Of a stretch of DNA of 64,000 bases, positions 1-64,000 are shown piece after piece. This DNA is from Alphaproteobacteria bacterium. GTDB taxonomy: Bacteria > Pseudomonadota > Alphaproteobacteria > UBA9219. The stretch's first letter is position 1; the number at the start of each line of letters is the position of its first letter. The stretch covers positions 1-64,000 of the forward strand of contig JAGWIK010000001.1 in NCBI GenBank assembly GCA_028866275.1, written 5' to 3'. The translations under genes were made by a program, and so were the position numbers. The notes below the pieces were generated by a model. It was not told the DNA's origin. It did no database searches and saw nothing but the letters and a program-made list of their open reading frames with translations.

Positions 1-459
1 GTTTCAGACATAACCTGCACTCCACAAATGAAATTGACGGGAAAGGTTGAAGCGGAAACGCGGGGACGGGATGGTGTCCTGCGGGTCGGGTTGGAATCAG
101 TTTTGAAGCGTAGGCTTGGATGTGAACAAAATAGAAACGACGCCAGAATTCGGCGCCGCTGGCTGTTCGACATTTATGGCGGTTTTACGGGCTGCGCAAG
201 CGCATTTTGCTTTTATAAATCAAATAGTTCCGCGACTTTCCATGACTGGTAATAACTTATTGTTTTGTGGTATTCTGCGGTGCCAGACAGGGGCGCGCAG
301 GCTCGTAATTCCCGACTTGCTGTACTGTATTTCCAACATGGAAAGTTACGCCGAAAGTTGCGCTCGGCAGGGAAAAGCTCTAATCATGAACGCCCGTTGG
401 ATTCTCCATTCAACGCGCCCTCTTTTCGCAACGTCAGGCTCAACATCAAGGCAGGTACC
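1..459. other. Non-coding leader upstream of the aldolase gene
   Basis: I see no convincing gene in this stretch. The small frames in the ORF track (28-252, 116-463) have no recognisable protein, no good ribosome binding site and unbiased codon use. The stretch is more AT-rich than the genes downstream, so it may hold the end of an upstream unit and the promoter of the aldolase gene. I could not identify convincing -35/-10 boxes. Confidence 0.5.
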
Positions 460-1386
460 ATGAAACTCTCGCGCCGCGTCCGTGACATTCTCGATGGGTA
501 TGAAGGCGAAACGCCGGGAACCAAGGCCAATCTGGCGCGCATGCTGATGGCGGGCCGTCTGGGCGGCACGGGGCGGATGGTTATCCTGCCGGTCGATCAG
601 GGATTCGAACATGGCCCCGCGCGCAGCTTTGCCGTCAACCCGCCCGCCTATGACCCGCATTACCATTACCAGCTGGCGATCGATGCCGGGTTGAACGCCT
701 ATGCCGCGCCTTTGGGGCCGCTGGCCGCAGGGGCCGACACGTTCGCGGGCGCTATCCCGACGATTTTAAAGATGAACAGCGCCAACAGCCTGTCGCGCCA
801 GAAGGAAAATGCCGATCAGGCTGTGACCGCCAGCATCGACGACGCGCTGCGTCTCGGCTGTTCGGCCATTGGTTTTACCATCTATCCGGGATCGGATGCG
901 ATGTACAACCAATACGAAGAATTCCGCGATTTGTCCGCCGAAGCCAAGGCCAAAGGTTTGGCTGTCGTGCTGTGGTCATATCCGCGCGGCGGCGACGTGT
1001 CCAAGGAAGGCGAGCTGGCTGTCGACGTCATCGCTTATGGCGCGCATATGGCGGCTTTGCTGGGGGCGAATATCATCAAGGTCAAATTGCCGTCCGATTT
1101 CCTCGAACAAAAAGAAGCCAAAAAAGTATACGAGGATAAAAAGATACCGGTCGCGACCTTGCCCGACCGCGTGCGCCATATCATGCAATGCTGTTTCGGC
1201 GGCAAACGCATCGTGGTGTTTTCCGGCGGCGCGGCCAAGGGCGAAGACAGCGTGTTGGACGATGCGCGCGCCATTCACGCGGGCGGCGGCAACGGGTCGA
1301 TCATCGGGCGCAACTGTTTTCAGCGGCCGCGCGAAGACGCGATGAAACTGCTCGATCAGCTGGTCGATATTTATAAAGGAAAATAA
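460..1386 (+). CDS. fbaB: Class I fructose-bisphosphate aldolase, DhnA/FbaB type
   Basis: Predicted to cleave or form fructose 1,6-bisphosphate through a lysine Schiff base, in cytosolic glycolysis/gluconeogenesis. The 308-residue protein matches the archaeal/bacterial DhnA-type aldolase. It has VILPVDQGFEHG near residue 42, the lysine-bearing strand GANIIKVKLP (K207/K209, Schiff-base candidates), and the phosphate-binding segments IVVFSGGAAK (~251) and GSIIGRNCFQRP (~279). The ORF is open 65 codons further upstream, but homology starts at MKLSRR, and AAGGCAGG lies just before this ATG. The nfu gene follows after 5 nt, so the two are probably co-transcribed. The family is clear; the exact catalytic lysine is inferred. 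Confidence 0.92.
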   Translation: MKLSRRVRDILDGYEGETPGTKANLARMLMAGRLGGTGRMVILPVDQGFEHGPARSFAVNPPAYDPHYHYQLAIDAGLNAYAAPLGPLAAGADTFAGAIPTILKMNSANSLSRQKENADQAVTASIDDALRLGCSAIGFTIYPGSDAMYNQYEEFRDLSAEAKAKGLAVVLWSYPRGGDVSKEGELAVDVIAYGAHMAALLGANIIKVKLPSDFLEQKEAKKVYEDKKIPVATLPDRVRHIMQCCFGGKRIVVFSGGAAKGEDSVLDDARAIHAGGGNGSIIGRNCFQRPREDAMKLLDQLVDIYKGK

Positions 1387-1391
1387 CCCCC

Positions 1392-1946
1392 ATGTTTATC
1401 CAGACCGAAGAAACGCCCAACCCCGCGACGATGAAATTTTTGCCCGGCCGCGCGGTGATGGCATCCGGCACGCTTGATGTCGGTTCGGCGGGTGATGCTG
1501 CAACGTCGCCTCTGGCGCAGGCATTGTTCGCCGTTGACGGCGTGCGCGGCGTGTTTTTGGGGTCGGATTTTATTACCGTGACCAAGGATGACGGTAAAAA
1601 CTGGGCTGCGATGAAACCGCCCGTGCTGACGGTTATCATGGATCATTTCGCGTCGGGCAAACCCGTCGTCGCGGCGGGCGATGAAACCCCTGTTGCCGCA
1701 AACGGGGACGAAGGCCCCATCGTGGCGAAAATCCGCGATCTGCTCGACCATAAAATCCGGCCTGCCGTGGCGCAGGACGGCGGCGATATCACGTTCCAAA
1801 GCTATGAAGACGGCGTGGTGTATTTGAATCTGAAAGGGTCGTGCGCCGGTTGCCCCAGTTCCAGCATGACGCTGAAGGCCGGCGTCGAAAACATGCTGCG
1901 CCATTACGTGCCCGAAGTGCGCGAAGTGCGGCAAGTCAGGCCGTGA
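1392..1946 (+). CDS. Nfu-type iron-sulfur cluster carrier (NifU-like)
   Basis: Probable carrier that accepts an Fe-S cluster from the assembly machinery and passes it to client apoproteins. The 184-residue protein has the N-terminal Nfu domain (starts MFIQTEETPNPATMKFLPG, typical of mitochondrial Nfu1 and its alphaproteobacterial relatives). A linker of about 20 residues leads to the C-terminal NifU domain with the cluster-binding CAGC pair (C151, C154) in KGSCAGCPSSSMTLK. It sits between fbaB and tsaB; its stop codon overlaps the GTG start of tsaB, so translation is probably coupled. Length and architecture are normal for the alphaproteobacterial family. Confidence 0.93.
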   Translation: MFIQTEETPNPATMKFLPGRAVMASGTLDVGSAGDAATSPLAQALFAVDGVRGVFLGSDFITVTKDDGKNWAAMKPPVLTVIMDHFASGKPVVAAGDETPVAANGDEGPIVAKIRDLLDHKIRPAVAQDGGDITFQSYEDGVVYLNLKGSCAGCPSSSMTLKAGVENMLRHYVPEVREVRQVRP

Positions 1947-2542
1947 TCGTTCTGTCCATCGATTGTGCGGGGTCGGGCTGCGGCGTGTGCGTCTGGCAGG
2001 ACGGGCGCATTGTCGCCGTTGCGCGCGAAAAGATGGCGCGCGGGCAGGATGCGCGGTTGATGCCCATGATCGTCGATGTTATGGCGCAGGCGGGCTTGGA
2101 TTTCGCGCAGATCGACCGCATCGCGGTCACGCGTGGCCCCGGCAGCTTTACCGGCCTGCGCGTCGGTTTGGCGGCGGCGCGGGGCGTCGGTCTGGCGGCG
2201 GGCAAGCCGGTTATCGGTATCGACCGGTTCGCGATTTATCGCGCGGCGCGGGCGCAGGGCGATGTACTGGTCGTGATCGATTCCAAACGAGCCGACCTGT
2301 TCTGTCAATTTTTTCCCGCCGCCGGCACCGCAGATGAACCACGCCTGATGACGCAAAAAGATATCGACATTTTTGCGGCCGCGCATCCCGGCGTGGCAAT
2401 CGTCGGCGATATCGCGACGCCTGATATCGATGAAGCCGCACTGTGCGCCGCGCTGGCGGTGCGGGCGGAAACAGGCCATGCGGATTTTCTGCCGCGCCCG
2501 CTTTATTTGCGCGCGCCGGATGTCACGTTACCGGGGGCTTGA
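1943..2542 (+). CDS. tsaB: tRNA threonylcarbamoyladenosine biosynthesis protein TsaB
   Basis: Non-catalytic partner of TsaD in making the universal t6A37 modification of ANN-decoding tRNAs. The ASKHA-fold N-terminus is seen as [18 protein letters not shown], with the diagnostic [19 protein letters not shown] around residues 63-81; the C-terminal half is variable as usual. The ORF track starts it inside nfu. I place the start at the GTG of GTGA, which overlaps the nfu stop and sits exactly where the family begins, giving 199 residues. Its end overlaps the convergent mdtC-like gene by 15 nt. The frequent neighbour rimI is absent. Confidence 0.9.
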
Positions 2543-5500
2543 TCTTAGATTCCTGCACCAGCTGCTGAAGCGGTCGAGATAGAGATAGACGACGGGTGTT
2601 GTAAAAAGCGTCAAGGCTTGCGACACCAAAAGCCCGCCGACGATGGCGATCCCCAAAGGCCGGCGCAGATCCGCGCCTTCGCCCCAGCCCAGCGCCAGCG
2701 GCAATGCGCCGAGCAGCGCGGCCGCCGTCGTCATCATAATAGGGCGGAAACGCAGAAGACAGGCGCGATAAATGGCGTCGCGCGCGGGGATGTTCTGGGT
2801 GCGCCGCGTTTCGACCGCGACGTCGATCATCATAATGGCGTTTTTCTTGACGATGCCGATCAGCAAAATAACGCCGATCAACCCCATGATGTCGAACTGC
2901 ACGTGGCAGACCATCAACGCGGCGACCGCGCCGACGCCTGCGGAAGGCAGGGTCGACAAAATCGTCAGGGGATGCACCAAACTCTCGTACAGAATGCCCA
3001 GCACGATATAGACGGCCAGAATGGCGGCCAGAATCAAAATAGGTTCGTTGGCCAGCGATTGCTGGAATACCTGCGCCGTGCCTTGGAACGCGCCATGAAT
3101 GGTGGCGGGCATATGAATGCGCGCTGATGCGTCGGCGATGGCTTTTTGCGCGTCGCTCAGCGATTTGCCGGGCGCGAGGTTGAATGAAATCGTGGTTGCG
3201 GCGAAATGGCCCTGATGATTGACCGACAAAGGGGTGGCGTCTGTCGCCACATGGGCGATAGCGGCCAGCGGAATCATGGTCTCCGCCGTTGTGCTGATCG
3301 CCGCACCGGTCGATGTGACGCCTTTGCCGGCCGCGGCAATGGCGTTGGTCGCGGCGTTGCGTGCGGCTGCGCTGCCTGTCGTGCCGCCGCTCGAAGCTTC
3401 GGTGCCGCTCAGGCTGCCGCCGGATGTGCTGATGTAAATCTGTTTCAGGCTGTCGGGGTTCTGCAGATATTGCGGCGCGACTTCCATCACGACATGATAT
3501 TGGTTAAGAGGATTATAAATCGTAGACACCTGGCGTTGGCCGAAGGCGTCATAGAGCGTGTTGTCGATTTGAGCGACATTGAGGCCGAGGCGCGCCGCAG
3601 TGTCGCGGTCGATGGTCAGGTTGCTTTCATATCCCGCGTCCTGCTGATCGGAATTGGCGTCGGTGATGACGCTTTCCTGTTTCAGGGCATCGGTCAGTTT
3701 CGGGGCCCATGCGCGGAGTTCATCAAGATTGTCGGATTGCAACGTGTATTGGTATTCGCCGTTGCCGGCCCGGCCGCCCATATGAATGTCCTGTCCGGCT
3801 TGCAAAAACAGCGCCGCGCCCGCGACATGCGATAAAGGTTTCCGCAGCCGGTTGATGACGTCCTGCGACGATACGCCGCGTTCGGCCAGCGGTTTCAGCT
3901 CCATGAAGATAAATCCGCTGTTGGTCGCGCCGCCGCCGGTGAAACCCGCAACGCTGGCGACCGCAGGGTCGCGGCGCAGGATGTTCACGAACTCGATCAT
4001 TTTCTGTTTCATGGCCTGGAACGAAATATCCTGATCGCCCATGACGCCACCCATGATCTGGCCCGTATCTTCCTCGGGGAAAAACCCTTTGGGCGTGGCG
4101 GCGAACAGCCAGACATTCAGCCCGACCGCCGCCAGCAGCACCAGCAAAACCAGCCGCCGGTGCCGTAACGCGCGCATTAACGTCAGATCGTAAGACCGGC
4201 GTAGCCGCGTGAACAGCCCTTCGCTGATATCGTAAAGCCGGTGCAGAAAGGATGGGCGGGCATGGCCATGGCGTTGCCCGCGTTCCAGCCAGCGCGCGCA
4301 CAGCATCGGCGTGGTCGACAAAGACACCGCCAGCGACACCAGAATGGCGACGGACAATGTGACCGCGAATTCGCGGAACAACCGGCCGACAATGCCGCCC
4401 ATCAGCAGGATCGGGGTGAAGACCGCGATCAGCGACAGGCTCATCGACAAAACGGTGAAGGTGACTTCGCGCGCGCCCAGCACAGCGGCTTTGAAACGCG
4501 GCACACCCGCTTCGATATGGCGCGTGATGTTTTCAAGAACGACGATAGCGTCGTCAACGACGAATCCTGTCGCCACCGTCATTGCCATCAAAGACAGATT
4601 GTCGAGGCTATAGCCCAGCAGATACATGACGCCGAACGTGCCGATCAGCGAAACCGGCACGGCGATGCTGGGGATAATGGCGGCGCGCGCGTTGCGCAGG
4701 AATAAAAACACCACCATGATGACAAGAAAGACGGAAAGCACCATCGTGCGTTCGACATCGTGCAGCGACGCGCGAATGGCGGGCGACCGGTCCAGCGCGA
4801 TGGACAGGTTGATGGCGGCGGGGATAGAGGCGCGCAGCGCGGGCAGCGCCGCCTTGATGGCGTCGATGGTGGCGATGATGTTGGCGCCGGGTTCCTTGGT
4901 GATGATCAGGACGATCGACGGTTTGCCGTCGAACAGCCCTTGATGGCGCAAATCCTCGACCGAATCCGTCACATTGGCGACGTCGCGCAAAAACACGGGC
5001 GCATTGTTGCGGTAGGCCACGATCAGGTTTTTGTAGTCGTCGGCATGTCTGGCTTGATCATCGGTATAAAGCTGGAAATGCCGGCCCTGTTCTTCCAGCG
5101 CACCCTTGGGGCTGTTGGCATTGGCGGCGGCCAAGGCTGCGCGGATGTCCTCAAGGCCGATGCCGTAATTGAACAAGGCGTTGGGGTTTAAATCCACGCG
5201 CACGGCGGGCAGGGAACTGCCGCCGACTTCGACCTGTCCCACGCCGTCGATCTGCGACAGTTTTTGCGCCAACACGCTGGAGGCGGAATCGTAAACCTGT
5301 CCGGGTGTCAGGGTGTCCGACGTCATCGCCAGCACGATAATGGGCGCATCGGCCGGGTTCATTTTGCGATAGGTCGGATTGGATTTCAGGCTGGCCGGTA
5401 AATCGGCGCGCGCGGCGTTGATGGCGGCCTGAACGTCCCGGGCCGCCCCGTCGATGTCGCGGTCAAGCCCGAATTGCAAGGTGATGCGCGTATTGCCGAC

Positions 5501-5755
5501 CGTGCTTTGCGACGTCATTTCGGTGACGTCGGCAATCTCGCCCAGATGCCGTTCCAACGGCGTGGCCACCGATGTCGCCATGGTTTCCGGCGACGCGCCC
5601 GCCATGCTGGCCTGCACCATAACCGTGGGGAAATCGACTTGCGGCAAAGGCGCGACGGGCAGCAAGGCGAAAGCCACCGCGCCCGCCAACGCCACGCCTA
5701 AAGTCAATAATGTGGTGGCGACGGGACGCCGGATGAACAACGCGGCGGGGTTCAT
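2528..5755 (-). CDS. mdtC: RND efflux pump inner-membrane subunit, MdtC-like
   Basis: Proton-driven resistance-nodulation-division transporter of the HAE1 family, expected to expel hydrophobic or anionic compounds through a tripartite envelope pump. It shows [20 protein letters not shown] at TM1, the TM4 proton-relay pair in [15 protein letters not shown], and [12 protein letters not shown] in TM10. The start is the ATG in the ATGA overlap with the stop of the upstream pump gene, not the earlier ATG of the track; this gives 1075 residues. A low-complexity Ala/Gly/Ser/Thr insertion of about 50 residues (from [16 protein letters not shown]) lies in the second periplasmic domain. No adaptor (MdtA) or TolC gene is adjacent. 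MuxC is an equivalent name. Confidence 0.88.
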
Positions 5756-8700
5756 GCCGTGGGTTCCGTCGCGGGTTCGGGTTTGCGCCACCGCCGCGCC
5801 AGATTATCGAATGCCAGATAAATCACCGGCGTGGTGAACAAAGTCAGGGCCTGCGACACGATAAGCCCGCCGACAATGGCGATGCCCAAGGGACGGCGCA
5901 ATTCCGCGCCCATGCCGGTGCCCAGCATCAACGGCAACGCCGCCAGCAACGCCGCCATCGTCGTCATGATGATGGGGCGGAAGCGCAGCAAACAGGCTTG
6001 GTGAATGGCGGCGCGCGGCGGTTTGCCTTCGACGCGTTCGGCTTCCAGCGCGAAATCGATCATCATAATCGCGTTTTTCTTGACGATGCCGATTAACAAA
6101 ACAATGCCGATAATGGCGATAATATCCAGATCATGCCCCGATATCATCAGGGCCAGCAAGGCGCCCACTCCCGCCGACGGCAGGGTGGAAATAATGGTGA
6201 TGGGGTGGATATAGCTTTCGTACAGCACGCCCAGAACGATATAGACGGTAACGATGGCCGCCAGAATCAACAGTAACTCGTTCCCCAGCGATTTGGAAAA
6301 AGCCAGCGCCGCGCCCTGAAAGCTCGTCATGACGCTGTCCGGCAGGCCAATTTTTTTTTCGGCCTGCGTAATGGCATCGACCGCCGCGCCCAGAGACGTG
6401 CCGGCGGCAAGGTTGAAGGAAATCTGCGCGGCCGGAAACTGTCCCAGATGGTTGATCTGCAACGGCGCGGTTTCCTGCTTGATGCTGGCAATGGCCGACA
6501 GCGGAACCTGTCCGCCGCCCGACGACGGCAGGTAAATGGATTGCAGCGACGCCATCGTGGCGGGGGTGTTCAAAATGACGCGATACTGGTTCGACTGGGT
6601 AAAGATGGTGGAGATAATGCGTTGGCCGAACGCGTCATACAGCGCGTTGTCGACGGTGGCCAGCGTGATGCCGAGCCGCCCCGCCGTGTCGCGATCGACA
6701 TCGACGTAATCCGACAGCCCGTCGGCCTGCAAATTGTCGTCGACATCCTGCAATTGCGGCAGGGTACGCAATTTGTCGACAAGGACGGGAACCCATTTGT
6801 TCAATTCGTCGGTATCGGCGTCCTGCACCATGAACTGATACTGCGTGCTGCTGACCGATGTGTCGAGGGTCAGATCCTGCACCGGCTGCATATAAAGTGT
6901 AATGCCGGGGACGGACGCGGTTTCTTTTGTCAGGCGGCGGATAATGTCGGACGCGCTGTCCGAACGCTCGTCCAGCGGTTTCAGCGCGATCTGAAAGCGC
7001 CCGCTGTTCAGCGTCAGATTCGTGCCGTCGACGCCGATAAAGGACGACAGGCTTTGCACGTCGCGGTCGCGCAGGATAACGGCGGCGAGCTGTTGTTGTT
7101 TTTCCGCCATCGCGGCATAGGAAATGCTGCCCGCCGCGCGGCTTATCCCCTGAATAAGGCCGGTGTCCTGTATCGGGAAAAACCCCTTGGGCACATAGAT
7201 ATAAAGAACGACGGTCAAGGCCAGCGTGCCTAGCGCGACCAGCAATGTCAAACCGGCGTGGTCCAGAACCCAATTCAACATGCGGTCATAACCAGCGATC
7301 ACGCGATCGAACCCGCGCTGCGTCGCGCGCAGGAACGCGCCTTCGTCTTCGGGTTTGTGGTGTCGCAGCATGCGTGCGCACATCATCGGCACGAGGGTCA
7401 GGGAAACGACGGCGGAAATCAGAATGGTGACGGCCAGCGTAATGGCAAATTCGCGGAACAATCGCCCGACGACATCGCCCATGAACAGCAAGGGTATCAA
7501 AACGGCGATCAGCGATATGGTCAGCGATACGATGGTAAAGCCGATCTCGCCCGCGCCTTTCAACGCCGCCTCCATCGGTTTCATGCCCTGTTCGATATAG
7601 CGCGAAATGTTTTCGATCATCACGATGGCGTCGTCGACGACAAAACCCGTGGCGATGGTCAGTGCCATCAACGACAGGTTGTTCAGGCTGAAGCCGGCCA
7701 GATACATAATGGCAAATGTGCCGATCAACGACAAAGGCACCGACAGGCTGGGAATGATCGTGGCCGGAACGTTGCGCAGGAAAATGAACATGACCGCGAC
7801 GACCAGCGCGACAGACAGCATTAATTCAAACGCGACATCCATCACCGACGCGCGGATGGTGACGGTGCGGTCGGTCAGAACGGTGACCTTGGCGGCGGCA
7901 GGCAAGGTCGATTCCAGCGAAGGCAAAAGTTTTTTGATGGTATCGACGACGGCGATAACATTGGCACCCGGCTGACGCTGGATATTGACGATAATGGCGG
8001 GCGTGACCGAACCGGTGTGAACGGCTTGCGCGCCGGTGACGCCCATCCATGCGCCAAGCTTGGTGTTTTCCGCGCTGTTTTCAATCGTGGCCACGTCTTT
8101 CAGACGTATGGGCGCGCCGTTATTATAGGCCAGAATAATGTCGCCATATTGCGCGGCGTCGGTCAATTGATCGTTGGCGTTGATGGTGGTGGCGCGCAAC
8201 GGCCCGTCGAAACTGCCTTTGGGCGCATTGGCGTTGGCGTTGGCGATGGTGGACCGCAGATCGTCGATATTCAGCCCGTGTCCGGCCAATGCCTGAATAT
8301 TGGCGATAACGCGCACGGCGGGGCGCTGCCCGCCCGACAGGCTGACAAGGCCGACGCCGGGCAGTTGCGATATTTTCTGCGCCAACCGCGTGTCCGCGAA
8401 GTCTTCAAGCTGCGTCAACGGCAATGTATCCGATGTCACCGCCAGCGTCATGACGGGGGCGTCTGCCGGATTGACCTTGGCATAGATGGGGGGCGCGGGC
8501 AGGTCGGACGGCAACAGATTGCCCGCCGCGTTGATGGCGGCCTGCACTTCCTGTTCCGCGATGTCGAGGCTCAACGATAAATCGAATTGCAATGTCAGCA
8601 CGGACGCGCCCGCCGCGCTGACCGACGACATTTGATTAAGTCCCGGCATTTGTCCGAATTGTTTTTCCAACGGCGCGGTGATGGCCGATGTCATGACGTC

Positions 8701-8868
8701 GGGACTGGCGCCGGGGTAGAAAGTCTGCACCTGTATCGTCGGATAATCGACTTCGGGCAGGGCGGATAAAGGCAGGAAATGCAGCGCGACAAGACCGACC
8801 AGCATGATGGCCGCCATCAGCAGCGACGTCGCAACTGGGCGCAGGATGAAAGGGCGTGATGGAATCAT
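5752..8868 (-). CDS. mdtB: RND efflux pump inner-membrane subunit, MdtB-like
   Basis: Partner RND subunit of the following gene. In the known MdtABC/MuxABC pumps the B and C subunits form a mixed B2C trimer. The 1038 residues carry the family start [14 protein letters not shown], the TM4 relay [15 protein letters not shown], the TM10 lysine in [18 protein letters not shown] and two large periplasmic loops. The stop overlaps the start of the mdtC-like gene by 4 nt (ATGA), so the products are translationally coupled. In E. coli and Pseudomonas an adaptor gene precedes this pair; here the upstream gene is instead an unrelated ArsP-like permease. Substrate cannot be read from sequence. Confidence 0.9.
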
Positions 8869-8875
8869 GACCGCA

Positions 8876-8911
8876 CAACAAAAGCCAGGCTGATTTATAT
8901 CAGCTTGTTGT
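8876..8911. promoter_or_regulatory. Nested inverted repeat upstream of the RND pump genes
   Basis: A perfect palindrome GCTGAT-TTAT-ATCAGC (8889-8904) is flanked by ACAACAA and TTGTTGT (8876-8882 and 8905-8911), an outer inverted repeat with one 6-7 nt bulge. It ends about 8 nt before the mdtB start codon on the minus strand. It could be a repressor operator or a leader hairpin. I see no T-tract, so a terminator for the upstream permease is less likely. Only the symmetry is observed; the function is inferred. Confidence 0.4.
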
Positions 8912-8956
8912 CTTTATGAAACGGGGAAAGTAGGGCTTTATTACGGCATCAACCCA

Positions 8957-10108
8957 TCATTTATGATGGCCGCAACAACTCGGAACCGCGGCGGCGGGCT
9001 GGCGTTTGGACAGCCATGCGAAATAAAGGCCTACAATGCCGAAAACGAGATTAAGCCAGAATGTGTAGTCGACCGAGAACGATGCCATATCGGCGCGCAG
9101 CATCGCGGCAGGTTTGACGGCGGGAACAAGGTGTAAGGTTTCGAATGCCACATGCATGATGTAACCCGTCACAGCCATCGTGATATAAAAAACCACGCCG
9201 ATATAAGCGGCCATCTTCCATCCAAAAGCGCGGCGATAAACGTCCAGCAATGGCAAGGCAATCAGGTCGCCGTACAGGAACGCCAGCACGCCGCCGAAGC
9301 TCGCGCCACCCGCCCATAAAATGGCGGCCAGCGGCACATTGCCGACCGAACAGACAAAACTGGCGGCGGCAACCAATGGCCCGATCAACGCGTCAAGCGG
9401 CGCGCGCGTCGCGTCGGGCGTATGGGCTGCGAACAATCCTTGCCAAAATCCGGCGGGCACGAATACGGCCAATATGCCTGCCACGGCAAAACCGATGATG
9501 ATGTCGCGGCCCAGCATCGACCAGTCCATCATGAAATGGCGCGCAATGGCCATGCGCGCGTCGCGGTTTTGTGGCGCAGGGGCGTGGTGCGGCGCGTCGT
9601 GATGTTGATGCGCGTGGCCGTGTTCATGGCCATGCGCCGCGTTGTTGCCCGCGGCCCTGCGGCGCGCGTCCTCAAGCAAAGCGGCGGGGCAGGTAAGTTT
9701 GACGATAATGCTCATGATGACGACAAGCACGATGCCGCCGACCCATTCCGCCACCATAAATTGCCAGCCCATCAGCAGGTATAAAACCACCCCCAGCTCG
9801 GCGACAAGGTTGGTCGAGGCGAACATGAAAGCCAGCGCCGCGGCAAAGCCCGACCCTTTGGATATAAGCGTGCGCGCGATCGAAACGGCGGCATAGGAAC
9901 AGCTGGAACTTGCCGCGCCGAACCCCGTGGCCAGCGCGATTTCACGCGCGCCGTCGCGGCCCAGCAACGCGGCGATGCGATCCTTGGATACGAAAGCCTG
10001 CAGCGCGGCGGAAATCAACAGGCCAAGCACGAGGCTCCAGCCGACATGCCACAACATGCCGGCGGACATCATCAACGCCTCGCCGAGGCGGTCAAGAAAA
10101 TCGGGCAT
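8957..10108 (-). CDS. ArsP/YraQ-like permease (DUF318 family)
   Basis: Integral membrane permease of the family that includes ArsP, an exporter of trivalent organoarsenicals. Two related halves are visible: GFGAASSSCSYAAVSIARTLISKG (first half) and AAASFVCSVGNVPLAAILWAGG (second half), each with the conserved Ser/Cys-rich turn inside a helix, and about eight hydrophobic segments. The cytoplasmic loop between halves is histidine-rich (AHGHEHGHAHQHHDAPHH), and the C-terminus ends SCCGHHK. Both suggest thiophilic or transition-metal binding. GGGGAT upstream of the ATG is the likely ribosome binding site. The family is firm; the substrate (arsenical or metal) is inferred. Confidence 0.82.
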   Translation of the reverse strand: MPDFLDRLGEALMMSAGMLWHVGWSLVLGLLISAALQAFVSKDRIAALLGRDGAREIALATGFGAASSSCSYAAVSIARTLISKGSGFAAALAFMFASTNLVAELGVVLYLLMGWQFMVAEWVGGIVLVVIMSIIVKLTCPAALLEDARRRAAGNNAAHGHEHGHAHQHHDAPHHAPAPQNRDARMAIARHFMMDWSMLGRDIIIGFAVAGILAVFVPAGFWQGLFAAHTPDATRAPLDALIGPLVAAASFVCSVGNVPLAAILWAGGASFGGVLAFLYGDLIALPLLDVYRRAFGWKMAAYIGVVFYITMAVTGYIMHVAFETLHLVPAVKPAAMLRADMASFSVDYTFWLNLVFGIVGLYFAWLSKRQPAAAVPSCCGHHK

Positions 10109-10189
10109 AAGAAAATCCCCAGCTTGGAATGGCGGGCGGCGGAATTATCAGCCTGTAAAAGGCAAATGTCGAGATATTCTCGCGCAGGC

Positions 10190-10417
10190 TTAATGCACGC
10201 TGGCAGGTTCCATTTCGTGCTGGCGCACGGTGGCAAAGGCGACATCGCGTCCCGCGACCATGGCCAAAGGCGTGCCGTCGGCCGCGTGCACGGCATGCAT
10301 GGCTTTGCCTTCGATTATGACCGGCTTGATATAGGCCATGGTTTCGAGCCCATAGGCGCCAAAGCCGGTGGCCGCGCCCTGTTCCGGGCCTGATTGCGAA
10401 TCGCTTGAATAACGCAT
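10190..10417 (-). CDS. DUF1150 family protein
   Basis: Small cytosolic protein of 75 residues belonging to DUF1150, a family essentially restricted to Alphaproteobacteria. The typical core is visible: AYIKPVIIEGKAMHAVHAADGTPLAMVAGRDVAFATVRQHEMEPASVH. Function is unknown. In other genomes the family often follows small heat-shock protein genes, but no hsp20 gene is adjacent here. It is divergent from ald, the two starts being 89 nt apart. The N-terminal 20 residues before GFGAYG are variable, so the true start could be slightly internal. Confidence 0.85.
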   Translation of the reverse strand: MRYSSDSQSGPEQGAATGFGAYGLETMAYIKPVIIEGKAMHAVHAADGTPLAMVAGRDVAFATVRQHEMEPASVH

Positions 10418-10444
10418 ATGGGCATTTCATCATAAATTCGATAA

Positions 10445-10485
10445 GCAATTGTTAATTGCCGGGTTTGGGCGGCATTTGATGTAAT
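10445..10485 (+). promoter_or_regulatory. Putative ald promoter with overlapping palindrome
   Basis: TTGCCG (10456-10461) and TGTAAT (10480-10485) are separated by 18 nt and resemble a sigma-70 promoter about 20 nt before the ald start. A perfect inverted repeat GCAATT-GTT-AATTGC (10445-10459) overlaps the -35 box. Alanine dehydrogenase genes are commonly controlled by Lrp/AsnC-family regulators that bind such AT-rich palindromes. Promoter and operator are both inferences from base patterns. Confidence 0.38.
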
Positions 10486-10506
10486 CTTTACCCAATGGGG
10501 GCTTCC

Positions 10507-11610
10507 ATGCGTGTCGGCGTGCCGTCGGAAATCAAAATTCATGAATATCGCGTCGGTTTGACGGCGGAATCGGCGCGCGCGCTGGTCGCGGCGGGACATC
10601 GCGTGTCGGTGCAGGCGGGCGCGGGTGTGGGCGCGGGCATTGCGGATGATGATTACCGCGCGGTGGGGGCGGATATCGCGCCCGATGCGGCGACAATTTT
10701 CGCCACTGCCGACATGATTGTAAAGGTCAAGGAACCGCAATTGCCCGAATGCGCGATGCTGCGGCCCGGGCAGATTTTATTTACCTATCTGCATCTGGCG
10801 CCGGATCCTGCGCAGGCGCAGGCTTTGATGCAATCGGGTTGCGTCGCCATCGCTTATGAAACGGTGACGGATGCCGCGGGGCGGTTGCCTTTGCTGACGC
10901 CGATGTCCGAAGTCGCAGGCCGCATGGCGGTGCAGGCGGGCGCGCATTATCTGGAAAAAAATCAGGGCGGGCGCGGCGTGCTGCTCGGCGGCGTGCCGGG
11001 TGTGGCCGCCGGCAAAGTCGCGATTATCGGCGGCGGCGTTGCGGGCACGAATGCGGCGTTTGTCGCGGCGGGCATGGGCGCGGATGTGACCGTTCTGGAC
11101 AAATCGTCCGAACGGCTGGCCGACATCGACCGGCAATTCGCGGGCCGCGTGCGCACGGTTGAATCTGTCGGCGGCGCGATCGAAGCCTGCGTTATCGACG
11201 CGGATCTTGTCATTGGCGCGGTTCTGGTGGCGGGCGCGGCGGCGCCGAAACTGGTGACGCGGACGATGATATCGCGCATGAAAAAAGGCGCGGTCATCGT
11301 CGATATCGCCATTGACCAAGGCGGCTGCGTCGAAGGCGCGCACCCCACAACGCATACCGACCCGGTTTTCATGATCGACGATGTCGTGATGTATTGCGTC
11401 GCCAACATGCCGGGCGCGGTGGCCCGCACGTCAACCTTTGCCCTGAACAACGCCACGCTGCCTTATGTGCTGGCGCTGGCGAATAAAGGCTGGAAACAGG
11501 CTTTGGCCGACGATACCGGTTTCCGCAACGGCTTGAATGTCGCGGACGGCAAAATAACGCATCCGGCGGTCGCGGCGGCGTTGGGGATGACGGCTGCGGA
11601 TATTTTATAG
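10507..11610 (+). CDS. ald: Alanine dehydrogenase
   Basis: Catalyses reversible NAD-dependent deamination of L-alanine to pyruvate and ammonia. The 367-residue protein has the conserved active-site residues R15 (EYRVGL), K74 (IVKVKEP) and H96 (FTYLHLAPD), and the Rossmann glycine loop IIGGGVAGTNAA at about 173-184. The track begins four codons earlier (MGAS), but TGGGGG lies at the right distance for the second ATG and the family begins MRVGVPSEIK. It is divergent from DUF1150 and its 3' end overlaps the convergent gabD-like gene by 6 nt. Length and motifs are normal. Confidence 0.95.
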   Translation: MRVGVPSEIKIHEYRVGLTAESARALVAAGHRVSVQAGAGVGAGIADDDYRAVGADIAPDAATIFATADMIVKVKEPQLPECAMLRPGQILFTYLHLAPDPAQAQALMQSGCVAIAYETVTDAAGRLPLLTPMSEVAGRMAVQAGAHYLEKNQGGRGVLLGGVPGVAAGKVAIIGGGVAGTNAAFVAAGMGADVTVLDKSSERLADIDRQFAGRVRTVESVGGAIEACVIDADLVIGAVLVAGAAAPKLVTRTMISRMKKGAVIVDIAIDQGGCVEGAHPTTHTDPVFMIDDVVMYCVANMPGAVARTSTFALNNATLPYVLALANKGWKQALADDTGFRNGLNVADGKITHPAVAAALGMTAADIL

Positions 11611-13047
11611 GCCTGCCAACATCACATATTTCAATTCGACGTAATCGTCGATGCCATAGCGCGATCCTTCGCGGCCCAGGCCCGATTGCTTGACCCCGCC
11701 GAACGGAACGGTGGCGTCGGAAATCAGGCCGGTATTGACGCCGACAATGCCGACCTCCAACGCCTCGGCCACGCGCCAGACGCGCGCCATATCGCGGGCG
11801 TAGAAATAACCGGCCAGCCCGAATTCGGTGCTGTTGGCCATGGCGATAACTTCATCTTCGCCGCGGAATTTGATCAACGGCGCGACGGGGCCGAATGTTT
11901 CCTCGTGCATGACCAGCATGTCCTTGGTCACGCCGGTCAATATTGTGGGTTCAAAGAATGTACCGCCCTGTGCATGCGGCTTGCCGCCCGTGATGATGCG
12001 CGCGCCTTTGGCTGTTGCATCCTTGATATGGGCTTCGACTTTTGCCAAAGCCTGCGCGTTGATCAACGGGCCTTGTTCGACGCCTGTTTCCATTCCGTTA
12101 CCGGTTTTTAATTTTCGCGCTGCCACGGCCAGTTTCTCGGCAAACGCGTCATAAACCCTTTCCTGCACGAAAATGCGGTTGGCGCAGACGCAGGTTTGGC
12201 CGGCATTGCGGAATTTGGCGATCATCGCGCCTGCCACGGCGGCGTCAATATCGGCATCGTCGAACACGATAAAGGGCGCGTTGCCGCCCAGTTCCAATGC
12301 GACTTTCTTAATCGTGCCGGCGGCTTGCTGCATCAACAGGCGGCCCACGGCGGTCGAACCGGTAAAGGCCAGCGCGCGCACATCCGGATGCGTGGCCAGT
12401 TCCGTGCCCACGGGGGCGGGGTTCGATGTCGTGACGATGTTCAATACGCCGCGCGGAAATCCCGCCTGTTCCGCCAAGGCCGCCAAAGCCAGCGCGGATA
12501 AGGGCGTATCTTCGGCCGGTTTGCACACAACCGTACATCCCGCCGCCAGCGCGGGCGCGATTTTACGCGTGATCATCGCATTCGGGAAATTCCACGGCGT
12601 GACCGCGGCCACCACGCCGATGGGCTGTTTTAAAACCAGAATACGCGCGTCGGGCCGGAAAGACGGAATGATGTCGCCGTAAATGCGCGTGGCTTCTTCG
12701 GCGAAAAACGCGATGAATCCCGCGCCATAGGCGATCTCGCCACGCGCTTCGGCCAACGGCTTGCCCTGTTCAAGGGTTAATAATTCGGCCAAAGCGTCGA
12801 TATTCTCCATAATCAACGCGTGCCAGCGGCGCAGAATGGCGGCGCGGTCGCGGGCCAGCAGCTTGGCCCACGCCAGAAAGGCGGTTTTGGCCGCCATGAT
12901 CGCCTGCCGCGCTTCCGTCGCGCCCATATCGGCCACGCGCGCGATTTCCGCGCCTGTGGCGGGGTTGGTGACGGCGAATGTGGCTTTGGCATCCACCCAC
13001 GCGCCGTCGATGAAGCCTTGTGTTCTTATCATGGGGTTTGCGGGCAT
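11605..13047 (-). CDS. gabD: NAD(P)-dependent succinate-semialdehyde dehydrogenase
   Basis: Aldehyde dehydrogenase expected to oxidise succinate semialdehyde to succinate (GABA degradation, GABA shunt). All family landmarks are present in 480 residues: PWNFP (151), the cofactor loop FTGSTAVGR (228), catalytic E252 in LELGGN and nucleophile C286 in GQTCVCANR, which has the double cysteine typical of redox-sensitive GabD enzymes. The C-terminal [26 protein letters not shown] matches GabD closely. AAAGG lies about 7 nt before the chosen ATG. No GABA transaminase is adjacent, so the substrate rests on similarity; glutarate semialdehyde is an alternative. Confidence 0.87.
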
Positions 13048-13123
13048 GTTCGGCCTTTACGTTGGGGAGGCGATGCGGGTAAATTACACCCGAATATCGG
13101 GTTTATCCAGAGCAGGTCGGAAC

Positions 13124-14575
13124 ATGTCATATATTCAAGGTCAAACGGGCGAATGGGAAATGGTCATCGGGCTGGAAGTCCACGCTCAGGTCGTTTCCAA
13201 TTCCAAGCTGTTTTCCGGCGCGGCCACCGCCTTCGGCGCGGCCCCCAATGAACAAGTCAGCCTCGTCGACGCCGCGTTCCCCGGCATGCTGCCCGTGTTG
13301 AACGAAAAATGCGTCGAACAGGCGGTGCGCACCGGTTTGGGGCTGAAGGCCGAAATCAACATGACATCGGTATTCGACCGCAAGAATTATTTCTATGCCG
13401 ATCTGCCCGCCGGCTATCAGATCAGCCAGTTCACCCAGCCCATCGTCGGCAAGGGCGAGATTCTGCTCGATATGGCCGACGGCGAAACGCGCAAGGTCGG
13501 CATCACGCGCCTGCATCTGGAACAGGACGCCGGCAAAAGCATGCATGACCAAAGCCCGACGGAAACCTTTGTCGATTTAAACCGCGCAGGCGTGGCCTTG
13601 ATGGAAATCGTGTCCGAACCCGACATGCGGTCGGGCGAGGAAGCGGGCGCGTATCTGAAAAAACTGCGCGCCATTTTGCGTTATCTGGGTACCTGCGACG
13701 GCAATATGGAAGAAGGGTCGATGCGGTGCGACGTCAACCTGTCGATGCGGCGCAAGGGCGACACGAAACTCGGCACACGGTGCGAGATCAAGAACGTCAA
13801 TTCCATCCGTTTTGTCCAGCAGGCGATTGATTATGAAGCCGCGCGGCAGGTCGACGTGCTGGAATCCGGCGGTGAAATCAAACAGGAAACGCGGTTATGG
13901 GACACCGCCAAGGGCGAAACGCGCAGCATGCGGTCGAAGGAAGACGCGCATGACTACCGCTATTTCCCCGACCCCGATCTGTTGCCGCTGGTGCTCGATC
14001 CGGCGATGGTCGAACGCGTTAAATCGACTCTGCCCGAATTGCCGGATGAAAAGAAAGCGCGGTTCATCAGCGACTATGGGCTGAAACCCTATGACGCGTC
14101 GGTGCTGGTGGCGGAAAAAGCCTCGGCCGATTTTTTTGAACAGGTCGCCAAGGGCAGGGACGGCAAATTGGCCGCCAACTGGGTCACCGGCGAATTGTTC
14201 GGCGCGTTGAACAAAATGGGTAAATCCATCGACGAAAGCCCCGTTTCCGCCGCCGCGCTGGGCGAACTGGTCGGGCTTATCAGCGACCAAACCATATCGG
14301 GCCGTATCGCCAAGGACGTGTTCGAAGACATGCTGGCAACCGGCAAGGGCGCGGCGGCCATCGTCGAAGAAAAAGGCCTGAAACAGGTTACCGACACGGG
14401 CGCGATTGAAAAATCCATCGACGATATTCTGGCGGCCAATGCGGACAAGGTCGCGGAATATAAATCGGGCAAGGACAAGCTGTTCGGTTTCTTCGTCGGT
14501 CAGGTGATGAAGGCGACGGGCGGCAAAGCCAATCCCGCGATGTTGAATGATTTGTTGAAAAAGAAACTGTCCTAG
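13124..14575 (+). CDS. gatB: Aspartyl/glutamyl-tRNA(Asn/Gln) amidotransferase subunit B
   Basis: Subunit of GatCAB, which converts misacylated Glu-tRNAGln (and Asp-tRNAAsn) to the correct amidated form; GatB binds the tRNA and carries the kinase-like site. The start [23 protein letters not shown] matches the family. The signature [23 protein letters not shown], the metal-binding region [12 protein letters not shown] and the C-terminal YqeY-like helical domain ending [14 protein letters not shown] are all present. The track begins 121 codons upstream in a frame antisense to gabD; the conserved start is at 13124, giving 483 residues. gatA and gatC are not next to it. Confidence 0.96.
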
Positions 14576-14601
14576 CCCAGTGGCGGGGTTTAAAAGCAAG
14601 C

Positions 14602-14699
14602 GTCATCCCGGCGCAAGCCGGGATCCAGTTTCTCGCTTGTGCCAACGCGGTGATGTAAGAAAAAGTTTCGATCTGGGTCCCGGCTTGCGCCGGGATGAC
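14602..14699. repeat. Inverted pair of REP-like palindromic elements
   Basis: Two 27-nt arms, GTCATCCCGGCGCAAGCCGG... (14602-14628) and its inverted copy (14673-14699), match at 26 of 27 positions and flank a 44-nt spacer. Each arm also contains a short hairpin (CCCGGC-GCAA-GCCGGG). This 'GTCATCCCGGC...AAGCCGGGATCCAG' pattern is a widespread intergenic repeat of alphaproteobacterial chromosomes. It lies between gatB and cobS, both on the plus strand. It may act as a transcription attenuator or be a non-autonomous mobile remnant. Confidence 0.8.
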
Positions 14700-14722
14700 A
14701 ACTAACCGAAAGAGTGTTTGAT

Positions 14723-15691
14723 ATGACGGTATCCGCCAAACTTATCTCCGCCGAAACCGGCATGCCCGACACCACCGTGTCTGTGCGCAAGGTTTTCGAC
14801 ATCGACAGCGATTGGGAAGTGCCCGCTTTTTCGCAAGGCACGGAACATGTGCCGGTGGCCGATCCGGCCTATCGTTTCGACCCTGACACCACGCTGGCCA
14901 TTCTGGCGGGCTTTGCCTTCAATCGCCGCGTGATGGTGCAGGGCTATCACGGCACGGGTAAATCGACCCATATCGAACAGGTGGCGTCGCGCCTCAACTG
15001 GCCGTGCATCCGCATCAATCTGGACAGCCATGTCAGCCGCATCGATCTGATCGGCAAGGATGCCATTGTCTTGAAAGACGGCAAGCAGGTTACCGAATAT
15101 CGCGAAGGCTTGCTGCCCTGGGCGTTGCAACGCGCCTGCGCTCTGGTGTTCGACGAATATGACGCGGGCCGTCCCGACGTGATGTTCGTGATCCAGCGCG
15201 TGTTGGAAGTCGAAGGCAAATTGACGCTTCTTGACCAGAACCGCGTCATTCATCCGCATCCCGCCTTTCGTTTGTTTGCCACCTCGAACACGGTGGGGCT
15301 TGGCGACACCACGGGGCTTTATCATGGCACGCATGCGCTCAATCAGGGCCAGCTCGACCGCTGGAACATTGTGGCGACGCTGAATTACCTGCCCGCCGAA
15401 GAAGAAGAAGCGATCATCGCGGCCAAAGTCCCCGCCTTCGCCGCCGCTAAAAAAGACGCGCTGCACGGCATGGTGGCCTTGGCGAATTTGACGCGGCAAA
15501 GCTTTATGCATGGCGATATTTCAACCGTGATGTCGCCGCGCACCGTGATTTCATGGGCCGAAAACGCCCAGATTTTCGGCAATCTGGAATCCGCCTTCCG
15601 GCTGACTTTCCTCAACAAATGCGACGAAAACGAACGGCCCGTGATTGCCGAGCTTTATCAACGCTGCATGGGCGTCGAATTGCCGTTATGA
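14723..15691 (+). CDS. cobS: CobS-like AAA+ ATPase (cobaltochelatase small subunit)
   Basis: AAA+ subunit that, with CobT, powers ATP-dependent cobalt insertion by CobN in aerobic B12 synthesis. The 322 residues show Walker [10 protein letters not shown] (~74-82), Walker B ALVFDEYD, sensor 1 FRLFATSNT and the family end [20 protein letters not shown]. The track starts at GTG 14714; I choose ATG 14723 because GAAAGAG sits at normal spacing. The partner cobT, normally just downstream, is absent, and nth follows with an ATGA overlap. A function outside B12 synthesis, as a MoxR-like chaperone, is therefore possible. Confidence 0.87.
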
Positions 15692-16320
15692 AACCCGCCG
15701 CCATCGACGAATTTTTTCGCCGCCTTGCCGCCCTCAATCCGGAACCGCAAACGGAACTGAATTACGTCAATGCCTATACGTTGTTGGTCGCGGTGGTGTT
15801 GTCGGCACAGGCGACGGATGCGGGGGTTAATCGCGCCACGGCGGCATTATTCAAAAAAATAAAAACGCCGCAGGCGATGCTGAAACTCGGCGAGGCGGGG
15901 TTGAAGGAATATGTCAAAACCATCGGCCTGTTCAACGCCAAGGCAAAAAATATCATCGCTTTGTCGCAAATACTGGTCGATAAATATGGCGGCGAAGTCC
16001 CCGGCACGCGTGACGCGTTGCAGGAATTGCCCGGCGTCGGGCGCAAGACCGCCAATGTCATTCTGAACGTTTTTTTTGGCGAACCGACCATGGCGGTCGA
16101 CACCCATGTGTTCCGGCTTGCCAACCGTACCGGCATGGCGCGCGGCACAACGCCGGAACAGGTCGAAGAAAAACTGGTGAAGGCGATACCGGCCACATGG
16201 ATGCGGCATGCGCATCACTGGCTGATTTTGCACGGGCGCTATGTCTGCAAGGCGCGCGCGCCACGGTGCGATTTATGCGTGGTGCGCGATCTATGCGCGT
16301 TCAAGGACAAAACGGGCTAA
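15688..16320 (+). CDS. nth: Endonuclease III
   Basis: Bifunctional DNA glycosylase/AP lyase that removes oxidised pyrimidines in base-excision repair. The 210-residue protein contains the helix-hairpin-helix LPGVGRKTA with catalytic K120, the general-acid D138 in [12 protein letters not shown], and the [4Fe-4S] ligands C187-x6-C194-x2-C197-x5-C203. These positions coincide with those of the E. coli enzyme. The true start is the ATG overlapping the cobS stop (ATGA); the longer frame in the track runs back inside cobS. It is convergent with secA, with 4 nt between stops. Confidence 0.96.
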
Positions 16321-16324
16321 AAAT

Positions 16325-19087
16325 TTAAACCGCGCCGTGGCAATGTTTGTATTTCTTGCCCGACCCGCAGGGGCACGGCGCGTTGCGTTGCGTGCCCGCA
16401 TAAGGGTCGGCCTGAATGGCGACCACCGGCGCGGCTGCCGGCCCGGCGTCACGCGCGTTGCCGCCGGAGGCGGGGGGTATGCGCACCACCATGCCTTCGG
16501 GCAGCGGGTCCGTGCCCAATACGGCGCCGGCTTCGGCGCCGGTCAGTTCGCGCATATGGTTTTGCTGCATCGCCGCGCGGTTGCGTTCCAGAAGTTCGTC
16601 AAGCGACGGCAAGCTCATGCCTGCATGCATGATGGTTCTGGTGACTTCCTCGCGCACGCTTTCCAGCATCATCTGGAACAGGCCAAAAGCCTCGCGGCTA
16701 TATTCGTTGAACGGGTCGCGCTGGCCATATCCGCGCAAATGGATGCCCTGCCGCACATGGTCGAGCGCCAGCAAATGGTCTTTCCACGCCTGATCGAGCG
16801 TGCCGAGAAGCGCTGCCTTTTCGGCGTGGCGCAGCGCGGCGGGTTCGATGATCGCGGTTTTTTCCGCCAGTTTTTCCTCGGCGGCTTTCTGGATACGTTG
16901 CTCGATCTCCGTTTCGGCAATGCCGTTTTCCGCAGCCCACGCCGCGATGGGCAGGTCGACCGACAGAATGTCGCGCACCCGCTCCGTCAATCCGGCGATG
17001 TCCCATTGTTCGGCATAGGAATGCGGCGGGATGGCCGCAGTCACGAGGTCGTGAATGACGTCGGCGCGCAAATCATGCACGACGTCGGACACATCCGCCG
17101 CGGCCATAATCTCGCGGCGTTGTTCGTACACGACCTTGCGCTGGTCGTTCATGACATTGTCGAATTTCAACAGATTTTTGCGCATGTCGAAATTGCGCGA
17201 TTCGACCTTTTCCTGCGCCTTGGCCAACGCGCCCGTGATCCACGGATGGGCGATTTTTTCGCCGTCGCGCAGGCCAAGCTTGGCCAGAATGTTCTGCGTC
17301 TGGTTGTGCGCGCCGAAAATACGCATCAGATCGTCTTCCAAAGACAGGAAGAAAATCGACGCGCCGGGGTCGCCCTGACGGCCCGAACGGCCGCGCAATT
17401 GGTTGTCGATACGGCGGGATTCGTGGCGTTCGGTGCCGATGACGAACAGGCCGCCCGCGGCCTTGACCTGTTCGCGCGCGACGGCAATTTCGGCCTTGAT
17501 CTGGTCGATGCGGCGGGCGCGTTCGCCTTCATCCGCGACATCGTGCAATTCCTGTTCGACGCGCATGTCGAAATTGCCGCCCAGCTGGATATCCGTGCCG
17601 CGGCCCGCCATATTGGTGGCGATGGTGACGGCGCCGGGGCGGCCCGCCTGGGCGATGATGCTGGCTTCCTGATCGTGGAAACGGGCATTCAGCACGTTGT
17701 GGGGAACGCCGCGTTTTTTCAGAAGCGCCGACAGGCTTTCCGATTTTTCGATCGACACCGTGCCGACCAGAACGGGTTGCATGCGGGCGCGGCATTCTTC
17801 GATACGCTTGATGATGGCGTCGTTCTTTTCCGCCATCGTGCCGTAAACTTCGTCATTCATGTCTTTGCGCGCGACCGGCAGGTTGGTCGGCATTTCGACG
17901 ACATCCAGATTATAGATTTCCGCGAATTCCGCCGCTTCGGTCAACGCGGTGCCGGTCATGCCCGAAAGTTTGGGATAAAGGCGGAAATAATTCTGGAACG
18001 TGATGCTGGCCAGCGTCTGGTTTTCGCGCTGGATGGCGACATGTTCCTTGGCTTCCAACGCCTGATGCAGCCCGTCGGAATAACGGCGGCCTTCCATCAT
18101 GCGGCCGGTGAATTCGTCGATGATGACAACCTTGTTGTCGCGGACGATGTAATCGACGTCGCGCGCGAACATTTTGTGGGCGCGCAGCGCCTGATTGACG
18201 TGATGCACGATATTGACGTTGGCGGCGTCATATAATCCGCCGGGGGCCAGCAGCGCCGCTTCGCCCAGCAATGTTTCGATTTTTTCGTTGCCGGCCTCGG
18301 TCAGGGAAATGGTGCGGCCTTTTTCATCCTTTTCGTAATCGTCGGCGGTCAGGCGCGGAATCAGCGCGTCGACTTTCATATACAGCTCGGACGAATCCTC
18401 GGCGGGGCCGGAAATAATCAACGGCGTGCGCGCCTCGTCGATCAGGATGCTGTCGACTTCGTCGACGATGGCGAAATTGAACGGACGTTGAACCAGATCG
18501 CCTTGCGTGAATTTCATGTTATCGCGCAGATAGTCAAACCCGAACTCGTTGTTGGTGCCATAGGTGACATCCGACGCATAGGCGGCGCGCCGTTCGGCGT
18601 CGTCCAGCCCGTGGACGATGCATCCGGTGGACAGGCCCATGAAATTATGCACACGGCCCATCCATCCGCTGTCGCGCCGCGCCAGATAGTCGTTGACGGT
18701 GACGACATGTACGCCCTTGCCCGACAGGGCGTTTAAATAAGTGGGCAACACGGCGACCAGCGTTTTGCCTTCACCCGTGCGCATTTCGGCGATGCGGCCC
18801 TGATGCAGCACGATGCCGCCGCGCAGCTGCACGTCAAACGGGCGCTGGCCCAGCACGCGCCAGGCCGCTTCGCGGACGGCGGCAAAGGCTTCGGGCAACA
18901 GCTCGTCCAGCGTTTCGCCTTTCGCCAGACGGGCGCGGAATTCCGCCGTTTTGGCGCGCAACGCCTCGTCGCTCAACGCCTTGAACTGCGGTTCCAATTC
19001 GTTAATGCGCGCGACAAGCGCATCCTGCCCGCGCAACAGGCGGTCATTGTGGGAACCGAAGAATTTGCGGGCGAGCGAAGTGATCAT
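16325..19087 (-). CDS. secA: Preprotein translocase ATPase SecA
   Basis: Motor ATPase that pushes unfolded preproteins through SecYEG at the inner membrane. At 920 residues it is full length. Seen are the Walker A-type MRTGEGKT (~103), the Q-motif region, [19 protein letters not shown], the second nucleotide-binding domain with [14 protein letters not shown], the helical scaffold/wing domains, and the C-terminal zinc/SecB-binding tail [19 protein letters not shown] precedes the ATG. It follows uppS on the same strand with a 119-nt gap, an unusual position because cdsA normally occupies that place. Confidence 0.98.
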
Positions 19088-19206
19088 GGAAAGCCTTTAC
19101 CGGAAAATCGAACCATTTACATGGCCATTCCGCACCAGAAATGCAAGGGAATCGGGCGGATTTATGGGGCTTTTTGCCGCTTTTATCGCATCGCGGCGCA
19201 AAACCG

Positions 19207-19953
19207 TTAATTTTGCGTCGCGGTCGCGCCATAACGGCGGTCGCGGCGGCGGAATTCGTCGATGGCGGCGGCCAGATGTTCGGCGGCGAAATCGGGCCAC
19301 AGAACGTCCATAAACACATATTCGGCATAGGCCGACTGCCATAACAGGAAATTCGATATGCGTTTTTCGCCGCTGGTGCGAATGACCAGATCAGGATCGG
19401 GCATACCGCCGGTGAACAGAAACGACTGAAACACATGTTCGTCGATGGCGTCGGGTTGCAATTGGCCGCGTTCGACGGCCTTGGCCAGACTGCGCGCCGC
19501 GGCGGTGATTTCCTGCCGCCCGCCGTAATTCAATGCCAGCGTCAGCGTCAGCGCGCGGTTATCCTGCGTCAAATCTTCGGCATGGTCGATCATTTCGACG
19601 ATGTCGGCGGGTAATTTGCGGCGATCGCCGACGATGCGAACGCGAATATGTTCCTTGTGCAGGCCGGCCAATTCGCTGCGCAGGTAAAAACGCAGCAACC
19701 CCATCAATTCGCCGATTTCATCGGCGGGTCGCCGCCAGTTTTCCGATGAAAAACTGTACAAGGTCAAATGTCCGACGCCCATTTTGCCCGCCGCCGCGAT
19801 GGTGCGGCGCACGGCCTCGATACCGGCGCGATGGCCCATCGGGCGCGGTAAACCGCGCGCCTTGGCCCAACGCCCGTTGCCATCCATGATGATGGCGACG
19901 TGAAGGGGGTGGCCGCTGTTATCTTCGCAGCCTGTTTTTTTGGGGTCGTTCAT
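19207..19953 (-). CDS. uppS: Isoprenyl transferase (undecaprenyl diphosphate synthase)
   Basis: cis-Prenyltransferase that builds undecaprenyl diphosphate, the lipid carrier for peptidoglycan and polysaccharide synthesis. The catalytic aspartate lies in IIMDGNGRWA (D24); LYSFSSENWRRP, LNYGGRQEI and the C-terminal MPDPDLVIRTSGEKRISNFLLWQSAYAEYVF complete the substrate-binding set. The track begins at a TTG two codons earlier; the ATG at 19953 is preferred because GGGGGA is 7 nt before it. It lies downstream of frr in the conserved rpsB-tsf-pyrH-frr-uppS order; cdsA, usually next, is replaced by secA. Confidence 0.95.
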   Translation of the reverse strand: MNDPKKTGCEDNSGHPLHVAIIMDGNGRWAKARGLPRPMGHRAGIEAVRRTIAAAGKMGVGHLTLYSFSSENWRRPADEIGELMGLLRFYLRSELAGLHKEHIRVRIVGDRRKLPADIVEMIDHAEDLTQDNRALTLTLALNYGGRQEITAAARSLAKAVERGQLQPDAIDEHVFQSFLFTGGMPDPDLVIRTSGEKRISNFLLWQSAYAEYVFMDVLWPDFAAEHLAAAIDEFRRRDRRYGATATQN

Positions 19954-19983
19954 GGGCAATCCCCCGGGTGTGCCGGCGACACC

Positions 19984-20520
19984 CTAAACCTGCATGATTT
20001 CTTTTTCCTTGGCCGCCAGCAGATCGTCGATTTTCTTGATCGCCTCGTCGGTCAGCTTCTGGATTTTATCATTCTGTGTTTTGGTTTCGTCTTCCGACAG
20101 TTTTTCTTTCTTCACCGCATCCATGGCGTCGCGGCGCACATTGCGCACGGCGACGCGCGCGCTTTCCGTATATTTGCCCGCGATTTTCGCCAGTTCCTGA
20201 CGGCGTTCCTGGCTCAATTCGGGCAGCGGCACGCGCACGATCTGGCCGTCGGGTTGCGGGTTCAGCCCCAGCCCCGCATCACGAATGGCCTTCTCGACAT
20301 TCTTGACCAAACCCTTGTCCCACACCTGCACGGTGATCAAACGCGGTTCGGGCACGCCGACCGTGCCGACCTGATTCATCGGCATCATGCTGCCATAGGC
20401 GTCGACCTGCACATGGTCCAGAAGGTTGACGGACGCGCGCCCGGTGCGCAGGCCCGCGAATTCCTTGCGCAGCGCGTCTAACGCTCCATCCATTCTTTGT
20501 TTCGTCTGTTCCAGATCCAT
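19984..20520 (-). CDS. frr: Ribosome recycling factor
   Basis: Releases ribosomes from mRNA after termination together with EF-G. The 178-residue protein has the expected sequence throughout: [37 protein letters not shown], the hinge region around [12 protein letters not shown], and the long C-terminal helix ending [14 protein letters not shown]. It is flanked by uppS downstream and pyrH upstream as in most bacteria. The 212-nt gap to pyrH is unusual and contains a second, diverged copy of the frr 5' end (see 20658-20717) and several palindromes. Confidence 0.97.
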
Positions 20521-20540
20521 TTCCTGTTTCCTTCTTTTTA

Positions 20541-20670
20541 GTTGGGGCGCGACTGCTCTGTGACCGCCGCGCCAACTTTGATGAAGACCGGTGATTCACC
20601 GATTGGATAGAACCGCACAGTGGTTCTATCCAATCGGATCGCGGTCTGGCGCGTCGCTCACAACCGCGAC
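20541..20670. repeat. Cluster of palindromes between frr and pyrH
   Basis: A perfect 16-bp inverted repeat CCGATTGGATAGAACC / GGTTCTATCCAATCGG (20599-20614 and 20622-20637) has a 7-nt loop. On one side is an imperfect stem GTTGGGGCGCG...CGCGCCAAC (20541-20576), on the other a shorter TCGCGGT...ACCGCGA. No T-tract follows, so this is not a simple terminator. The block separates frr from a duplicated frr 5' fragment, which suggests an inserted structured element (REP/MITE-like). Homology to a named family is not established. Confidence 0.6.
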
Positions 20671-20717
20671 TGCGCCCGCGCTCCATCCATTCTTTGTTTG
20701 GTTTGATCGAGATTCAT
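20658..20717 (-). pseudogene. Truncated duplicate of the frr 5' end
   Basis: Read on the minus strand this is ATG AAT CTC GAT CAA ACC AAA CAA AGA ATG GAT GGA GCG followed by six unrelated codons and TGA, encoding [19 protein letters not shown]. The first 13 residues match the frr product ([13 protein letters not shown]) except at positions 2 and 4. On the plus strand, CGCTCCATCCATTCTTTGTTT is identical in both copies (20482-20502 and 20679-20699), and the surrounding bases, including the ribosome binding region, are clearly related. It looks like a partial tandem duplication of the frr start left behind upstream of the real gene. It could be translated as a short leader peptide. Confidence 0.75.
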
Positions 20718-20731
20718 GTCGTTTTCCTTGC

Positions 20732-21448
20732 CTATTCGATAATCGTAAACTTGCCCTTGCCCTGCATCACATCGGCGAACATGCCGTGGGTGAAGATGGA
20801 AAAGACCAGAATGGGAATATGGCTCTGCCGCGCCAATGAAATGGCCGATGTGTCCATGACTTGCAAGTCTTGCGACAAAACGTCGAGATAGCTGAGTTTA
20901 TCATAGCGCGTGGCGTTCTTGTCCTTGGCCGGATCGGCGCTGTACACGCCATCAACCTTGGTGGCTTTCAACAAGGCGTCGCACTGCATTTCCGACGCGC
21001 GCAGGGCCGCCGCGCTGTCGGTGGTAAAAAACGGGTTGCCGGTGCCGGCGGCGAACAATACCACGCGGCCTTTTTCCATATGCCGTTGCGCCTTGCGGCG
21101 GATATAGGGTTCGCATACCGACGCCATCGGGATGGCCGACAACACGCGGGTGTCGACCCCGGCCTTTTCCAACGCGTTCTGCATCGCCAGCGCGTTGATG
21201 ACGGTGGCCAGCATGCCCATGTAATCGGCCGCGGCGCGATCCATGCCTTGCGCCGCGCCCGACACGCCGCGAAAGATGTTGCCGCCGCCGATGACGCCGC
21301 AAACCTCGACGCCCATATCGACGACCGATTTGATTTCACCCGCCACGCGGTTGACGATTTCGGGATCAAGCCCGTAATCGCGCCCGCCCATCAGGGCCTC
21401 GCCCGACAGTTTCAACAGAACGCGTTTGTATTTGGTCTTGGCGGCCAT
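20732..21448 (-). CDS. pyrH: Uridylate kinase
   Basis: Amino-acid-kinase-fold enzyme phosphorylating UMP to UDP, the bacterial hexameric type regulated by GTP and UTP. Seen: [27 protein letters not shown], the UMP-binding [41 protein letters not shown], and the ATP-side [23 protein letters not shown] use the second ATG ([11 protein letters not shown]), which matches the family N-terminus; the first adds nine residues (MPPLAQEAA), and neither has a strong ribosome binding site. It is separated from tsf by two plus-strand receiver-like genes, whereas tsf and pyrH are normally contiguous. Confidence 0.95.
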
Positions 21449-21615
21449 GGCGGCTTCTTGGGCTAAAGGGGGCATGATTTGTCCATAAAAACAGTCTGTC
21501 GCTGCTATGATTAGCCCATATAGACTTGCCTTTCAATGCGTTAGAAAAAGCTTGATTATAAAGGGGGTAAAGACGTTACCATAGCCCCCTGTTTGTATAA
21601 AAAGAGGGGATAAAA

Positions 21616-22068
21616 TTGAGTTACATTCTTTATATGGAAGATGACGGGCTGCTTGCCCTTGTGCGGCTGGATCAATGGGAAGAAGACGACCACAGCAGTG
21701 ACGAAATCAGGCATGCTGCCAATCTCCCCTCGGCTTTGGCGATAATTGAAGAACATGGCCCGCCAAGCCTGATTATTTCGGATTTCGAATTTCCCGGAAA
21801 AACACCGCGTTCGGGCGGGATAGATCTTTTGGCCCATGTGACCAGACATTATCCCGACATACCGTTCTTTTTCCAGTCCAGCCACGATGTGTTGCCTATT
21901 CTTTCGGCGGTGCAGGCCCAAGGCCTGCACCTGCGCGCGGATCATGTTTATCAAAAAAGCGTGCCGCTATCGCAAATCGTGTTGTATGCGAATTATCTGG
22001 CCGCGCTGCAGCAGGGCAGAGATGTCCCGGTGCCGGACCGACGGCCGCGCGGGCTACGCCTTGCCTGA
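21616..22068 (+). CDS. Single-domain response-regulator receiver protein
   Basis: 150-residue CheY-like protein with no output domain. Beta-1 is YILYMEDD, with acidic residues E8-D10; the probable phosphoacceptor is D56 in LIISDFEFP; beta-4 is IPFFFQSS; and the conserved lysine is K114 in VYQKSVPLS. The start is a TTG supported by AGAGGGG about 8 nt upstream. The next ATG would cut off part of beta-1. It lies opposite to its flanking operon, between pyrH and tsf, and is followed by a related gene. A loop insertion (GKTPRSGG) after the aspartate is unusual. The partner kinase is unknown. Confidence 0.68.
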   Translation: MSYILYMEDDGLLALVRLDQWEEDDHSSDEIRHAANLPSALAIIEEHGPPSLIISDFEFPGKTPRSGGIDLLAHVTRHYPDIPFFFQSSHDVLPILSAVQAQGLHLRADHVYQKSVPLSQIVLYANYLAALQQGRDVPVPDRRPRGLRLA

Positions 22069-22086
22069 GACGGCGGCACGAGAGAT

Positions 22087-22119
22087 AAAGGGGGCCGCAA
22101 AGTCCCCCCCCCTTTTTTT
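22087..22119 (+). terminator. Rho-independent terminator after the first receiver gene
   Basis: AAAGGGGG - CCGCAAAGT - CCCCCCCCC followed by TTTTTTT forms a strong G:C stem and T-tract just downstream of the first receiver gene. It separates that gene from the second receiver gene, which therefore probably has its own promoter. Confidence 0.75.
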
Positions 22120-22205
22120 GTCCCCGGGTGTTTAATTTTCCCGCGCGTCATTTTTTGAACAAAAAGACGTGGCATAAAACCGGCCATGGGTGCGGAGGAC
22201 GCCGC

Positions 22206-22778
22206 ATGCCAGAGGCCGCTTTTCTGACGGATGGATCGGACGCGATGATGGAAGCAATCCCCGCCATTGAAACAAGACGGAGGTTGACGCGGCCTCGTAA
22301 AAGCGCGCGCGGCCCCACGGTTCTTGTGTTCCAGAGCAATGCCGATTTCGTCAGCGAAAAAATAGATGAATTTTATGATGACCCGGCGACGATGAATGAA
22401 AACGTCATTTATACGACGTCTCTGGACGCCGCGTTTGAGACGCTGTCGACAGAAAAGAACGTCGTTCTGGTTATCTCCGAATTCGGGCCGCCTTTGGGTC
22501 CCGAAAATGACGTTCTCTCCAGTCCGGGCACGGAATTGCTGCAAAAAATCAGAAAAAGCGGGCTGGAAACGGAATTTGCCTTTCTGTCCCTGCGGCCGCC
22601 CGAAATCATCCACGCCCACGTCTCCGGGCTGGGGGTTGCCATGGCCAAAGACCGCATTTTCGGCCCGAAATCGTCGTTACAGGATATTATCCGCCACACA
22701 TTGCCTCGGAATGTCGCCATCGGCGTCGGTTTGACCCCGCAAGCGCTCTGGCCTGTAGCCGCGGGGCCAAGCGGGTAA
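22206..22778 (+). CDS. Degenerate receiver-like protein with Glu at the phosphosite
   Basis: 190-residue protein whose last ~155 residues align with the preceding receiver gene product. PTVLVFQSNADF corresponds to beta-1, VVLVISEFGPP to the phosphosite strand with E92 in place of Asp, GTELLQKIRKSGLETEFAFLS to alpha-3/beta-4, and IFGPKSSLQDI to the conserved lysine (K155). The acidic pocket of beta-1 is mostly lost. An Asp-to-Glu change often mimics phosphorylation, so constitutive activity is possible. The N-terminal 35 residues are extra and basic. The start at 22206 has GGAGGA 7 nt upstream; the track's GTG at 22128 is not supported. A paralogue pair from duplication is the simplest explanation. 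Confidence 0.55.
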   Translation: MPEAAFLTDGSDAMMEAIPAIETRRRLTRPRKSARGPTVLVFQSNADFVSEKIDEFYDDPATMNENVIYTTSLDAAFETLSTEKNVVLVISEFGPPLGPENDVLSSPGTELLQKIRKSGLETEFAFLSLRPPEIIHAHVSGLGVAMAKDRIFGPKSSLQDIIRHTLPRNVAIGVGLTPQALWPVAAGPSG

Positions 22779-22783
22779 AACAA

Positions 22784-22805
22784 AAGGGGGCCATCCGGCC
22801 CCCTT
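22784..22805 (-). terminator. Terminator of the rpsB-tsf operon
   Basis: A perfect 9-bp stem AAGGGGGCC-ATCC-GGCCCCCTT lies 24 nt past the tsf stop. On the minus strand it is followed by TTTTGTTTTAC, the expected U-rich tail. Being symmetric it may also stop the plus-strand receiver gene, although the plus-side tail (CGTCTCCTGTTTT) is weaker. Confidence 0.75.
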
Positions 22806-22828
22806 CGTCTCCTGTTTTATAAATTTTC

Positions 22829-23749
22829 TTACGACGCCATCTTGGCGACTTCGGCGGCGAAATCGTCCGCCGCTTTTTCGATGCCTTCGCCGAGCTGGTA
22901 ACGGACAAAACCGGTCAGCTTGACGGGCGCGCCGAAATCCTTGGCTGCCTTTTCGATCACTTGCGCGATGCGGCTTTCGCCGTCGACGACATAGACCTGT
23001 TCCAGCAACACGACTTCTTCGTAATATTTACGCAAACGGCCTTCGACCATTTTGGCGATGATCTCCTCGGGCTTGCCCGACGCGCGCGCCTGATCGGCCA
23101 GCACGTTGCGTTCGCGGTCCAAGGCCTTGGTGTCGACATCGGCGACGGTAAGCGCTTCGGGGCGCGCGGCGGCGACATGCATCGCGATCTGCTTGCCCAG
23201 TTCCTGCAATTTGGCGGCGTCAGCCGTCGATTCCAGCGCGACCAGAACGCCGATCTTGCCGATATTCGGCGCCAGCGCGTTATGGACATAGGAGGCGACG
23301 ATGCCCTGCGACACCGACAGGCACGCGCTGCGGCGCAGCGTCATGTTTTCGCCGATGGTGGCGACCAGATTGGTCAGGACTTCCTGAACCGTGCCGCCGG
23401 CCGGATGCTTGGCCGCGGCCAGGGCTTCGATCGAACCATCGCTTTCCAGCGCGGATTTGGCGGCCTGCAACGCAAAGGATTGGAACTGTTCGTTGCGGGC
23501 GACGAAATCGGTTTCGGCGTTGACTTCGACAATCGCGGCCTTGGTGCCTTGCGACGCGACGGCGACCAGACCTTCGGCGGCCACGCGGCCCGCTTTCTTG
23601 GCGGCGGCCGACAGGCCTTTTTTACGCAGCCAATCCACCGCGGCTTCCATATCGCCATTGGCTTCGTTCAGGGCTTTCTTGCAATCCATCATGCCGGCGC
23701 CGGTTTTGTCGCGCAGGTCTTTGACCATAGTGGCTGTGATTTCGGCCAT
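22829..23749 (-). CDS. tsf: Translation elongation factor Ts
   Basis: Guanine-nucleotide exchange factor that recycles EF-Tu-GDP. The 306-residue protein contains the UBA-like N-terminal domain with [37 protein letters not shown], the core region [11 protein letters not shown], and the C-terminal dimerisation segment. Length is normal for the alphaproteobacterial form. It follows rpsB by 76 nt and ends the operon at a strong terminator. Confidence 0.98.
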
Positions 23750-23825
23750 GTTCGTATCTCCAAATTCCAGATGTTGGGTAAAGGTACCGGCTGCCGGAAA
23801 CCCGACAGCCGGTAACGCCTAAGCA

Positions 23826-24611
23826 TTAGCCGTTGACGGCGGCTTTCGGTTCGTCGGCGACAATGGTGGTTTCGCTGGCCGGAACGGTTGCCGAAGCACC
23901 GACATCCTTGCCGCTCGACGCCATTTCGGCTTCGATGCCGTCAAGGACGGCCTGCGCTACCAGGTCGCAATACAGGTCGATGGCGCGCGACGCGTCGTCA
24001 TTGCCCGGAACCGGGAAGCTGATATTGTCCGGGTTCGAATTGCTGTCGACAATGGCGACGACGGGAATGCCCAGCTTGGCCGCTTCGGCGATGGCAATGT
24101 CTTCCTTGATGGTGTCGATGACAAAGATCATGTCCGGCAAACCGCCCATATCCTTGATGCCGCCCAAAGCCTTTTCCAGCTTGTCGCTGTCGCGCTGCAT
24201 CTGCAGCGATTCCTTCTTGGTCAGCTGCTTGCCCTGGGTTTCCAGCCGTTCCTGCATGTCGCGCAAACGCTTGATCGACTGCGAAATGGTTTTCCAGTTG
24301 GTCAGCATGCCGCCCAACCAGCGGTGATTGACGTAATACTGGCCGCAACGCTTGGCCGCTTCGGCGACCTTTTCCTGCGCCTGACGCTTGGTGCCGACGA
24401 ACAGGATGCGTCCGCCGCCCGCGGCGGTGTCGCGCATGGCCTGCAGCGCGCGCTGCATCATCGGCACGGTCTGTTCCAGATCGATGATATGCACATTGTT
24501 GCGCACACCGAACAGGAAGGCTTGCATTTTGGGGTTCCAGCGGCGCGTGTTATGGCCGAAATGAACGCCGGCTTCAAAAAGCTGGCGCAAAGCAACGATA
24601 GGCATCGTCAT
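23826..24611 (-). CDS. rpsB: 30S ribosomal protein S2
   Basis: Small-subunit ribosomal protein S2, needed for S1 binding and 30S assembly. The family start [22 protein letters not shown] and the signatures [39 protein letters not shown] and [25 protein letters not shown] are all present. Of the two nearby ATGs (24611, 24605) the first has AAAGGAAA at proper spacing. The C-terminal ~30 residues ([16 protein letters not shown]...) are a variable tail. It is the first gene of rpsB-tsf. Confidence 0.98.
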
Positions 24612-24730
24612 GGGTATTTCCTTTTCCGGTTAAGCCACCATGTGTTGTTGTAGAAGGGATTTCCCTGCCACCGGACGGCGCATCGCAGGATTTACTGCGC
24701 GTGCCAAACACATGTGCGTTTTGTTTCGCC

Positions 24731-24784
24731 CCGGAAACATTCCGGAACGGCGTTATTCTTAATCTTTTGCGGTGAAAAAGGCAA
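24731..24784 (-). promoter_or_regulatory. Possible rpsB promoter and leader hairpin
   Basis: On the minus strand TTGCCT (24779-24784) and TAAGAA (24756-24761) are 17 nt apart, a weak sigma-70-like match. A short perfect hairpin CCGGAA-TGT-TTCCGG (24731-24745) follows in the roughly 140-nt leader before rpsB. Long rpsB leaders are often autoregulated by S2 in other proteobacteria. The boxes are only partly conserved, so this is tentative. Confidence 0.3.
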
Positions 24785-24823
24785 ATTTTTTGACGTTATC
24801 TATTAACGCATTGAATTTGATTG

Positions 24824-26161
24824 TTATTTCCCGATACAGAAATCCCGGAAAATGATGTCGAGCAGATCCTCGACATCGACGCGGCCCGTAATGCGCCCCA
24901 GTGCGCGCATGGCCAACCGCACATCTTCGGCCCGCAAATCGGGCTGGGCGGTAGCCAGCGCGCGGTCGAGGCTGGCGACGCAATCTTCCAGCGCGGCGCG
25001 GTGGCGGGCGCGGGTCAGAACCGGCGTATCCGCGGCATGAAACCGCGTGTCGATTTCCCGCGCCAGCCTGTCCAGCAAATCGGCAATACCCGCGCCGGTC
25101 AGGGCGGAAACGGCCATTACCCGTTCCGCGTACGCAGGTTCTGTGTGCGCAGGGGCGATATCAATTTTATTTGCCACCACAATCGTGTCGGCATCCACCA
25201 ATGGGCGCAGCGTGTCGTCGATGCCGGGCGCGGCGGCGTCAAGGACAAGCAATTTCAAATCCGCCTGCACGGCGCGGGCGTGGGAACGGCGAATGCCTTC
25301 GGCTTCGATGCTATCCGCGCTGTCGCGCAAACCCGCAGTGTCGGCCAGCGTGACGGGATAGTCGCCGATGTCCAGATGCACTTCGATAACATCGCGCGTC
25401 GTGCCCGCGACCGGCGAGACAATGGCGGCGTCGCGCTGCGCCAGCGCGTTGAGCAGGGACGATTTGCCCGCATTGGGCGCGCCTAAAATCGCAATATAGA
25501 ATCCGTCGCGCAACCGTTCGCCGCGCCGGTTGTCGTTCAAATGGGCGGCGATGGCGGCGCGCAGATCGCGCAGATCGGCGCTTTGCTGGTCGATTAAATC
25601 GTCGGGCAATTCTTCGTCGGCGAAATCAATCGCCGCTTCCATATAGGCAAGGCCGCGCGACAGCCGCGCGCGCCAGTCTTCGTACAATCGGCCCAGCGCG
25701 CCGTCCATCTGGCGCAATGCCTGCTTGCGCTGCGCTTCGGTATCGGCATGGACAAGATCGGCGACGGCCTCGGCCTCGGTCAGATCCATCTTGCCGTTTT
25801 CAAAAGCGCGGCGCGTGAATTCGCCCGGCTCGGCCAGACGGAAACCCGGCAATTGCGATAAGGCGCTGGTCACCGCCGCAATCACGGCGCGGCCGCCATG
25901 CGTCTGGAATTCGACGACATCCTCGCCGGTAAAACTGTGCGGCGCCTGAAAATACAGAACCAGCGCTTTGTCGATATCGGCGCGGTTTTGCGGATCGCGC
26001 AGGGTGCGCATCGCGGCGGCACGCGGCGCGGGCAGGGCGGGTGGCGCGCACAATGTTGTTATTGCTTGCGCGGCATCCGGCCCCGACACGCGAAACACCG
26101 CGACGCCGGCGCGCCCCGGCGCGGAAGCCAGCGCGAAAATGGTTTGATTACGGCTGCTCAT
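24824..26161 (-). CDS. mnmE: tRNA modification GTPase MnmE
   Basis: K+-activated GTPase that with MnmG makes the 5-carboxymethylaminomethyl/taurinomethyl-type modification at wobble U34. The 445-residue protein has the N-terminal folate-binding domain (TIFALASAPGRAGVAVFRVSG, GEFTRRAFENGKMDLTEAEAVADLVHA), the inserted G domain with GAPNAGKSSLLN, DTAGLRD and NKID, and the C-terminal CIGK with its essential cysteine. Its start overlaps the end of the ferredoxin gene by 14 nt. The usual neighbours mnmG/rsmG/parAB are not here. Confidence 0.97.
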   Translation of the reverse strand: MSSRNQTIFALASAPGRAGVAVFRVSGPDAAQAITTLCAPPALPAPRAAAMRTLRDPQNRADIDKALVLYFQAPHSFTGEDVVEFQTHGGRAVIAAVTSALSQLPGFRLAEPGEFTRRAFENGKMDLTEAEAVADLVHADTEAQRKQALRQMDGALGRLYEDWRARLSRGLAYMEAAIDFADEELPDDLIDQQSADLRDLRAAIAAHLNDNRRGERLRDGFYIAILGAPNAGKSSLLNALAQRDAAIVSPVAGTTRDVIEVHLDIGDYPVTLADTAGLRDSADSIEAEGIRRSHARAVQADLKLLVLDAAAPGIDDTLRPLVDADTIVVANKIDIAPAHTEPAYAERVMAVSALTGAGIADLLDRLAREIDTRFHAADTPVLTRARHRAALEDCVASLDRALATAQPDLRAEDVRLAMRALGRITGRVDVEDLLDIIFRDFCIGK

Positions 26162-26477
26162 AAGGCGGCAATTGCAGATGACCGACGCGCCGGCCCTGCT
26201 GGATATGCGTGGTCAGGATCTCGTCGATATCGCTTTCGGTTTTCGGGCGATACCACACGCCTTCGGGATAAATCACGATGACCGGCCCCAATTCGCAGCG
26301 GCCCAGACAGCCCGCGCCATTGATGCGGGTGGTATCCAGCCCCATTTCCTTGGCTTTTTTCTTCATATAGTTGCGCAGATGTTCGCCGCCCTTGGACGCG
26401 CAGCACCCGTCCTTGTGCCCGTCGGGGCGACGGTTGGTGCAGCAAAAAACATGGGATTGATAATAGGGTTTAGACAT
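26148..26477 (-). CDS. Thioredoxin-like [2Fe-2S] ferredoxin
   Basis: Small redox protein of the thioredoxin-fold (2Fe-2S) ferredoxin family. The cluster ligands appear as HVFCCTNRRPDGHKDGCCASKG in the first half and GAGCLGRCELGPVIVIYPEGVWY in the second, that is, the C-x8-12-C and C-x3-C arrangement of these proteins. ATG 26477 (MSKPYYQSHVF) is chosen; the track adds nine residues antisense to known sequence. It overlaps the flanking oxidoreductase gene (8 nt) and mnmE (14 nt), forming a tight three-gene unit. The electron partner is unknown, though the upstream FAD oxidase is a candidate. Confidence 0.85.
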   Translation of the reverse strand: MSKPYYQSHVFCCTNRRPDGHKDGCCASKGGEHLRNYMKKKAKEMGLDTTRINGAGCLGRCELGPVIVIYPEGVWYRPKTESDIDEILTTHIQQGRRVGHLQLPPYEQP

Positions 26478-27582
26478 TGTGCCGTTCCAGCAAGTCGAAA
26501 ACATAATCGCCCAACGCCAGTGACGCGGTCAGGCCGGGGGATTCGATACCATAAAGGCTGATAAAATGGGCAATTTTATGTGTGCGCATATCCTGTATGA
26601 CAAAATCGCTGTCATGGGGGCTGGTGCGCGCCAATTTGGGGCGAATGCCGCTGTAATCCGGCGACAACGCGCCGTCGGGCAGGCCAGGCCAGTATTGGCG
26701 CACTGTTTGTTCGAACGCCGCGCCGCGCGCCGGATCGACATCATAATCGATATGGTCAACCCATTCGACATCGGGGCCGAACCGCACGCGCCCCGCCATG
26801 TCGCAAAACGCATGCAGCCCCGACGATCCCGGCACGGGCAGCGGATAAATCAGCATCGAAAAAGGCTGTTTGCCCGACAGGCTGAAATAATTGCCCTTGG
26901 CCAGAACCTGTCCCGGCACGGTGGCCGGATCAAGGCCGCGCAGGTTGCGCGCGAAATGTTGCGCGCCCAGCCCTGCGGCGTTGATCAGGGTTTTGCACAT
27001 GATCTGCGACGGCGCGTCGCCGGCGATATCCAGAATAAATCCGTCGGGCGTAATCGCGCCGCCCTGCACAGGGGCGCGCAACGCGATCATCGCCCCTGCC
27101 TGTTCGGCATCGCCTTCCAGGGCAAGAATATACGGGTGCACGTCGATAATGCCGCTGACCGGCACGTGCAGCGCGGCGGCGCAGGATAGTTCCGGTTCCA
27201 TCGCGCGGGCTTCGGCGGGCGTCAGCAGCCGCATGCCGGCGACGCCGTTTTGCGCGGCGTTGGCTTTCAGGGCTCGCAGCGCGTCGATCTCATGCTCCGA
27301 CGTCGCCACGACCAGCTTGCCGCATTGTCTGTGCGGAATGCCCCGCGCCGCCGCATAGCTGTATAACTGGTCGCGTCCGGCGACGCACAGGCGAGCCTTT
27401 AAACTGCCCGGCTTATAATAAAGACCGGCGTGAATGACGCCGCTGTTGCGCGAACTGGTGGCGGAACCCGGCATGGATTCGGATTCCAGAACCAGAACCT
27501 CGCGCCCGCCCTGCGCCAACCTGCGCGCAATGGCCAAACCCACGACGCCCGCGCCGATAACGATTGTGTCGATAACATCCAT
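26470..27582 (-). CDS. FAD-dependent L-2-hydroxyglutarate oxidase-like enzyme
   Basis: FAD-dependent oxidoreductase of the DAO superfamily, most like LhgO/L2HGDH, which oxidises L-2-hydroxyglutarate to 2-oxoglutarate. The 370 residues have the dinucleotide motif DTIVIGAGVVGLAIARRLA at the N-terminus, SSRNSGVIHAGLYYKPGSLKARLCVAG characteristic of this group, and C-terminal SLYGIESPGLTASLALGDYV lining the flavin. It has no signal peptide and no membrane anchor. The ferredoxin gene overlaps its end, so electron transfer between the two is plausible but unproven. A general 'NAD(P)/FAD-dependent oxidoreductase' label is the safe alternative. Confidence 0.8.
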   Translation of the reverse strand: MDVIDTIVIGAGVVGLAIARRLAQGGREVLVLESESMPGSATSSRNSGVIHAGLYYKPGSLKARLCVAGRDQLYSYAAARGIPHRQCGKLVVATSEHEIDALRALKANAAQNGVAGMRLLTPAEARAMEPELSCAAALHVPVSGIIDVHPYILALEGDAEQAGAMIALRAPVQGGAITPDGFILDIAGDAPSQIMCKTLINAAGLGAQHFARNLRGLDPATVPGQVLAKGNYFSLSGKQPFSMLIYPLPVPGSSGLHAFCDMAGRVRFGPDVEWVDHIDYDVDPARGAAFEQTVRQYWPGLPDGALSPDYSGIRPKLARTSPHDSDFVIQDMRTHKIAHFISLYGIESPGLTASLALGDYVFDLLERHNV

Positions 27583-27682
27583 GATGACGATACCGCCCTA
27601 AACGGCCTCGTTCGTCAAGGCTGGTCAAAGCGGATCGAATAGGCCAGAATAACGCCCGATCCACCCAAGACAGGGACGCAAG

Positions 27683-28267
27683 ATGACATCGACCGACTCC
27701 GCTTCCTATACAGCCGTTGCCAAAATCCTGCATTGGCTCATCGCCGCCACGATTATTTTTATGATCATATTGGGTTATTGTTTTGATTATATCCCGCGCG
27801 GCGAAACGCGTTTTTATTTTATCCAGCTTCACAAATCGATCGGCATTTCCATCTTGTTGCTCAGCTTTGTGCGGCTGGCGTGGCGGTTGACGCATCATGC
27901 GCCGCCGTTGCCGGCGTCGATGCCGGTGTGGGAACAACGCGCCGCGCATATCGGGCATGTGTTTTTATATGTCATGATGATCGGCGTTCCCCTGTCTGGC
28001 TGGGCGATGGTGTCGGCCAGCCCGATGCATATCCCCACCATTTTGTTCGGGCTTATGCCGTGGCCCGCGATGCCGGGGGCGGGACAGCTAAATAACTTCA
28101 TCAATCTTGATGATTTGCACGCCGTGGCGGCCTATACGCTCGGCGCGCTGGCGGTGGGGCATGCGGCGGCCGCGCTGAAACATCATTTTGTATCGCGCGA
28201 TGATGTGTTGCTGCGCATGATGCCTGCGTGTTTTGCCTCTTGTTTGTCGCGTGCCCGCCAAAAATGA
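27683..28267 (+). CDS. Cytochrome b561 family protein
   Basis: Integral membrane dihaem b-type cytochrome of the bacterial CybB family, which oxidises ubiquinol or can transfer electrons to superoxide. The 194-residue protein has four hydrophobic helices with histidines at haem-ligand positions: AKILHWLIAATI (helix 1), FIQLHKSIGISILL (helix 2), and DDLHAVAAYTLGALAVGHAAAALKHHFV (helix 4). The extended C-terminus (PACFASCLSRARQK) is not typical. A YceI gene follows after 13 nt, a common pairing, so the two are probably one operon. Confidence 0.88.
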   Translation: MTSTDSASYTAVAKILHWLIAATIIFMIILGYCFDYIPRGETRFYFIQLHKSIGISILLLSFVRLAWRLTHHAPPLPASMPVWEQRAAHIGHVFLYVMMIGVPLSGWAMVSASPMHIPTILFGLMPWPAMPGAGQLNNFINLDDLHAVAAYTLGALAVGHAAAALKHHFVSRDDVLLRMMPACFASCLSRARQK

Positions 28268-28280
28268 AAGGATGCTTTCC

Positions 28281-28901
28281 ATGAAAAAACCCCTTCTGGC
28301 CACGGCCGCGTTTCTGGCGCTCGCTGTGCCAGCCTATGCCGCATCAAAGCCCGCGCCTGCCCCCGTTTCTGCCGCCACCGCGCCCGCCGCGGCGGATTAC
28401 GCCCGTGAATGGCAGATCGACCCGCTGCACAGCACGCTGACTTTTACAGGCACGCAAAGCGGCCAGAGTTTTTCCGGCGGATTCCAGAAATTTACCGCAC
28501 ATGTTTTGTTGAATCCCGATCATCCCGAAACCGGTAAAATAACCGTGGATGTCGATCCTGCCAGCGCCTATGCCGGCAGCGACGACCGCGACTCCATGCT
28601 GCCCGGCAAGGACTGGTTCGATGTCGCCCATTTTCCTCAGGCGCAATTCGTGTCGACCGCCATCCATCAGGTCGGCCCCGGCCAATATCAGGCCGACGCG
28701 ACCCTGACGATTAAGGGAATTTCCCGTAACGTCACGCTGCCTTTCACGCTTAAGAAAGAAGGCGACCATTGGCGCGCGCAGGGCCATGTCGTACTGTCGC
28801 GCGACGCCTTCGGCATCGGTCTTGGCATGTTCGCCAATGAAAACTATGTCAAAAACGCTGTCGATGTGGCGGTGGATTTATCGGCGAAACCTGCGCCATA
28901 A
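28281..28901 (+). CDS. YceI-family periplasmic lipid-binding protein
   Basis: Periplasmic beta-barrel protein of the YceI family; structural members bind polyisoprenoids, including quinone-like lipids, in a lipocalin-type cavity. A signal peptide MKKPLLATAAFLALAVPAYA is followed by a Pro/Ala linker, then WQIDPLHSTLTFTGTQSGQSFSGGFQKFTAHVLL, DWFDVAHFPQAQFVS, ATLTIKGISRNVTLPFTL and DAFGIGLGMFANENYVKNAVDVAVDLSA, all typical. The ORF track starts 16 codons upstream inside the cytochrome gene; ATG 28281 has GAAAGGA at correct spacing. A terminator follows. Confidence 0.92.
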   Translation: MKKPLLATAAFLALAVPAYAASKPAPAPVSAATAPAAADYAREWQIDPLHSTLTFTGTQSGQSFSGGFQKFTAHVLLNPDHPETGKITVDVDPASAYAGSDDRDSMLPGKDWFDVAHFPQAQFVSTAIHQVGPGQYQADATLTIKGISRNVTLPFTLKKEGDHWRAQGHVVLSRDAFGIGLGMFANENYVKNAVDVAVDLSAKPAP

Positions 28902-28934
28902 ATACCAATCCAGAAGATAACGATCCAGAAACAA

Positions 28935-28962
28935 AAACCCCGCAGCTTGCGCTGCGGGGTTT
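28935..28962. terminator. Bidirectional terminator between yceI and pal
   Basis: AAACCCCGCAGC-TTGC-GCTGCGGGGTTT is a perfect 12-bp stem. It is flanked by an A-run on the left and TTTCGTTT on the right, so it can terminate both the cytochrome-yceI transcript and the convergent pal transcript. Confidence 0.88.
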
Positions 28963-28988
28963 CGTTTAGCCTTGGCTAACCGTATCGC

Positions 28989-29474
28989 TTATTGGGCGAC
29001 GACGGTCACAGCGCGGCGGTTTTGCGCCCAGGCGGCTTCGTTGTCGCCAACGACAGCCGGACGTTCTTTGCCGTAGCTGATGGTGCTGATGCGCGACGCG
29101 GGGATACCGGCGGCAACCAGATAGTTCTTGGCCGCGGTGGCGCGACGTTCGCCCAGCGCCAAGTTGTATTCACGCGTGCCGCGTTCGTCGGTGTGGCCTT
29201 CGATCGTGACCTTGATGGCCGGGTACTTCTTGAGCCAGGCAGCCTGACGATCAAGCGTCGCCTGGGCTTCGGTGCTCAGATCCGACTTGTTGAACGCGAA
29301 GAATACGCGGTCGCCGACATTGACGACCAGATCTTCCTGCGTGCCGGGACGGGCCGCGCCCATCTTGCCGCCGGCGCCGCCGTTCGCGCCGCCTTCACCT
29401 TCATCCGAGCCAAGCGTGTCGCAAGCGGACACGAGGACCAGAGCCGCCATCAGGCACATAAGTTTCTTTACCAT
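28989..29474 (-). CDS. pal: Peptidoglycan-associated lipoprotein Pal
   Basis: Outer-membrane lipoprotein of the Tol-Pal system that holds the outer membrane to peptidoglycan and acts at division. The 161-residue protein has a lipoprotein signal with lipobox LVSAC (C18), a Gly-rich linker, and an OmpA-like domain with the peptidoglycan-binding TIEGHTDERGTREYNLALGERRATAAKNYL. The start at 29474 (MVKKLMCLM) has GGGGGA upstream; the longer track ORF is not a protein. tolB, normally immediately upstream, is not in the window. Confidence 0.96.
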   Translation of the reverse strand: MVKKLMCLMAALVLVSACDTLGSDEGEGGANGGAGGKMGAARPGTQEDLVVNVGDRVFFAFNKSDLSTEAQATLDRQAAWLKKYPAIKVTIEGHTDERGTREYNLALGERRATAAKNYLVAAGIPASRISTISYGKERPAVVGDNEAAWAQNRRAVTVVAQ

Positions 29475-29878
29475 CTTTATTTCCCCCTTCAGGAACCTCA
29501 GGCGGTTCGGTCGAATGCGCGAGGCATTTTCCCGTGCCGAGTTGGTTGAGTTGAAATCATGCAGAACCTGCATGACGGTTTTACCTTCTTCACCCGCGCT
29601 TGCGTTTGTCTGTACAACGCGCAAGCTCGAGCGAGGAACGAATCCCGCGCACACGTTAGTCGGGCTATTGCATTGAATCAAGGCCCATTTCGCATGTTTT
29701 AAAGTTTGGGGGCTTTGTCCGTCATCAACGTGGCATGATTGCAACTATTGCCTCCGTCTATGACACATAAAAAACATAATTGCCGTCATGCGGGCGAATG
29801 ACCGTGGAAAAGCCGCCAATAAAAAAACCGCCCCGTTTGCGGCGGGGCGGCGGGGTTACAGGTGTGGCAGGCCACTTA
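29475..29878. other. Gene-free region upstream of pal
   Basis: About 400 nt without a supported gene. It contains the minus-strand terminator of the RHH gene (29821-29850) and a long potential leader for pal. In the leader lies a perfect 17-nt inverted repeat CATGCAG-AAC-CTGCATG (29558-29574), which could be an operator or a leader hairpin. The frame open into pal through this region (from 29744) has no recognisable protein character. I found no remnant of tolB. Confidence 0.5.
29821..29850 (-). terminator. Terminator of the RHH-regulator gene
   Basis: On the minus strand CCGCCCCG-CCGCAAA-CGGGGCGG is followed directly by TTTTTTT, a classic rho-independent terminator 28 nt past the stop of the ribbon-helix-helix gene. 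Confidence 0.82.
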
Positions 29879-30346
29879 TCAGGCAAAGCTGGTTTTGTGA
29901 AATGCGGCCATACCGGTGGCGCGCAATGGCGGCGGGTTATGGGACGGTAGGCGCGTAGGATTGATGCCGATGGCCATGCCATAGCCGTGCCCGGCCTTGT
30001 TGTGGCCGTCTTCGGTCGCGGCCTGGCGGAAATAACGCATGATAAAAACGCGAATGGCGGCGGTCAGCGAAGTCGCCGCGCGTTTTTGGCCGCTCACCGC
30101 GGTGCATATTTGATGCATGTTAACACGCTCGCGGCGGCAGATTTCCTGCAGCCCGTCCCACATTTCGGGTTCCAGCCTTACGCTGGTGCGGTTGCCGGCA
30201 ACGGTGACGTTGCGGCTGACCAACGTGCTGCGCATAATTTCCGTCTTGGCGGGCCTGACCGCCCGGGCCGTGTTGGCCAAAGGAGAAGGCGCGTGGGGAA
30301 CATGACCGGTGGAGAAGTTGTTTGTCGATGTATGTGGGGACGGCAT
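29879..30346 (-). CDS. Ribbon-helix-helix (RHH_4-type) regulator
   Basis: Probable small DNA-binding protein. The core VSRNVTVAGNRTSVRLEPEMWDGLQEICRRERVNMHQICTAVSGQ...SLTAAIRVFIMRYFRQ matches the alphaproteobacterial RHH_4 family, with one beta-strand (TSVRLE) and two helices. The start is uncertain. ATG 30346 has a good GGAG ribosome binding site and gives 155 residues with a disordered Ser/Pro/Thr-rich N-terminal extension; ATG 30235 (MRSTLVSRN) is where most family members begin. The C-terminal ~35 residues are unlike known members. It lies divergent from the ketoacyl synthase gene. Targets are unknown. Confidence 0.7.
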   Translation of the reverse strand: MPSPHTSTNNFSTGHVPHAPSPLANTARAVRPAKTEIMRSTLVSRNVTVAGNRTSVRLEPEMWDGLQEICRRERVNMHQICTAVSGQKRAATSLTAAIRVFIMRYFRQAATEDGHNKAGHGYGMAIGINPTRLPSHNPPPLRATGMAAFHKTSFA

Positions 30347-30557
30347 AGGCGGGCTCCATGAAAGGGGTGATGATATGCACGTTATTGTGTCGCCGATTCT
30401 TTGCAACACTCATAGGTTGTATGTGAACACAGGATAATGACTACCGCAAGTTTTATTTATTCCAATATGCAATCATTAGTTGAGTGTGGGCAAAAAGTCA
30501 CAAATAAAGGGCATATATTGTTCGCGTCCGTAATCTGGGCTGGCCTTTATCCGTAAA

Positions 30558-31796
30558 ATGAATCACAAGATTGGCATGGAAAATAGAAAAATCGTTATCA
30601 CAGGCATGGGGGTCGTTTCGGCCCTCGGCAATGATGTTGAAGCTTTCCGCCGGCGGTTGTTCGATGGCGCGGGCGGCATCGGCACGATGACGTTTGACGC
30701 CCGCGGACAAAACGTATCGTTTGCCGCCGCCCCCGTGCAGGATTTCGCCATCGACGCCTATATGGACGCGAAGAAGGCGTCGATGCTCGATCGTTTTTCG
30801 CAATTCGCCGTGGCCGCCGCCGTGCAGGCGTTCCGCGATTCAGGGCTGACGCTGACCGACGAAGCCGCCGAACGCATGGCCGTTATCACCGGCACGGGCG
30901 TGGGCGGGCAGAACACGCTGGAAGAATCTTATTACAAGCTGCTCGACCCGGCGGGGTCGGGGCGCGTGCATCCGTTCACCATTCCGCGCCTGATGGCCAA
31001 TGCGGGATCGTCGCAGATCAGCATGGCGCTGGGCATCCGCGGCCCCGGTTTTACGGTGGCGAGCGCGTGCGCGTCGGCCGTGCATGCGATGGGCGTGACG
31101 TTGTCGATGCTGCGGTCGGGCCTGATCGACAGCGCGGTGACGGGCGGCGCCGAAGCATGCCTGACCTATGGCACGCTCAAAGGCTGGGAGGCGCTACGCG
31201 TCATGGCCCCCGATGTTTGCCGCCCTTTTTCCGCCGGCCGTACGGGCATGGTTTTGGGTGAAGGGGCGGCGATGTTCGTGCTGGAAACCGAGGAAAACGC
31301 CCGGAAACGCGGCGCAAAAATTTATGCGGAATTTGCGGGCTTCGGCATGTCGTCCGATGCCAGGGACATCACCACGCCCGATGCCGCTGGCGCGGCGCGG
31401 GCTATTGTCAATTGCCTGCGCGATGCGCGTTTGTCGCCGGAAGATGTCGATTACATCAATGCCCACGGCACAGGCACGCGCGCGAATGATGCGACCGAAA
31501 CGGCGGCGGTTAAAATCGCGCTGGGCGACCACGCGCGCCGCGTCGCGCTGTCCTCCAGTAAATCCATGCTTGGCCACGCGCTGGGCGCGGCGGGCGCTTT
31601 GGAAATGCTGGCGACCGTTCTGGCGGTGCGCGAAAATATCGCGCCGCCGACGATCAATTATCTGGAGCCGGATCCCGAATGCGATCTCGATTATGTGCCC
31701 AATGCGGCGCGCGCCATGCCGGTCGGCGTTGCGTTGAATAATTCGTTTGCGTTCGGCGGATTGAATGCCGTTGTCGCGGTAAGGAAAATGGCATGA
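30558..31796 (+). CDS. Beta-ketoacyl-ACP synthase (FabF/NodE-like)
   Basis: Thiolase-fold condensing enzyme that extends acyl-ACP with malonyl-ACP. The Cys-His-His triad is present: C171 in VASACASAVHAMG, His in INAHGTGTRAND, His in SKSMLGHALGAAGALE; the C-terminal NNSFAFGGLNAVVAVRK is typical. At 412 residues it is normal length. It is not linked to acpP or fabG, and details such as the N-terminal FDGAGGIGTMTFDA region place it among the divergent FabF-like/NodE-like synthases rather than the housekeeping FabF. The start could be ATG 30576 (MENRKIVITG); neither start has a good ribosome binding site. It is translationally coupled to crcB. Confidence 0.85.
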   Translation: MNHKIGMENRKIVITGMGVVSALGNDVEAFRRRLFDGAGGIGTMTFDARGQNVSFAAAPVQDFAIDAYMDAKKASMLDRFSQFAVAAAVQAFRDSGLTLTDEAAERMAVITGTGVGGQNTLEESYYKLLDPAGSGRVHPFTIPRLMANAGSSQISMALGIRGPGFTVASACASAVHAMGVTLSMLRSGLIDSAVTGGAEACLTYGTLKGWEALRVMAPDVCRPFSAGRTGMVLGEGAAMFVLETEENARKRGAKIYAEFAGFGMSSDARDITTPDAAGAARAIVNCLRDARLSPEDVDYINAHGTGTRANDATETAAVKIALGDHARRVALSSSKSMLGHALGAAGALEMLATVLAVRENIAPPTINYLEPDPECDLDYVPNAARAMPVGVALNNSFAFGGLNAVVAVRKMA

Positions 31797-32167
31797 ACCT
31801 GCTTCTGATTTTCGCCGGCGGCGGCGCGGGAGCCGTGGCGCGATATCTGATGATGACGGCGGTGGGCCGTTTCATCGGTACGGAATTTCCGTGGCATACG
31901 CTCAGCGTTAATGTGCTGGGCGCGGTTTTCATCGGCGCGCTGACGGAATTCATGGCGTTGCGCGTGTCGGCGATCGAACCCATGCGCTTTTTGCTGGTCA
32001 CCGGATTCCTCGGCGGCTTTACGACTTTTTCCACTTTTTCCCTTGAAACCGCGATGATGTGGGAAAAAGGTGATTATACGCAGGCCGCGCTCTACGCCGC
32101 TGCGTCGGTAATCGGCACCGTGATCGCGGTTTTCGGCGGCACAGCCGCGGCACGCCTTTTTTTATAG
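31793..32167 (+). CDS. crcB: Fluoride exporter CrcB/FluC
   Basis: Small dual-topology membrane channel exporting fluoride. The 124-residue protein has four hydrophobic helices and the motifs GGGAGAVARYL, FPWHTLSVNVLGAVFIGAL (with the conserved Asn) and LLVTGFLGGFTTFSTFSLE (Na+ site and Phe box). The ATG overlaps the stop of the ketoacyl synthase (ATGA), so expression is coupled, and there is no room for a fluoride riboswitch directly upstream. A single crcB gene suggests a homodimer. Confidence 0.96.
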   Translation: MNLLLIFAGGGAGAVARYLMMTAVGRFIGTEFPWHTLSVNVLGAVFIGALTEFMALRVSAIEPMRFLLVTGFLGGFTTFSTFSLETAMMWEKGDYTQAALYAAASVIGTVIAVFGGTAAARLFL

Positions 32168-32171
32168 AACA

Positions 32172-33833
32172 TCATATGGCGGGTTGGCGGCGGGATTCCG
32201 CCGACTGCGTTTCAAGCGCATCAAGCAGACGCAGGACATCAACCGAGGCTGCATTGACTTTTTCGATGTAAGTCATCGCGGTTTCGTTGTCCCCGGCATT
32301 GAAAGCCTTAACCGCTTCCAACCCACAGCTATGCACCAGGCGGTGCGGTTCGGCCAGCGGATCGAAGGCGGCGAAATTGCGATAAGGCGCCGAGGCGTCG
32401 CTGTAATACCATTTGCCCAGACGGCAGCTGTGATCGCTGGCGACTTCGTCGGCGGCGATTTTCGTGACGCCTGCCGCCATGGTGGCCAAGCGGCGCTTCC
32501 ATGCGACATGATCCATTTTCGCCAGCATCAGGATTTTATCAGGAACATCTTGTTCGACGAGCTGAGCCAGCATCTTGCCCAGATTGGCTTCGACATTCTG
32601 CAAAGCGGTTTCGGTAACCTTGATGCCTTTCAGCGCGGAATCGGTGCTGGCCGAGATATGGGTCATGCTGCGCGCGATTTCGCCCGACGCCGTCGATTGT
32701 TCGTTGACGATACGCGCGACTTCGCGCATTCGATCGACAGATTTTCCCGACAAATCGGCGACATTGTCCATCTCCGCGTTGGCATCGGTAATGGCGCTCT
32801 GCCCGTCATTGACGGCGTGCGTGCCAGACGCGATGATCTGCACGACTTCGGTCATTTCCTGTTGCAATGTTTCGATGCGGCTGCGGATATCCTCGGTCGC
32901 GCGGCCGGTCTGGCTTGACAGGCTTTTGACTTCGTTGGCGACGACGGCAAAACCCTTGCCCGCCTCGCCTGCGCGCGCAGCTTCGATCGTGGCATTCAGC
33001 GCCAGCAGATTAGTCTGCGCCGCGATATTGTCGATTGTGGTGATGATTTCGCCGATTTGCTGCGACGCCTTGGCCAGCGCGTCGATGCGCGTGACGGCTT
33101 GCCGCACATTCTGCGCCACGGCGTCGAAACTGCGGCTCGATCCCTTGACCTTGTCGCTGCTGCCCATGACGGCCTGCATGGCCTGTTCGGAAATATGCGC
33201 GGTTTCATCGCTGCGCGTGCCGATTTCCTGCGCGGTGGCGACCATTTCCTCGGTCGCTGCCGACACCGTTTGCACGCTGCCGACGACGTCATTCATTTCA
33301 GCGATCAGCTTGGCATAGCTAATTGCCATATCATTCAGGCTGATGGAAATGCCGACGCTGCTTTCCAAAATGCTGCGTCCCAGCCGGTCGAGGGTCTGCT
33401 GTTGCGCACAGGCGTCCTTGATGGTTTCGTTGAACGCGTTCGCATAACGCATGAAATCGCCCGGGAATCCCGTGGTGATGATGACACGGTCGAATCGTTT
33501 TTGTGTCATGGCGCGCATGGCGCCGTCCGCCTCGGTGATGAAGGCTTCGACAAGGTCGAGCAGCCGGTTCAATTGCGCCCCCGCCCGTCCGCCCGCGCCT
33601 GCGTTCATGACGCGCGTTTCCAAAAAGCCTTTATTGGCGGCGTCAAGGCAGCGCGCCAATTTGCGTTGTTGCGCCGCGTCGGCGCACAGCCACGCCACGG
33701 CCGCAGCTTGCGCTGCGGCGGCCGCTATCCATAACGGCGCAGAGGCCGCAGGCACGGCAAAACCCGCGCCGGCCAGCGCCAGCGCGGCGCTTGTGGCGAT
33801 CAAGGGCCTAGAGACCGAAAACAAACTGTTCAT
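32172..33833 (-). CDS. Methyl-accepting chemotaxis protein with C-terminal CZB domain
   Basis: Membrane-bound chemoreceptor of 553 residues. Two hydrophobic segments sit at the very N-terminus with almost no periplasmic loop, followed by a cytoplasmic region and the MCP signalling hairpin (tip [35 protein letters not shown]). The C-terminus is a chemoreceptor zinc-binding (CZB) domain with H in [20 protein letters not shown] and PHRLVHSCG. Lacking a periplasmic ligand domain, it probably signals internal cues. The upstream PAS gene overlaps it by 26 nt, giving a two-protein energy-taxis receptor similar in layout to CetA/CetB of Campylobacter. Confidence 0.9.
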
Positions 33834-34314
33834 AATTGACCTTTGCGTCTTTGAGAATTTGCGTCAGGGTTGCTGTCGATGCGTTCAATCCCATTTTGCG
33901 GTCGGCGGCTTTGCGCTCGATATCGACAAGCCGAGCATAAACAGGGGCAATTTTTTCGATCGCGCCGCGCCGCGGGCAGCGGCGGCTGGAATGGTAGCCT
34001 GTTACGGCTCCGCTTTCGTCGAAGCGGGGCGTGATATGAGCGAAAACCCAATAATAATCGGCAGCTTTGGTTCGGTTTATGACGTAGGCGAACACTTCGT
34101 TGCCGGTGCTGATGGAGTCCCACACCAGTTTGAATGCGCAACGCGGCATGTCGGGGTGGCGAATGATGTTGTGCGCTTTGCCGATCAACTCGCTTTCACA
34201 ATACCCTGCAACGCGCATGAAAACGTCGTTGACATAGGTGATGCGCCCTTTGGGGTCGGTTTTACTGACGATAATTTCGTTGTCGCTGAAACGAATTTCT
34301 GTGCCGGATGGCAT
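33808..34314 (-). CDS. Aer-type PAS domain protein (CetB-like)
   Basis: 168-residue soluble PAS sensor. The segment [83 protein letters not shown] matches the FAD-binding PAS of Aer and CetB, including the hallmark NIIRHPDMP. It has no membrane segment and no signalling domain. A helical tail of about 50 residues follows and presumably contacts the chemoreceptor. The stop lies inside the start of the chemoreceptor gene (26-nt overlap, different frame), so the two are co-translated. FAD binding is inferred from the family. Confidence 0.87.
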
Positions 34315-34475
34315 GGATATTTCCTATATTGCCGACGCCGCGTTCTAACGCGTGCCGCAATTGCGGGGGGGCGGGGGGAGGGCAGGAACCTGCTGGCGGG
34401 TTCATAGCACCTCTGATTCCACTTGCAAAGGCATTCCATAGTATGCAGGCACGAAATTCGGCGCATTGATTCAGG

Positions 34476-35225
34476 TCAATGTTCCGCCCCGGCCAGCGCC
34501 GTCAGAGCATGGCGCACATCCTCGACCTCCAGCCAGTCGGCCCCTTGCTGCGCGGCCGGCGTATGCTGGTGCCGTACGGGAATTAACGTGCCGCCGACGG
34601 TCTTGATGATGTTCAGGCTGTCGTCGCTATGGGTGTCGTCGCCGATGTAAACGGGGGTGCGTCCGGCAAAAGGTGTTTGCGTCATCAATCGCATAATGCC
34701 GCTGCCTTTGGATAATCCGGATTGCAGAATTTCATAAGTGCGGCCCGCCTTGCGTATGACATAGGCAATGGGGCTGTTCGCCAAAGCCGTGGCAAAGGCA
34801 GGCTTCAAATCCTCGTCGGCGCACGCCAGCGGCAAATGGACGGACAGGCTATAGGCCTTGTCCTCGAAAAGACAACCGTGCCTGTCGGCGACGGCGTGTA
34901 TGGCCGTGCGATCCCCTAACGGCATCGGGGCGGCCAGCGGTCGGGTGTCGCCGCCTGTTTTGATTTCGGCCCCGTGGCTGCCGACGACAGTCAAGGGTAT
35001 GTTGCCGATAAAATCGCCAAGCTTGCCGACGGCGCGCCCGGTGACGACGGCAAAGGCGCAATCGGGTTTGGTGGCGATACGGCGCAGATCGTCCAACAAA
35101 CCGGTGGGCACCCGAATATCGTCGGGATCGGGGGCCAGATCGACCATGGTGCCGTCGAAATCAACCAGAAAAGCGATATCGCGGTAGCGTGTTATGAATG
35201 TCTGGAGGGTGTCGTATGGGGCCAT
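34476..35225 (-). CDS. otsB: Trehalose-6-phosphate phosphatase
   Basis: HAD-superfamily phosphatase making free trehalose from trehalose 6-phosphate in the cytosol. The 249-residue protein contains motif I FLVDFDGTMVDLAPDPD, motif II VVTGRAVG, VGSHGAEI, and motif III/IV GLSKGSGIMRLM ... YIGDDTHSDDSLN. It follows the otsA-like gene with a 34-nt overlap, so synthesis of the two enzymes is coupled. Length is normal. Confidence 0.94.
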   Translation of the reverse strand: MAPYDTLQTFITRYRDIAFLVDFDGTMVDLAPDPDDIRVPTGLLDDLRRIATKPDCAFAVVTGRAVGKLGDFIGNIPLTVVGSHGAEIKTGGDTRPLAAPMPLGDRTAIHAVADRHGCLFEDKAYSLSVHLPLACADEDLKPAFATALANSPIAYVIRKAGRTYEILQSGLSKGSGIMRLMTQTPFAGRTPVYIGDDTHSDDSLNIIKTVGGTLIPVRHQHTPAAQQGADWLEVEDVRHALTALAGAEH

Positions 35226-37537
35226 GTGATAATTTTTTCTTCCTCGGTCATCGGGTCTTCGTCGGCGGCGGATTCCGCCGGCGGGTTCATCTGGTTCAGC
35301 AAGCTGTTTAACTGCCTGCGCCGTTGCAACGTCGACGCGTCGCCCAGAATGTCGGCCGCCCAGGCGAACACGTTATGGACGCGCACCCGTTCGCGCATGC
35401 TTTTCATGCGCGCGGCCTGTTCTTCGTCGCCCATTGTCAGGGCGCGCGACAGGCTGTGCGCCATGCCTTCCTCGTCATACGGGTTGACGATCAACGCGTC
35501 GATCAGCTCGCGCGACGACCCCGCGAACTGGCTCAGCACCAGAACGCCGCGTTCGTCTTCGCGCGCGGCGATGAATTCCTTGGCGACCAGATTCATGCCG
35601 TCATGCAAAGACGACACGATGCAGACATCGGACGCGCGATAGAATTTATAGACGTCGGCCTGGTTGAAATTCTGTTTCAGGATATGGACGGGCTTCCACG
35701 ACCGGGTGCTGAATTTATCGTTGATTTCCTTGCCGATCGTTTCGATTTCGGCGTCGATGCCGGCATAGGCCGGGATAATGGTGCGCGACGGCGACGCGAT
35801 CTGCACCAACGCGACCTTGCCGCGCCATTCGGGGTTTTTATCAAGGAAAATGCCGAAGGCGCGCAGCCTTTCGGGAATACCCTTGATATAGTCGAGCCGT
35901 TCGACGCCGACGATAAGCTTAAGCGCGGGGTCGAGATGAAACCGTTTGGTGAATTCCCGGCGGCATTCGTCGATGTCGGGCACGGCCAGCCCGGCGAAAT
36001 CGGGCCAGGCGATCGAAATCGGATAGGGCCGCACCATGCAGAATTCGCCGCCGCGACGAATGGTGTCGTGTTCGCGGTCGATCAGCGCTTCGACATAAGT
36101 GTCGACGCAGTCGATGAAATTATTGCACAGGAACTGCGTGTGGAAACCGATGATGTCGGCCGCGATCATGCCGTCGAGGAATTCGCTGCGCCACGGCAAA
36201 ATGCCGAAAATCTCGCTGTTCGGCCACGGAATGTGCCAGAAACAGATGATGATGGCGTTGGGCAGTTTTTCGCGGATCATCTTGGGCAGAAGCGCGAAAT
36301 GATAATCCTGAATGAAAATAATCGGCGCGTCCGACTTCGCCTCGGCCAGCACGGCGTCGGCGAATTTGCGGTTGACGGCCTGATAGGCTTCCCAATCCGA
36401 CGCGCGGAAACGCGGCTTGACATAGGCCATGTTGCACAAAGGCCAAACGCCTTCGTTGGCGAATCCGGCGTAAAAACCCGCGGTTTCGGCGTCGTCGAGC
36501 CACAGCCGTTTCAGGCGATAGGACGGGTTGTCGGGCGGCACCATCAACGCGCCGTCGGCATCGGTTACCAGCCTGTCGGCGTCGCTGCTGGCCGCCGCGA
36601 TCCATGTGCCGCTGCAAGCTTTCATAATCGGTTCGATGGCGGTGACAAGGCCGCTGGCCGGCATCGTCCATTCCACGCCCTTGTCGGTCTTGTTGTGGAC
36701 ATAAGGCTGGCGGTACGACACGGTGATAAGCTGTTCCGACGCCATGTGCTCCTTGACGAACTGGAACAGGGTCGAAGCCGACCATTGCGGGCCGCTGAGC
36801 AGGGGTCTTTGTTGTTCGCGTTCGAACTGGCGCAGGCGCTGCTGGATTTCGCGGGTGATGCTGACCATTTCGCGCGGCAGGCCCCGTCCCCGCTTGCCGG
36901 TGCGCACATAATCGCGCAGCCCCAGAACCCAGCGGCTGAAGGTCAGCCGCGCGACGATAACGGTGATGAAGGCGGCCAGCACGCTGACGCCAAGGACGAA
37001 CCACAACACATATTCCCGCGTCTGTTCGCTGCGTCGCACCGCGAACGACATGTCATGCACGATCATGATATAACCGGACCGGGCCGTCGTCGCGGGCGTT
37101 GCCGCAGGCGCGCCGGCAGCCGGATTTTCCGTGTCCGCGGGCGTCAGCGGGAACAACGCCACAAGAACAGGGCCGCCTTTGATGATTTTGCGCATAAACT
37201 GGGGTTTGTCCGATTTCGGCGTGCCGGGACAGGGCAGGTCGGCCGGGAACGCCTTGTTGCGGTAACGGGGCATGTCGCCTGCGGGTTCGCAATAGCCGAT
37301 ACCGATCAGGCGCTGATCATGCGCCAGCTGGGTAAAGCGTCTGGTCAAAATGGTGGCGCGGTCGGCGTTCAGCAAATCGGGTAAATCATCTTCAATGGAC
37401 GAAAAAACCAGCTTCGACCGCATTTGCAGGTCGGTTTCCGACCAGTTCAGGAACAACTGATCCGTCCAGGGCAGCATCAGATAGGCGACAAGGCACAGGG
37501 CCGCGACCAACGGAAGAAGAAAGCGAATGAAAATCAT
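35192..37537 (-). CDS. otsA: Membrane-anchored trehalose-6-phosphate synthase
   Basis: 781-residue GT20 enzyme making trehalose 6-phosphate from UDP-glucose and glucose 6-phosphate, preceded by about 250 extra residues. TM1 lies at ~5-25, a putative periplasmic segment of ~150 residues follows (with YCEPAGDMPRYRNKAFPADLPCPGTP), TM2 at ~178-200 (EYVLWFVLGVSVLAAFITVIV), then a HAMP/linker-like region. The GT20 part has the donor loop PASGLVTAIEPIM, FIQDYHFALLPKMIRE, CFWHIPWPNSEIF, VGVERLDYIKGIPERLRA and SLHDGMNLVAKEFIAAR. Classical OtsA is ~470 residues and soluble. The fused module looks like the input part of a histidine kinase or chemoreceptor. Confidence 0.9.
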   Translation of the reverse strand: MIFIRFLLPLVAALCLVAYLMLPWTDQLFLNWSETDLQMRSKLVFSSIEDDLPDLLNADRATILTRRFTQLAHDQRLIGIGYCEPAGDMPRYRNKAFPADLPCPGTPKSDKPQFMRKIIKGGPVLVALFPLTPADTENPAAGAPAATPATTARSGYIMIVHDMSFAVRRSEQTREYVLWFVLGVSVLAAFITVIVARLTFSRWVLGLRDYVRTGKRGRGLPREMVSITREIQQRLRQFEREQQRPLLSGPQWSASTLFQFVKEHMASEQLITVSYRQPYVHNKTDKGVEWTMPASGLVTAIEPIMKACSGTWIAAASSDADRLVTDADGALMVPPDNPSYRLKRLWLDDAETAGFYAGFANEGVWPLCNMAYVKPRFRASDWEAYQAVNRKFADAVLAEAKSDAPIIFIQDYHFALLPKMIREKLPNAIIICFWHIPWPNSEIFGILPWRSEFLDGMIAADIIGFHTQFLCNNFIDCVDTYVEALIDREHDTIRRGGEFCMVRPYPISIAWPDFAGLAVPDIDECRREFTKRFHLDPALKLIVGVERLDYIKGIPERLRAFGIFLDKNPEWRGKVALVQIASPSRTIIPAYAGIDAEIETIGKEINDKFSTRSWKPVHILKQNFNQADVYKFYRASDVCIVSSLHDGMNLVAKEFIAAREDERGVLVLSQFAGSSRELIDALIVNPYDEEGMAHSLSRALTMGDEEQAARMKSMRERVRVHNVFAWAADILGDASTLQRRRQLNSLLNQMNPPAESAADEDPMTEEEKIITWPHTTPSRHS

Positions 37538-37782
37538 GCGCGCCTTTCTGTGGTGGGTTATGGGAACTGATACGACAGTTCGCCAAACAGGCTTTGCGCC
37601 GGATGATGTGCCCCCCTCTGCGCACCGTTTGAACCGCGAGGGAGATACGTGAATGTTTTTACATCAACGGGATGGCGCCAAGCGACGTCCGTTCCCGATT
37701 TCCGCCCGGATGAAGCACCCGATTGCCGCGCAAGTCAACCCTTGCGGCCTGTTTTCGTCAGGCAATTTTATGGATTATTTTT
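37538..37782. promoter_or_regulatory. Intergenic region upstream of otsA
   Basis: About 245 nt between the trehalase stop and the otsA start, both on the minus strand. A small palindrome GAACTG-ATACGA-CAGTTC lies about 30 nt before the otsA start and could be an operator. The trehalase-side end is AT-rich. The short plus-strand frame 37653-37841 runs into the trehalase gene and shows no protein features. The otsA promoter is expected here but was not identified. Confidence 0.35.
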
Positions 37783-39363
37783 CTAATTATTTGATAAGTA
37801 ATAAGAAATTTGTGTCAATTTTGTGCTCATCCAACCCTTGATTTTGCCCAGTCCCGCCATCCACGGATGACCGGATTCGGATGCCTGCGCCCAATCCGCC
37901 AAACGGGAAACCGTGCCGTTGGTCCAGCCGAAGCCCGTGACATTGTCCTGATAGCCGGCATTGATGGCTTTGACATTGTGATTGCCTTGGTCGGCATTGA
38001 ATTTTTCGTAAACCGTGCCGTGTTCGCGGAATACGCGCGCGACGGTGTCGATATAATTGCGCCCGATGCGCGCGGCGTCGGCGGCAAAACCGTATTGGCG
38101 CAAGCCGGCGACGACAAAATAAACCAAAGGCGCCCACATATAAGGCCCGTCCCATTGGCACCCCGTGACCCGGTCGGTGCTTTTGATGCCATAGGGCGTT
38201 TCAAAACGGTTCAGATTCTTGCGGAATGACTGGGCCTGCGCGCGCGTGGCAATGCCTGCCCATAGCGGATAAGCCGATGTCAGATAGGGGAAATCCGACG
38301 GACGTTCCGTTACATAATTATAATTCACGAACAGCCCGGCTGTTTCGTTCCATAAATAACGTTGTATCTGGCCGCGCAGCCTTTCGGCTTCCTGCCGCCA
38401 GTCTTGCGCCTGCGCGGGGCGTCCCAGCTCGGTATTGATGTCGGCCAGAATTTGGGCCTGCATGTAAAGCAGGGAATTCAGGCAGACGGGATTGAAGTCC
38501 AGCGTTTCCAGACCGTAAAAGCCCATATGCATCGACGGGTCGAAACCCGACTCGCGCACGCCGCGATCGCCCGCGAAGGCGTCCCCCGTCAATCCCGCCG
38601 AGGCATCGTCGTAAAAACGGCGGCGCAGCGGATCATCGACGGGCAGGGCGCGCAAATGGGCGGCGATGATTTCATAGTGCGACTGCGCTTCGCCGTTGCG
38701 TTCGCTGAACACAACTTCCGGACAGGGGCCCAATGCGGCCTGATCGGCATTGCCATAATGGAAAAGCCCGGTTTTTTCTGTATAACGCTGGGCTTTCCAG
38801 AATGTCGTGTAATTGACGGCCAGCGCCGCTTCGGCGCGCGTCAAAAAACCGCGCCTGTCCTGGCCGTTCAATCCGGTGGCGGCCTCCATCGCCATCGGGC
38901 CCAGAAGCGGGGGCTGCGACCGGGACAGATAATAAGTGCGATTGGCATTAAGGATTTTGCCGCCGTAATTTTCGATCTCATAGCATAAATTCTTGACCAT
39001 ACCGCGGGCCGTGGCGGCGTGCCCGTCGCGCATTAGGCCGATTGCGATCCAATAACTGTCCCAGCCATACATCTCATTGAAGCGTCCGCCCGGCACGACA
39101 TAGTCATGGGGCAGGTATAAAATGCCGTGTTCCTTGATGTCGCCCGCATCGTCGGGCAGATAACGGACATCGATGGGCGTTTTATCGCCGGTGGCCTGCT
39201 TCCGCGCGGTGACGCGGCGTTTGATGTCGTCGATATCTTCGCTGCGCGGGACGTACAAAAAAGCGCGTTTGCCGTCAACCTTGGGATCGGGGGCGATGTC
39301 CAGCGGCGACCGGCGCAGAATTTCCCACGATTTTTTGATATAGGTTGCCAGCGTATGATCCAT
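37783..39363 (-). CDS. Trehalase, glycoside hydrolase family 37
   Basis: Inverting hydrolase splitting trehalose into two glucoses. The 526-residue protein carries GH37 signature 1 exactly (PGGRFNEMYGWDSYW) and a variant of signature 2 (QWDGPYMWAP instead of QWDxPxGWxP). It also has GFGWTNGTVSRL near the C-terminus, which carries the active-site region. There is no signal peptide (MDHTLATYIKKSWEILRR), so it is cytosolic, like TreF rather than TreA. It sits next to otsA/otsB, so synthesis and breakdown of trehalose are encoded together, suggesting trehalose cycling during osmotic or starvation stress. Confidence 0.93.
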   Translation of the reverse strand: MDHTLATYIKKSWEILRRSPLDIAPDPKVDGKRAFLYVPRSEDIDDIKRRVTARKQATGDKTPIDVRYLPDDAGDIKEHGILYLPHDYVVPGGRFNEMYGWDSYWIAIGLMRDGHAATARGMVKNLCYEIENYGGKILNANRTYYLSRSQPPLLGPMAMEAATGLNGQDRRGFLTRAEAALAVNYTTFWKAQRYTEKTGLFHYGNADQAALGPCPEVVFSERNGEAQSHYEIIAAHLRALPVDDPLRRRFYDDASAGLTGDAFAGDRGVRESGFDPSMHMGFYGLETLDFNPVCLNSLLYMQAQILADINTELGRPAQAQDWRQEAERLRGQIQRYLWNETAGLFVNYNYVTERPSDFPYLTSAYPLWAGIATRAQAQSFRKNLNRFETPYGIKSTDRVTGCQWDGPYMWAPLVYFVVAGLRQYGFAADAARIGRNYIDTVARVFREHGTVYEKFNADQGNHNVKAINAGYQDNVTGFGWTNGTVSRLADWAQASESGHPWMAGLGKIKGWMSTKLTQISYYLSNN

Positions 39364-39372
39364 CTATGGAAT

Positions 39373-40374
39373 CTATCCCGCAATTGTTTCGGAAATGTTA
39401 CCCGCATCGCGCGCGTGCACTTCGATAGTGATGTGCGACAGCGCGGGCATGTCGGCCAAACGCGCTTTATAGGCATCGGGCGCCTGCGGCGCGGTGGCCA
39501 GCAGCGAAATAATGGCGCCGTAATGGCCCGGCCCGATTTGCCAGATATGCAGGTCGGTGACCATATCGCCGGCACTTTCAAGGCGGCGGCGAATGTCTTG
39601 CGGCAATTCTTTGCGCGGGACCATGTCAAGCAAAACGCGCCCGGCGTCGCGCATCAGCCCGTACGACCAGTTGGCGATAACCGCCGCGCCGACCATGCCC
39701 ATGACGGCATCCATCCACACCCAGCCGAAAGCCCATCCCGCCCCCAGCCCGGCGATCGCCAGCAATGACGTCGCCGCATCGGCGACAATGTGGATATAAG
39801 CGGCGCGCAGGTTGTTGTCGTGGTGATGGTGCCCGTGATGATGATCGTGGTGGTGGTCGTCTTCGTGAGGGTGATCGTCATCATGATGGTGGTCGCTTTC
39901 ATGGTGGCCGTCATGCAAAAACGCCGCGCTGGCGATATTGACGGCAAGGCCCAAAGCGGCCACCGCAATCGCTTCGCCAAAAGCAATAGGCACGGGATGC
40001 AGAAGGCGCGCGACGCTTTGGCCGACGATGAAAAGAGAAATCAGCGCCAGAATGACGGCGCTGGAAAAACCGGCCAGATCGCCCATCTTGCCGGTGCCAA
40101 AGGCGAAGGCCGGGTCGTTTTTGTGCCGCCGCGCATAGGCATAGGCGAGGGCCGAGATCAGCAAAGCGCCGGCATGCGTCGACATATGCCAGCCATCGGC
40201 GACCAAAGCCATCGATCCGAAAATCGTGCCGCCGGTTATTTCGGCGATCATCATGACGGCCGTCAGGGCGATGACAAAACGCGTCCGCCGTTCGTTGCGG
40301 TCATGATGCGCGCCGAGGAAAACATGCGTGTGTTGGTGGGCGGCGGCGGCATGGGGGTGTGTGGAAACAGGCAT
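39373..40374 (-). CDS. dmeF: Cation diffusion facilitator, DmeF-like Co/Ni exporter
   Basis: Inner-membrane metal:proton antiporter of the CDF family. The 333-residue protein begins with a His-rich cytosolic stretch and the DmeF-type phrase GAHHDRNERRTRFVIALTAVMMIAEITGG. The metal-site motifs are ALVADGWHMSTHAGAL in TM2 and HIVADAATSLLAI in TM5, and a long His/Asp loop (HHESDHHHDDDHPHEDDHHHDHHHGHHHHD) connects TM4 and TM5. HADGWHM in place of HxxxD fits the Co2+/Ni2+-exporting DmeF branch; zinc or cadmium remains possible. No dmeR repressor gene is adjacent. Confidence 0.88.
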   Translation of the reverse strand: MPVSTHPHAAAAHQHTHVFLGAHHDRNERRTRFVIALTAVMMIAEITGGTIFGSMALVADGWHMSTHAGALLISALAYAYARRHKNDPAFAFGTGKMGDLAGFSSAVILALISLFIVGQSVARLLHPVPIAFGEAIAVAALGLAVNIASAAFLHDGHHESDHHHDDDHPHEDDHHHDHHHGHHHHDNNLRAAYIHIVADAATSLLAIAGLGAGWAFGWVWMDAVMGMVGAAVIANWSYGLMRDAGRVLLDMVPRKELPQDIRRRLESAGDMVTDLHIWQIGPGHYGAIISLLATAPQAPDAYKARLADMPALSHITIEVHARDAGNISETIAG

Positions 40375-40480
40375 GTGACACGATGTGAAAGGGGGAATGT
40401 GCCGTTAACCATAGCAAATAATTTACACCAATAAAGGGTCTGGATGCCCGTCCCGCCCCCGTCCTGCCCCCGTCTCGCTC

Positions 40481-40510
40481 TTGAGTTATCGAATAAAGTA
40501 GGGCTATAAA
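40481..40510 (+). promoter_or_regulatory. Putative promoter of the dotHG genes
   Basis: TTGAGT (40481-40486) and TATAAA (40505-40510), 18 nt apart, lie just upstream of the dotH start in an AT-rich pocket. This is a reasonable sigma-70-like promoter with a short leader. Confidence 0.45.
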
Positions 40511-40528
40511 CCTCCTATTAACTTTCAT

Positions 40529-41770
40529 ATGGTCAAAAAGAGAGTTGAACGGATTGTTTTTCTGATTCGGGGATGTCTTTTGCCGTACCAATTGCCTGTG
40601 AATAAAAGGAGTTCCTCCTTTTCCCGTTCCTTGCTGCTTGCCGGGGTGCTGGTTCTGGCCGTGTCCGTTGCCGCGCCGGCGCGGGCCGCCGATACCGGCG
40701 TTGCCATGCCGACAAGCCTTGGGCCTGTTGCGGCTTCTGCCGCCGGACAGCAGGGACAGGTTGCGTATCCGTCAACAGCCCCCGCGCTGACATCGCCGGC
40801 CGCCGCCGCGCCTGTGTCGGCCCCGGCCGCCTCGACAGCGGGGGGGATCAACATCCCGACTCCGCCGCCGGCGTCCTCGCCCGCTTTTACGTCGGATGCC
40901 AATCAACTGGCCGCGCAGGCCGAACAGGCTGCATTGCAAGCGCAGACGCAGGCCGATGTCGCCGCCCAAAAGCGCGATCAGGAACATAATATCCAGTCAT
41001 TCGACAAGGCCGAACAGGGTTTGTTGCCTCTGTCGCCGGATCAGGTGCGCGGCCTGATGCTGCGGCTGGAACAGACGCAAAAGGCTGCGGAATTTCCCTA
41101 TGCCGGCCCGCCCAAGGGCGAAACGCGGATCTCGACGCTGTCGCTGGATCCCGGCGTGGAGCCTCCGCAAATCAATCTGGCCAGCGGTTACGTCACGACA
41201 ATTACAATGGTCGATGCGACGGGACAGCCTTGGCCCATCCTGGACGTGGGTGTCGGCGGCAATTTCGAAGTCTCCCCCACCCCGTCGGGCAGCCATATCG
41301 TGCGCGTGATGCCGTTAACGCGCGTCGGCACCGGCGATCTGTCGATCCTTCTGAAAGATTTGCCGACGCCGGTGATTTTCCGCCTGTCGGCGGGCGGCCC
41401 GACCGTTGATCTGCGTTATGATGCGCGCATCGCCAAGATGGGGCCGGGGGCTAAAATCCCGTTGATCAGCCGTCCGCGGCTCGAGGCGGGCGACCAGACC
41501 ATGACGCTGATTTTGGAAAATGCGCCGCCGTCGTCGGCCACGGTGATGAAGGTTGCGGGACTCGATGATCGCACCAGGGCGTGGGAGGTCGGCGGCAAGG
41601 TTTATGTGCGGACGCCTTTGACCCTGCTGTCGCCGGCATGGAACGCCAGCGAATCTTCCGACGATGGCATGACGGTTTATGAAATCGGCGATGCGCCTGT
41701 TCTTTTACTGTCCGACAACGGCGCAATGGTGCGCGCCCAAATTTCGCGGGACGTCCAACATGACAAATGA
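40529..41770 (+). CDS. dotH: Type IVB secretion core protein DotH/IcmK
   Basis: Component of the outer-membrane core complex of Dot/Icm-type (IVB) secretion systems. A secretory signal is visible (RSLLLAGVLVLAVSVAAPARAAD), then an Ala/Pro-rich and Gln-rich linker. The conserved IcmK domain follows: ISTLSLDPGVEPPQINLASGYVTTITMVDATGQPWPILDVGVGGNF...IVRVMPLTRVGTGDLSILLKDLPTPVIFRL. The ATG start at 40529 gives a long n-region; GTG 40598 (VNKRSSSFSRSLLL) would give a more typical signal peptide, but neither has a good ribosome binding site. The stop overlaps the dotG start by 11 nt. The order dotH-dotG-dotF matches Legionella icmK-icmE-icmG. Confidence 0.85.
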   Translation: MVKKRVERIVFLIRGCLLPYQLPVNKRSSSFSRSLLLAGVLVLAVSVAAPARAADTGVAMPTSLGPVAASAAGQQGQVAYPSTAPALTSPAAAAPVSAPAASTAGGINIPTPPPASSPAFTSDANQLAAQAEQAALQAQTQADVAAQKRDQEHNIQSFDKAEQGLLPLSPDQVRGLMLRLEQTQKAAEFPYAGPPKGETRISTLSLDPGVEPPQINLASGYVTTITMVDATGQPWPILDVGVGGNFEVSPTPSGSHIVRVMPLTRVGTGDLSILLKDLPTPVIFRLSAGGPTVDLRYDARIAKMGPGAKIPLISRPRLEAGDQTMTLILENAPPSSATVMKVAGLDDRTRAWEVGGKVYVRTPLTLLSPAWNASESSDDGMTVYEIGDAPVLLLSDNGAMVRAQISRDVQHDK

Positions 41771-43316
41771 ATTTCACGAACACGATGGCGGCGACGATTT
41801 CAACGAACATGAAATCGGCGTGGGCGACGAAGGCGCTGCGCCGGGCGGCGTCACCGGGCGTTTGACGTCGGCGTGGAAGACCCAGCCTGTCTTCAAGCTG
41901 ATGATGCTGATTTTTGCCGTCTTCGTCGTCGGCATTGCGGCATTTAATTTTCTCGGCGGCAGCAGCAACAGCGGCAACGATATAGCCCATCTGGCGCGCC
42001 CCCCCGGCATTAAGGAAGCCCCCGGCGGGGCGGTGTCGCCTTATATGCGCCAACAAACCGAAATGGCCAATCAGGAACGATCGGCCCAAGCCATCGCCAA
42101 TGGCGGCAGCGCTATTCCCACGCCGATCGGCCAGACGGCGGATGTCGGCAATATGGGCAACGACAAAGACGCCGCGCTGAACGAATTGCGCGCCGAAACC
42201 GAGCAGTTGAAGCAGCAGGTGCAGCAACAGCAGGTGCAGCAGGTGCAGCAGCAACAGCAGGTTCAGCAGCAACAGCAGAACCAGAATTTCGACAACACGC
42301 TGGCCGAAGCGATGCAACGCCAGATGCAGCAATTGATGGACAGCTGGGCCCCCAAAGGCATGAAGGACGTCACGGTGACGAGCCCCGAACAGGTTAAAGC
42401 CGAAGACGCCGCGGCGGCCAAGGCCGAAGCGGCGGCGACGGCCGCGACGCCTGCCGCCGCGACGGCCACCGAACAGAAAAAGATTCTGGTGTCGGCGGGA
42501 ACGGTCAGCTATGCGCAAATGTTGACCGAAGCCAATTCCGATGTGCCCGGGCCTATTCTCGCGCAAATCGTTTCCGGCCCCTTGTCCGGCGCGCGCGCCA
42601 TCGGCTCGTTCCAGGTTTCGCAGGGGTATGACGAATATCTGGTGTTAAAGTTCAGCATCGCCGACAAGAATGGCAGGGATTACAAGATCGACGCCATCGC
42701 GCTCGATCCCAATACGACGCTGGGCGGCATGGCGACCGAGGTTGACGATCGTTATCTGGTTCGGGTTGTTTTGCCCGCCGCTGCCGGATTCCTGCAGGGC
42801 ATGGGGGAGGCGTTGGGACAAGGCACATCCTCGATCACCACCAACGGCACGACGACGATTGCCAACACGACGGGCAATGGCTTCAAGCAGGGTTTGTATA
42901 ACGGCATGGGGCAGGCCGCCAACACCATGGGCCAGTTTTTCCAGAATCAGGCCAACCTGACCAAGCCATTGGTTCGTGTCGCCGCGGGCACGCCGATGGG
43001 CCTGTTCTTTACCGCGCCGGTTTACGATGTCGATGTTGCCACCACGCCGGTCAGTGCGACCCAGACCAATGCCGGGCTTTACCCGGGCGCGACCGTTACG
43101 GGTTACGGCAATGCCGCCGCCAATCCCTATGGTGCCAACCCCTATGGCGCCAATCCATACGGCGCCGCCGGCGCCACCGGAACGGCATCCGGTTCGCCCT
43201 ATCCCAATTACAACAACCCCGCTTATGGCTATACGAATACCGGCGTGACGCGCACCACGACGCCGGGGTATTTGTCGCCCTACAACGGGTACAGCCAGTT
43301 TACGACGGGGCAGTAA
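41760..43316 (+). CDS. dotG: Type IVB secretion core protein DotG/IcmE
   Basis: Central channel-forming protein of the Dot/Icm complex, spanning both membranes; the C-terminal domain is VirB10/TrbI-like. In 518 residues: a short acidic cytosolic N-terminus, TM at ~45-64, a Gln-rich stretch (~149-176), an Ala-rich linker, then the conserved domain ILVSAGTVSYAQMLTEANSDVPGPILAQIVSGPLSGARAIGSFQV ... IALDPNTTLGGMATEVDDRYLVRVVLPAAAGFLQGMGEAL (~240-430). It ends in a Gly/Asn/Pro/Tyr-rich tail (NPYGA x3). The long pentapeptide-repeat region of Legionella DotG is missing. The start at 41760 is inside dotH; the track start is 27 codons earlier. Confidence 0.87.
   Translation: MTNEFHEHDGGDDFNEHEIGVGDEGAAPGGVTGRLTSAWKTQPVFKLMMLIFAVFVVGIAAFNFLGGSSNSGNDIAHLARPPGIKEAPGGAVSPYMRQQTEMANQERSAQAIANGGSAIPTPIGQTADVGNMGNDKDAALNELRAETEQLKQQVQQQQVQQVQQQQQVQQQQQNQNFDNTLAEAMQRQMQQLMDSWAPKGMKDVTVTSPEQVKAEDAAAAKAEAAATAATPAAATATEQKKILVSAGTVSYAQMLTEANSDVPGPILAQIVSGPLSGARAIGSFQVSQGYDEYLVLKFSIADKNGRDYKIDAIALDPNTTLGGMATEVDDRYLVRVVLPAAAGFLQGMGEALGQGTSSITTNGTTTIANTTGNGFKQGLYNGMGQAANTMGQFFQNQANLTKPLVRVAAGTPMGLFFTAPVYDVDVATTPVSATQTNAGLYPGATVTGYGNAAANPYGANPYGANPYGAAGATGTASGSPYPNYNNPAYGYTNTGVTRTTTPGYLSPYNGYSQFTTGQ
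42204..42287 (+). repeat. CAG/CAA repeat tract encoding a Gln-rich segment of DotG
   Basis: About 84 nt made mostly of CAG, CAA and GTG codons, coding for QLKQQVQQQQVQQVQQQQ and similar. The Gln/Val periodicity suggests an extended helical or coiled-coil rod between the inner-membrane anchor and the VirB10-like domain. Slipped-strand variation is possible. Confidence 0.8.
43122..43166 (+). repeat. Triple 15-bp tandem repeat in dotG (NPYGA)3
   Basis: Three consecutive 15-nt units, AATCCCTATGGTGCC, AACCCCTATGGCGCC and AATCCATACGGCGCC, encode NPYGA-NPYGA-NPYGA. They differ only at synonymous positions, so selection has kept the amino-acid repeat while the DNA drifted. They sit in a low-complexity tail after the VirB10-like domain. 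Confidence 0.85.
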
Positions 43317-43350
43317 CCGGCGCGCATCCGCCGCGCTTTATATTGCCATG

Positions 43351-43379
43351 TTGAGATTCGGTGGCGTGTCGCCTAATAT
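43351..43379 (+). promoter_or_regulatory. Putative promoter of the dotF-like gene
   Basis: TTGAGA (43351-43356) and TAATAT (43374-43379) are exactly 17 nt apart in the 140-nt gap between dotG and the next gene. This is the best sigma-70-like match seen in the window and suggests that the dotF-like gene can be transcribed separately from dotHG. Confidence 0.5.
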
Positions 43380-43456
43380 TGCGGCCTCGCCGGTTTGCCT
43401 CTCTTTTCACACAGTGCCTTGCCTTCTAATCGGGTTCGACCCCCAGGAGCTGCCAG

Positions 43457-44578
43457 ATGAACGACACCTTTGAATCTCACGAATCGGAAACCGATGCCGA
43501 ACATGCGGAAGTGCATGAAGCCCCGTCCGATTACGAATTCGCCGATGAACACAGCGCGACTGCGGAACATAGCGAAGAAGTCGAAGCCGTTGCCGAGACC
43601 AAAGGCCGTTCGCCCATCCTGCCGATCGCCGCGGCGATTGTGGGGGTTGCAGCGCTGGGCGGTGTGGCGTGGTGGCAATTTTCTTCGAATACGGCACCCG
43701 CACCGCCATCCATGACGGCCGCGCAGCCTTTCGTGCCTGTCGCCGTCAATCCGGCGACGCAAGCGTCTGCCGCGCCTCAGGCCGCAACGCCCGCCGCGCA
43801 ACCCGTCGAACCGGTGACGCCAACGCAAAATGCCGCGCCGTCTGCAATGGCCCCCGCGCCTGTGGCGCCCGTTCCTGCGACCTCCGTCCCTGTGGCTGCT
43901 GCGCCCGCCGCAGCACCTGAAACGTCCGTCGCGCCTGACAAGATGGCGAATGTGGCACCGTCCGTGCCGCCATCGGCGACGCCTGTGGAGAAATCGGTCG
44001 AAAAACCCGTCGATGCCGCTGCCGTGCCGCCTGCCGCGACAACGGCTGCGATGCCGGCGCCTGCGGCGTCGGTTCCTGCGGCCTCGCCTTCCGATCAGGC
44101 GCGCATCGATGCATTGACCGCACGCATGAACAATCTGCAATCGACGCTCGACCAGATCACGCAACAACTCGGCCAGATCAGCAAAACCGTCGACGCCGGA
44201 CATAACGCCGCCGCCGACGCATCAAACATGCCCTTGTCGCTGGGCACGGAAAATGTTGCCGAACGCCACGTCGCGCCGGTCGGGCCTGCTGCGCATCATA
44301 CGCACCACCATGTGACGCACACCGCATCCACACACCGCCATGTCGCCAAAGCCCGCCACGAAAGAACAAAATCGGCCATGGCAAAAAAAACCGTGACGAC
44401 CAAATGGGTGTTGCGCGCCGCCAGCCCCGGCCAGGCCTGGGTGGCGACAGACCCGACATCGGTTGATTTGAAACATCTGCAGGTCGGCGATACGTTGCCG
44501 GGCATCGGCCGCGTCGAAACCATCAACAATGTCGGCGGCACATGGACGGTTGTCGGCAGCAAGGGGTCGGTGCAGTAA
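43457..44578 (+). CDS. DotF/IcmG-like type IVB secretion protein
   Basis: 373-residue bitopic membrane protein. It has an acidic cytosolic N-terminus (~50 residues, HESETDAEHAEVHEAPSD), a single TM (ILPIAAAIVGVAALGGVAWW), a long Pro/Ala linker and a coiled-coil segment (SDQARIDALTARMNNLQSTLDQITQQLGQISKTV). A His-rich stretch (HHTHHHVTHTASTHRHVAKARH) and a small C-terminal domain WVLRAASPGQAWVATDP...LQVGDTLPGIGRVETINNVGGTWTVVGSKGSVQ follow. Architecture and position right after dotG fit DotF/IcmG; the C-terminal domain also resembles TraP-type proteins of IncI conjugation systems. CCAGGAG precedes the ATG. The assignment depends on context, since sequence conservation of DotF is low. No dotE/dotP follows. 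Confidence 0.68.
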   Translation: MNDTFESHESETDAEHAEVHEAPSDYEFADEHSATAEHSEEVEAVAETKGRSPILPIAAAIVGVAALGGVAWWQFSSNTAPAPPSMTAAQPFVPVAVNPATQASAAPQAATPAAQPVEPVTPTQNAAPSAMAPAPVAPVPATSVPVAAAPAAAPETSVAPDKMANVAPSVPPSATPVEKSVEKPVDAAAVPPAATTAAMPAPAASVPAASPSDQARIDALTARMNNLQSTLDQITQQLGQISKTVDAGHNAAADASNMPLSLGTENVAERHVAPVGPAAHHTHHHVTHTASTHRHVAKARHERTKSAMAKKTVTTKWVLRAASPGQAWVATDPTSVDLKHLQVGDTLPGIGRVETINNVGGTWTVVGSKGSVQ

Positions 44579-44630
44579 ACGCGATCCGGCACTGCCGCCA
44601 GCCGGTTTCGCGCCCATAAAATGGGTTGGG

Positions 44631-45761
44631 TTATCTCTTGCCCAAGGCTTCCTTGACGCGCGACAGGAAGGATTCGCTTTCGGGGTGGGTTTTATGGGCA
44701 TCGGCCTCGGCGGCGAATTCCGCCAGCAATTCTTTTTGCCGTTTGGTCATATGTACCGGCGTTTCGACCGCAATTTCGACGTATAAATCGCCGCGATTGT
44801 TCGACCGCAGAACAGACATACCCTTGTGCCGCAACCGTGCGCGATGGCCCGATTGCGTGCCCTGGTCGATTTTGACTTCCGCCGTTTCGCCGTCGATGAC
44901 GGGGACTTCGATCGTGCCGCCCAGAGCCGCCACAGTCATGGCCACCGGCACGCGGCAATATAAATTCGCGCCGTCGCGTTGGAACACGGGGTGCTGCGCC
45001 ACGCCCAATATCACATATAAATCACCGGCATGGCCGCCGCGCGCGCCGGCTTCGCCTTCGCCCGCCAAACGAATGCGCATGCCGTCCTCGACCCCCGCCG
45101 GGATTTCGACGTCCAGCGTGCGTTGTTGCCGCACGCGCCCCAAACCGCCGCATTTCTTGCACGGGTTCTGGATAACGCGCCCCGCGCCCTGACAGGTGGG
45201 GCAGGTGCGTTCGACTGTGAAGAATCCTTGTTGCGCCCGTACGCGGCCATGGCCTTTGCACATGCCGCATTCGACCGGCGATGTGCCCGCCGCCGCGCCA
45301 GAGCCTTTGCAATCGTCGCATGTGGCCGAATTGACAATATCGATGCGTTTTGTGGCGCCCGTAAAGGCTTCTTCCAGCGTGATGTCGAGATCGTAACGCA
45401 AATCCGCGCCGCGTTGCGCGCCCTGTTGCGCCGATTGCCGCCGCCCGCCGCCCAGAATCTCGCCGAACATTTCGTCGAAAATGTCGGAAAAACCCGCGCC
45501 GAATTCGAAACCGCCGAAACCGCCGCCGCCGCCCTGTTCGAACGCGGCATGGCCGAAACGGTCATAGGCGGCGCGCCGCTGGTCGTCGCGCAAGACGTCA
45601 TAGGCTTCGTTGATTTCCTTGAATTTATGCTCGGCTTCGTGATTGCCGGGATTGCGGTCGGGGTGATATTGCATCGCCAGCTTGCGATAGGCTTTTTTCA
45701 GCTCGTCGGCCGACGCTCCGCGCGCTGCGCCCAGAAGCTCGTAATAATCTTTCTTGGCCAT
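44631..45761 (-). CDS. dnaJ: Chaperone DnaJ
   Basis: Hsp40 co-chaperone stimulating DnaK. The 376-residue protein has the J domain with HPD ([10 protein letters not shown]), the Gly/Phe region [15 protein letters not shown], four zinc-finger repeats ([32 protein letters not shown]) and the C-terminal substrate domain. dnaK and grpE are not adjacent, so the gene has its own heat-shock-type promoter. It is convergent with the dotF-like gene. Confidence 0.98.
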
Positions 45762-45787
45762 TGTTCCATAACCTTTATTGCGACAGG

Positions 45788-45819
45788 CCTATATAGGGGC
45801 GGGGCAGGGGGAAGGCAAG
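45788..45819 (-). promoter_or_regulatory. RpoH (sigma-32) type heat-shock promoter of dnaJ
   Basis: On the minus strand CTTG (45816-45819), 18 nt, then CCTATATAGG (45788-45797) matches the alphaproteobacterial heat-shock consensus CTTG-N17/18-CYTATNTNNG at every defined position. Transcription would begin about 20 nt before the dnaJ start codon. Use of RpoH is inferred from this match. Confidence 0.72.
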
Positions 45820-45892
45820 GCGTCCGCGCCCCGCGCCGCGCTATTCCGACGGAAATCGTCCTATATTGGCGATCTTATAAAATTCACCCGGT

Positions 45893-45920
45893 GCTTGCAA
45901 ATCCGGCGATAAGTGATACA
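45893..45920 (+). promoter_or_regulatory. Possible promoter of the hyf-like operon
   Basis: TTGCAA and TACAAG are separated by 16 nt in the region upstream of the first membrane subunit, which has a GGGGA ribosome binding site 8 nt before its ATG. The match is modest. I saw no FNR box (TTGAT-N4-ATCAA) that would indicate anaerobic control. Confidence 0.3.
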
Positions 45921-45958
45921 AGCCCACGCGAGAAGCGGATATTTCCGGGGAATAAAAG

Positions 45959-47977
45959 ATGTTGCCGTTCATGTTGCAGGGTATAGGCGCGTTGCTGGTT
46001 CTGGCCGTTGCGGCTGCGGCGTCCGGACGCAAAGGTTCCGGTTTCGTCTATCCCCTCGCCTTGTTGGCCTGTCTCGCCCTGCTGGGCGCGGATGCGATGT
46101 CGTTGGTCGGCGTTATGCCGGCGGAAAAATGCGCGCTTCCTTTCGGCCTTCCCCATGTCGGCGTGCATCTGCGGCTTGACCTGTTATCGGCCGCGTTCGG
46201 CGTCGTCGTCAATCTGGGTGGCGCGCTGGCCAGCCTGTACGGCATCGGATACGGGCGCGGCGAACGCGAACCGATGCGCGTGCTGCCGTTCTTTCCGGCC
46301 TTCATCGCGGGTATGAATCTGGTGCTGCTGGCCGACGACGCCTTTACCTTTCTGGTGGCGTGGGAATTTATGTCGCTGACGTCGTGGGCGATGGTGGTGT
46401 CGAACCACCGCGAAGCCGCCAACCGCGCCGCCGCCTATATCTATTTGCTTATGGCCAATGCCGGCACGGCGGCCTTGTTGTTTGCGTTCGGCGTTCTGGC
46501 GGGCGCGGGCGGCGATTACGGCTTCGACGCCATCCGTGCGGCGGCGCATCCAGGGTGGGTCGTCGGCGTCGCGGTGGCGATGGTATTGATCGGCGCAGGG
46601 TCGAAGGCGGGCGTCATGCCGCTGCATGTCTGGCTGCCGCAGGCGCACCCCGCCGCGCCCAGCCATGTGTCTGGTTTGATGAGCGGCGTGATGACCAAAG
46701 TGGCGATTTATGCCTTGATCCGCGTCATTTTCGACTTGTGCGGCAGCGGCGCGCATGCCGTGGCGTGGGGCTGGTCGGTTCCGATGCTGGTGCTGGGCGG
46801 TGTGACGGCGGCTTTTGGCATCCTGTATGCGTTGATGCAGCGCGACATTAAAAAATTGCTGGCCTATTCGACGGTGGAAAATATCGGATTCATCCTCGCC
46901 GCGCTGGGACTGGCCTTGGCTTTTCGCGCCAGCGCAATGCCCGTGGCGGCCGCGGTGGCGATGACGGCGGCATTGTTGCATGTCTTCAACCACTCTTTAT
47001 TCAAGAATTTGCTGTTCATGGGGGCGGGCGCGGTCGATCATGCTATGGGTACGCGCGACATCGAAAAAATGGGCGGGCTTATTCACCGCATGCCCGCGAC
47101 CGCGGTGATGGTTCTGGTCGCCTGCGCCGCCGCTGCGGCCTTGCCGCCGCTCAACGGCTTTGTGTCGGAATGGATGATTTTCCAATCCGTGCTGGCCAGC
47201 CCCGCGCTGCCGCAATCGATCATGCATTTCCTTGTACCGGCGGTGGGTATTCTGCTGGTGCTGGCGGCGGCTTTGGCGGCGTCGGGTTTCGTGCGCTTCT
47301 TCGGCATTGCCTTTCTGGGGCGCGCGCGCAGCGCCGAAGCCGGCCACGCTCACGAAGCCGATGGTTTTTCGCGCGCCGCGATGGGCGGTCTGGCGGTTCT
47401 GTGCGTCGTCGCCGGACTTGTGGCCGCGCCGTTGGCAACTGTTCTGGCTCCCTTGGTGCAGACCTTGACGGGGGGCGCGTTGCCCGATCAACAAACCGGC
47501 CCGGCCTTGTTGTCGCTGACGCCGTTCGACGCCGCGCGTAGTTCCTATAACGCGCCCTTGCTGCTGTTCTTTATCCTGTCGTCGGGATCGCTGACGGCAT
47601 GGATCATTCATATGTTCGCGTCGCGCCGCACCCGCCCTGCGCCCATCTGGGATTGCGGTTTTCCCTATGCCAACCCGATCGCGCAATATACGGCGTCGAG
47701 CTTCGCCCAGCCGATCCGCCGCATTTTCGGTTCCGTGCTGTTCCGCGCGCGCGAAGATATTGATATGCCGGCGCCGGACGAGATGCGCGCCGCGTCGATC
47801 AAGGTTCCCATGGTCGACCTGTTATGGAACCGGCTGTATGTGCCGGTGACCAAAGCCGTGTGGATTGTGGCCGACAAAGTCAATGCCGTGCAGGGCTTTT
47901 CGATCCGCCGCTATCTGGTTCTGATGTTCGCGGCGTTGATTATCCTTCTGGTCGTGGTGGCGTTATGGCATTCCTGA
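45959..47977 (+). CDS. hyfB: Hydrogenase-4-type membrane subunit B (NuoL-like, HyfB)
   Basis: Large polytopic antiporter-like subunit (672 residues, about 16 hydrophobic segments) related to HyfB/HycC and NuoL. Seen: the TM5-type glutamate in FLVAWEFMSLTSWAMV, the proton-channel lysine in IGAGSKAGVMPLHVWLPQAHPAAPSHVSGLMSGVMTKVAIYALIR, DIKKLLAYSTVENIGFI and FNHSLFKNLLFMGAG. It should carry ions across the membrane when the peripheral arm is reduced. The C-terminal part (WDCGFPYANPIAQYTASSFAQPIRRIFG) is specific for HyfB-type subunits. First gene of a six-gene operon; its stop overlaps the next gene by 13 nt. Confidence 0.88.
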   Translation: MLPFMLQGIGALLVLAVAAAASGRKGSGFVYPLALLACLALLGADAMSLVGVMPAEKCALPFGLPHVGVHLRLDLLSAAFGVVVNLGGALASLYGIGYGRGEREPMRVLPFFPAFIAGMNLVLLADDAFTFLVAWEFMSLTSWAMVVSNHREAANRAAAYIYLLMANAGTAALLFAFGVLAGAGGDYGFDAIRAAAHPGWVVGVAVAMVLIGAGSKAGVMPLHVWLPQAHPAAPSHVSGLMSGVMTKVAIYALIRVIFDLCGSGAHAVAWGWSVPMLVLGGVTAAFGILYALMQRDIKKLLAYSTVENIGFILAALGLALAFRASAMPVAAAVAMTAALLHVFNHSLFKNLLFMGAGAVDHAMGTRDIEKMGGLIHRMPATAVMVLVACAAAAALPPLNGFVSEWMIFQSVLASPALPQSIMHFLVPAVGILLVLAAALAASGFVRFFGIAFLGRARSAEAGHAHEADGFSRAAMGGLAVLCVVAGLVAAPLATVLAPLVQTLTGGALPDQQTGPALLSLTPFDAARSSYNAPLLLFFILSSGSLTAWIIHMFASRRTRPAPIWDCGFPYANPIAQYTASSFAQPIRRIFGSVLFRAREDIDMPAPDEMRAASIKVPMVDLLWNRLYVPVTKAVWIVADKVNAVQGFSIRRYLVLMFAALIILLVVVALWHS

Positions 47978-48930
47978 ACTCCAACCTTGTCGCGCAACTG
48001 GCGCAGATGTTTCTGGTCGTCCTTGTCGCGCCGTTGGTCACCGGCGTCGTGCGCAAGGTCAAGGCGCGGTTGTTGCGCCGCCGCGGCGCGTCGGTGCTGC
48101 AACCCTATTACGATTTGTGGAAATTGATGCGCAAGGAAACGGTGCCCGCGCCCAACGCGTCGTGGCTTTATCACGCCGCGCCCTATGCCCTGTTCGCGCT
48201 GACATGGGTGGCGGCGGCCTTGGTGCCGACTTTCGCCACGGGGCTGGGTTTCAACTGGGCGGCGGATCTGATCGTCATCGTCGGTTTGCTGGCGGCGGCG
48301 CGTTTCGCGCTGGCGCTGGCGGGCATGGATATCGGAACCGGCTTCGGCGGTCTGGGCGCGTCGCGCGAAATGATGATTTCCAGCTTCGCCGAACCGGCCA
48401 TGCTGATGGTGATGTTCGCGCTGGCGCTGGAAGCGGGCACGACGCAGTTGTCGTCGATTGCCGGATATCTGATTGCGCATCCGGCGGCGTTGCACATTTC
48501 ACTGGCGCTGGCTCTGGTGTCCTACATCATCGTGCTGCTGGCTGAAAATGCGCGCATTCCCGTTGACAACCCGTCAACGCATCTGGAACTGACGATGGTT
48601 CACGAAGCGATGGTTCTGGAATATTCGGGCCGCCATCTGGCGATGATCGAAGCGGCGGCGTTTTTAAAGCTTGTGCTTTACATGTCGATTTTCTCCTGCC
48701 TGTTCGTGCCGTTCGGTATGGTGACGTCCGACCGCACCGTGGCGACAATGGCGGCGGGGGCGGCATTGTATGTCGGTAAATTACTGTTGGGCGCGGCGGC
48801 GTTGGCGGTTGGCGAAACCAGCGTGGCTAAAATGCGCGTCTTCCGCGTCGGCGAATTTCTGGGCGTCGGTCTGGTGCTGGGGCTGTTGGCGCTGTTGCTG
48901 CATTTCGTCGCGGCGGCGGGGGTGAATTGA
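47965..48930 (+). CDS. hyfC: Hydrogenase-4-type membrane subunit C (NuoH-like, HyfC)
   Basis: NuoH/HycD-like subunit that couples the peripheral arm to the membrane arm at the quinone-pocket position. The 321 residues have about eight helices and the hallmark loops RRRGASVLQPYYDLWKLMRKE, MDIGTGFGGLGASREMMISSFAEPAML and ENARIPVDNPSTHLELTMVHEAMVLEYSG. The ATG at 47965 lies within the end of hyfB; the track start upstream reads hyfB in another frame. Intact conserved acidic and arginine residues suggest a functional energy-coupling subunit. Confidence 0.88.
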   Translation: MAFLNSNLVAQLAQMFLVVLVAPLVTGVVRKVKARLLRRRGASVLQPYYDLWKLMRKETVPAPNASWLYHAAPYALFALTWVAAALVPTFATGLGFNWAADLIVIVGLLAAARFALALAGMDIGTGFGGLGASREMMISSFAEPAMLMVMFALALEAGTTQLSSIAGYLIAHPAALHISLALALVSYIIVLLAENARIPVDNPSTHLELTMVHEAMVLEYSGRHLAMIEAAAFLKLVLYMSIFSCLFVPFGMVTSDRTVATMAAGAALYVGKLLLGAAALAVGETSVAKMRVFRVGEFLGVGLVLGLLALLLHFVAAAGVN

Positions 48931-48931
48931 C

Positions 48932-49600
48932 ATGAATACGCTTGGGTTCGATATTTCGCATTTCCTTGCCGGCGGCATGGTTGTCATCAGTTTTATGCTT
49001 TTGTATCAGCGCCGGTTGTCGAGCCTGCTCGACATCTTCGCTATTCAGGCGGCCGTGCTGGCCTTCGCCGTGGCCTGGCAGGCGCATATCCAGAACGCGC
49101 CGCATCTCTATATCACCGCTTTTATCGCGCTGACGGTCAAGGCGGGCGTTATTCCCGCCGCATTGCGCCGCATCACGCGCAAGCTGAAGATCCACCACGA
49201 AATCGACGAAGTCGTCGGCATGGGGCGGTTGCTGTTGTCGGGCGTCGCGCTGGTCGCGCTGGCCATTCTGGTCATGACGCCGGTGACAATGGATGCCTCG
49301 GCCTTCACGCGCGAAGATCTGGCCTTCGCTTTGTCGGTCATGCTGCTGGGCTTTTTGATGATGATCAGCCGCCACAACGCGGTCAGCCAGATCGTCGGAT
49401 TCATGTCGATGGAAAACGGGCTGGTGCTGGCCGCAACCGGGGCCAGCGGCATGCCGTTGGTGGTCGAAATCAGCGTCGCTTTTTCCATCCTGATCGCCTT
49501 GTTCGTGTTCGGCACATTCATTTTCCGCATTCGCGAACGTTTCGATACGGTCGATGTCAACGCGCTTGACCGTTTCCGGGGAGAAAGAAACAATGGTTGA
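48932..49600 (+). CDS. hyfE: Hydrogenase-4-type membrane subunit E (NuoK-like, HyfE)
   Basis: 222-residue membrane protein like HyfE, whose C-terminal half corresponds to NuoK. It shows LLYQRRLSSLLDIFAIQAAVLAFAVAWQAH, FIALTVKAGVIPAALRRI and SQIVGFMSMENGLVLAATGASGMPLVVEISVAFSILIALFVFG, including the buried glutamates expected in NuoK-type proton channels. It begins 1 nt after hyfC, and its stop overlaps the start of hyfF by 8 nt. Confidence 0.87.
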   Translation: MNTLGFDISHFLAGGMVVISFMLLYQRRLSSLLDIFAIQAAVLAFAVAWQAHIQNAPHLYITAFIALTVKAGVIPAALRRITRKLKIHHEIDEVVGMGRLLLSGVALVALAILVMTPVTMDASAFTREDLAFALSVMLLGFLMMISRHNAVSQIVGFMSMENGLVLAATGASGMPLVVEISVAFSILIALFVFGTFIFRIRERFDTVDVNALDRFRGERNNG

Positions 49601-51044
49601 ATTAAGCACGGTTTCCAGCGCGGTCTATACCGTCGCCATTCCGGCTGTTGCCGCCTTGCTTTTGGCCGTCATGCGCGGCTATCGCACGTCGGCGTGGCTG
49701 AACGTTCTGGCGTCGTTCCTGACGTTTGTGGCCGGGGTTGCTTTATTCTGGACGCCGCGCCCGCTCAACGACATTTTCATCGTCGACGATTTTAATATCT
49801 ATCTTCTCGTTCTCAATACCTTTGTCGGCTTTACCACCAGCCTGTTCAGCGCCAGCTATATCCGCCACGAACTGGAAGACAAACGCCTGACGCCGCGCAT
49901 GCTGCGTTTCTACCATTCGATGTTTCAGGTCATGATGGGGGCGATGAATCTGTCGCTCATCGCCAACAATATGGGCCTGATGTGGGTCGGGCTGGAAGTC
50001 GCCACTTTGGTCACCGTGTTGATGGTCGGCATTTACCGCACCGAAGCGGCGATCGAAGCGGCGTGGAAATATTTCATCCTCGCCAGCGTCGGCATCAGCC
50101 TGGCGTTCTTCGGCACGATTCTGATTTATCTCGCGGCCCAGAAAGTATTGGGCGAAGGCCTGCCGTCGATGGCGTGGAGCCGTCTGGTCGCCGCCGCGCC
50201 GTCGCTCGACGCGCCGCTGCTCAGCCTCGCTTTCATTTTCTGCCTTGTCGGGTACGGCACCAAGGTCGGGCTTGCGCCTTTGCATGCGTGGTTGCCCGAC
50301 GCCCATGCCGAAGGGCCGACGCCGGTTTCTGCGGTGCTGTCGGGGTTGTTGCTCAATGTCGCTTTGTACGCCTTGCTGCGCGTCAAAATCGTGCTGTCGG
50401 CCAGCACCGCGCCCTTGCATCCGGGGCCGATTTTGATGGTCATGGGATTGTCTTCGCTGTTGTTCGCGGCGTTCATGTTGTACCGGCGGCGCGACATCAA
50501 ACGCTTTTTCGCCTATTCCTCGATCGAGCATATGGGCATCATTACCTTTGCGTTCGGCATGGGCGGGCCGCTGGCCAATCTGGCGGGGTTGTTGCATATG
50601 ACGATGCACAGCCTGACAAAATCCGGCATTTTCTTTGCCGTCGGCCATATCGCGCAAACCAAAGGCACGCAGAAATTCGCAGGCATTCGCGGCCTGAGCG
50701 TCAGCAACCCGATGCTGGCCTGGGGGCTTGCGCTTGGCGTGTTGGCCATTTCCGGCCTGCCACCCTTTGGCGTGTTCATGAGCGAATTCCTGCTGGTCAC
50801 CACGACCTTCGCGCGCGAACCCGCGCTGGCCGTTTTGCTGGTGCTGGGGCTGGTGGTCGCGTTCGGCGCGATGCTGATGCGGCTTCAGGATGTGTTGTTC
50901 GGCGAACCGACGCCGGAAAACCACAAAACCTATGCGTCGCCTTTGCCGTTTCTGGCGCATTTCGCGCTGGTGCTGACGGCGGGCATTTTTCTGCCTGAAC
51001 CGCTTTTGCGCTGGTTCGGGCAGGTTTCAGCCTTGCTGAAATAA
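49593..51044 (+). CDS. hyfF: Hydrogenase-4-type membrane subunit F (NuoN/NuoL-like, HyfF)
   Basis: Second antiporter-like subunit (483 residues, ~14 TM). Key features are MWVGLEVATLVTVLMVGIYRTEAAIEAAWKYFILASVG with the TM5 glutamate, GYGTKVGLAPLHAWLPDAHAEGPTPVSAVLSGLLLNVALYALLR with the channel lysine and histidine, and DIKRFFAYSSIEHMGIITFAFG. The ATG at 49593 has GGGAGAAAG upstream; the track start 13 codons earlier lies in hyfE. A third antiporter-like subunit (HyfD), found in full Hyf operons, is missing here. Confidence 0.88.
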   Translation: MVELSTVSSAVYTVAIPAVAALLLAVMRGYRTSAWLNVLASFLTFVAGVALFWTPRPLNDIFIVDDFNIYLLVLNTFVGFTTSLFSASYIRHELEDKRLTPRMLRFYHSMFQVMMGAMNLSLIANNMGLMWVGLEVATLVTVLMVGIYRTEAAIEAAWKYFILASVGISLAFFGTILIYLAAQKVLGEGLPSMAWSRLVAAAPSLDAPLLSLAFIFCLVGYGTKVGLAPLHAWLPDAHAEGPTPVSAVLSGLLLNVALYALLRVKIVLSASTAPLHPGPILMVMGLSSLLFAAFMLYRRRDIKRFFAYSSIEHMGIITFAFGMGGPLANLAGLLHMTMHSLTKSGIFFAVGHIAQTKGTQKFAGIRGLSVSNPMLAWGLALGVLAISGLPPFGVFMSEFLLVTTTFAREPALAVLLVLGLVVAFGAMLMRLQDVLFGEPTPENHKTYASPLPFLAHFALVLTAGIFLPEPLLRWFGQVSALLK

Positions 51045-51054
51045 GGGGGCTTTC

Positions 51055-52581
51055 ATGTTTTTTTCCACCCAACCCGTTTCGACCAAGCCGTGGCCGCGCT
51101 ATATCGTCGATGCCGCGACATGGAACAAATGCGCCGACGCTTTTGCGGCGGGTACGCACAGCCTGTTCGGTCTGTGGGCCGACAGCCATCTGGACAATCC
51201 GGCGGCGGGTGCTGAAATCCATATGGCCATTTATGAAAACGCCACGCACAAACTGGCCGTGGCGACATTGCCCGCGCCGGATGGCGTGTTTCCGTCGGTC
51301 GCGCGCAAACATGCGCCCGCCGCGCGGCTGGAACGCACGATTATGGATATGCACGGGCTGCGCGCCGAGGGCGCCGTCGATACCCGCGCCTGGCTCGACC
51401 ACGGCAAATGGCGACAGGCGCAGCCGCTGGCCGTCCAGCCCGCGCCGCGCGGCGATGTTGCCACCGCCGTGGCCGATTACGCGTTTTTACCGGTCGACGG
51501 CGAAGGGCTGCACGAAGTCCCCGTCGGCCCCATTCACGCCGGCATCATCGAACCCGGCCATTTCCGTTTTTCCGCCAATGGCGAAGCGGTGGTGCGGCTC
51601 GAAGAAAAACTGGGCTATGTCCACAAAGGCATTGAAAAACTGTTTATCGGCGCGGATATCGCGCGCGGCGCCAAACTGGCGGGCCGCATTTCGGGCGACA
51701 GCACGGTGGCCTATGCCTTTGCCTATGCCCGGGCCGTCGAACAGGCGACCGGCACGGTTGCGCCGCCGCGCGCGCTTTATCTGCGCGCCCTGATGGCCGA
51801 ACTGGAACGCATCGCCAACCATTTCGGCGATGTCGGCGCGATCTGCAACGACGCGGCCTTTGCCTTTATGCTGGCGCATACCGGCATTTTGCGCGAAGAA
51901 ACGCTGCAACTGTGCCACGCCCTGTTCGGACACCGTTTGATGATGGATGTCATCGTGCCCGGCGGGGTGACGGCGGATATCGATGCGGCGGGCGCGGATA
52001 AAGTGCGCGCGTGGATGGCCGCGGCCGAAAAACGCTTCGATAAATTGATGCGCATATACGACGATGCCGCGTCGCTGAAGGACCGCACGAACAACACCGG
52101 TCATGTATCGCGCAAACTGGTCGACCGTTTCGGCGCGGGCGGTTATGTCGGCCGCGCGTCGGGCCGCGCTTTCGACGCGCGCAAAAATCTGCCCTATGCG
52201 CCTTATGACACATTGAATTTCGACATGCCGGTGCTGCATACCGGCGATGTCAATGCGCGGTTGTGGATCCGGCGTATCGAAATCGCGCAAAGCTTCGCGA
52301 TGATCGCGCAACTTCTCGACGCGATGCCTGCGGGCGCTCTTTGCGCGCCTGTCGCCGCGACAACGGCTGGCGAAGGCATCGGCGTGGTCGAAGCGTTTCG
52401 CGGCGATGTGTTGGTGTGGCTGCGCCTCGGCGCCGACGGCAACATCGCGCGTTGCCATCCGCGCGATGCGTCGTGGTTTCAATGGCCGCTGCTCGAAGCG
52501 TCGATCGAAAACAACATCATCGCGGATTTTCCGCTGTGTAATAAATCCTTCAACTGTTCCTATGCGGGGCATGATCTATGA
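51055..52581 (+). CDS. hyfG: Hydrogenase large-subunit homologue lacking NiFe ligands (HyfG/NuoCD-like)
   Basis: 508-residue fusion of a NuoC-like N-terminal domain (~1-125) and a NuoD/HycE-like domain. VGPIHAGIIEPGHFRF and LEEKLGYVHKGIEKL match group 4 hydrogenase large subunits. At the first metal-ligand loop, however, the protein reads GRISGDST (~210-217) where hydrogenases have RVCGICGF, so both cysteines are replaced by serine. At the C-terminus NKSFNCSYAGHDL replaces DPCxxC, leaving only C501. With three of four ligands missing it cannot hold a normal NiFe site. It is probably a structural or quinone-site-type subunit of an Ehr-like complex. hyfI starts within its stop codon. Confidence 0.85.
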   Translation: MFFSTQPVSTKPWPRYIVDAATWNKCADAFAAGTHSLFGLWADSHLDNPAAGAEIHMAIYENATHKLAVATLPAPDGVFPSVARKHAPAARLERTIMDMHGLRAEGAVDTRAWLDHGKWRQAQPLAVQPAPRGDVATAVADYAFLPVDGEGLHEVPVGPIHAGIIEPGHFRFSANGEAVVRLEEKLGYVHKGIEKLFIGADIARGAKLAGRISGDSTVAYAFAYARAVEQATGTVAPPRALYLRALMAELERIANHFGDVGAICNDAAFAFMLAHTGILREETLQLCHALFGHRLMMDVIVPGGVTADIDAAGADKVRAWMAAAEKRFDKLMRIYDDAASLKDRTNNTGHVSRKLVDRFGAGGYVGRASGRAFDARKNLPYAPYDTLNFDMPVLHTGDVNARLWIRRIEIAQSFAMIAQLLDAMPAGALCAPVAATTAGEGIGVVEAFRGDVLVWLRLGADGNIARCHPRDASWFQWPLLEASIENNIIADFPLCNKSFNCSYAGHDL

Positions 52582-53096
52582 AAGACATGATGCTCAAATC
52601 GCTGGTGACGCCCGCCGTCACCATTCCCGCCCCCAAACCCGACGACGCGGCTTTGGCCGAGCTGGCGCGCGCCGTCAACGAACGGTCGCGGCAATTACTG
52701 GGCCATTCGCTGGCCATTCGCGAAGTCGATGCCGGGTCGTGCAACGGGTGCGAATTGGAAATTCACGCCATTAACAACGCCATTTACGATGTCGAACGTT
52801 TCGGCATTAAATTCACGGCGTCACCCAAACATGCCGATGTTTTGCTGGTGACGGGGCCGGTCACCGAAAATATGAAATTCGCGCTGCAACGTGCCTATGA
52901 CGTCACGCCCGACCCCAAATGGGTCGTGGCCGTCGGCGATTGCGCCTGTACCGGCGGTGTGTTCGCGGGTTCCTACGCCTGCGCCGGCAGCGTCAAAGAC
53001 ATCGTGCCGGTCGATCTGCATATCAAAGGCTGCCCGCCGACGCCTCTCGACCTGTTGCGCGGGTTGCTGGCTTTGATGGAAACCGTTTCACGCTGA
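52578..53096 (+). CDS. hyfI: Hydrogenase small-subunit/NuoB-like Fe-S protein (HyfI)
   Basis: 172-residue subunit homologous to HyfI/HycG and NuoB, holding the terminal [4Fe-4S] cluster. The ligands are C55 and C58 in AGSCNGCELEIHA, C122 or C124 in VGDCACTGGVF, and C152 in IKGCPPTPLDLL, an intact set. Thus electron transfer to this cluster should still work, although the partner active site in HyfG is lost. It is the last gene of the operon (ATGA overlap with hyfG; convergent 9-nt overlap with the next gene). No HyfA/HyfH ferredoxin subunit and no hyp maturation genes are present. Confidence 0.9.
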   Translation: MKDMMLKSLVTPAVTIPAPKPDDAALAELARAVNERSRQLLGHSLAIREVDAGSCNGCELEIHAINNAIYDVERFGIKFTASPKHADVLLVTGPVTENMKFALQRAYDVTPDPKWVVAVGDCACTGGVFAGSYACAGSVKDIVPVDLHIKGCPPTPLDLLRGLLALMETVSR

Positions 53097-54317
53097 TTTG
53101 CGTTTCCGCCGCCCAGCCCATCGCCGCGCCAGACGCACGATTCTGCGCCGCCGCGGTTTCAACGGCACGATCTGCGCCGTGTCGGCCGGTTGCGCCATGA
53201 TGTGATTCAAGATATCGGGAATTTCAAACACGGCGCGATTGTCCAAACGCGCGACGTTGGCGCGCATCGCATCCAGTCGCCCGTCGGCGATTATCGCGCG
53301 CAGCGTACGCGCGATGGACCGGAAACTGCCCACGGCGACGCCCGTTCCCGTCTGTTCGATCACTGCGACATTGGGGCGTTCCTGGATCATCGTCGCCGCG
53401 TTGCGTTCGACGATGACGGGCAAACCCATATGCCACGCTTCGCTGATGCTGCCGGGGCCGGGCTTGCCGATGAAAAAATCCGCCAGCCGCATATAGGCCG
53501 CGACATCGCGCGTGTACCCGACGGCGTGGCAGGACGGCACGTGCTGCAACGCGGCGCGCAATTCGTCGTTGCGGCCGCACATGACGATGCTTTGAATGTC
53601 GGGCTTTGCTTTCGCCAGTTTTTCGACAATCAATTTGGCGTCTTTCGACCCGTATCCGCCGAACATGATGATCGCCGTCATTTTGTCCCCGGCCAGCCCC
53701 AAATCGCCGCGCGTTATCGTGGCGGTGTTTTGGTAGAAGGACGGCCGCAAAATCATGCCGGACGTTTCAAAAATGCGCTCGGGGCGATACCATCCGGTTT
53801 CGCGGGCCTGCCTGGCCGCCAGCGCCGTGCCGCAAATGATATATTGATCCTGTTCTTCCTGCCAGAAATGCGGCGGCGAATCCGCCATATCGGTCATGAT
53901 CGTGACATAGGGCGTGTGCGGGCAAACCGCGCGCAACGACCGGAACATCACGCGATTGAAATTGGGGATCAGCGACACCACGGCGTCGATATCGCCGCTG
54001 TTTGCCCAGTGTTCGCGCAACACTTCCTCGATGCGCGACGCGCATAATGTGATCAGGCTTTGCATACCGCGCAGGAAAGGCCGCGACCCATAAGTCAGAC
54101 CCATTTTCAACGCGGCATTATAATAATCCTGCGCCGGCTTGCCGGTCAGGATGAACAAAGGATCGGCGGATTTCAAAACTTCCTGCAAATTGACGATCTC
54201 GACGCGCCATCGCGGATGCCGGTCGGCCAAAACCGCGCTCAGCGCTTCCGCCGCGGCGCGATGCCCGCCTCCGGCGTCGAAAAAGATAAGCTGAATATAA
54301 CGTGTCTCGCCCTGCAT
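53088..54317 (-). CDS. GT28-type glycosyltransferase (MGDG synthase/UgtP-like)
   Basis: Probable lipid or polysaccharide glycosyltransferase of the two-domain GT-B, GT28 type. The N-terminal domain has IQLIFFDAGGGHRAAAEALSAVL, the acceptor-side motif of monogalactosyl/processive diacylglycerol synthases. The C-terminal domain has IMFGGYGSKD, IVMCGRND and FIGKPGPGSISEAWHMGLPVIVERN for the nucleotide-sugar. The tail is strongly basic (RRRRIVRLARRWAGRRKRKSA), suggesting peripheral membrane binding. ATG 54317 is chosen because homology begins there; the track uses GTG 54350. It lies upstream of no obvious partner except the ABC exporter genes nearby. Confidence 0.82.
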   Translation of the reverse strand: MQGETRYIQLIFFDAGGGHRAAAEALSAVLADRHPRWRVEIVNLQEVLKSADPLFILTGKPAQDYYNAALKMGLTYGSRPFLRGMQSLITLCASRIEEVLREHWANSGDIDAVVSLIPNFNRVMFRSLRAVCPHTPYVTIMTDMADSPPHFWQEEQDQYIICGTALAARQARETGWYRPERIFETSGMILRPSFYQNTATITRGDLGLAGDKMTAIIMFGGYGSKDAKLIVEKLAKAKPDIQSIVMCGRNDELRAALQHVPSCHAVGYTRDVAAYMRLADFFIGKPGPGSISEAWHMGLPVIVERNAATMIQERPNVAVIEQTGTGVAVGSFRSIARTLRAIIADGRLDAMRANVARLDNRAVFEIPDILNHIMAQPADTAQIVPLKPRRRRIVRLARRWAGRRKRKSA

Positions 54318-54389
54318 GGCGTCTTTATACCTCAAGTTGCGGCAAAACACCTGTGAAAAGGTAAGCCGTCCTGCCGGAGGCTGGTAAGC

Positions 54390-55121
54390 TTAGCCCGCCT
54401 TAATGTCCTCGCGCCCGATTTCCTTGATCGTCCCATGTTCAAGGAAGAAGAAGCGGTTGCAGTACTGCAAAACCGTTTCCATGCTGTGCGATGCGAAAAC
54501 GAAAATACCTACCGACTGCAACAGGTTTTCCATGCGCGCCTTGGCTTTATGCTGGAATTCGGCATCGCCGGTGCCGAACATTTCATCCACCAAAAGAATA
54601 TCGGGTTTTGTCGATGTCGCCACCGCGAACAAAAGCCGCGTCGTCATGCCCGCGGAATAGGTGCGCACCGGCAATTGCAGGAAGTTGCCCAATTCAGTGA
54701 AGGCTTCGATATCGGCCAGATTGGCGGCGATCTCGGCCTTTTTCAACCCCAGCAACATCGACATGCGCGTGATGTTTTCATAGCCGGACAGATCCGGATC
54801 CATGCCCGCGCCGAGGTCGAGCATCGTGGCGACGCGCCCCTGCCGTGTGATGCGCCCGTGCATGGGGGTATAAACCCCGGCCATTGTGCGTAATAATGTG
54901 CTTTTGCCTGCGCCGTTATGGCCGATCAACCCGACGGCGTCACCTTGCCTGATCTCGAATGTGGCGCCGCGCAACGCGGTCACGATCTGCACATGGCCGG
55001 CCTCGGTTTCGATGCGCCCGCCCGTGCCGATGCGGATCAACTGGTTGCGCAACGACATATTGCGGCTGTTGTAAATCGGGTACTGAATGGTGACGTCGTC
55101 GAATGTCAACAAAGCTGTCAT
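54390..55121 (-). CDS. Polysaccharide-type ABC exporter ATP-binding protein (KpsT/Wzt-like)
   Basis: ATPase of a two-component ABC exporter for capsule, O-antigen or teichoic-acid-like polymers. The 243-residue protein has Walker A GLIGHNGAGKSTLLR, signature TYSAGMTTRLLFA, Walker B PDILLVDEMFGTGD and the H-loop FASHS; the N-terminal extension before the nucleotide-binding domain is typical of this subfamily. There is no C-terminal carbohydrate-binding domain, so it resembles KpsT more than Wzt of O9a. It follows the permease gene with 1 nt between. Confidence 0.92.
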   Translation of the reverse strand: MTALLTFDDVTIQYPIYNSRNMSLRNQLIRIGTGGRIETEAGHVQIVTALRGATFEIRQGDAVGLIGHNGAGKSTLLRTMAGVYTPMHGRITRQGRVATMLDLGAGMDPDLSGYENITRMSMLLGLKKAEIAANLADIEAFTELGNFLQLPVRTYSAGMTTRLLFAVATSTKPDILLVDEMFGTGDAEFQHKAKARMENLLQSVGIFVFASHSMETVLQYCNRFFFLEHGTIKEIGREDIKAG

Positions 55122-55122
55122 G

Positions 55123-55902
55123 TCATACCCAGAACGCGATGCGGTTGCGCTTGGCGTTGAACAGCGCGAAGGTTAGCGCGCCGCCGATCGCCAGCATGCC
55201 GATATTGATGGCATAGATAAACATCGGCGTCGGCGTCCCCAGCAAGGGATAGCGGACGATCTCGATCATATCGGCCAACGGATTGAACCACATATATTTG
55301 CCGAACGACGGCAACGCGCCCGGCCGGTACATCACGGGGCTCATGAACATAATCAACGGCATGACCATCGACACCAGATATTCCAGATCGCGGAATCGCG
55401 CGCCCAGCGTGCCGATCAGAAGCGACATCCAGTAAAGATTTAAAACGACCAGCAGCAATGCAGGGGCGGCCATCAACATATGGGCGTTGAAATGCACGCC
55501 CAGAATAAGCGCGACGATGAAAAACAACGGAATGTTATGGGCAAGATTCAAAACATGACGCAAGACAAGCTGCGCCGGATACAGTGACAAAGGCAGGTTC
55601 AGGTTGCGGATGATATTGGCCTGACGGGTAAAGGCGGTTGTCGATTCATTAATGCAGGCCGACATGAACTGCCACAGGATAAGTCCGACGGTCAGCATGG
55701 GGATATAGGTGGTGCGGTCTATCTTGAACAGCGCGCTCCAGATAAAACCCATGCCGACGACGCCGATGGCGGTGCTCAGCGTGATCCATAACGGGCCTAA
55801 AACGCTGCGTTTATAGCGGGCGCGGATGTCGCTCCACGCCATATAGAAAATAAGGCCCGGCATGCGGGCGGTGCGGCAAAGATCGGCAAGTCCGGGCGAC
55901 AT
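55123..55902 (-). CDS. Polysaccharide-type ABC exporter permease (KpsM/Wzm-like)
   Basis: 259-residue ABC-2 type permease with six hydrophobic helices. Typical phrases are AWSDIRARYKRSVLGPLWITLSTAIGVVGMGFIWSALF, NIIRNLNLPLSLYPAQLVLRHVLN, LGARFRDLEYLVSMVMPLIMFMSPVMYRP and WFNPLADMIEIVRYPLLG. It forms the transporter with the following ATPase. The polymer exported is not evident; neighbouring glycosyltransferases suggest a surface glycan. Confidence 0.92.
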   Translation of the reverse strand: MSPGLADLCRTARMPGLIFYMAWSDIRARYKRSVLGPLWITLSTAIGVVGMGFIWSALFKIDRTTYIPMLTVGLILWQFMSACINESTTAFTRQANIIRNLNLPLSLYPAQLVLRHVLNLAHNIPLFFIVALILGVHFNAHMLMAAPALLLVVLNLYWMSLLIGTLGARFRDLEYLVSMVMPLIMFMSPVMYRPGALPSFGKYMWFNPLADMIEIVRYPLLGTPTPMFIYAINIGMLAIGGALTFALFNAKRNRIAFWV

Positions 55903-55982
55903 GGAACTGTGAACAGATGAACAAAAAACGGTACGATTTTGTCCTATCTTTCGCCCCGAAAAACAAGGATTTTATTGCGCCG

Positions 55983-56813
55983 CTATTCCGGGCAATCGAA
56001 CGCGCAATCATGCGTCAGATTGGGCAATTTGCGCCGCGCCTCGACGACGTCGGCCAGATCGATCTCGGCCATGATGATGCCGGGCTGTTCGCCTGCTTCG
56101 GCCAGAATCTGGCCGTTTGGCGCGACAATCAACGAATGGCCATAGCTTAACCGCTGCGCGTTATGCATGCCGCATTGACCGGGTGCGATGACAAAGCATC
56201 CGGTTTCGATGGCGCGCGCCCGCACTAAAACATGCCAGTGCAAACGCCCCGTCGTGGCGACAAAGGCGGCGGGTATCGTCAAAATCGACGCACCCGCCTT
56301 GGCCAGCGCGCGATGCAGCTGGGGAAAACGCAGGTCATAGCAAATGGTCATGCCGATCTTGCCCCACGGCGTATCGGCGATCACGGCTTTGCTGCCGGGA
56401 CGGTAATTGCGCGACTCGCGATACACTTCGGTATCGCTTAACGTCGCGTCGAACATGTGAATCTTGTCATACCGCGCCGCGACCTCGCCCCTGGGTGAAA
56501 ACAAAAAACTGCGGTTGGCCAGCCGGTCTTCGCCTACCGAAACCGGAATGCTGCCGGCCAGAATCCACGCGCCCGTCTTGCGCGCCTCGGCGCGAAAAAA
56601 CGCCACCGCCTGATGGTCTTCCTCGCGCGGTGACTGGGCAAGCAGGGCGTCGCGTTCCGCGCCGATCAGGCTGACATTTTCGGGCAGGGCGATAAAGTCG
56701 GCGCCGCGTTTACGCGCTTCGCGGATGAAATGCCGCGCGCGATCAAGATTGGCGGCAAGGTCGGGCGTGCTGTTGGTTTGTATGCACGCGACGGTAAGTG
56801 TGTTTTGGGTCAT
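55983..56813 (-). CDS. Carbon-nitrogen hydrolase (Nit/omega-amidase family)
   Basis: Cytosolic nitrilase-superfamily amidase. The catalytic Glu-Lys-Cys triad is visible in ALPENVSLIG, RYDKIHMFDA and MTICYDLRFPQLHR; the latter two are characteristic of Nit1/Nit2-like enzymes, which repair deaminated glutathione or hydrolyse omega-amides. The 276 residues are normal. The ATG at 56813 is preferred over the TTG one codon earlier. It follows the glutaredoxin gene on the same strand, a pairing common in Alphaproteobacteria and consistent with a glutathione-linked role. Confidence 0.9.
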   Translation of the reverse strand: MTQNTLTVACIQTNSTPDLAANLDRARHFIREARKRGADFIALPENVSLIGAERDALLAQSPREEDHQAVAFFRAEARKTGAWILAGSIPVSVGEDRLANRSFLFSPRGEVAARYDKIHMFDATLSDTEVYRESRNYRPGSKAVIADTPWGKIGMTICYDLRFPQLHRALAKAGASILTIPAAFVATTGRLHWHVLVRARAIETGCFVIAPGQCGMHNAQRLSYGHSLIVAPNGQILAEAGEQPGIIMAEIDLADVVEARRKLPNLTHDCAFDCPE

Positions 56814-56891
56814 CAAACATGTCCGTATGTGGTGAAAGGGAAATCAAAGCCTTTCACATCCGACATCGCCCCATGTGCCGCACGGCCATTT

Positions 56892-57149
56892 TTATGCCTT
56901 AAGTATGGGATCCAATTTGCCTGCCGCGTCCAGCGCGTATAAATCGTCGCAACCGCCGATATGCCTGCCGCCGATAAAAATTTGCGGAATGGTGCGTCGC
57001 CCGCCCGATTTTTCCATCATTTCGGCCAGCTTCGCCTCGTCGGTGCGCACATTGATATCCTCAAACGCCACGCCTTTTTTCTTCAACAACATCTTGGCGC
57101 GGTCGCAATAAGGGCAGTTCGGGCCGGAATAAACGGTAATCTGGGCCAT
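56892..57149 (-). CDS. grxC: Glutaredoxin 3
   Basis: Dithiol glutaredoxin, 85 residues, using glutathione to reduce protein disulphides. The active site CPYC (C12, C15) in VYSGPNCPYCDRAKMLL, the cis-proline TIPQIFIGG and the glutathione-binding HIGGCDDLYALDAAGKL are all present. The ATG at 57149 is preferred over the upstream TTG. It probably forms an operon with the downstream nitrilase-family gene. Confidence 0.95.
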   Translation of the reverse strand: MAQITVYSGPNCPYCDRAKMLLKKKGVAFEDINVRTDEAKLAEMMEKSGGRRTIPQIFIGGRHIGGCDDLYALDAAGKLDPILKA

Positions 57150-57163
57150 GATCAATCCTGATT

Positions 57164-57520
57164 TTAATCCTGATTATTGGGGCGTTGATATTTGTAACCC
57201 AGCGCGTTCATCAAAGGAAGGGTGACGGCCAGAAGGACGAGGCCAAGGACGATCATCACCCACGGCAGTGCGGCGTTGATGAAGCGATGCACAAACAGAT
57301 CGCCCCATGCCCATGGGGTGTGCGGCGCATAACCGCACCAGTCGGGGCCGAAAATATGGTGGACAGAGCCGCAAAAAGTCCAGGCCAGCATGTCGCCATG
57401 CACCAGCCCGACAACGGAACCGATGATGAAATAAATGACGCTGGCGATAACCAGGAAAAACCCGACGCCGCTGACCTTTTCCAAAAAGCGCACGGCTGGG
57501 GTGAAAATGGCTTTGTCCAT
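57164..57520 (-). CDS. Small membrane protein of unknown function
   Basis: 118-residue protein that I do not recognise. Two hydrophobic segments are clear: SGVGFFLVIASVIYFIIGSVVGLVHG (~18-43) and ALPWVMIVLGLVLLAVTLPLMNALGY near the C-terminus. They are separated by a Trp-, His- and Cys-containing loop (MLAWTFCGSVHHIFGPDWCGYAPHTPWAWGDLFVH). The two cysteines could form a disulphide if the loop is periplasmic. The start is well supported by AGGAGAGG before ATG 57520; the track starts at a TTG. It lies 14 nt upstream of grxC on the same strand, so co-expression is likely. Confidence 0.75.
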   Translation of the reverse strand: MDKAIFTPAVRFLEKVSGVGFFLVIASVIYFIIGSVVGLVHGDMLAWTFCGSVHHIFGPDWCGYAPHTPWAWGDLFVHRFINAALPWVMIVLGLVLLAVTLPLMNALGYKYQRPNNQD

Positions 57521-57741
57521 GGGGTTCCTCTCCTGCGCAAGCAAAGGGCAAGATTATGGCATTTTGGGGGTGGATGCTAGAGGCAACCATTAATTTTGAG
57601 TTTGGACTCAATTTAATCGGGAATTTTACACGCGCCGCGCCTCTTGACGGCCAAAGCCCGTATTGATACGGACGTGCGCGCTATTTGCGCCATAATCGGG
57701 ACGCAACCGCCGATAGTCTCTGGCATGGAACGGGCCACCAA

Positions 57742-58914
57742 ATGTTGAAAAATGCGAGGCTGGCCTTTTCCCGTATTGCAACCGCGCCGGATGCTTTTGC
57801 GCGGCCGGAATCGCGCCTGGTCGCGGTGGATTTCTGGCGCGGCCTGGCTTTGCTGATGATTTTTGTCGATCATGTGCCTGCGGGCTTCTTTTGCGCGTTT
57901 ACTCCGCATAATTGGGGTTTTTCCGACGCCGCCGAAATTTTTGTTTTTCTCGCCGGTTTTAACGCCGTTCTATCATTCAGCCCTTCTTTTCTGGGGCAGG
58001 GCTTTGTGTGCGGAATGTTAAAGGTTGCCCGGCGCACATGGCAGTTATTTTGCGCGCATATCCTTCTGGTCTTTGCGGGGGCGGCTTTGTTCGCGGCGGC
58101 ACAGCCCTATGCCGACGTCACGCTTGTGATGCACCGGTTGAATTTCACGCCTTTTTTTACCGAAACGGGCGTTGCCCTTGCCCGCCTGTTCAGGCTCGCT
58201 TACTTGCCCAATCTTATGGATATTTTGCCGATTTACATTGTCTTTATTGGTTTCTTTCCGTTGTTATGGCTGTTGTTGCGCCTGTCGCCGTGGCTGGCTT
58301 TGGCGGCATCGGGCGGCCTGTGGCTGTGGGCGCGGCTGGCGCATGCCGGCATGCCCAACTATCCCGACGGCACGACATGGTTTTTTAACCCGCTGGCGTG
58401 GCAATTCATATTTGTGCTGGGCGCGTTCGTTTTTTCCATGCGGGCGCAGGCCGGGCGTTGGGCCGGCAATCGCTATGTCCTGGCATGTTCGATCGCCATG
58501 CTTGGCGCGTCTTTTATCGCCGCGGCGCCATGGACGCAGATCCCTGCGTGGTCGTCATACCATCTTTTGCCCAAAGATTTTGTCACCGAATATGACAAAC
58601 GCAACCTTGCCTTTTTGCGTATTGCGCATTTTGTGGCCGTGGCCGTTGTCGCATACCGGTTGTTGCCGCCGTCTGCGGCCTTCTGGAAAAGCACCGTGGC
58701 CAACCGTATCGCGTTGTGCGGGCGGCACAGCCTGCCCGTTTATTGCGCCGGCGTTTTGGCCGCCATTGCAGTCGACATCTACCGGGATACGCTGCATCCG
58801 GGCTTGGGCGCGATCGTGGCGATCGAAATATTTGGGCTTGTCCTGCTTTTGCTGCTCGCCGTGGGCCTCGACCGGGCGCAAAGAATCCTTCGCCGCGCTA
58901 ACGCCCCGATATAA
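57742..58914 (+). CDS. OpgC-like membrane acyltransferase
   Basis: Polytopic inner-membrane protein (390 residues, about ten helices) of the OpgC family, whose studied members attach succinyl groups to periplasmic osmoregulated glucans. It shows RLVAVDFWRGLALLMIFVDHVPAGFFCAFTPHNWGFSDAAEIFVFLAGFNAVL, with the conserved Arg-Gly/Asp-His active-site region, and DILPIYIVFIGFFPLLWLLLR. The first in-frame ATG is at 57742; the track uses a TTG. No opgG/opgH genes are in the window, so the glycan acceptor is unknown. A palindrome CCGTAT-TG-ATACGG (57658-57671) lies upstream. Confidence 0.83.
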   Translation: MLKNARLAFSRIATAPDAFARPESRLVAVDFWRGLALLMIFVDHVPAGFFCAFTPHNWGFSDAAEIFVFLAGFNAVLSFSPSFLGQGFVCGMLKVARRTWQLFCAHILLVFAGAALFAAAQPYADVTLVMHRLNFTPFFTETGVALARLFRLAYLPNLMDILPIYIVFIGFFPLLWLLLRLSPWLALAASGGLWLWARLAHAGMPNYPDGTTWFFNPLAWQFIFVLGAFVFSMRAQAGRWAGNRYVLACSIAMLGASFIAAAPWTQIPAWSSYHLLPKDFVTEYDKRNLAFLRIAHFVAVAVVAYRLLPPSAAFWKSTVANRIALCGRHSLPVYCAGVLAAIAVDIYRDTLHPGLGAIVAIEIFGLVLLLLLAVGLDRAQRILRRANAPI

Positions 58915-58920
58915 ACGGGC

Positions 58921-61176
58921 TTACCGGAACTTGTTGCTCCGGTTGAACCCGTTGGGGGCCATTTTGCCCGTTTGCGCGCGTTCGCCCTTCCATTGGCGAA
59001 TATCGGTTTCGGTGCGGGTGCGGTCGCCCGCCTGCCAGGTTAAACCTTCTTTCAAAACAAAAGTTTTAACGTCGGACAGCGCGCCGCCGCTGTATTTTTG
59101 CAGCATCACGCCGCGCCCGCGGCCCATTTCGGGCAGATCGGCGACAGGAAATACCAACAATTTGCGATTGGTGCCGATCACGGCGACATGGTCGCCCGCC
59201 ACGGGGGCGAAAGCCACGGCTTTTTCCGGCGCATCGACATTCAGAACTTGCTTGCCGTTCTTGGTCTGGGCCAGAACATCGTCGGTTTTAACGACAAACC
59301 CGCGGCCATCGGACGACGCCACGATGAATTTCTGGTCGGGCTTATACAAAACCATGCCCAGAATATCGGCATCGCCGGGCAGGTCGACCATCAACCGCAC
59401 CGGTTCGCCGAACCCGCGACCCGGCGGCAATTTATCCCCTGCCAGCGTGTAAAACCGTCCATTTCCGGCGAACAGCAAAATCTTATCGGTCGTTTCGGCG
59501 TTCAGGACAAACCCTTCCTCATCGCCTTCCTTGTATTTGATCGCCCCGCGCGCCGCTGCGTCTTCGGCGATGTGACCGCGCATCGCGCGGATCCAGCCCT
59601 TGGCCGAACACACCACCGTGATGTTTTCGCGTTCGATCACCGCTTCGACCGGCACGGCCAGTTCGGCAGGCGCGTCGCCGATCTCGGTGCGGCGTTTGCC
59701 CAGCGGCGTATTTTTGCCGAATGTTTTTTTCAACTCGGCGATTTCGGCATCGATATGCTGCCAGCGCAGTTCCTCGCTTTTCAGCAACTTCTTCAATCCC
59801 GCCTGTTTTTCCGACAGCGATTTTTGTTCGCCGCGGATTTCCATTTCTTCCAGCTTGCGCAACGACCGCAACCGCATGTTCAAAATGGCCTCGGCCTGCG
59901 CGTCGGTCAGGTCGAACGCCTTGATCAGAACCGGCTTGGGCTCGTCCTCGGTGCGGATGATCTTGATGACCTTGTCGAGATTGAGATAGGCCGCCAGATA
60001 CCCCGCCAGCACTTCCAGCCGCGCTTCGATCTGCGCCAATTGATATGTCGAACGGCGGATCAGAACGTCCTGCCGATGATCCAGATAGGCGCGCAGGACG
60101 GCGCGCAAATCCATCACGCGCGGCACGCTGTCTTTATCAAGCACGTTCATGTTCAGCGAAATGCGCACTTCCAGATCGCATTGCCGGAACACCGATTCCA
60201 TCAAGACGGCGGGGTCGACATTGCGGCTTTTCGGCGTCAGCACCACGCGCACGTCGTCGGCGGATTCGTCCTGCACATCGTCCAGCAGCGGCAATTTGCG
60301 CGCCTGCAGCAATTCGGCCATTTTCTCGATCAGGCGCGATTTCTGCACCTGAAACGGAATTTCCGTGACGACAACCTGCCACGTGCCCTGTTTCAATTCT
60401 TCCTTGTGCCAGCGCGCGCGCAGACGGAACGATCCCTTGCCGGTTTTATAGGCGTTGATGACGGCGTCGCGCGGTTCGACCAGAATGCCGCCGGTGGGGA
60501 AGTCGGGGCCGGGCATAAAGCCGACCAATTTTTCGATGCCCGCGTTGGGCGTGTGAATCAAATGGCGCAGCGCGTCGCATATTTCCGCGACATTGTGCGG
60601 CGGGATGCTGGTCGCCATGCCGACCGCGATGCCGTTGGTGCCGTTGGCCAGCAAATTGGGGAACGCCGCGGGCAACACCACGGGTTCCGCGCCGCTGCCG
60701 TCATAGGTGGCGCGGAAATCGACCGCATCCTCGTCGATGCCGTCCAGCAGCAATTTGGCCACGGTGGTCAAACGCGCTTCGGTATAACGCATCGCCGCCG
60801 GATTATCGCCGTCGATATTGCCGAAATTGCCCTGTCCTTCGACCAGCGGGTAACGCTGGCTGAAATCCTGCGCCATGCGCACCATGGCCTCGTACACCGC
60901 CGTGTCGCCGTGCGGGTGGAATTTACCGATGACGTCGCCGACCACGCGCGCCGATTTTTTCGGCGGCAAATTGGGTTCCAGCTTCAATTCGCGCATCGCA
61001 TACATCAACCGGCGATGCACGGGCTTCATGCCGTCGCGCACATCGGGCAGGGCGCGATGCATGATGGTCGACAGGGCATAGGACAAATACCGTTCCGACA
61101 AAGCCTCGCGCAAAGGCTTGTCGAGAATATCCTGCGGCGGTTCGGGCGGGGTGGTTCTGGAAGCGTTTCTGGTCAT
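58921..61176 (-). CDS. parC: DNA topoisomerase IV subunit A
   Basis: Breakage-reunion subunit of topoisomerase IV, which decatenates daughter chromosomes. The 751-residue protein starts [45 protein letters not shown]. It has the winged-helix quinolone-determining region [33 protein letters not shown], the catalytic tyrosine in [11 protein letters not shown], and the C-terminal beta-propeller blades typical of ParC (shorter than GyrA). The quinolone region has Gly, Asp-Thr in place of the Ser/Glu pair of gammaproteobacterial ParC. It lies beside recO, as in other Alphaproteobacteria. Confidence 0.95.
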
Positions 61177-61246
61177 AAAGGGTGGTTATCAGCAAAAGTG
61201 ATTCGGGCAAAGGCTTTTGGCGGGAAATCTATGTTAACGCCGGAAA

Positions 61247-62023
61247 TCAGGCGACTTCGGCCGCGGTATTATCGTTTGTTTCTGTGGCTTTCCGATAAAA
61301 CCCCGCCAGCCGTTGCCGCGCCAGCGGCAGATCGCCGTCCTGCGGAATTAAATAGCGCGCCTGCGGATTGGCAAAAACATGCCGCGACAGGAAATGCGCG
61401 GTCATGTCCAGCCCTTGGGCGATATCCTCGGCATCCCACGCCCCGCCGCCCAGCAAAAAGGCGGGCAGGGGGAATAATTTGTCATGATAGGGCGCGCCAA
61501 CTTCGCGCGACACCGCGCGTCCGGTGCGCGGGCTGATATAGGCCAGATTGTCGGCATCGCCGCCGGCGGCGCATTGGGTCAAATCCAGCCCGTACCCCAA
61601 CGCCTGCAACAAATTCATTTCCCATTTGACGTAAACCGGCGCCCATAAATCGGCATCGCGCAAGGCCAGCAACGTCGCCAGCCCGGCATAAATGCCGGGC
61701 ATCGGCTGGCGTTCGGGCAGGCTGGCCTCGGTCACGGCGCAGGCGCTGGAAATCAGCGCGATTATTTCCGGCGCATCGAGCCATAAAGCCCCCGTCGCCA
61801 TTGCCAGATCGAGCGTATAAGTTCCCAGCTGGTCGGTCGTGCGCGCGCGCCATTGCGCCTGTACGCGGTTGCCGGGCTGCAACACGGGCCGCGCGGCGCG
61901 GCCTTGCCCGCCATGCACCAAACCCGCATGCCGCCCATGCGCGGCGGTCAGCAATGTCACCACCGCGGCATTTTCACCGTGCGGGCGGGCGGCAAGGACA
62001 ATAGCTTCGTCGGTCCATTCCAT
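61247..62023 (-). CDS. recO: DNA repair protein RecO
   Basis: Recombination mediator of the RecFOR pathway; loads RecA on SSB-coated gaps. The 258 residues have the N-terminal OB fold (MEWTDEAIVLAARPHGENAAVVTLLTAAHGRHAGLVHGGQG) and the helical C-terminal domain with YVKWEMNLLQALGYGLDLTQCAAGGDADNLAYISPRTGRAVS. I start at MEWTDEAIVL, where alphaproteobacterial RecO begins; the ATG at 62068 would add 15 Gln/Pro-rich residues, and neither start has a strong ribosome binding site. The zinc-type cysteines found in some RecO proteins are mostly absent. Confidence 0.88.
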   Translation of the reverse strand: MEWTDEAIVLAARPHGENAAVVTLLTAAHGRHAGLVHGGQGRAARPVLQPGNRVQAQWRARTTDQLGTYTLDLAMATGALWLDAPEIIALISSACAVTEASLPERQPMPGIYAGLATLLALRDADLWAPVYVKWEMNLLQALGYGLDLTQCAAGGDADNLAYISPRTGRAVSREVGAPYHDKLFPLPAFLLGGGAWDAEDIAQGLDMTAHFLSRHVFANPQARYLIPQDGDLPLARQRLAGFYRKATETNDNTAAEVA

Positions 62024-62085
62024 GAAAGATGGGGCTGGCTGCTGGGGTTGGGTAAATTCGATTTCCATTATAACAATGATTCTTG

Positions 62086-62157
62086 TTTTTCTCTTCTCTA
62101 TCTTTTCCCAACCCTCTAACCTCTGGCTTCCAGCCCCCAGCCCCCTTTTTCTGCCCC
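62086..62157 (+). other. Polypyrimidine-rich tract between recO and a glycosyltransferase gene
   Basis: About 70 nt are almost entirely C and T on the plus strand (TTTTTCTCTTCTCTATC..., ending CAGCCCCCAGCCCCC), with a direct repeat of CAGCCCC. It occupies the gap between the divergent recO and glycosyltransferase starts. Homopurine-homopyrimidine DNA of this kind can adopt triplex structures, and no normal ribosome binding site is visible within it. Confidence 0.5.
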
Positions 62158-63801
62158 ATGTCCATCGCCATCCACTATACCGCCATCAAACCGCCGACCG
62201 GCACGGAACGCGAAGTCTTCGGCCTGCAGGTCGCGATTGCGGACTGGGTCACGGCCTATATGCGCCACGCGCGCAGCGAAACCCTGACTTTTCTGATCGG
62301 CGACGCGCAGGAAAGCGACGAAATCCGGAAAATCGCGGCAACGGCGGGCGTCGATGCGCGACGGCTGGCCTTGCTCGACCGCCGCTTTCCCGAACGCAAT
62401 ATGGCGTCGCTGGCCACCGTGTTCCGGCCCGAACCCGACACGCGCAATTTATTGTGGCAACGCCAGTTTTACGGCAATTTTTCCTTCTGCGGCCTTGCCC
62501 ACGCCATCAGCGGCACGGAAGCGGGCGACGTGTTGCAGGATTATATCCTCGCGCCGTCGGAACCCGGCGACGCCATCGTCTGTCCGTCGCATGCGGTGCG
62601 TGATGCCGTGCGCGCTTTTTGGGATCATTACGCCGATTACCTGCACCGCCGTTTTGGCGCGACCTATAAATGCCCCGTGCAATTGCCCGTCATCCCGCTG
62701 GGCGTCGATATAGAAAAATTCGAACGCCGCGCGACGCCCGACAAACGCGCCGCGCAACGCCGCGCGTTGAATATCGCCGACGATGAAATTGTTCTGTTGT
62801 GGGTCGGGCGGCTCAGCGCGGCGATCAAGGCGCATCCGCTGGCGATGTTCCGCGCGGCGGAACTGGCGGCGGAAAAAACAGGAAAAAAAATCCATCTTGT
62901 CATGCTTGGTTATTTCGTGCCCGCCGAGGCCGATATTCAATTCCGGGAATTGGCCGCCGCGATGTGCGCCGCCGCGCGCGTCACGTTCGTGGCCGCCGAC
63001 GATCAACGCTTTCCCGACGGGCTGTGGGCGGCGGGCGACATCTTTTTGTCGCTGGTCGATAATTGTCAGGAAAGCTTCGGCCTGACGCCGATCGAAGCGA
63101 TGGCCGCCGGCCTGCCGCGCGTCATCAGCGACTGGGACGGTTACCGCGACAGCGTCACAGACGGTCAGGACGGTTTTCTGATCCGCACGATCCAGCCGCC
63201 GCCCGGCAACGGTTTCGATTTGACGGCGCAGGTTCTGAACGGGCGTGAAGTCTATGGCGGTTTTCTGGCCAAAACCGCGCTGACCGTCGCGGTCGATGCC
63301 GAACAGGCGGCGGATCGCATCGCGCAGCTGGCGCAGAACAAGGATTTGCGCGCGTCGATCATCGCCAAGGCGCGGGCGCGCCTTCATGCCACCTATGGCT
63401 GGAAACAGGTCATCGGCCGGCACGAAGATTTGTGGCAGGAACTGGCGGTGCGCCGCCGCCTGTCGCCGCATGAAAAACGCGTATGGGCGTCGGCGCTGCC
63501 GACGCTGCCCGACCCTTATATGATGTATGAATCCTATGCCGCCGCGCGGCTGGCCGAAAGCGACCGCGTTATGGTGGCGGCTTCGGCGGCGCAGATGGAA
63601 GCTTTGTGGGCCAATAAACTTAACACCTACGGGGCCGACAGTCTGGTCGCGCCCGCCAGCATCGCGGCCCTTCTGGGGTTCATCGTCGAACAAGGCGGCG
63701 CCGATATCGCCGGTATTTTTACGCAATTTCCCGCGCTCGACCGGCCCGCTTTGTGGCGCACGCTGGGGTGGCTGCTGAAACTGGGGATTATCGCCAAATA
63801 A
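62158..63801 (+). CDS. GT4-type (group 1) glycosyltransferase
   Basis: 547-residue retaining GT-B glycosyltransferase. The second domain is clear: VLLWVGRLSAAIKAHPLAMFRAAELA, AAGDIFLSLVDNCQESFGLTPIEAMAAGLPRVISDWDGYRDSVTDGQDGFLI. The glutamates of the EX7E-type motif bind the nucleotide sugar. The first domain includes CPSHAVRDAV and VIPLGVDIEKFERR. A C-terminal extension of ~120 residues after the GT domain is unusual. The ATG at 62158 (MSIAIHYTAIKPPTGTEREVFG) is preferred over the track start in the pyrimidine tract. The sugar and acceptor are unknown; a surface-glycan role is inferred from the nearby exporter. Confidence 0.85.
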   Translation: MSIAIHYTAIKPPTGTEREVFGLQVAIADWVTAYMRHARSETLTFLIGDAQESDEIRKIAATAGVDARRLALLDRRFPERNMASLATVFRPEPDTRNLLWQRQFYGNFSFCGLAHAISGTEAGDVLQDYILAPSEPGDAIVCPSHAVRDAVRAFWDHYADYLHRRFGATYKCPVQLPVIPLGVDIEKFERRATPDKRAAQRRALNIADDEIVLLWVGRLSAAIKAHPLAMFRAAELAAEKTGKKIHLVMLGYFVPAEADIQFRELAAAMCAAARVTFVAADDQRFPDGLWAAGDIFLSLVDNCQESFGLTPIEAMAAGLPRVISDWDGYRDSVTDGQDGFLIRTIQPPPGNGFDLTAQVLNGREVYGGFLAKTALTVAVDAEQAADRIAQLAQNKDLRASIIAKARARLHATYGWKQVIGRHEDLWQELAVRRRLSPHEKRVWASALPTLPDPYMMYESYAAARLAESDRVMVAASAAQMEALWANKLNTYGADSLVAPASIAALLGFIVEQGGADIAGIFTQFPALDRPALWRTLGWLLKLGIIAK

Positions 63802-63813
63802 ATATCTGGCGCG

Positions 63814-63831
63814 TTACCCTTGAAAGGGTAA
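63814..63831. promoter_or_regulatory. Perfect short palindrome upstream of trxA
   Basis: TTACCCTT-GA-AAGGGTAA is an exact inverted repeat in the 71-nt gap between the glycosyltransferase stop and the thioredoxin start. There is no T-tract after it, so an operator or mRNA hairpin is as likely as a terminator. Confidence 0.4.
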
Positions 63832-63872
63832 AATAACCCGCCATATCAAGATAAACATCAGGAGATACCGCC

Positions 63873-64000
63873 ATGGGCGCAGCCACAAAACCCGTCACCG
63901 ACGCAACCTTTGAAGCCGAAGTCCTGCAATCGGCCCAGCCCGTGCTGGTCGATTTCTGGGCCGAATGGTGCGGCCCGTGCAAAATGGTCGGGCCGGTTCT
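63873..64000 (+). CDS. trxA: Thioredoxin (5' part, cut by the window end)
   Basis: The first 42 residues of a thioredoxin are visible before the window stops: [42 protein letters not shown]. They include the first helix/strand elements and the redox site WCGPC (C33, C36). AGGAGA lies 8 nt before the ATG. The protein reduces disulphides in the cytosol. The remaining ~65 residues lie beyond the window, so integrity of the gene cannot be judged. Confidence 0.93.

Follow-up and report, generated by a model that had tools for sequence, protein, structure and literature searches.

What does a protein do that looks like the large subunit of a group 4 [NiFe] hydrogenase and lacks the cysteines by which such a subunit binds its metal? 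Such a protein is encoded in the window, i.e. the whole stretch of 64,000 nucleotides of an alphaproteobacterial contig analysed here, and an earlier note on this DNA had proposed that its pocket was repurposed, perhaps for a quinone or another small molecule, rather than simply decaying. Loss of both CxxC motifs is a published hallmark of the Ehr (energy-converting hydrogenase-related) and Ehr-like complexes, which were reported in Sulfobacillus, Riflemargulisbacteria, Nitrospira, ammonia-oxidising archaea, Geobacter and M. tuberculosis (PMC4378227, PMC6349859, PMC7305129, PMC10284858, PMC10432482, PMC13194489, PMC6728331). The loss of the NiFe ligands is already known and defines the Ehr family; the residue set is defined here. 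Coppi 2005 and Marreiros 2013 are said to be the founding Ehr papers. In the literature searched, we found no biochemical function for any Ehr complex.

Results

The large subunit gene hyfG/ehrL (51055..52581, + strand) translates as one intact open reading frame of 508 aa, a NuoC- and NuoD-like fusion matched by both PF00329 and PF00346. Its best match in the PDB, by sequence and by fold, is 7z0s_E, the HycE large subunit of the E. coli formate hydrogenlyase, followed by sequence by archaeal Mbh and the 49-kDa subunits of complex I. The score against the NuoD model TIGR01962 was 154 bits at a cut-off of 459, and none of the NCBIfam models is dedicated to EhrL or fits it, the NuoD cut-offs lying far above the score of HyfG. 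In the public plasmid records H1, H11 and H32, EhrL is annotated inconsistently, as NADH-quinone oxidoreductase subunit C, nickel-dependent hydrogenase large subunit or hydrogenase expression protein HypE.

The ligand register was read from an alignment of 119 Ehr rows, 10 NuoD sequences and true group 4 hydrogenases from the sampled genomes (L132-L134 of the HycE type, and L136). Codons 210-217 (51682..51705, + strand) encode GRISGDST, in which R211 to S216 align with the RVCGIC loop of the group 4 hydrogenases and with NuoD, so that C241 and C244 of HycE become Ser213 and Ser216, next to an Ehr-specific Asp215. Both serines had been recognised in the earlier note, as had the preceding GYVHKGIEKL, which we locate at residues 187-196. 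The C-terminus NKSFNCSYAGHDL (residues 496-508; 52540..52578, + strand, just 5' of the stop codon) contains the Ehr-specific K497 and N500 and aligns to HycE without gaps, NCSYAGHDL standing against DPCYSCTDR, in wider context VADFPL-CNKSFNCSYSGHDL against VSDAPL-IIGSLDPCYSCTDR, and as the C-terminal pair VADFPLCNKSFNCSYSGHDL against VSDAPLIIGSLDPCYSCTDR. HycE residues D529, P530, C531, C534 and R537 thereby correspond to N500, C501, S502, G505 and L508, the last residue of HyfG. The one cysteine of DPCxxC that seemed to be kept owed this to an error of register: Cys501 lies at the proline position and is not a ligand, and 10 of the 119 rows have Leu, Gly or Pro in its place, while the second ligand pair is Ser502 and Gly505. 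Judged by this alignment, HyfG has lost four of four NiFe ligands (S213, S216, S502, G505), and RISGDS and NCSYAG take the place of the RxCGxC and DPCxxC motifs of a group 4 [NiFe] hydrogenase. HyfG ends where mature HycE ends, at the position of Arg537, after which HycI cleaves HycE. The absence of a HycE-type C-terminal maturation tail from HyfG is supportive only, since L136, a true group 4 member, is tailless as well.

The replacements are shared throughout the family. Position 213 is Ser in 117, Ala in one and Cys in one of the 119 Ehr rows, position 216 is Ser in 113, Ala in four and Met in two, and D215, D259, K497 and N500 are Ehr-specific and invariant (119 of 119). Among 60 aligned relatives RxSGDS is without exception, which bears out the conservation that the earlier note had wished to see checked; neither chance nor the two refutations that it had named, a recent degenerate copy and a sequencing error, can explain replacements found across these rows. 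Only one row, the divergent Ehr L137 (G061), has a cysteine in the first ligand column (RSCGDST).

Around the former metal site, features of hydrogenases and of complex I are combined. The β1–β2 loop H161-AGIIEPG-H169 (51535..51561, + strand) carries the hydrogenase glutamate as E166 and has I165 at the position of the complex I His, and the canopy arginine Arg449 (52399..52401, + strand) is kept in all Ehr. From the proton path and canopy described for HycE (PMC9474812), HyfG retains E166 (HycE E193), H256 (H284), R367 (R395), E409 (E437) and R449 (R478), while N255 and D266 match NuoD of complex I and not the hydrogenases. The residues that contact the quinone head group in complex I are absent, the loop His being Ile165 and the Tyr of RLDY being Gly214. 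At the canopy Asp that hydrogenases have in common with complex I (HycE D529; PMC9474812), every one of the 119 Ehr rows has Asn, which is Asn500 in HyfG. Because the ligands are lost, the His and Tyr are absent and Ehr-specific invariants are present, the HyfG pocket is no NiFe site, and no quinone site of the canonical kind either.

AlphaFold was applied to the single HyfG chain, without the small subunit. With close relatives only, pLDDT stayed below 50 at residues 142-187 and 489-508, which are exactly the pocket. After hydrogenases and NuoD were added to the alignment, the mean pLDDT was 91 and the pocket segments were folded, a rise that partly reflects the homology assumed by including these proteins in the input. 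The best structural match of the model was 7z0s_E (TM 0.92/0.88, 516 columns), and the TM score with E. coli NuoCD was 0.90. The putative geometry of the pocket is what we infer from the alignment.

HyfG is encoded in an operon of six same-strand genes, hyfB-C-E-F-G-I. The membrane part comprises the antiporter-type hyfB, ehrA-like (45959..47977, + strand, 672 aa; NF005086 hydrogenase 4 subunit B, 778 bits at a cut-off of 667), the NuoH-like hyfC (47965..48930, + strand; PF00146, 121.6 bits), the NuoK-like hyfE (48932..49600, + strand, 222 aa; NF008556 hydrogenase 4 membrane subunit, 93 bits, under the cut-off of 136) and the antiporter-type hyfF (49593..51044, + strand, 483 aa; NF005043 hydrogenase 4 subunit F, 778 bits at a cut-off of 533). 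Conserved are the transmembrane Glu and Lys residues of HyfB (E136, K216, K247, K349, E404) and HyfF (E135, K224, K343, E398), as in the ion-translocating superfamily, and E136, E144, E195, E209, E215 and E220 of HyfC; ion pumping itself is predicted from the antiporter residues. The small subunit gene hyfI/ehrS, NuoB/HycG-like (52578..53096, + strand, 172 aa; PF01058, 115.9 bits), keeps the [4Fe-4S] ligands C55, C58, C122 and C152 in the CxxC arrangement of hydrogenases; across 107 sequences these ligands are conserved to 97% or more. At the relatives' loci, where GC-rich DNA makes antisense ORFs confusing, ORFs were picked by codon scoring; the gene order is complete in 58 loci and truncated in most others.

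A scan of 118 loci for a two-cluster ferredoxin gene within 3 kb of the operon found none and returned six chance-like single-motif matches, and in the hydrogenase loci L132-L134 the same scan recovered the gene at the HycF position, flanked by the genes of the large and the small subunit. Neither an NADH module nor NuoI is encoded in the six-gene operon. Flanking genes were considered as a clue to the donor and rejected, as the neighbours vary between lineages and only an upstream XRE-type HTH gene recurs. This small gene (about 74-99 aa, MITAAQLRAARALLGIDQRELA...) was seen by motif scan upstream of hyfB in 40 of 64 loci, e.g. L005, L011 and L012, sometimes overlapping hyfB, and is absent in the window; it probably encodes a regulator of the operon. 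A search 5' of hyfB found no sigma-70-like promoter.

HyfG was matched (E<=1e-45) in 67 of 349 sampled Pseudomonadota genomes. Five of these matches are about 30% identical, and three of the five (L132-L134), when read, proved to be true hydrogenases of the HycE type, carrying RVCGIC and DPCYSC; the remaining 62 genomes have a homologue 40-59% identical, the motifs having been read in part of them. Of nine further genomes sampled from the window's genus, two (G004, G009) have a homologue. The operon is patchy in the window's family (G000-G023) and its copies are spread over several Ehr clades, which suggests horizontal transfer or repeated loss.

In the tree, Ehr forms a clade of its own apart from the NiFe hydrogenases and NuoD of complex I (support 99 by a quick method), the placement of the very divergent L135 being unsure. 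Loss of the ligands is therefore ancestral to the sampled family. All Ehr relatives examined have intact reading frames, and dN/dS between close pairs was 0.07-0.30, indicating purifying selection; the ligand loss is thus ancient and selectively maintained. The large subunit of L135/L093 (G058:C1) is far more divergent (26% identity), with neither the ligand motifs nor the usual Ehr motifs, and its HyfI-like partner retains the cluster cysteines; this is possibly another NiFe-less branch.

The window's genome (2.19 Mb, 78 contigs) is 100% complete. It encodes no HypD, of the Hyp maturation expected for group 4, and no other PF00374 protein that could be a second NiFe hydrogenase. A formate dehydrogenase and a MoCoBD_1 protein (CO dehydrogenase) were likewise not found in it, and its sole PF00384 (molybdopterin-family) match, about 4 kb from nuoD, is most likely NuoG of the full-type complex I that the genome encodes. 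This makes it unlikely that the organism turns over H2 or acts as a formate hydrogenlyase producer of it.

Discussion

By sequence, HyfG is an EhrL: a group 4-homologous large subunit with non-Cys residues in all four ligand columns, in an operon of Hyf-like membrane subunits with large and small soluble subunits. The likeness to EhrL of Geobacter and mycobacteria was drawn from published descriptions, in which the pocket residues are not described; compared in this way, the systems share the Hyf-like membrane and soluble subunits and a CxxC-less group 4-like large subunit (PMC4378227, PMC6349859, PMC6728331, PMC10284858), and we found no difference in kind. With HycE of E. coli hydrogenase 3 (FHL) and HyfG of hydrogenase 4 the window protein has in common the fold, the NuoC-NuoD fusion, the β1–β2 Glu, the canopy Arg, the proton-path His, Arg and Glu and the CxxC-type cluster of the small subunit. 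Unlike them, it has none of the four NiFe ligands, Asn for the canopy Asp, no ferredoxin subunit and no C-terminal maturation tail. Complex I NuoCD/NuoD resembles it in fold, in the lack of a NiFe site, in the chain end and in N255 and D266; unlike complex I, the window complex has no quinone His and Tyr and no NADH module or NuoI in its operon, and its small subunit has the hydrogenase-type CxxC instead of tandem Cys. The six-subunit Ehr complex is thus placed by its predicted proteins as a NiFe-less member of the complex I/group 4 hydrogenase superfamily.

The identity of the complex, the loss of its ligands and the retention of electron-entry and pump residues are established by these comparisons, and we think it rather probable that it works as a redox-driven ion pump, passing electrons from a soluble donor to an acceptor in the former NiFe pocket. 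Donor, acceptor and pumping are the parts that we infer. A soluble low-potential donor, probably ferredoxin or similar and encoded outside the operon, would dock on HyfI and reduce its single N2-type [4Fe-4S] cluster directly, from which the electrons would enter the pocket of HyfG. There, a small polar acceptor or quinone-like molecule could be held by Asp215, Lys497, Asn500, Glu166 and Arg449, and its turnover would drive ion movement via HyfC and the antiporter-like HyfB and HyfF. The new pocket invariants D215, K497 and N500 agree with the proposal of a repurposed pocket. Since the complex has no ferredoxin subunit, electrons might enter it by quite another route; alternatively, the role of the pocket may not be a redox one.

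As an alternative acceptor, a quinone could occupy the former NiFe pocket via other residues, which would make the complex a donor:quinone oxidoreductase comparable to a ferredoxin-type complex I. The shared fold with NuoD, the canopy residues N255 and D266 and the full-type complex I in the genome, hence presumably a quinone pool, are in line with this view, which we nevertheless regard as doubtful: Ile165 and Gly214 replace the His and Tyr, leaving the quinone suggested earlier without specific support, and the canopy Asp has become an invariant Asn500. Clearly less probable is a complex that mainly transports ions for pH or Na+ homeostasis, with a structural or regulatory soluble arm and a pocket that binds a small effector without catalysis. 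Retained pump residues and the missing dedicated electron-input gene (118 loci) would suit such a transporter, and a role in pH homeostasis was suggested for the Ehr of Methylacidiphilum (PMC6688271), yet a non-redox role does not account for the consistent conservation of the [4Fe-4S] ligands in HyfI and of the internal proton path in HyfG.

Coupling to a separate formate or CO dehydrogenase, as in formate hydrogenlyase, was proposed for the Ehr of Riflemargulisbacteria (PMC6349859), and Ehr proteins of Geobacter increase on formate (PMC7894505); with a single, NuoG-like PF00384 protein, no MoCoBD_1 CO dehydrogenase and no H2-evolving hydrogenase in the genome, we consider this highly improbable here. 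The ligand loss alone could be read as a decaying hydrogenase copy or an assembly error, and a 2026 paper describes the Ehr of Geobacter as non-functional and subject to relaxed selection (PMC13194489), but this statement does not fit the Pseudomonadota members measured here, in which intact frames, invariant replacements, purifying selection and the conserved six-gene operon speak, as the earlier note had supposed, so strongly against simple decay that we hardly consider it.

Returning to the redox-driven pump, we tentatively propose a further step, namely that Ehr may add a third type of active site to the superfamily, in which D215, K497 and N500 would bind a substrate other than H2 or quinone, its reduction by electrons from a soluble donor, delivered directly at the N2-type cluster, being coupled to ion pumping. 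The residue set gives a short list of targets for mutation, and it speaks against annotating Ehr genes as H2 metabolism, to which annotation pipelines tend. This concerns a sizeable share of the Pseudomonadota (62 of the 349 sampled genomes), in addition to the nitrifiers, Geobacter and mycobacteria in which Ehr was reported.
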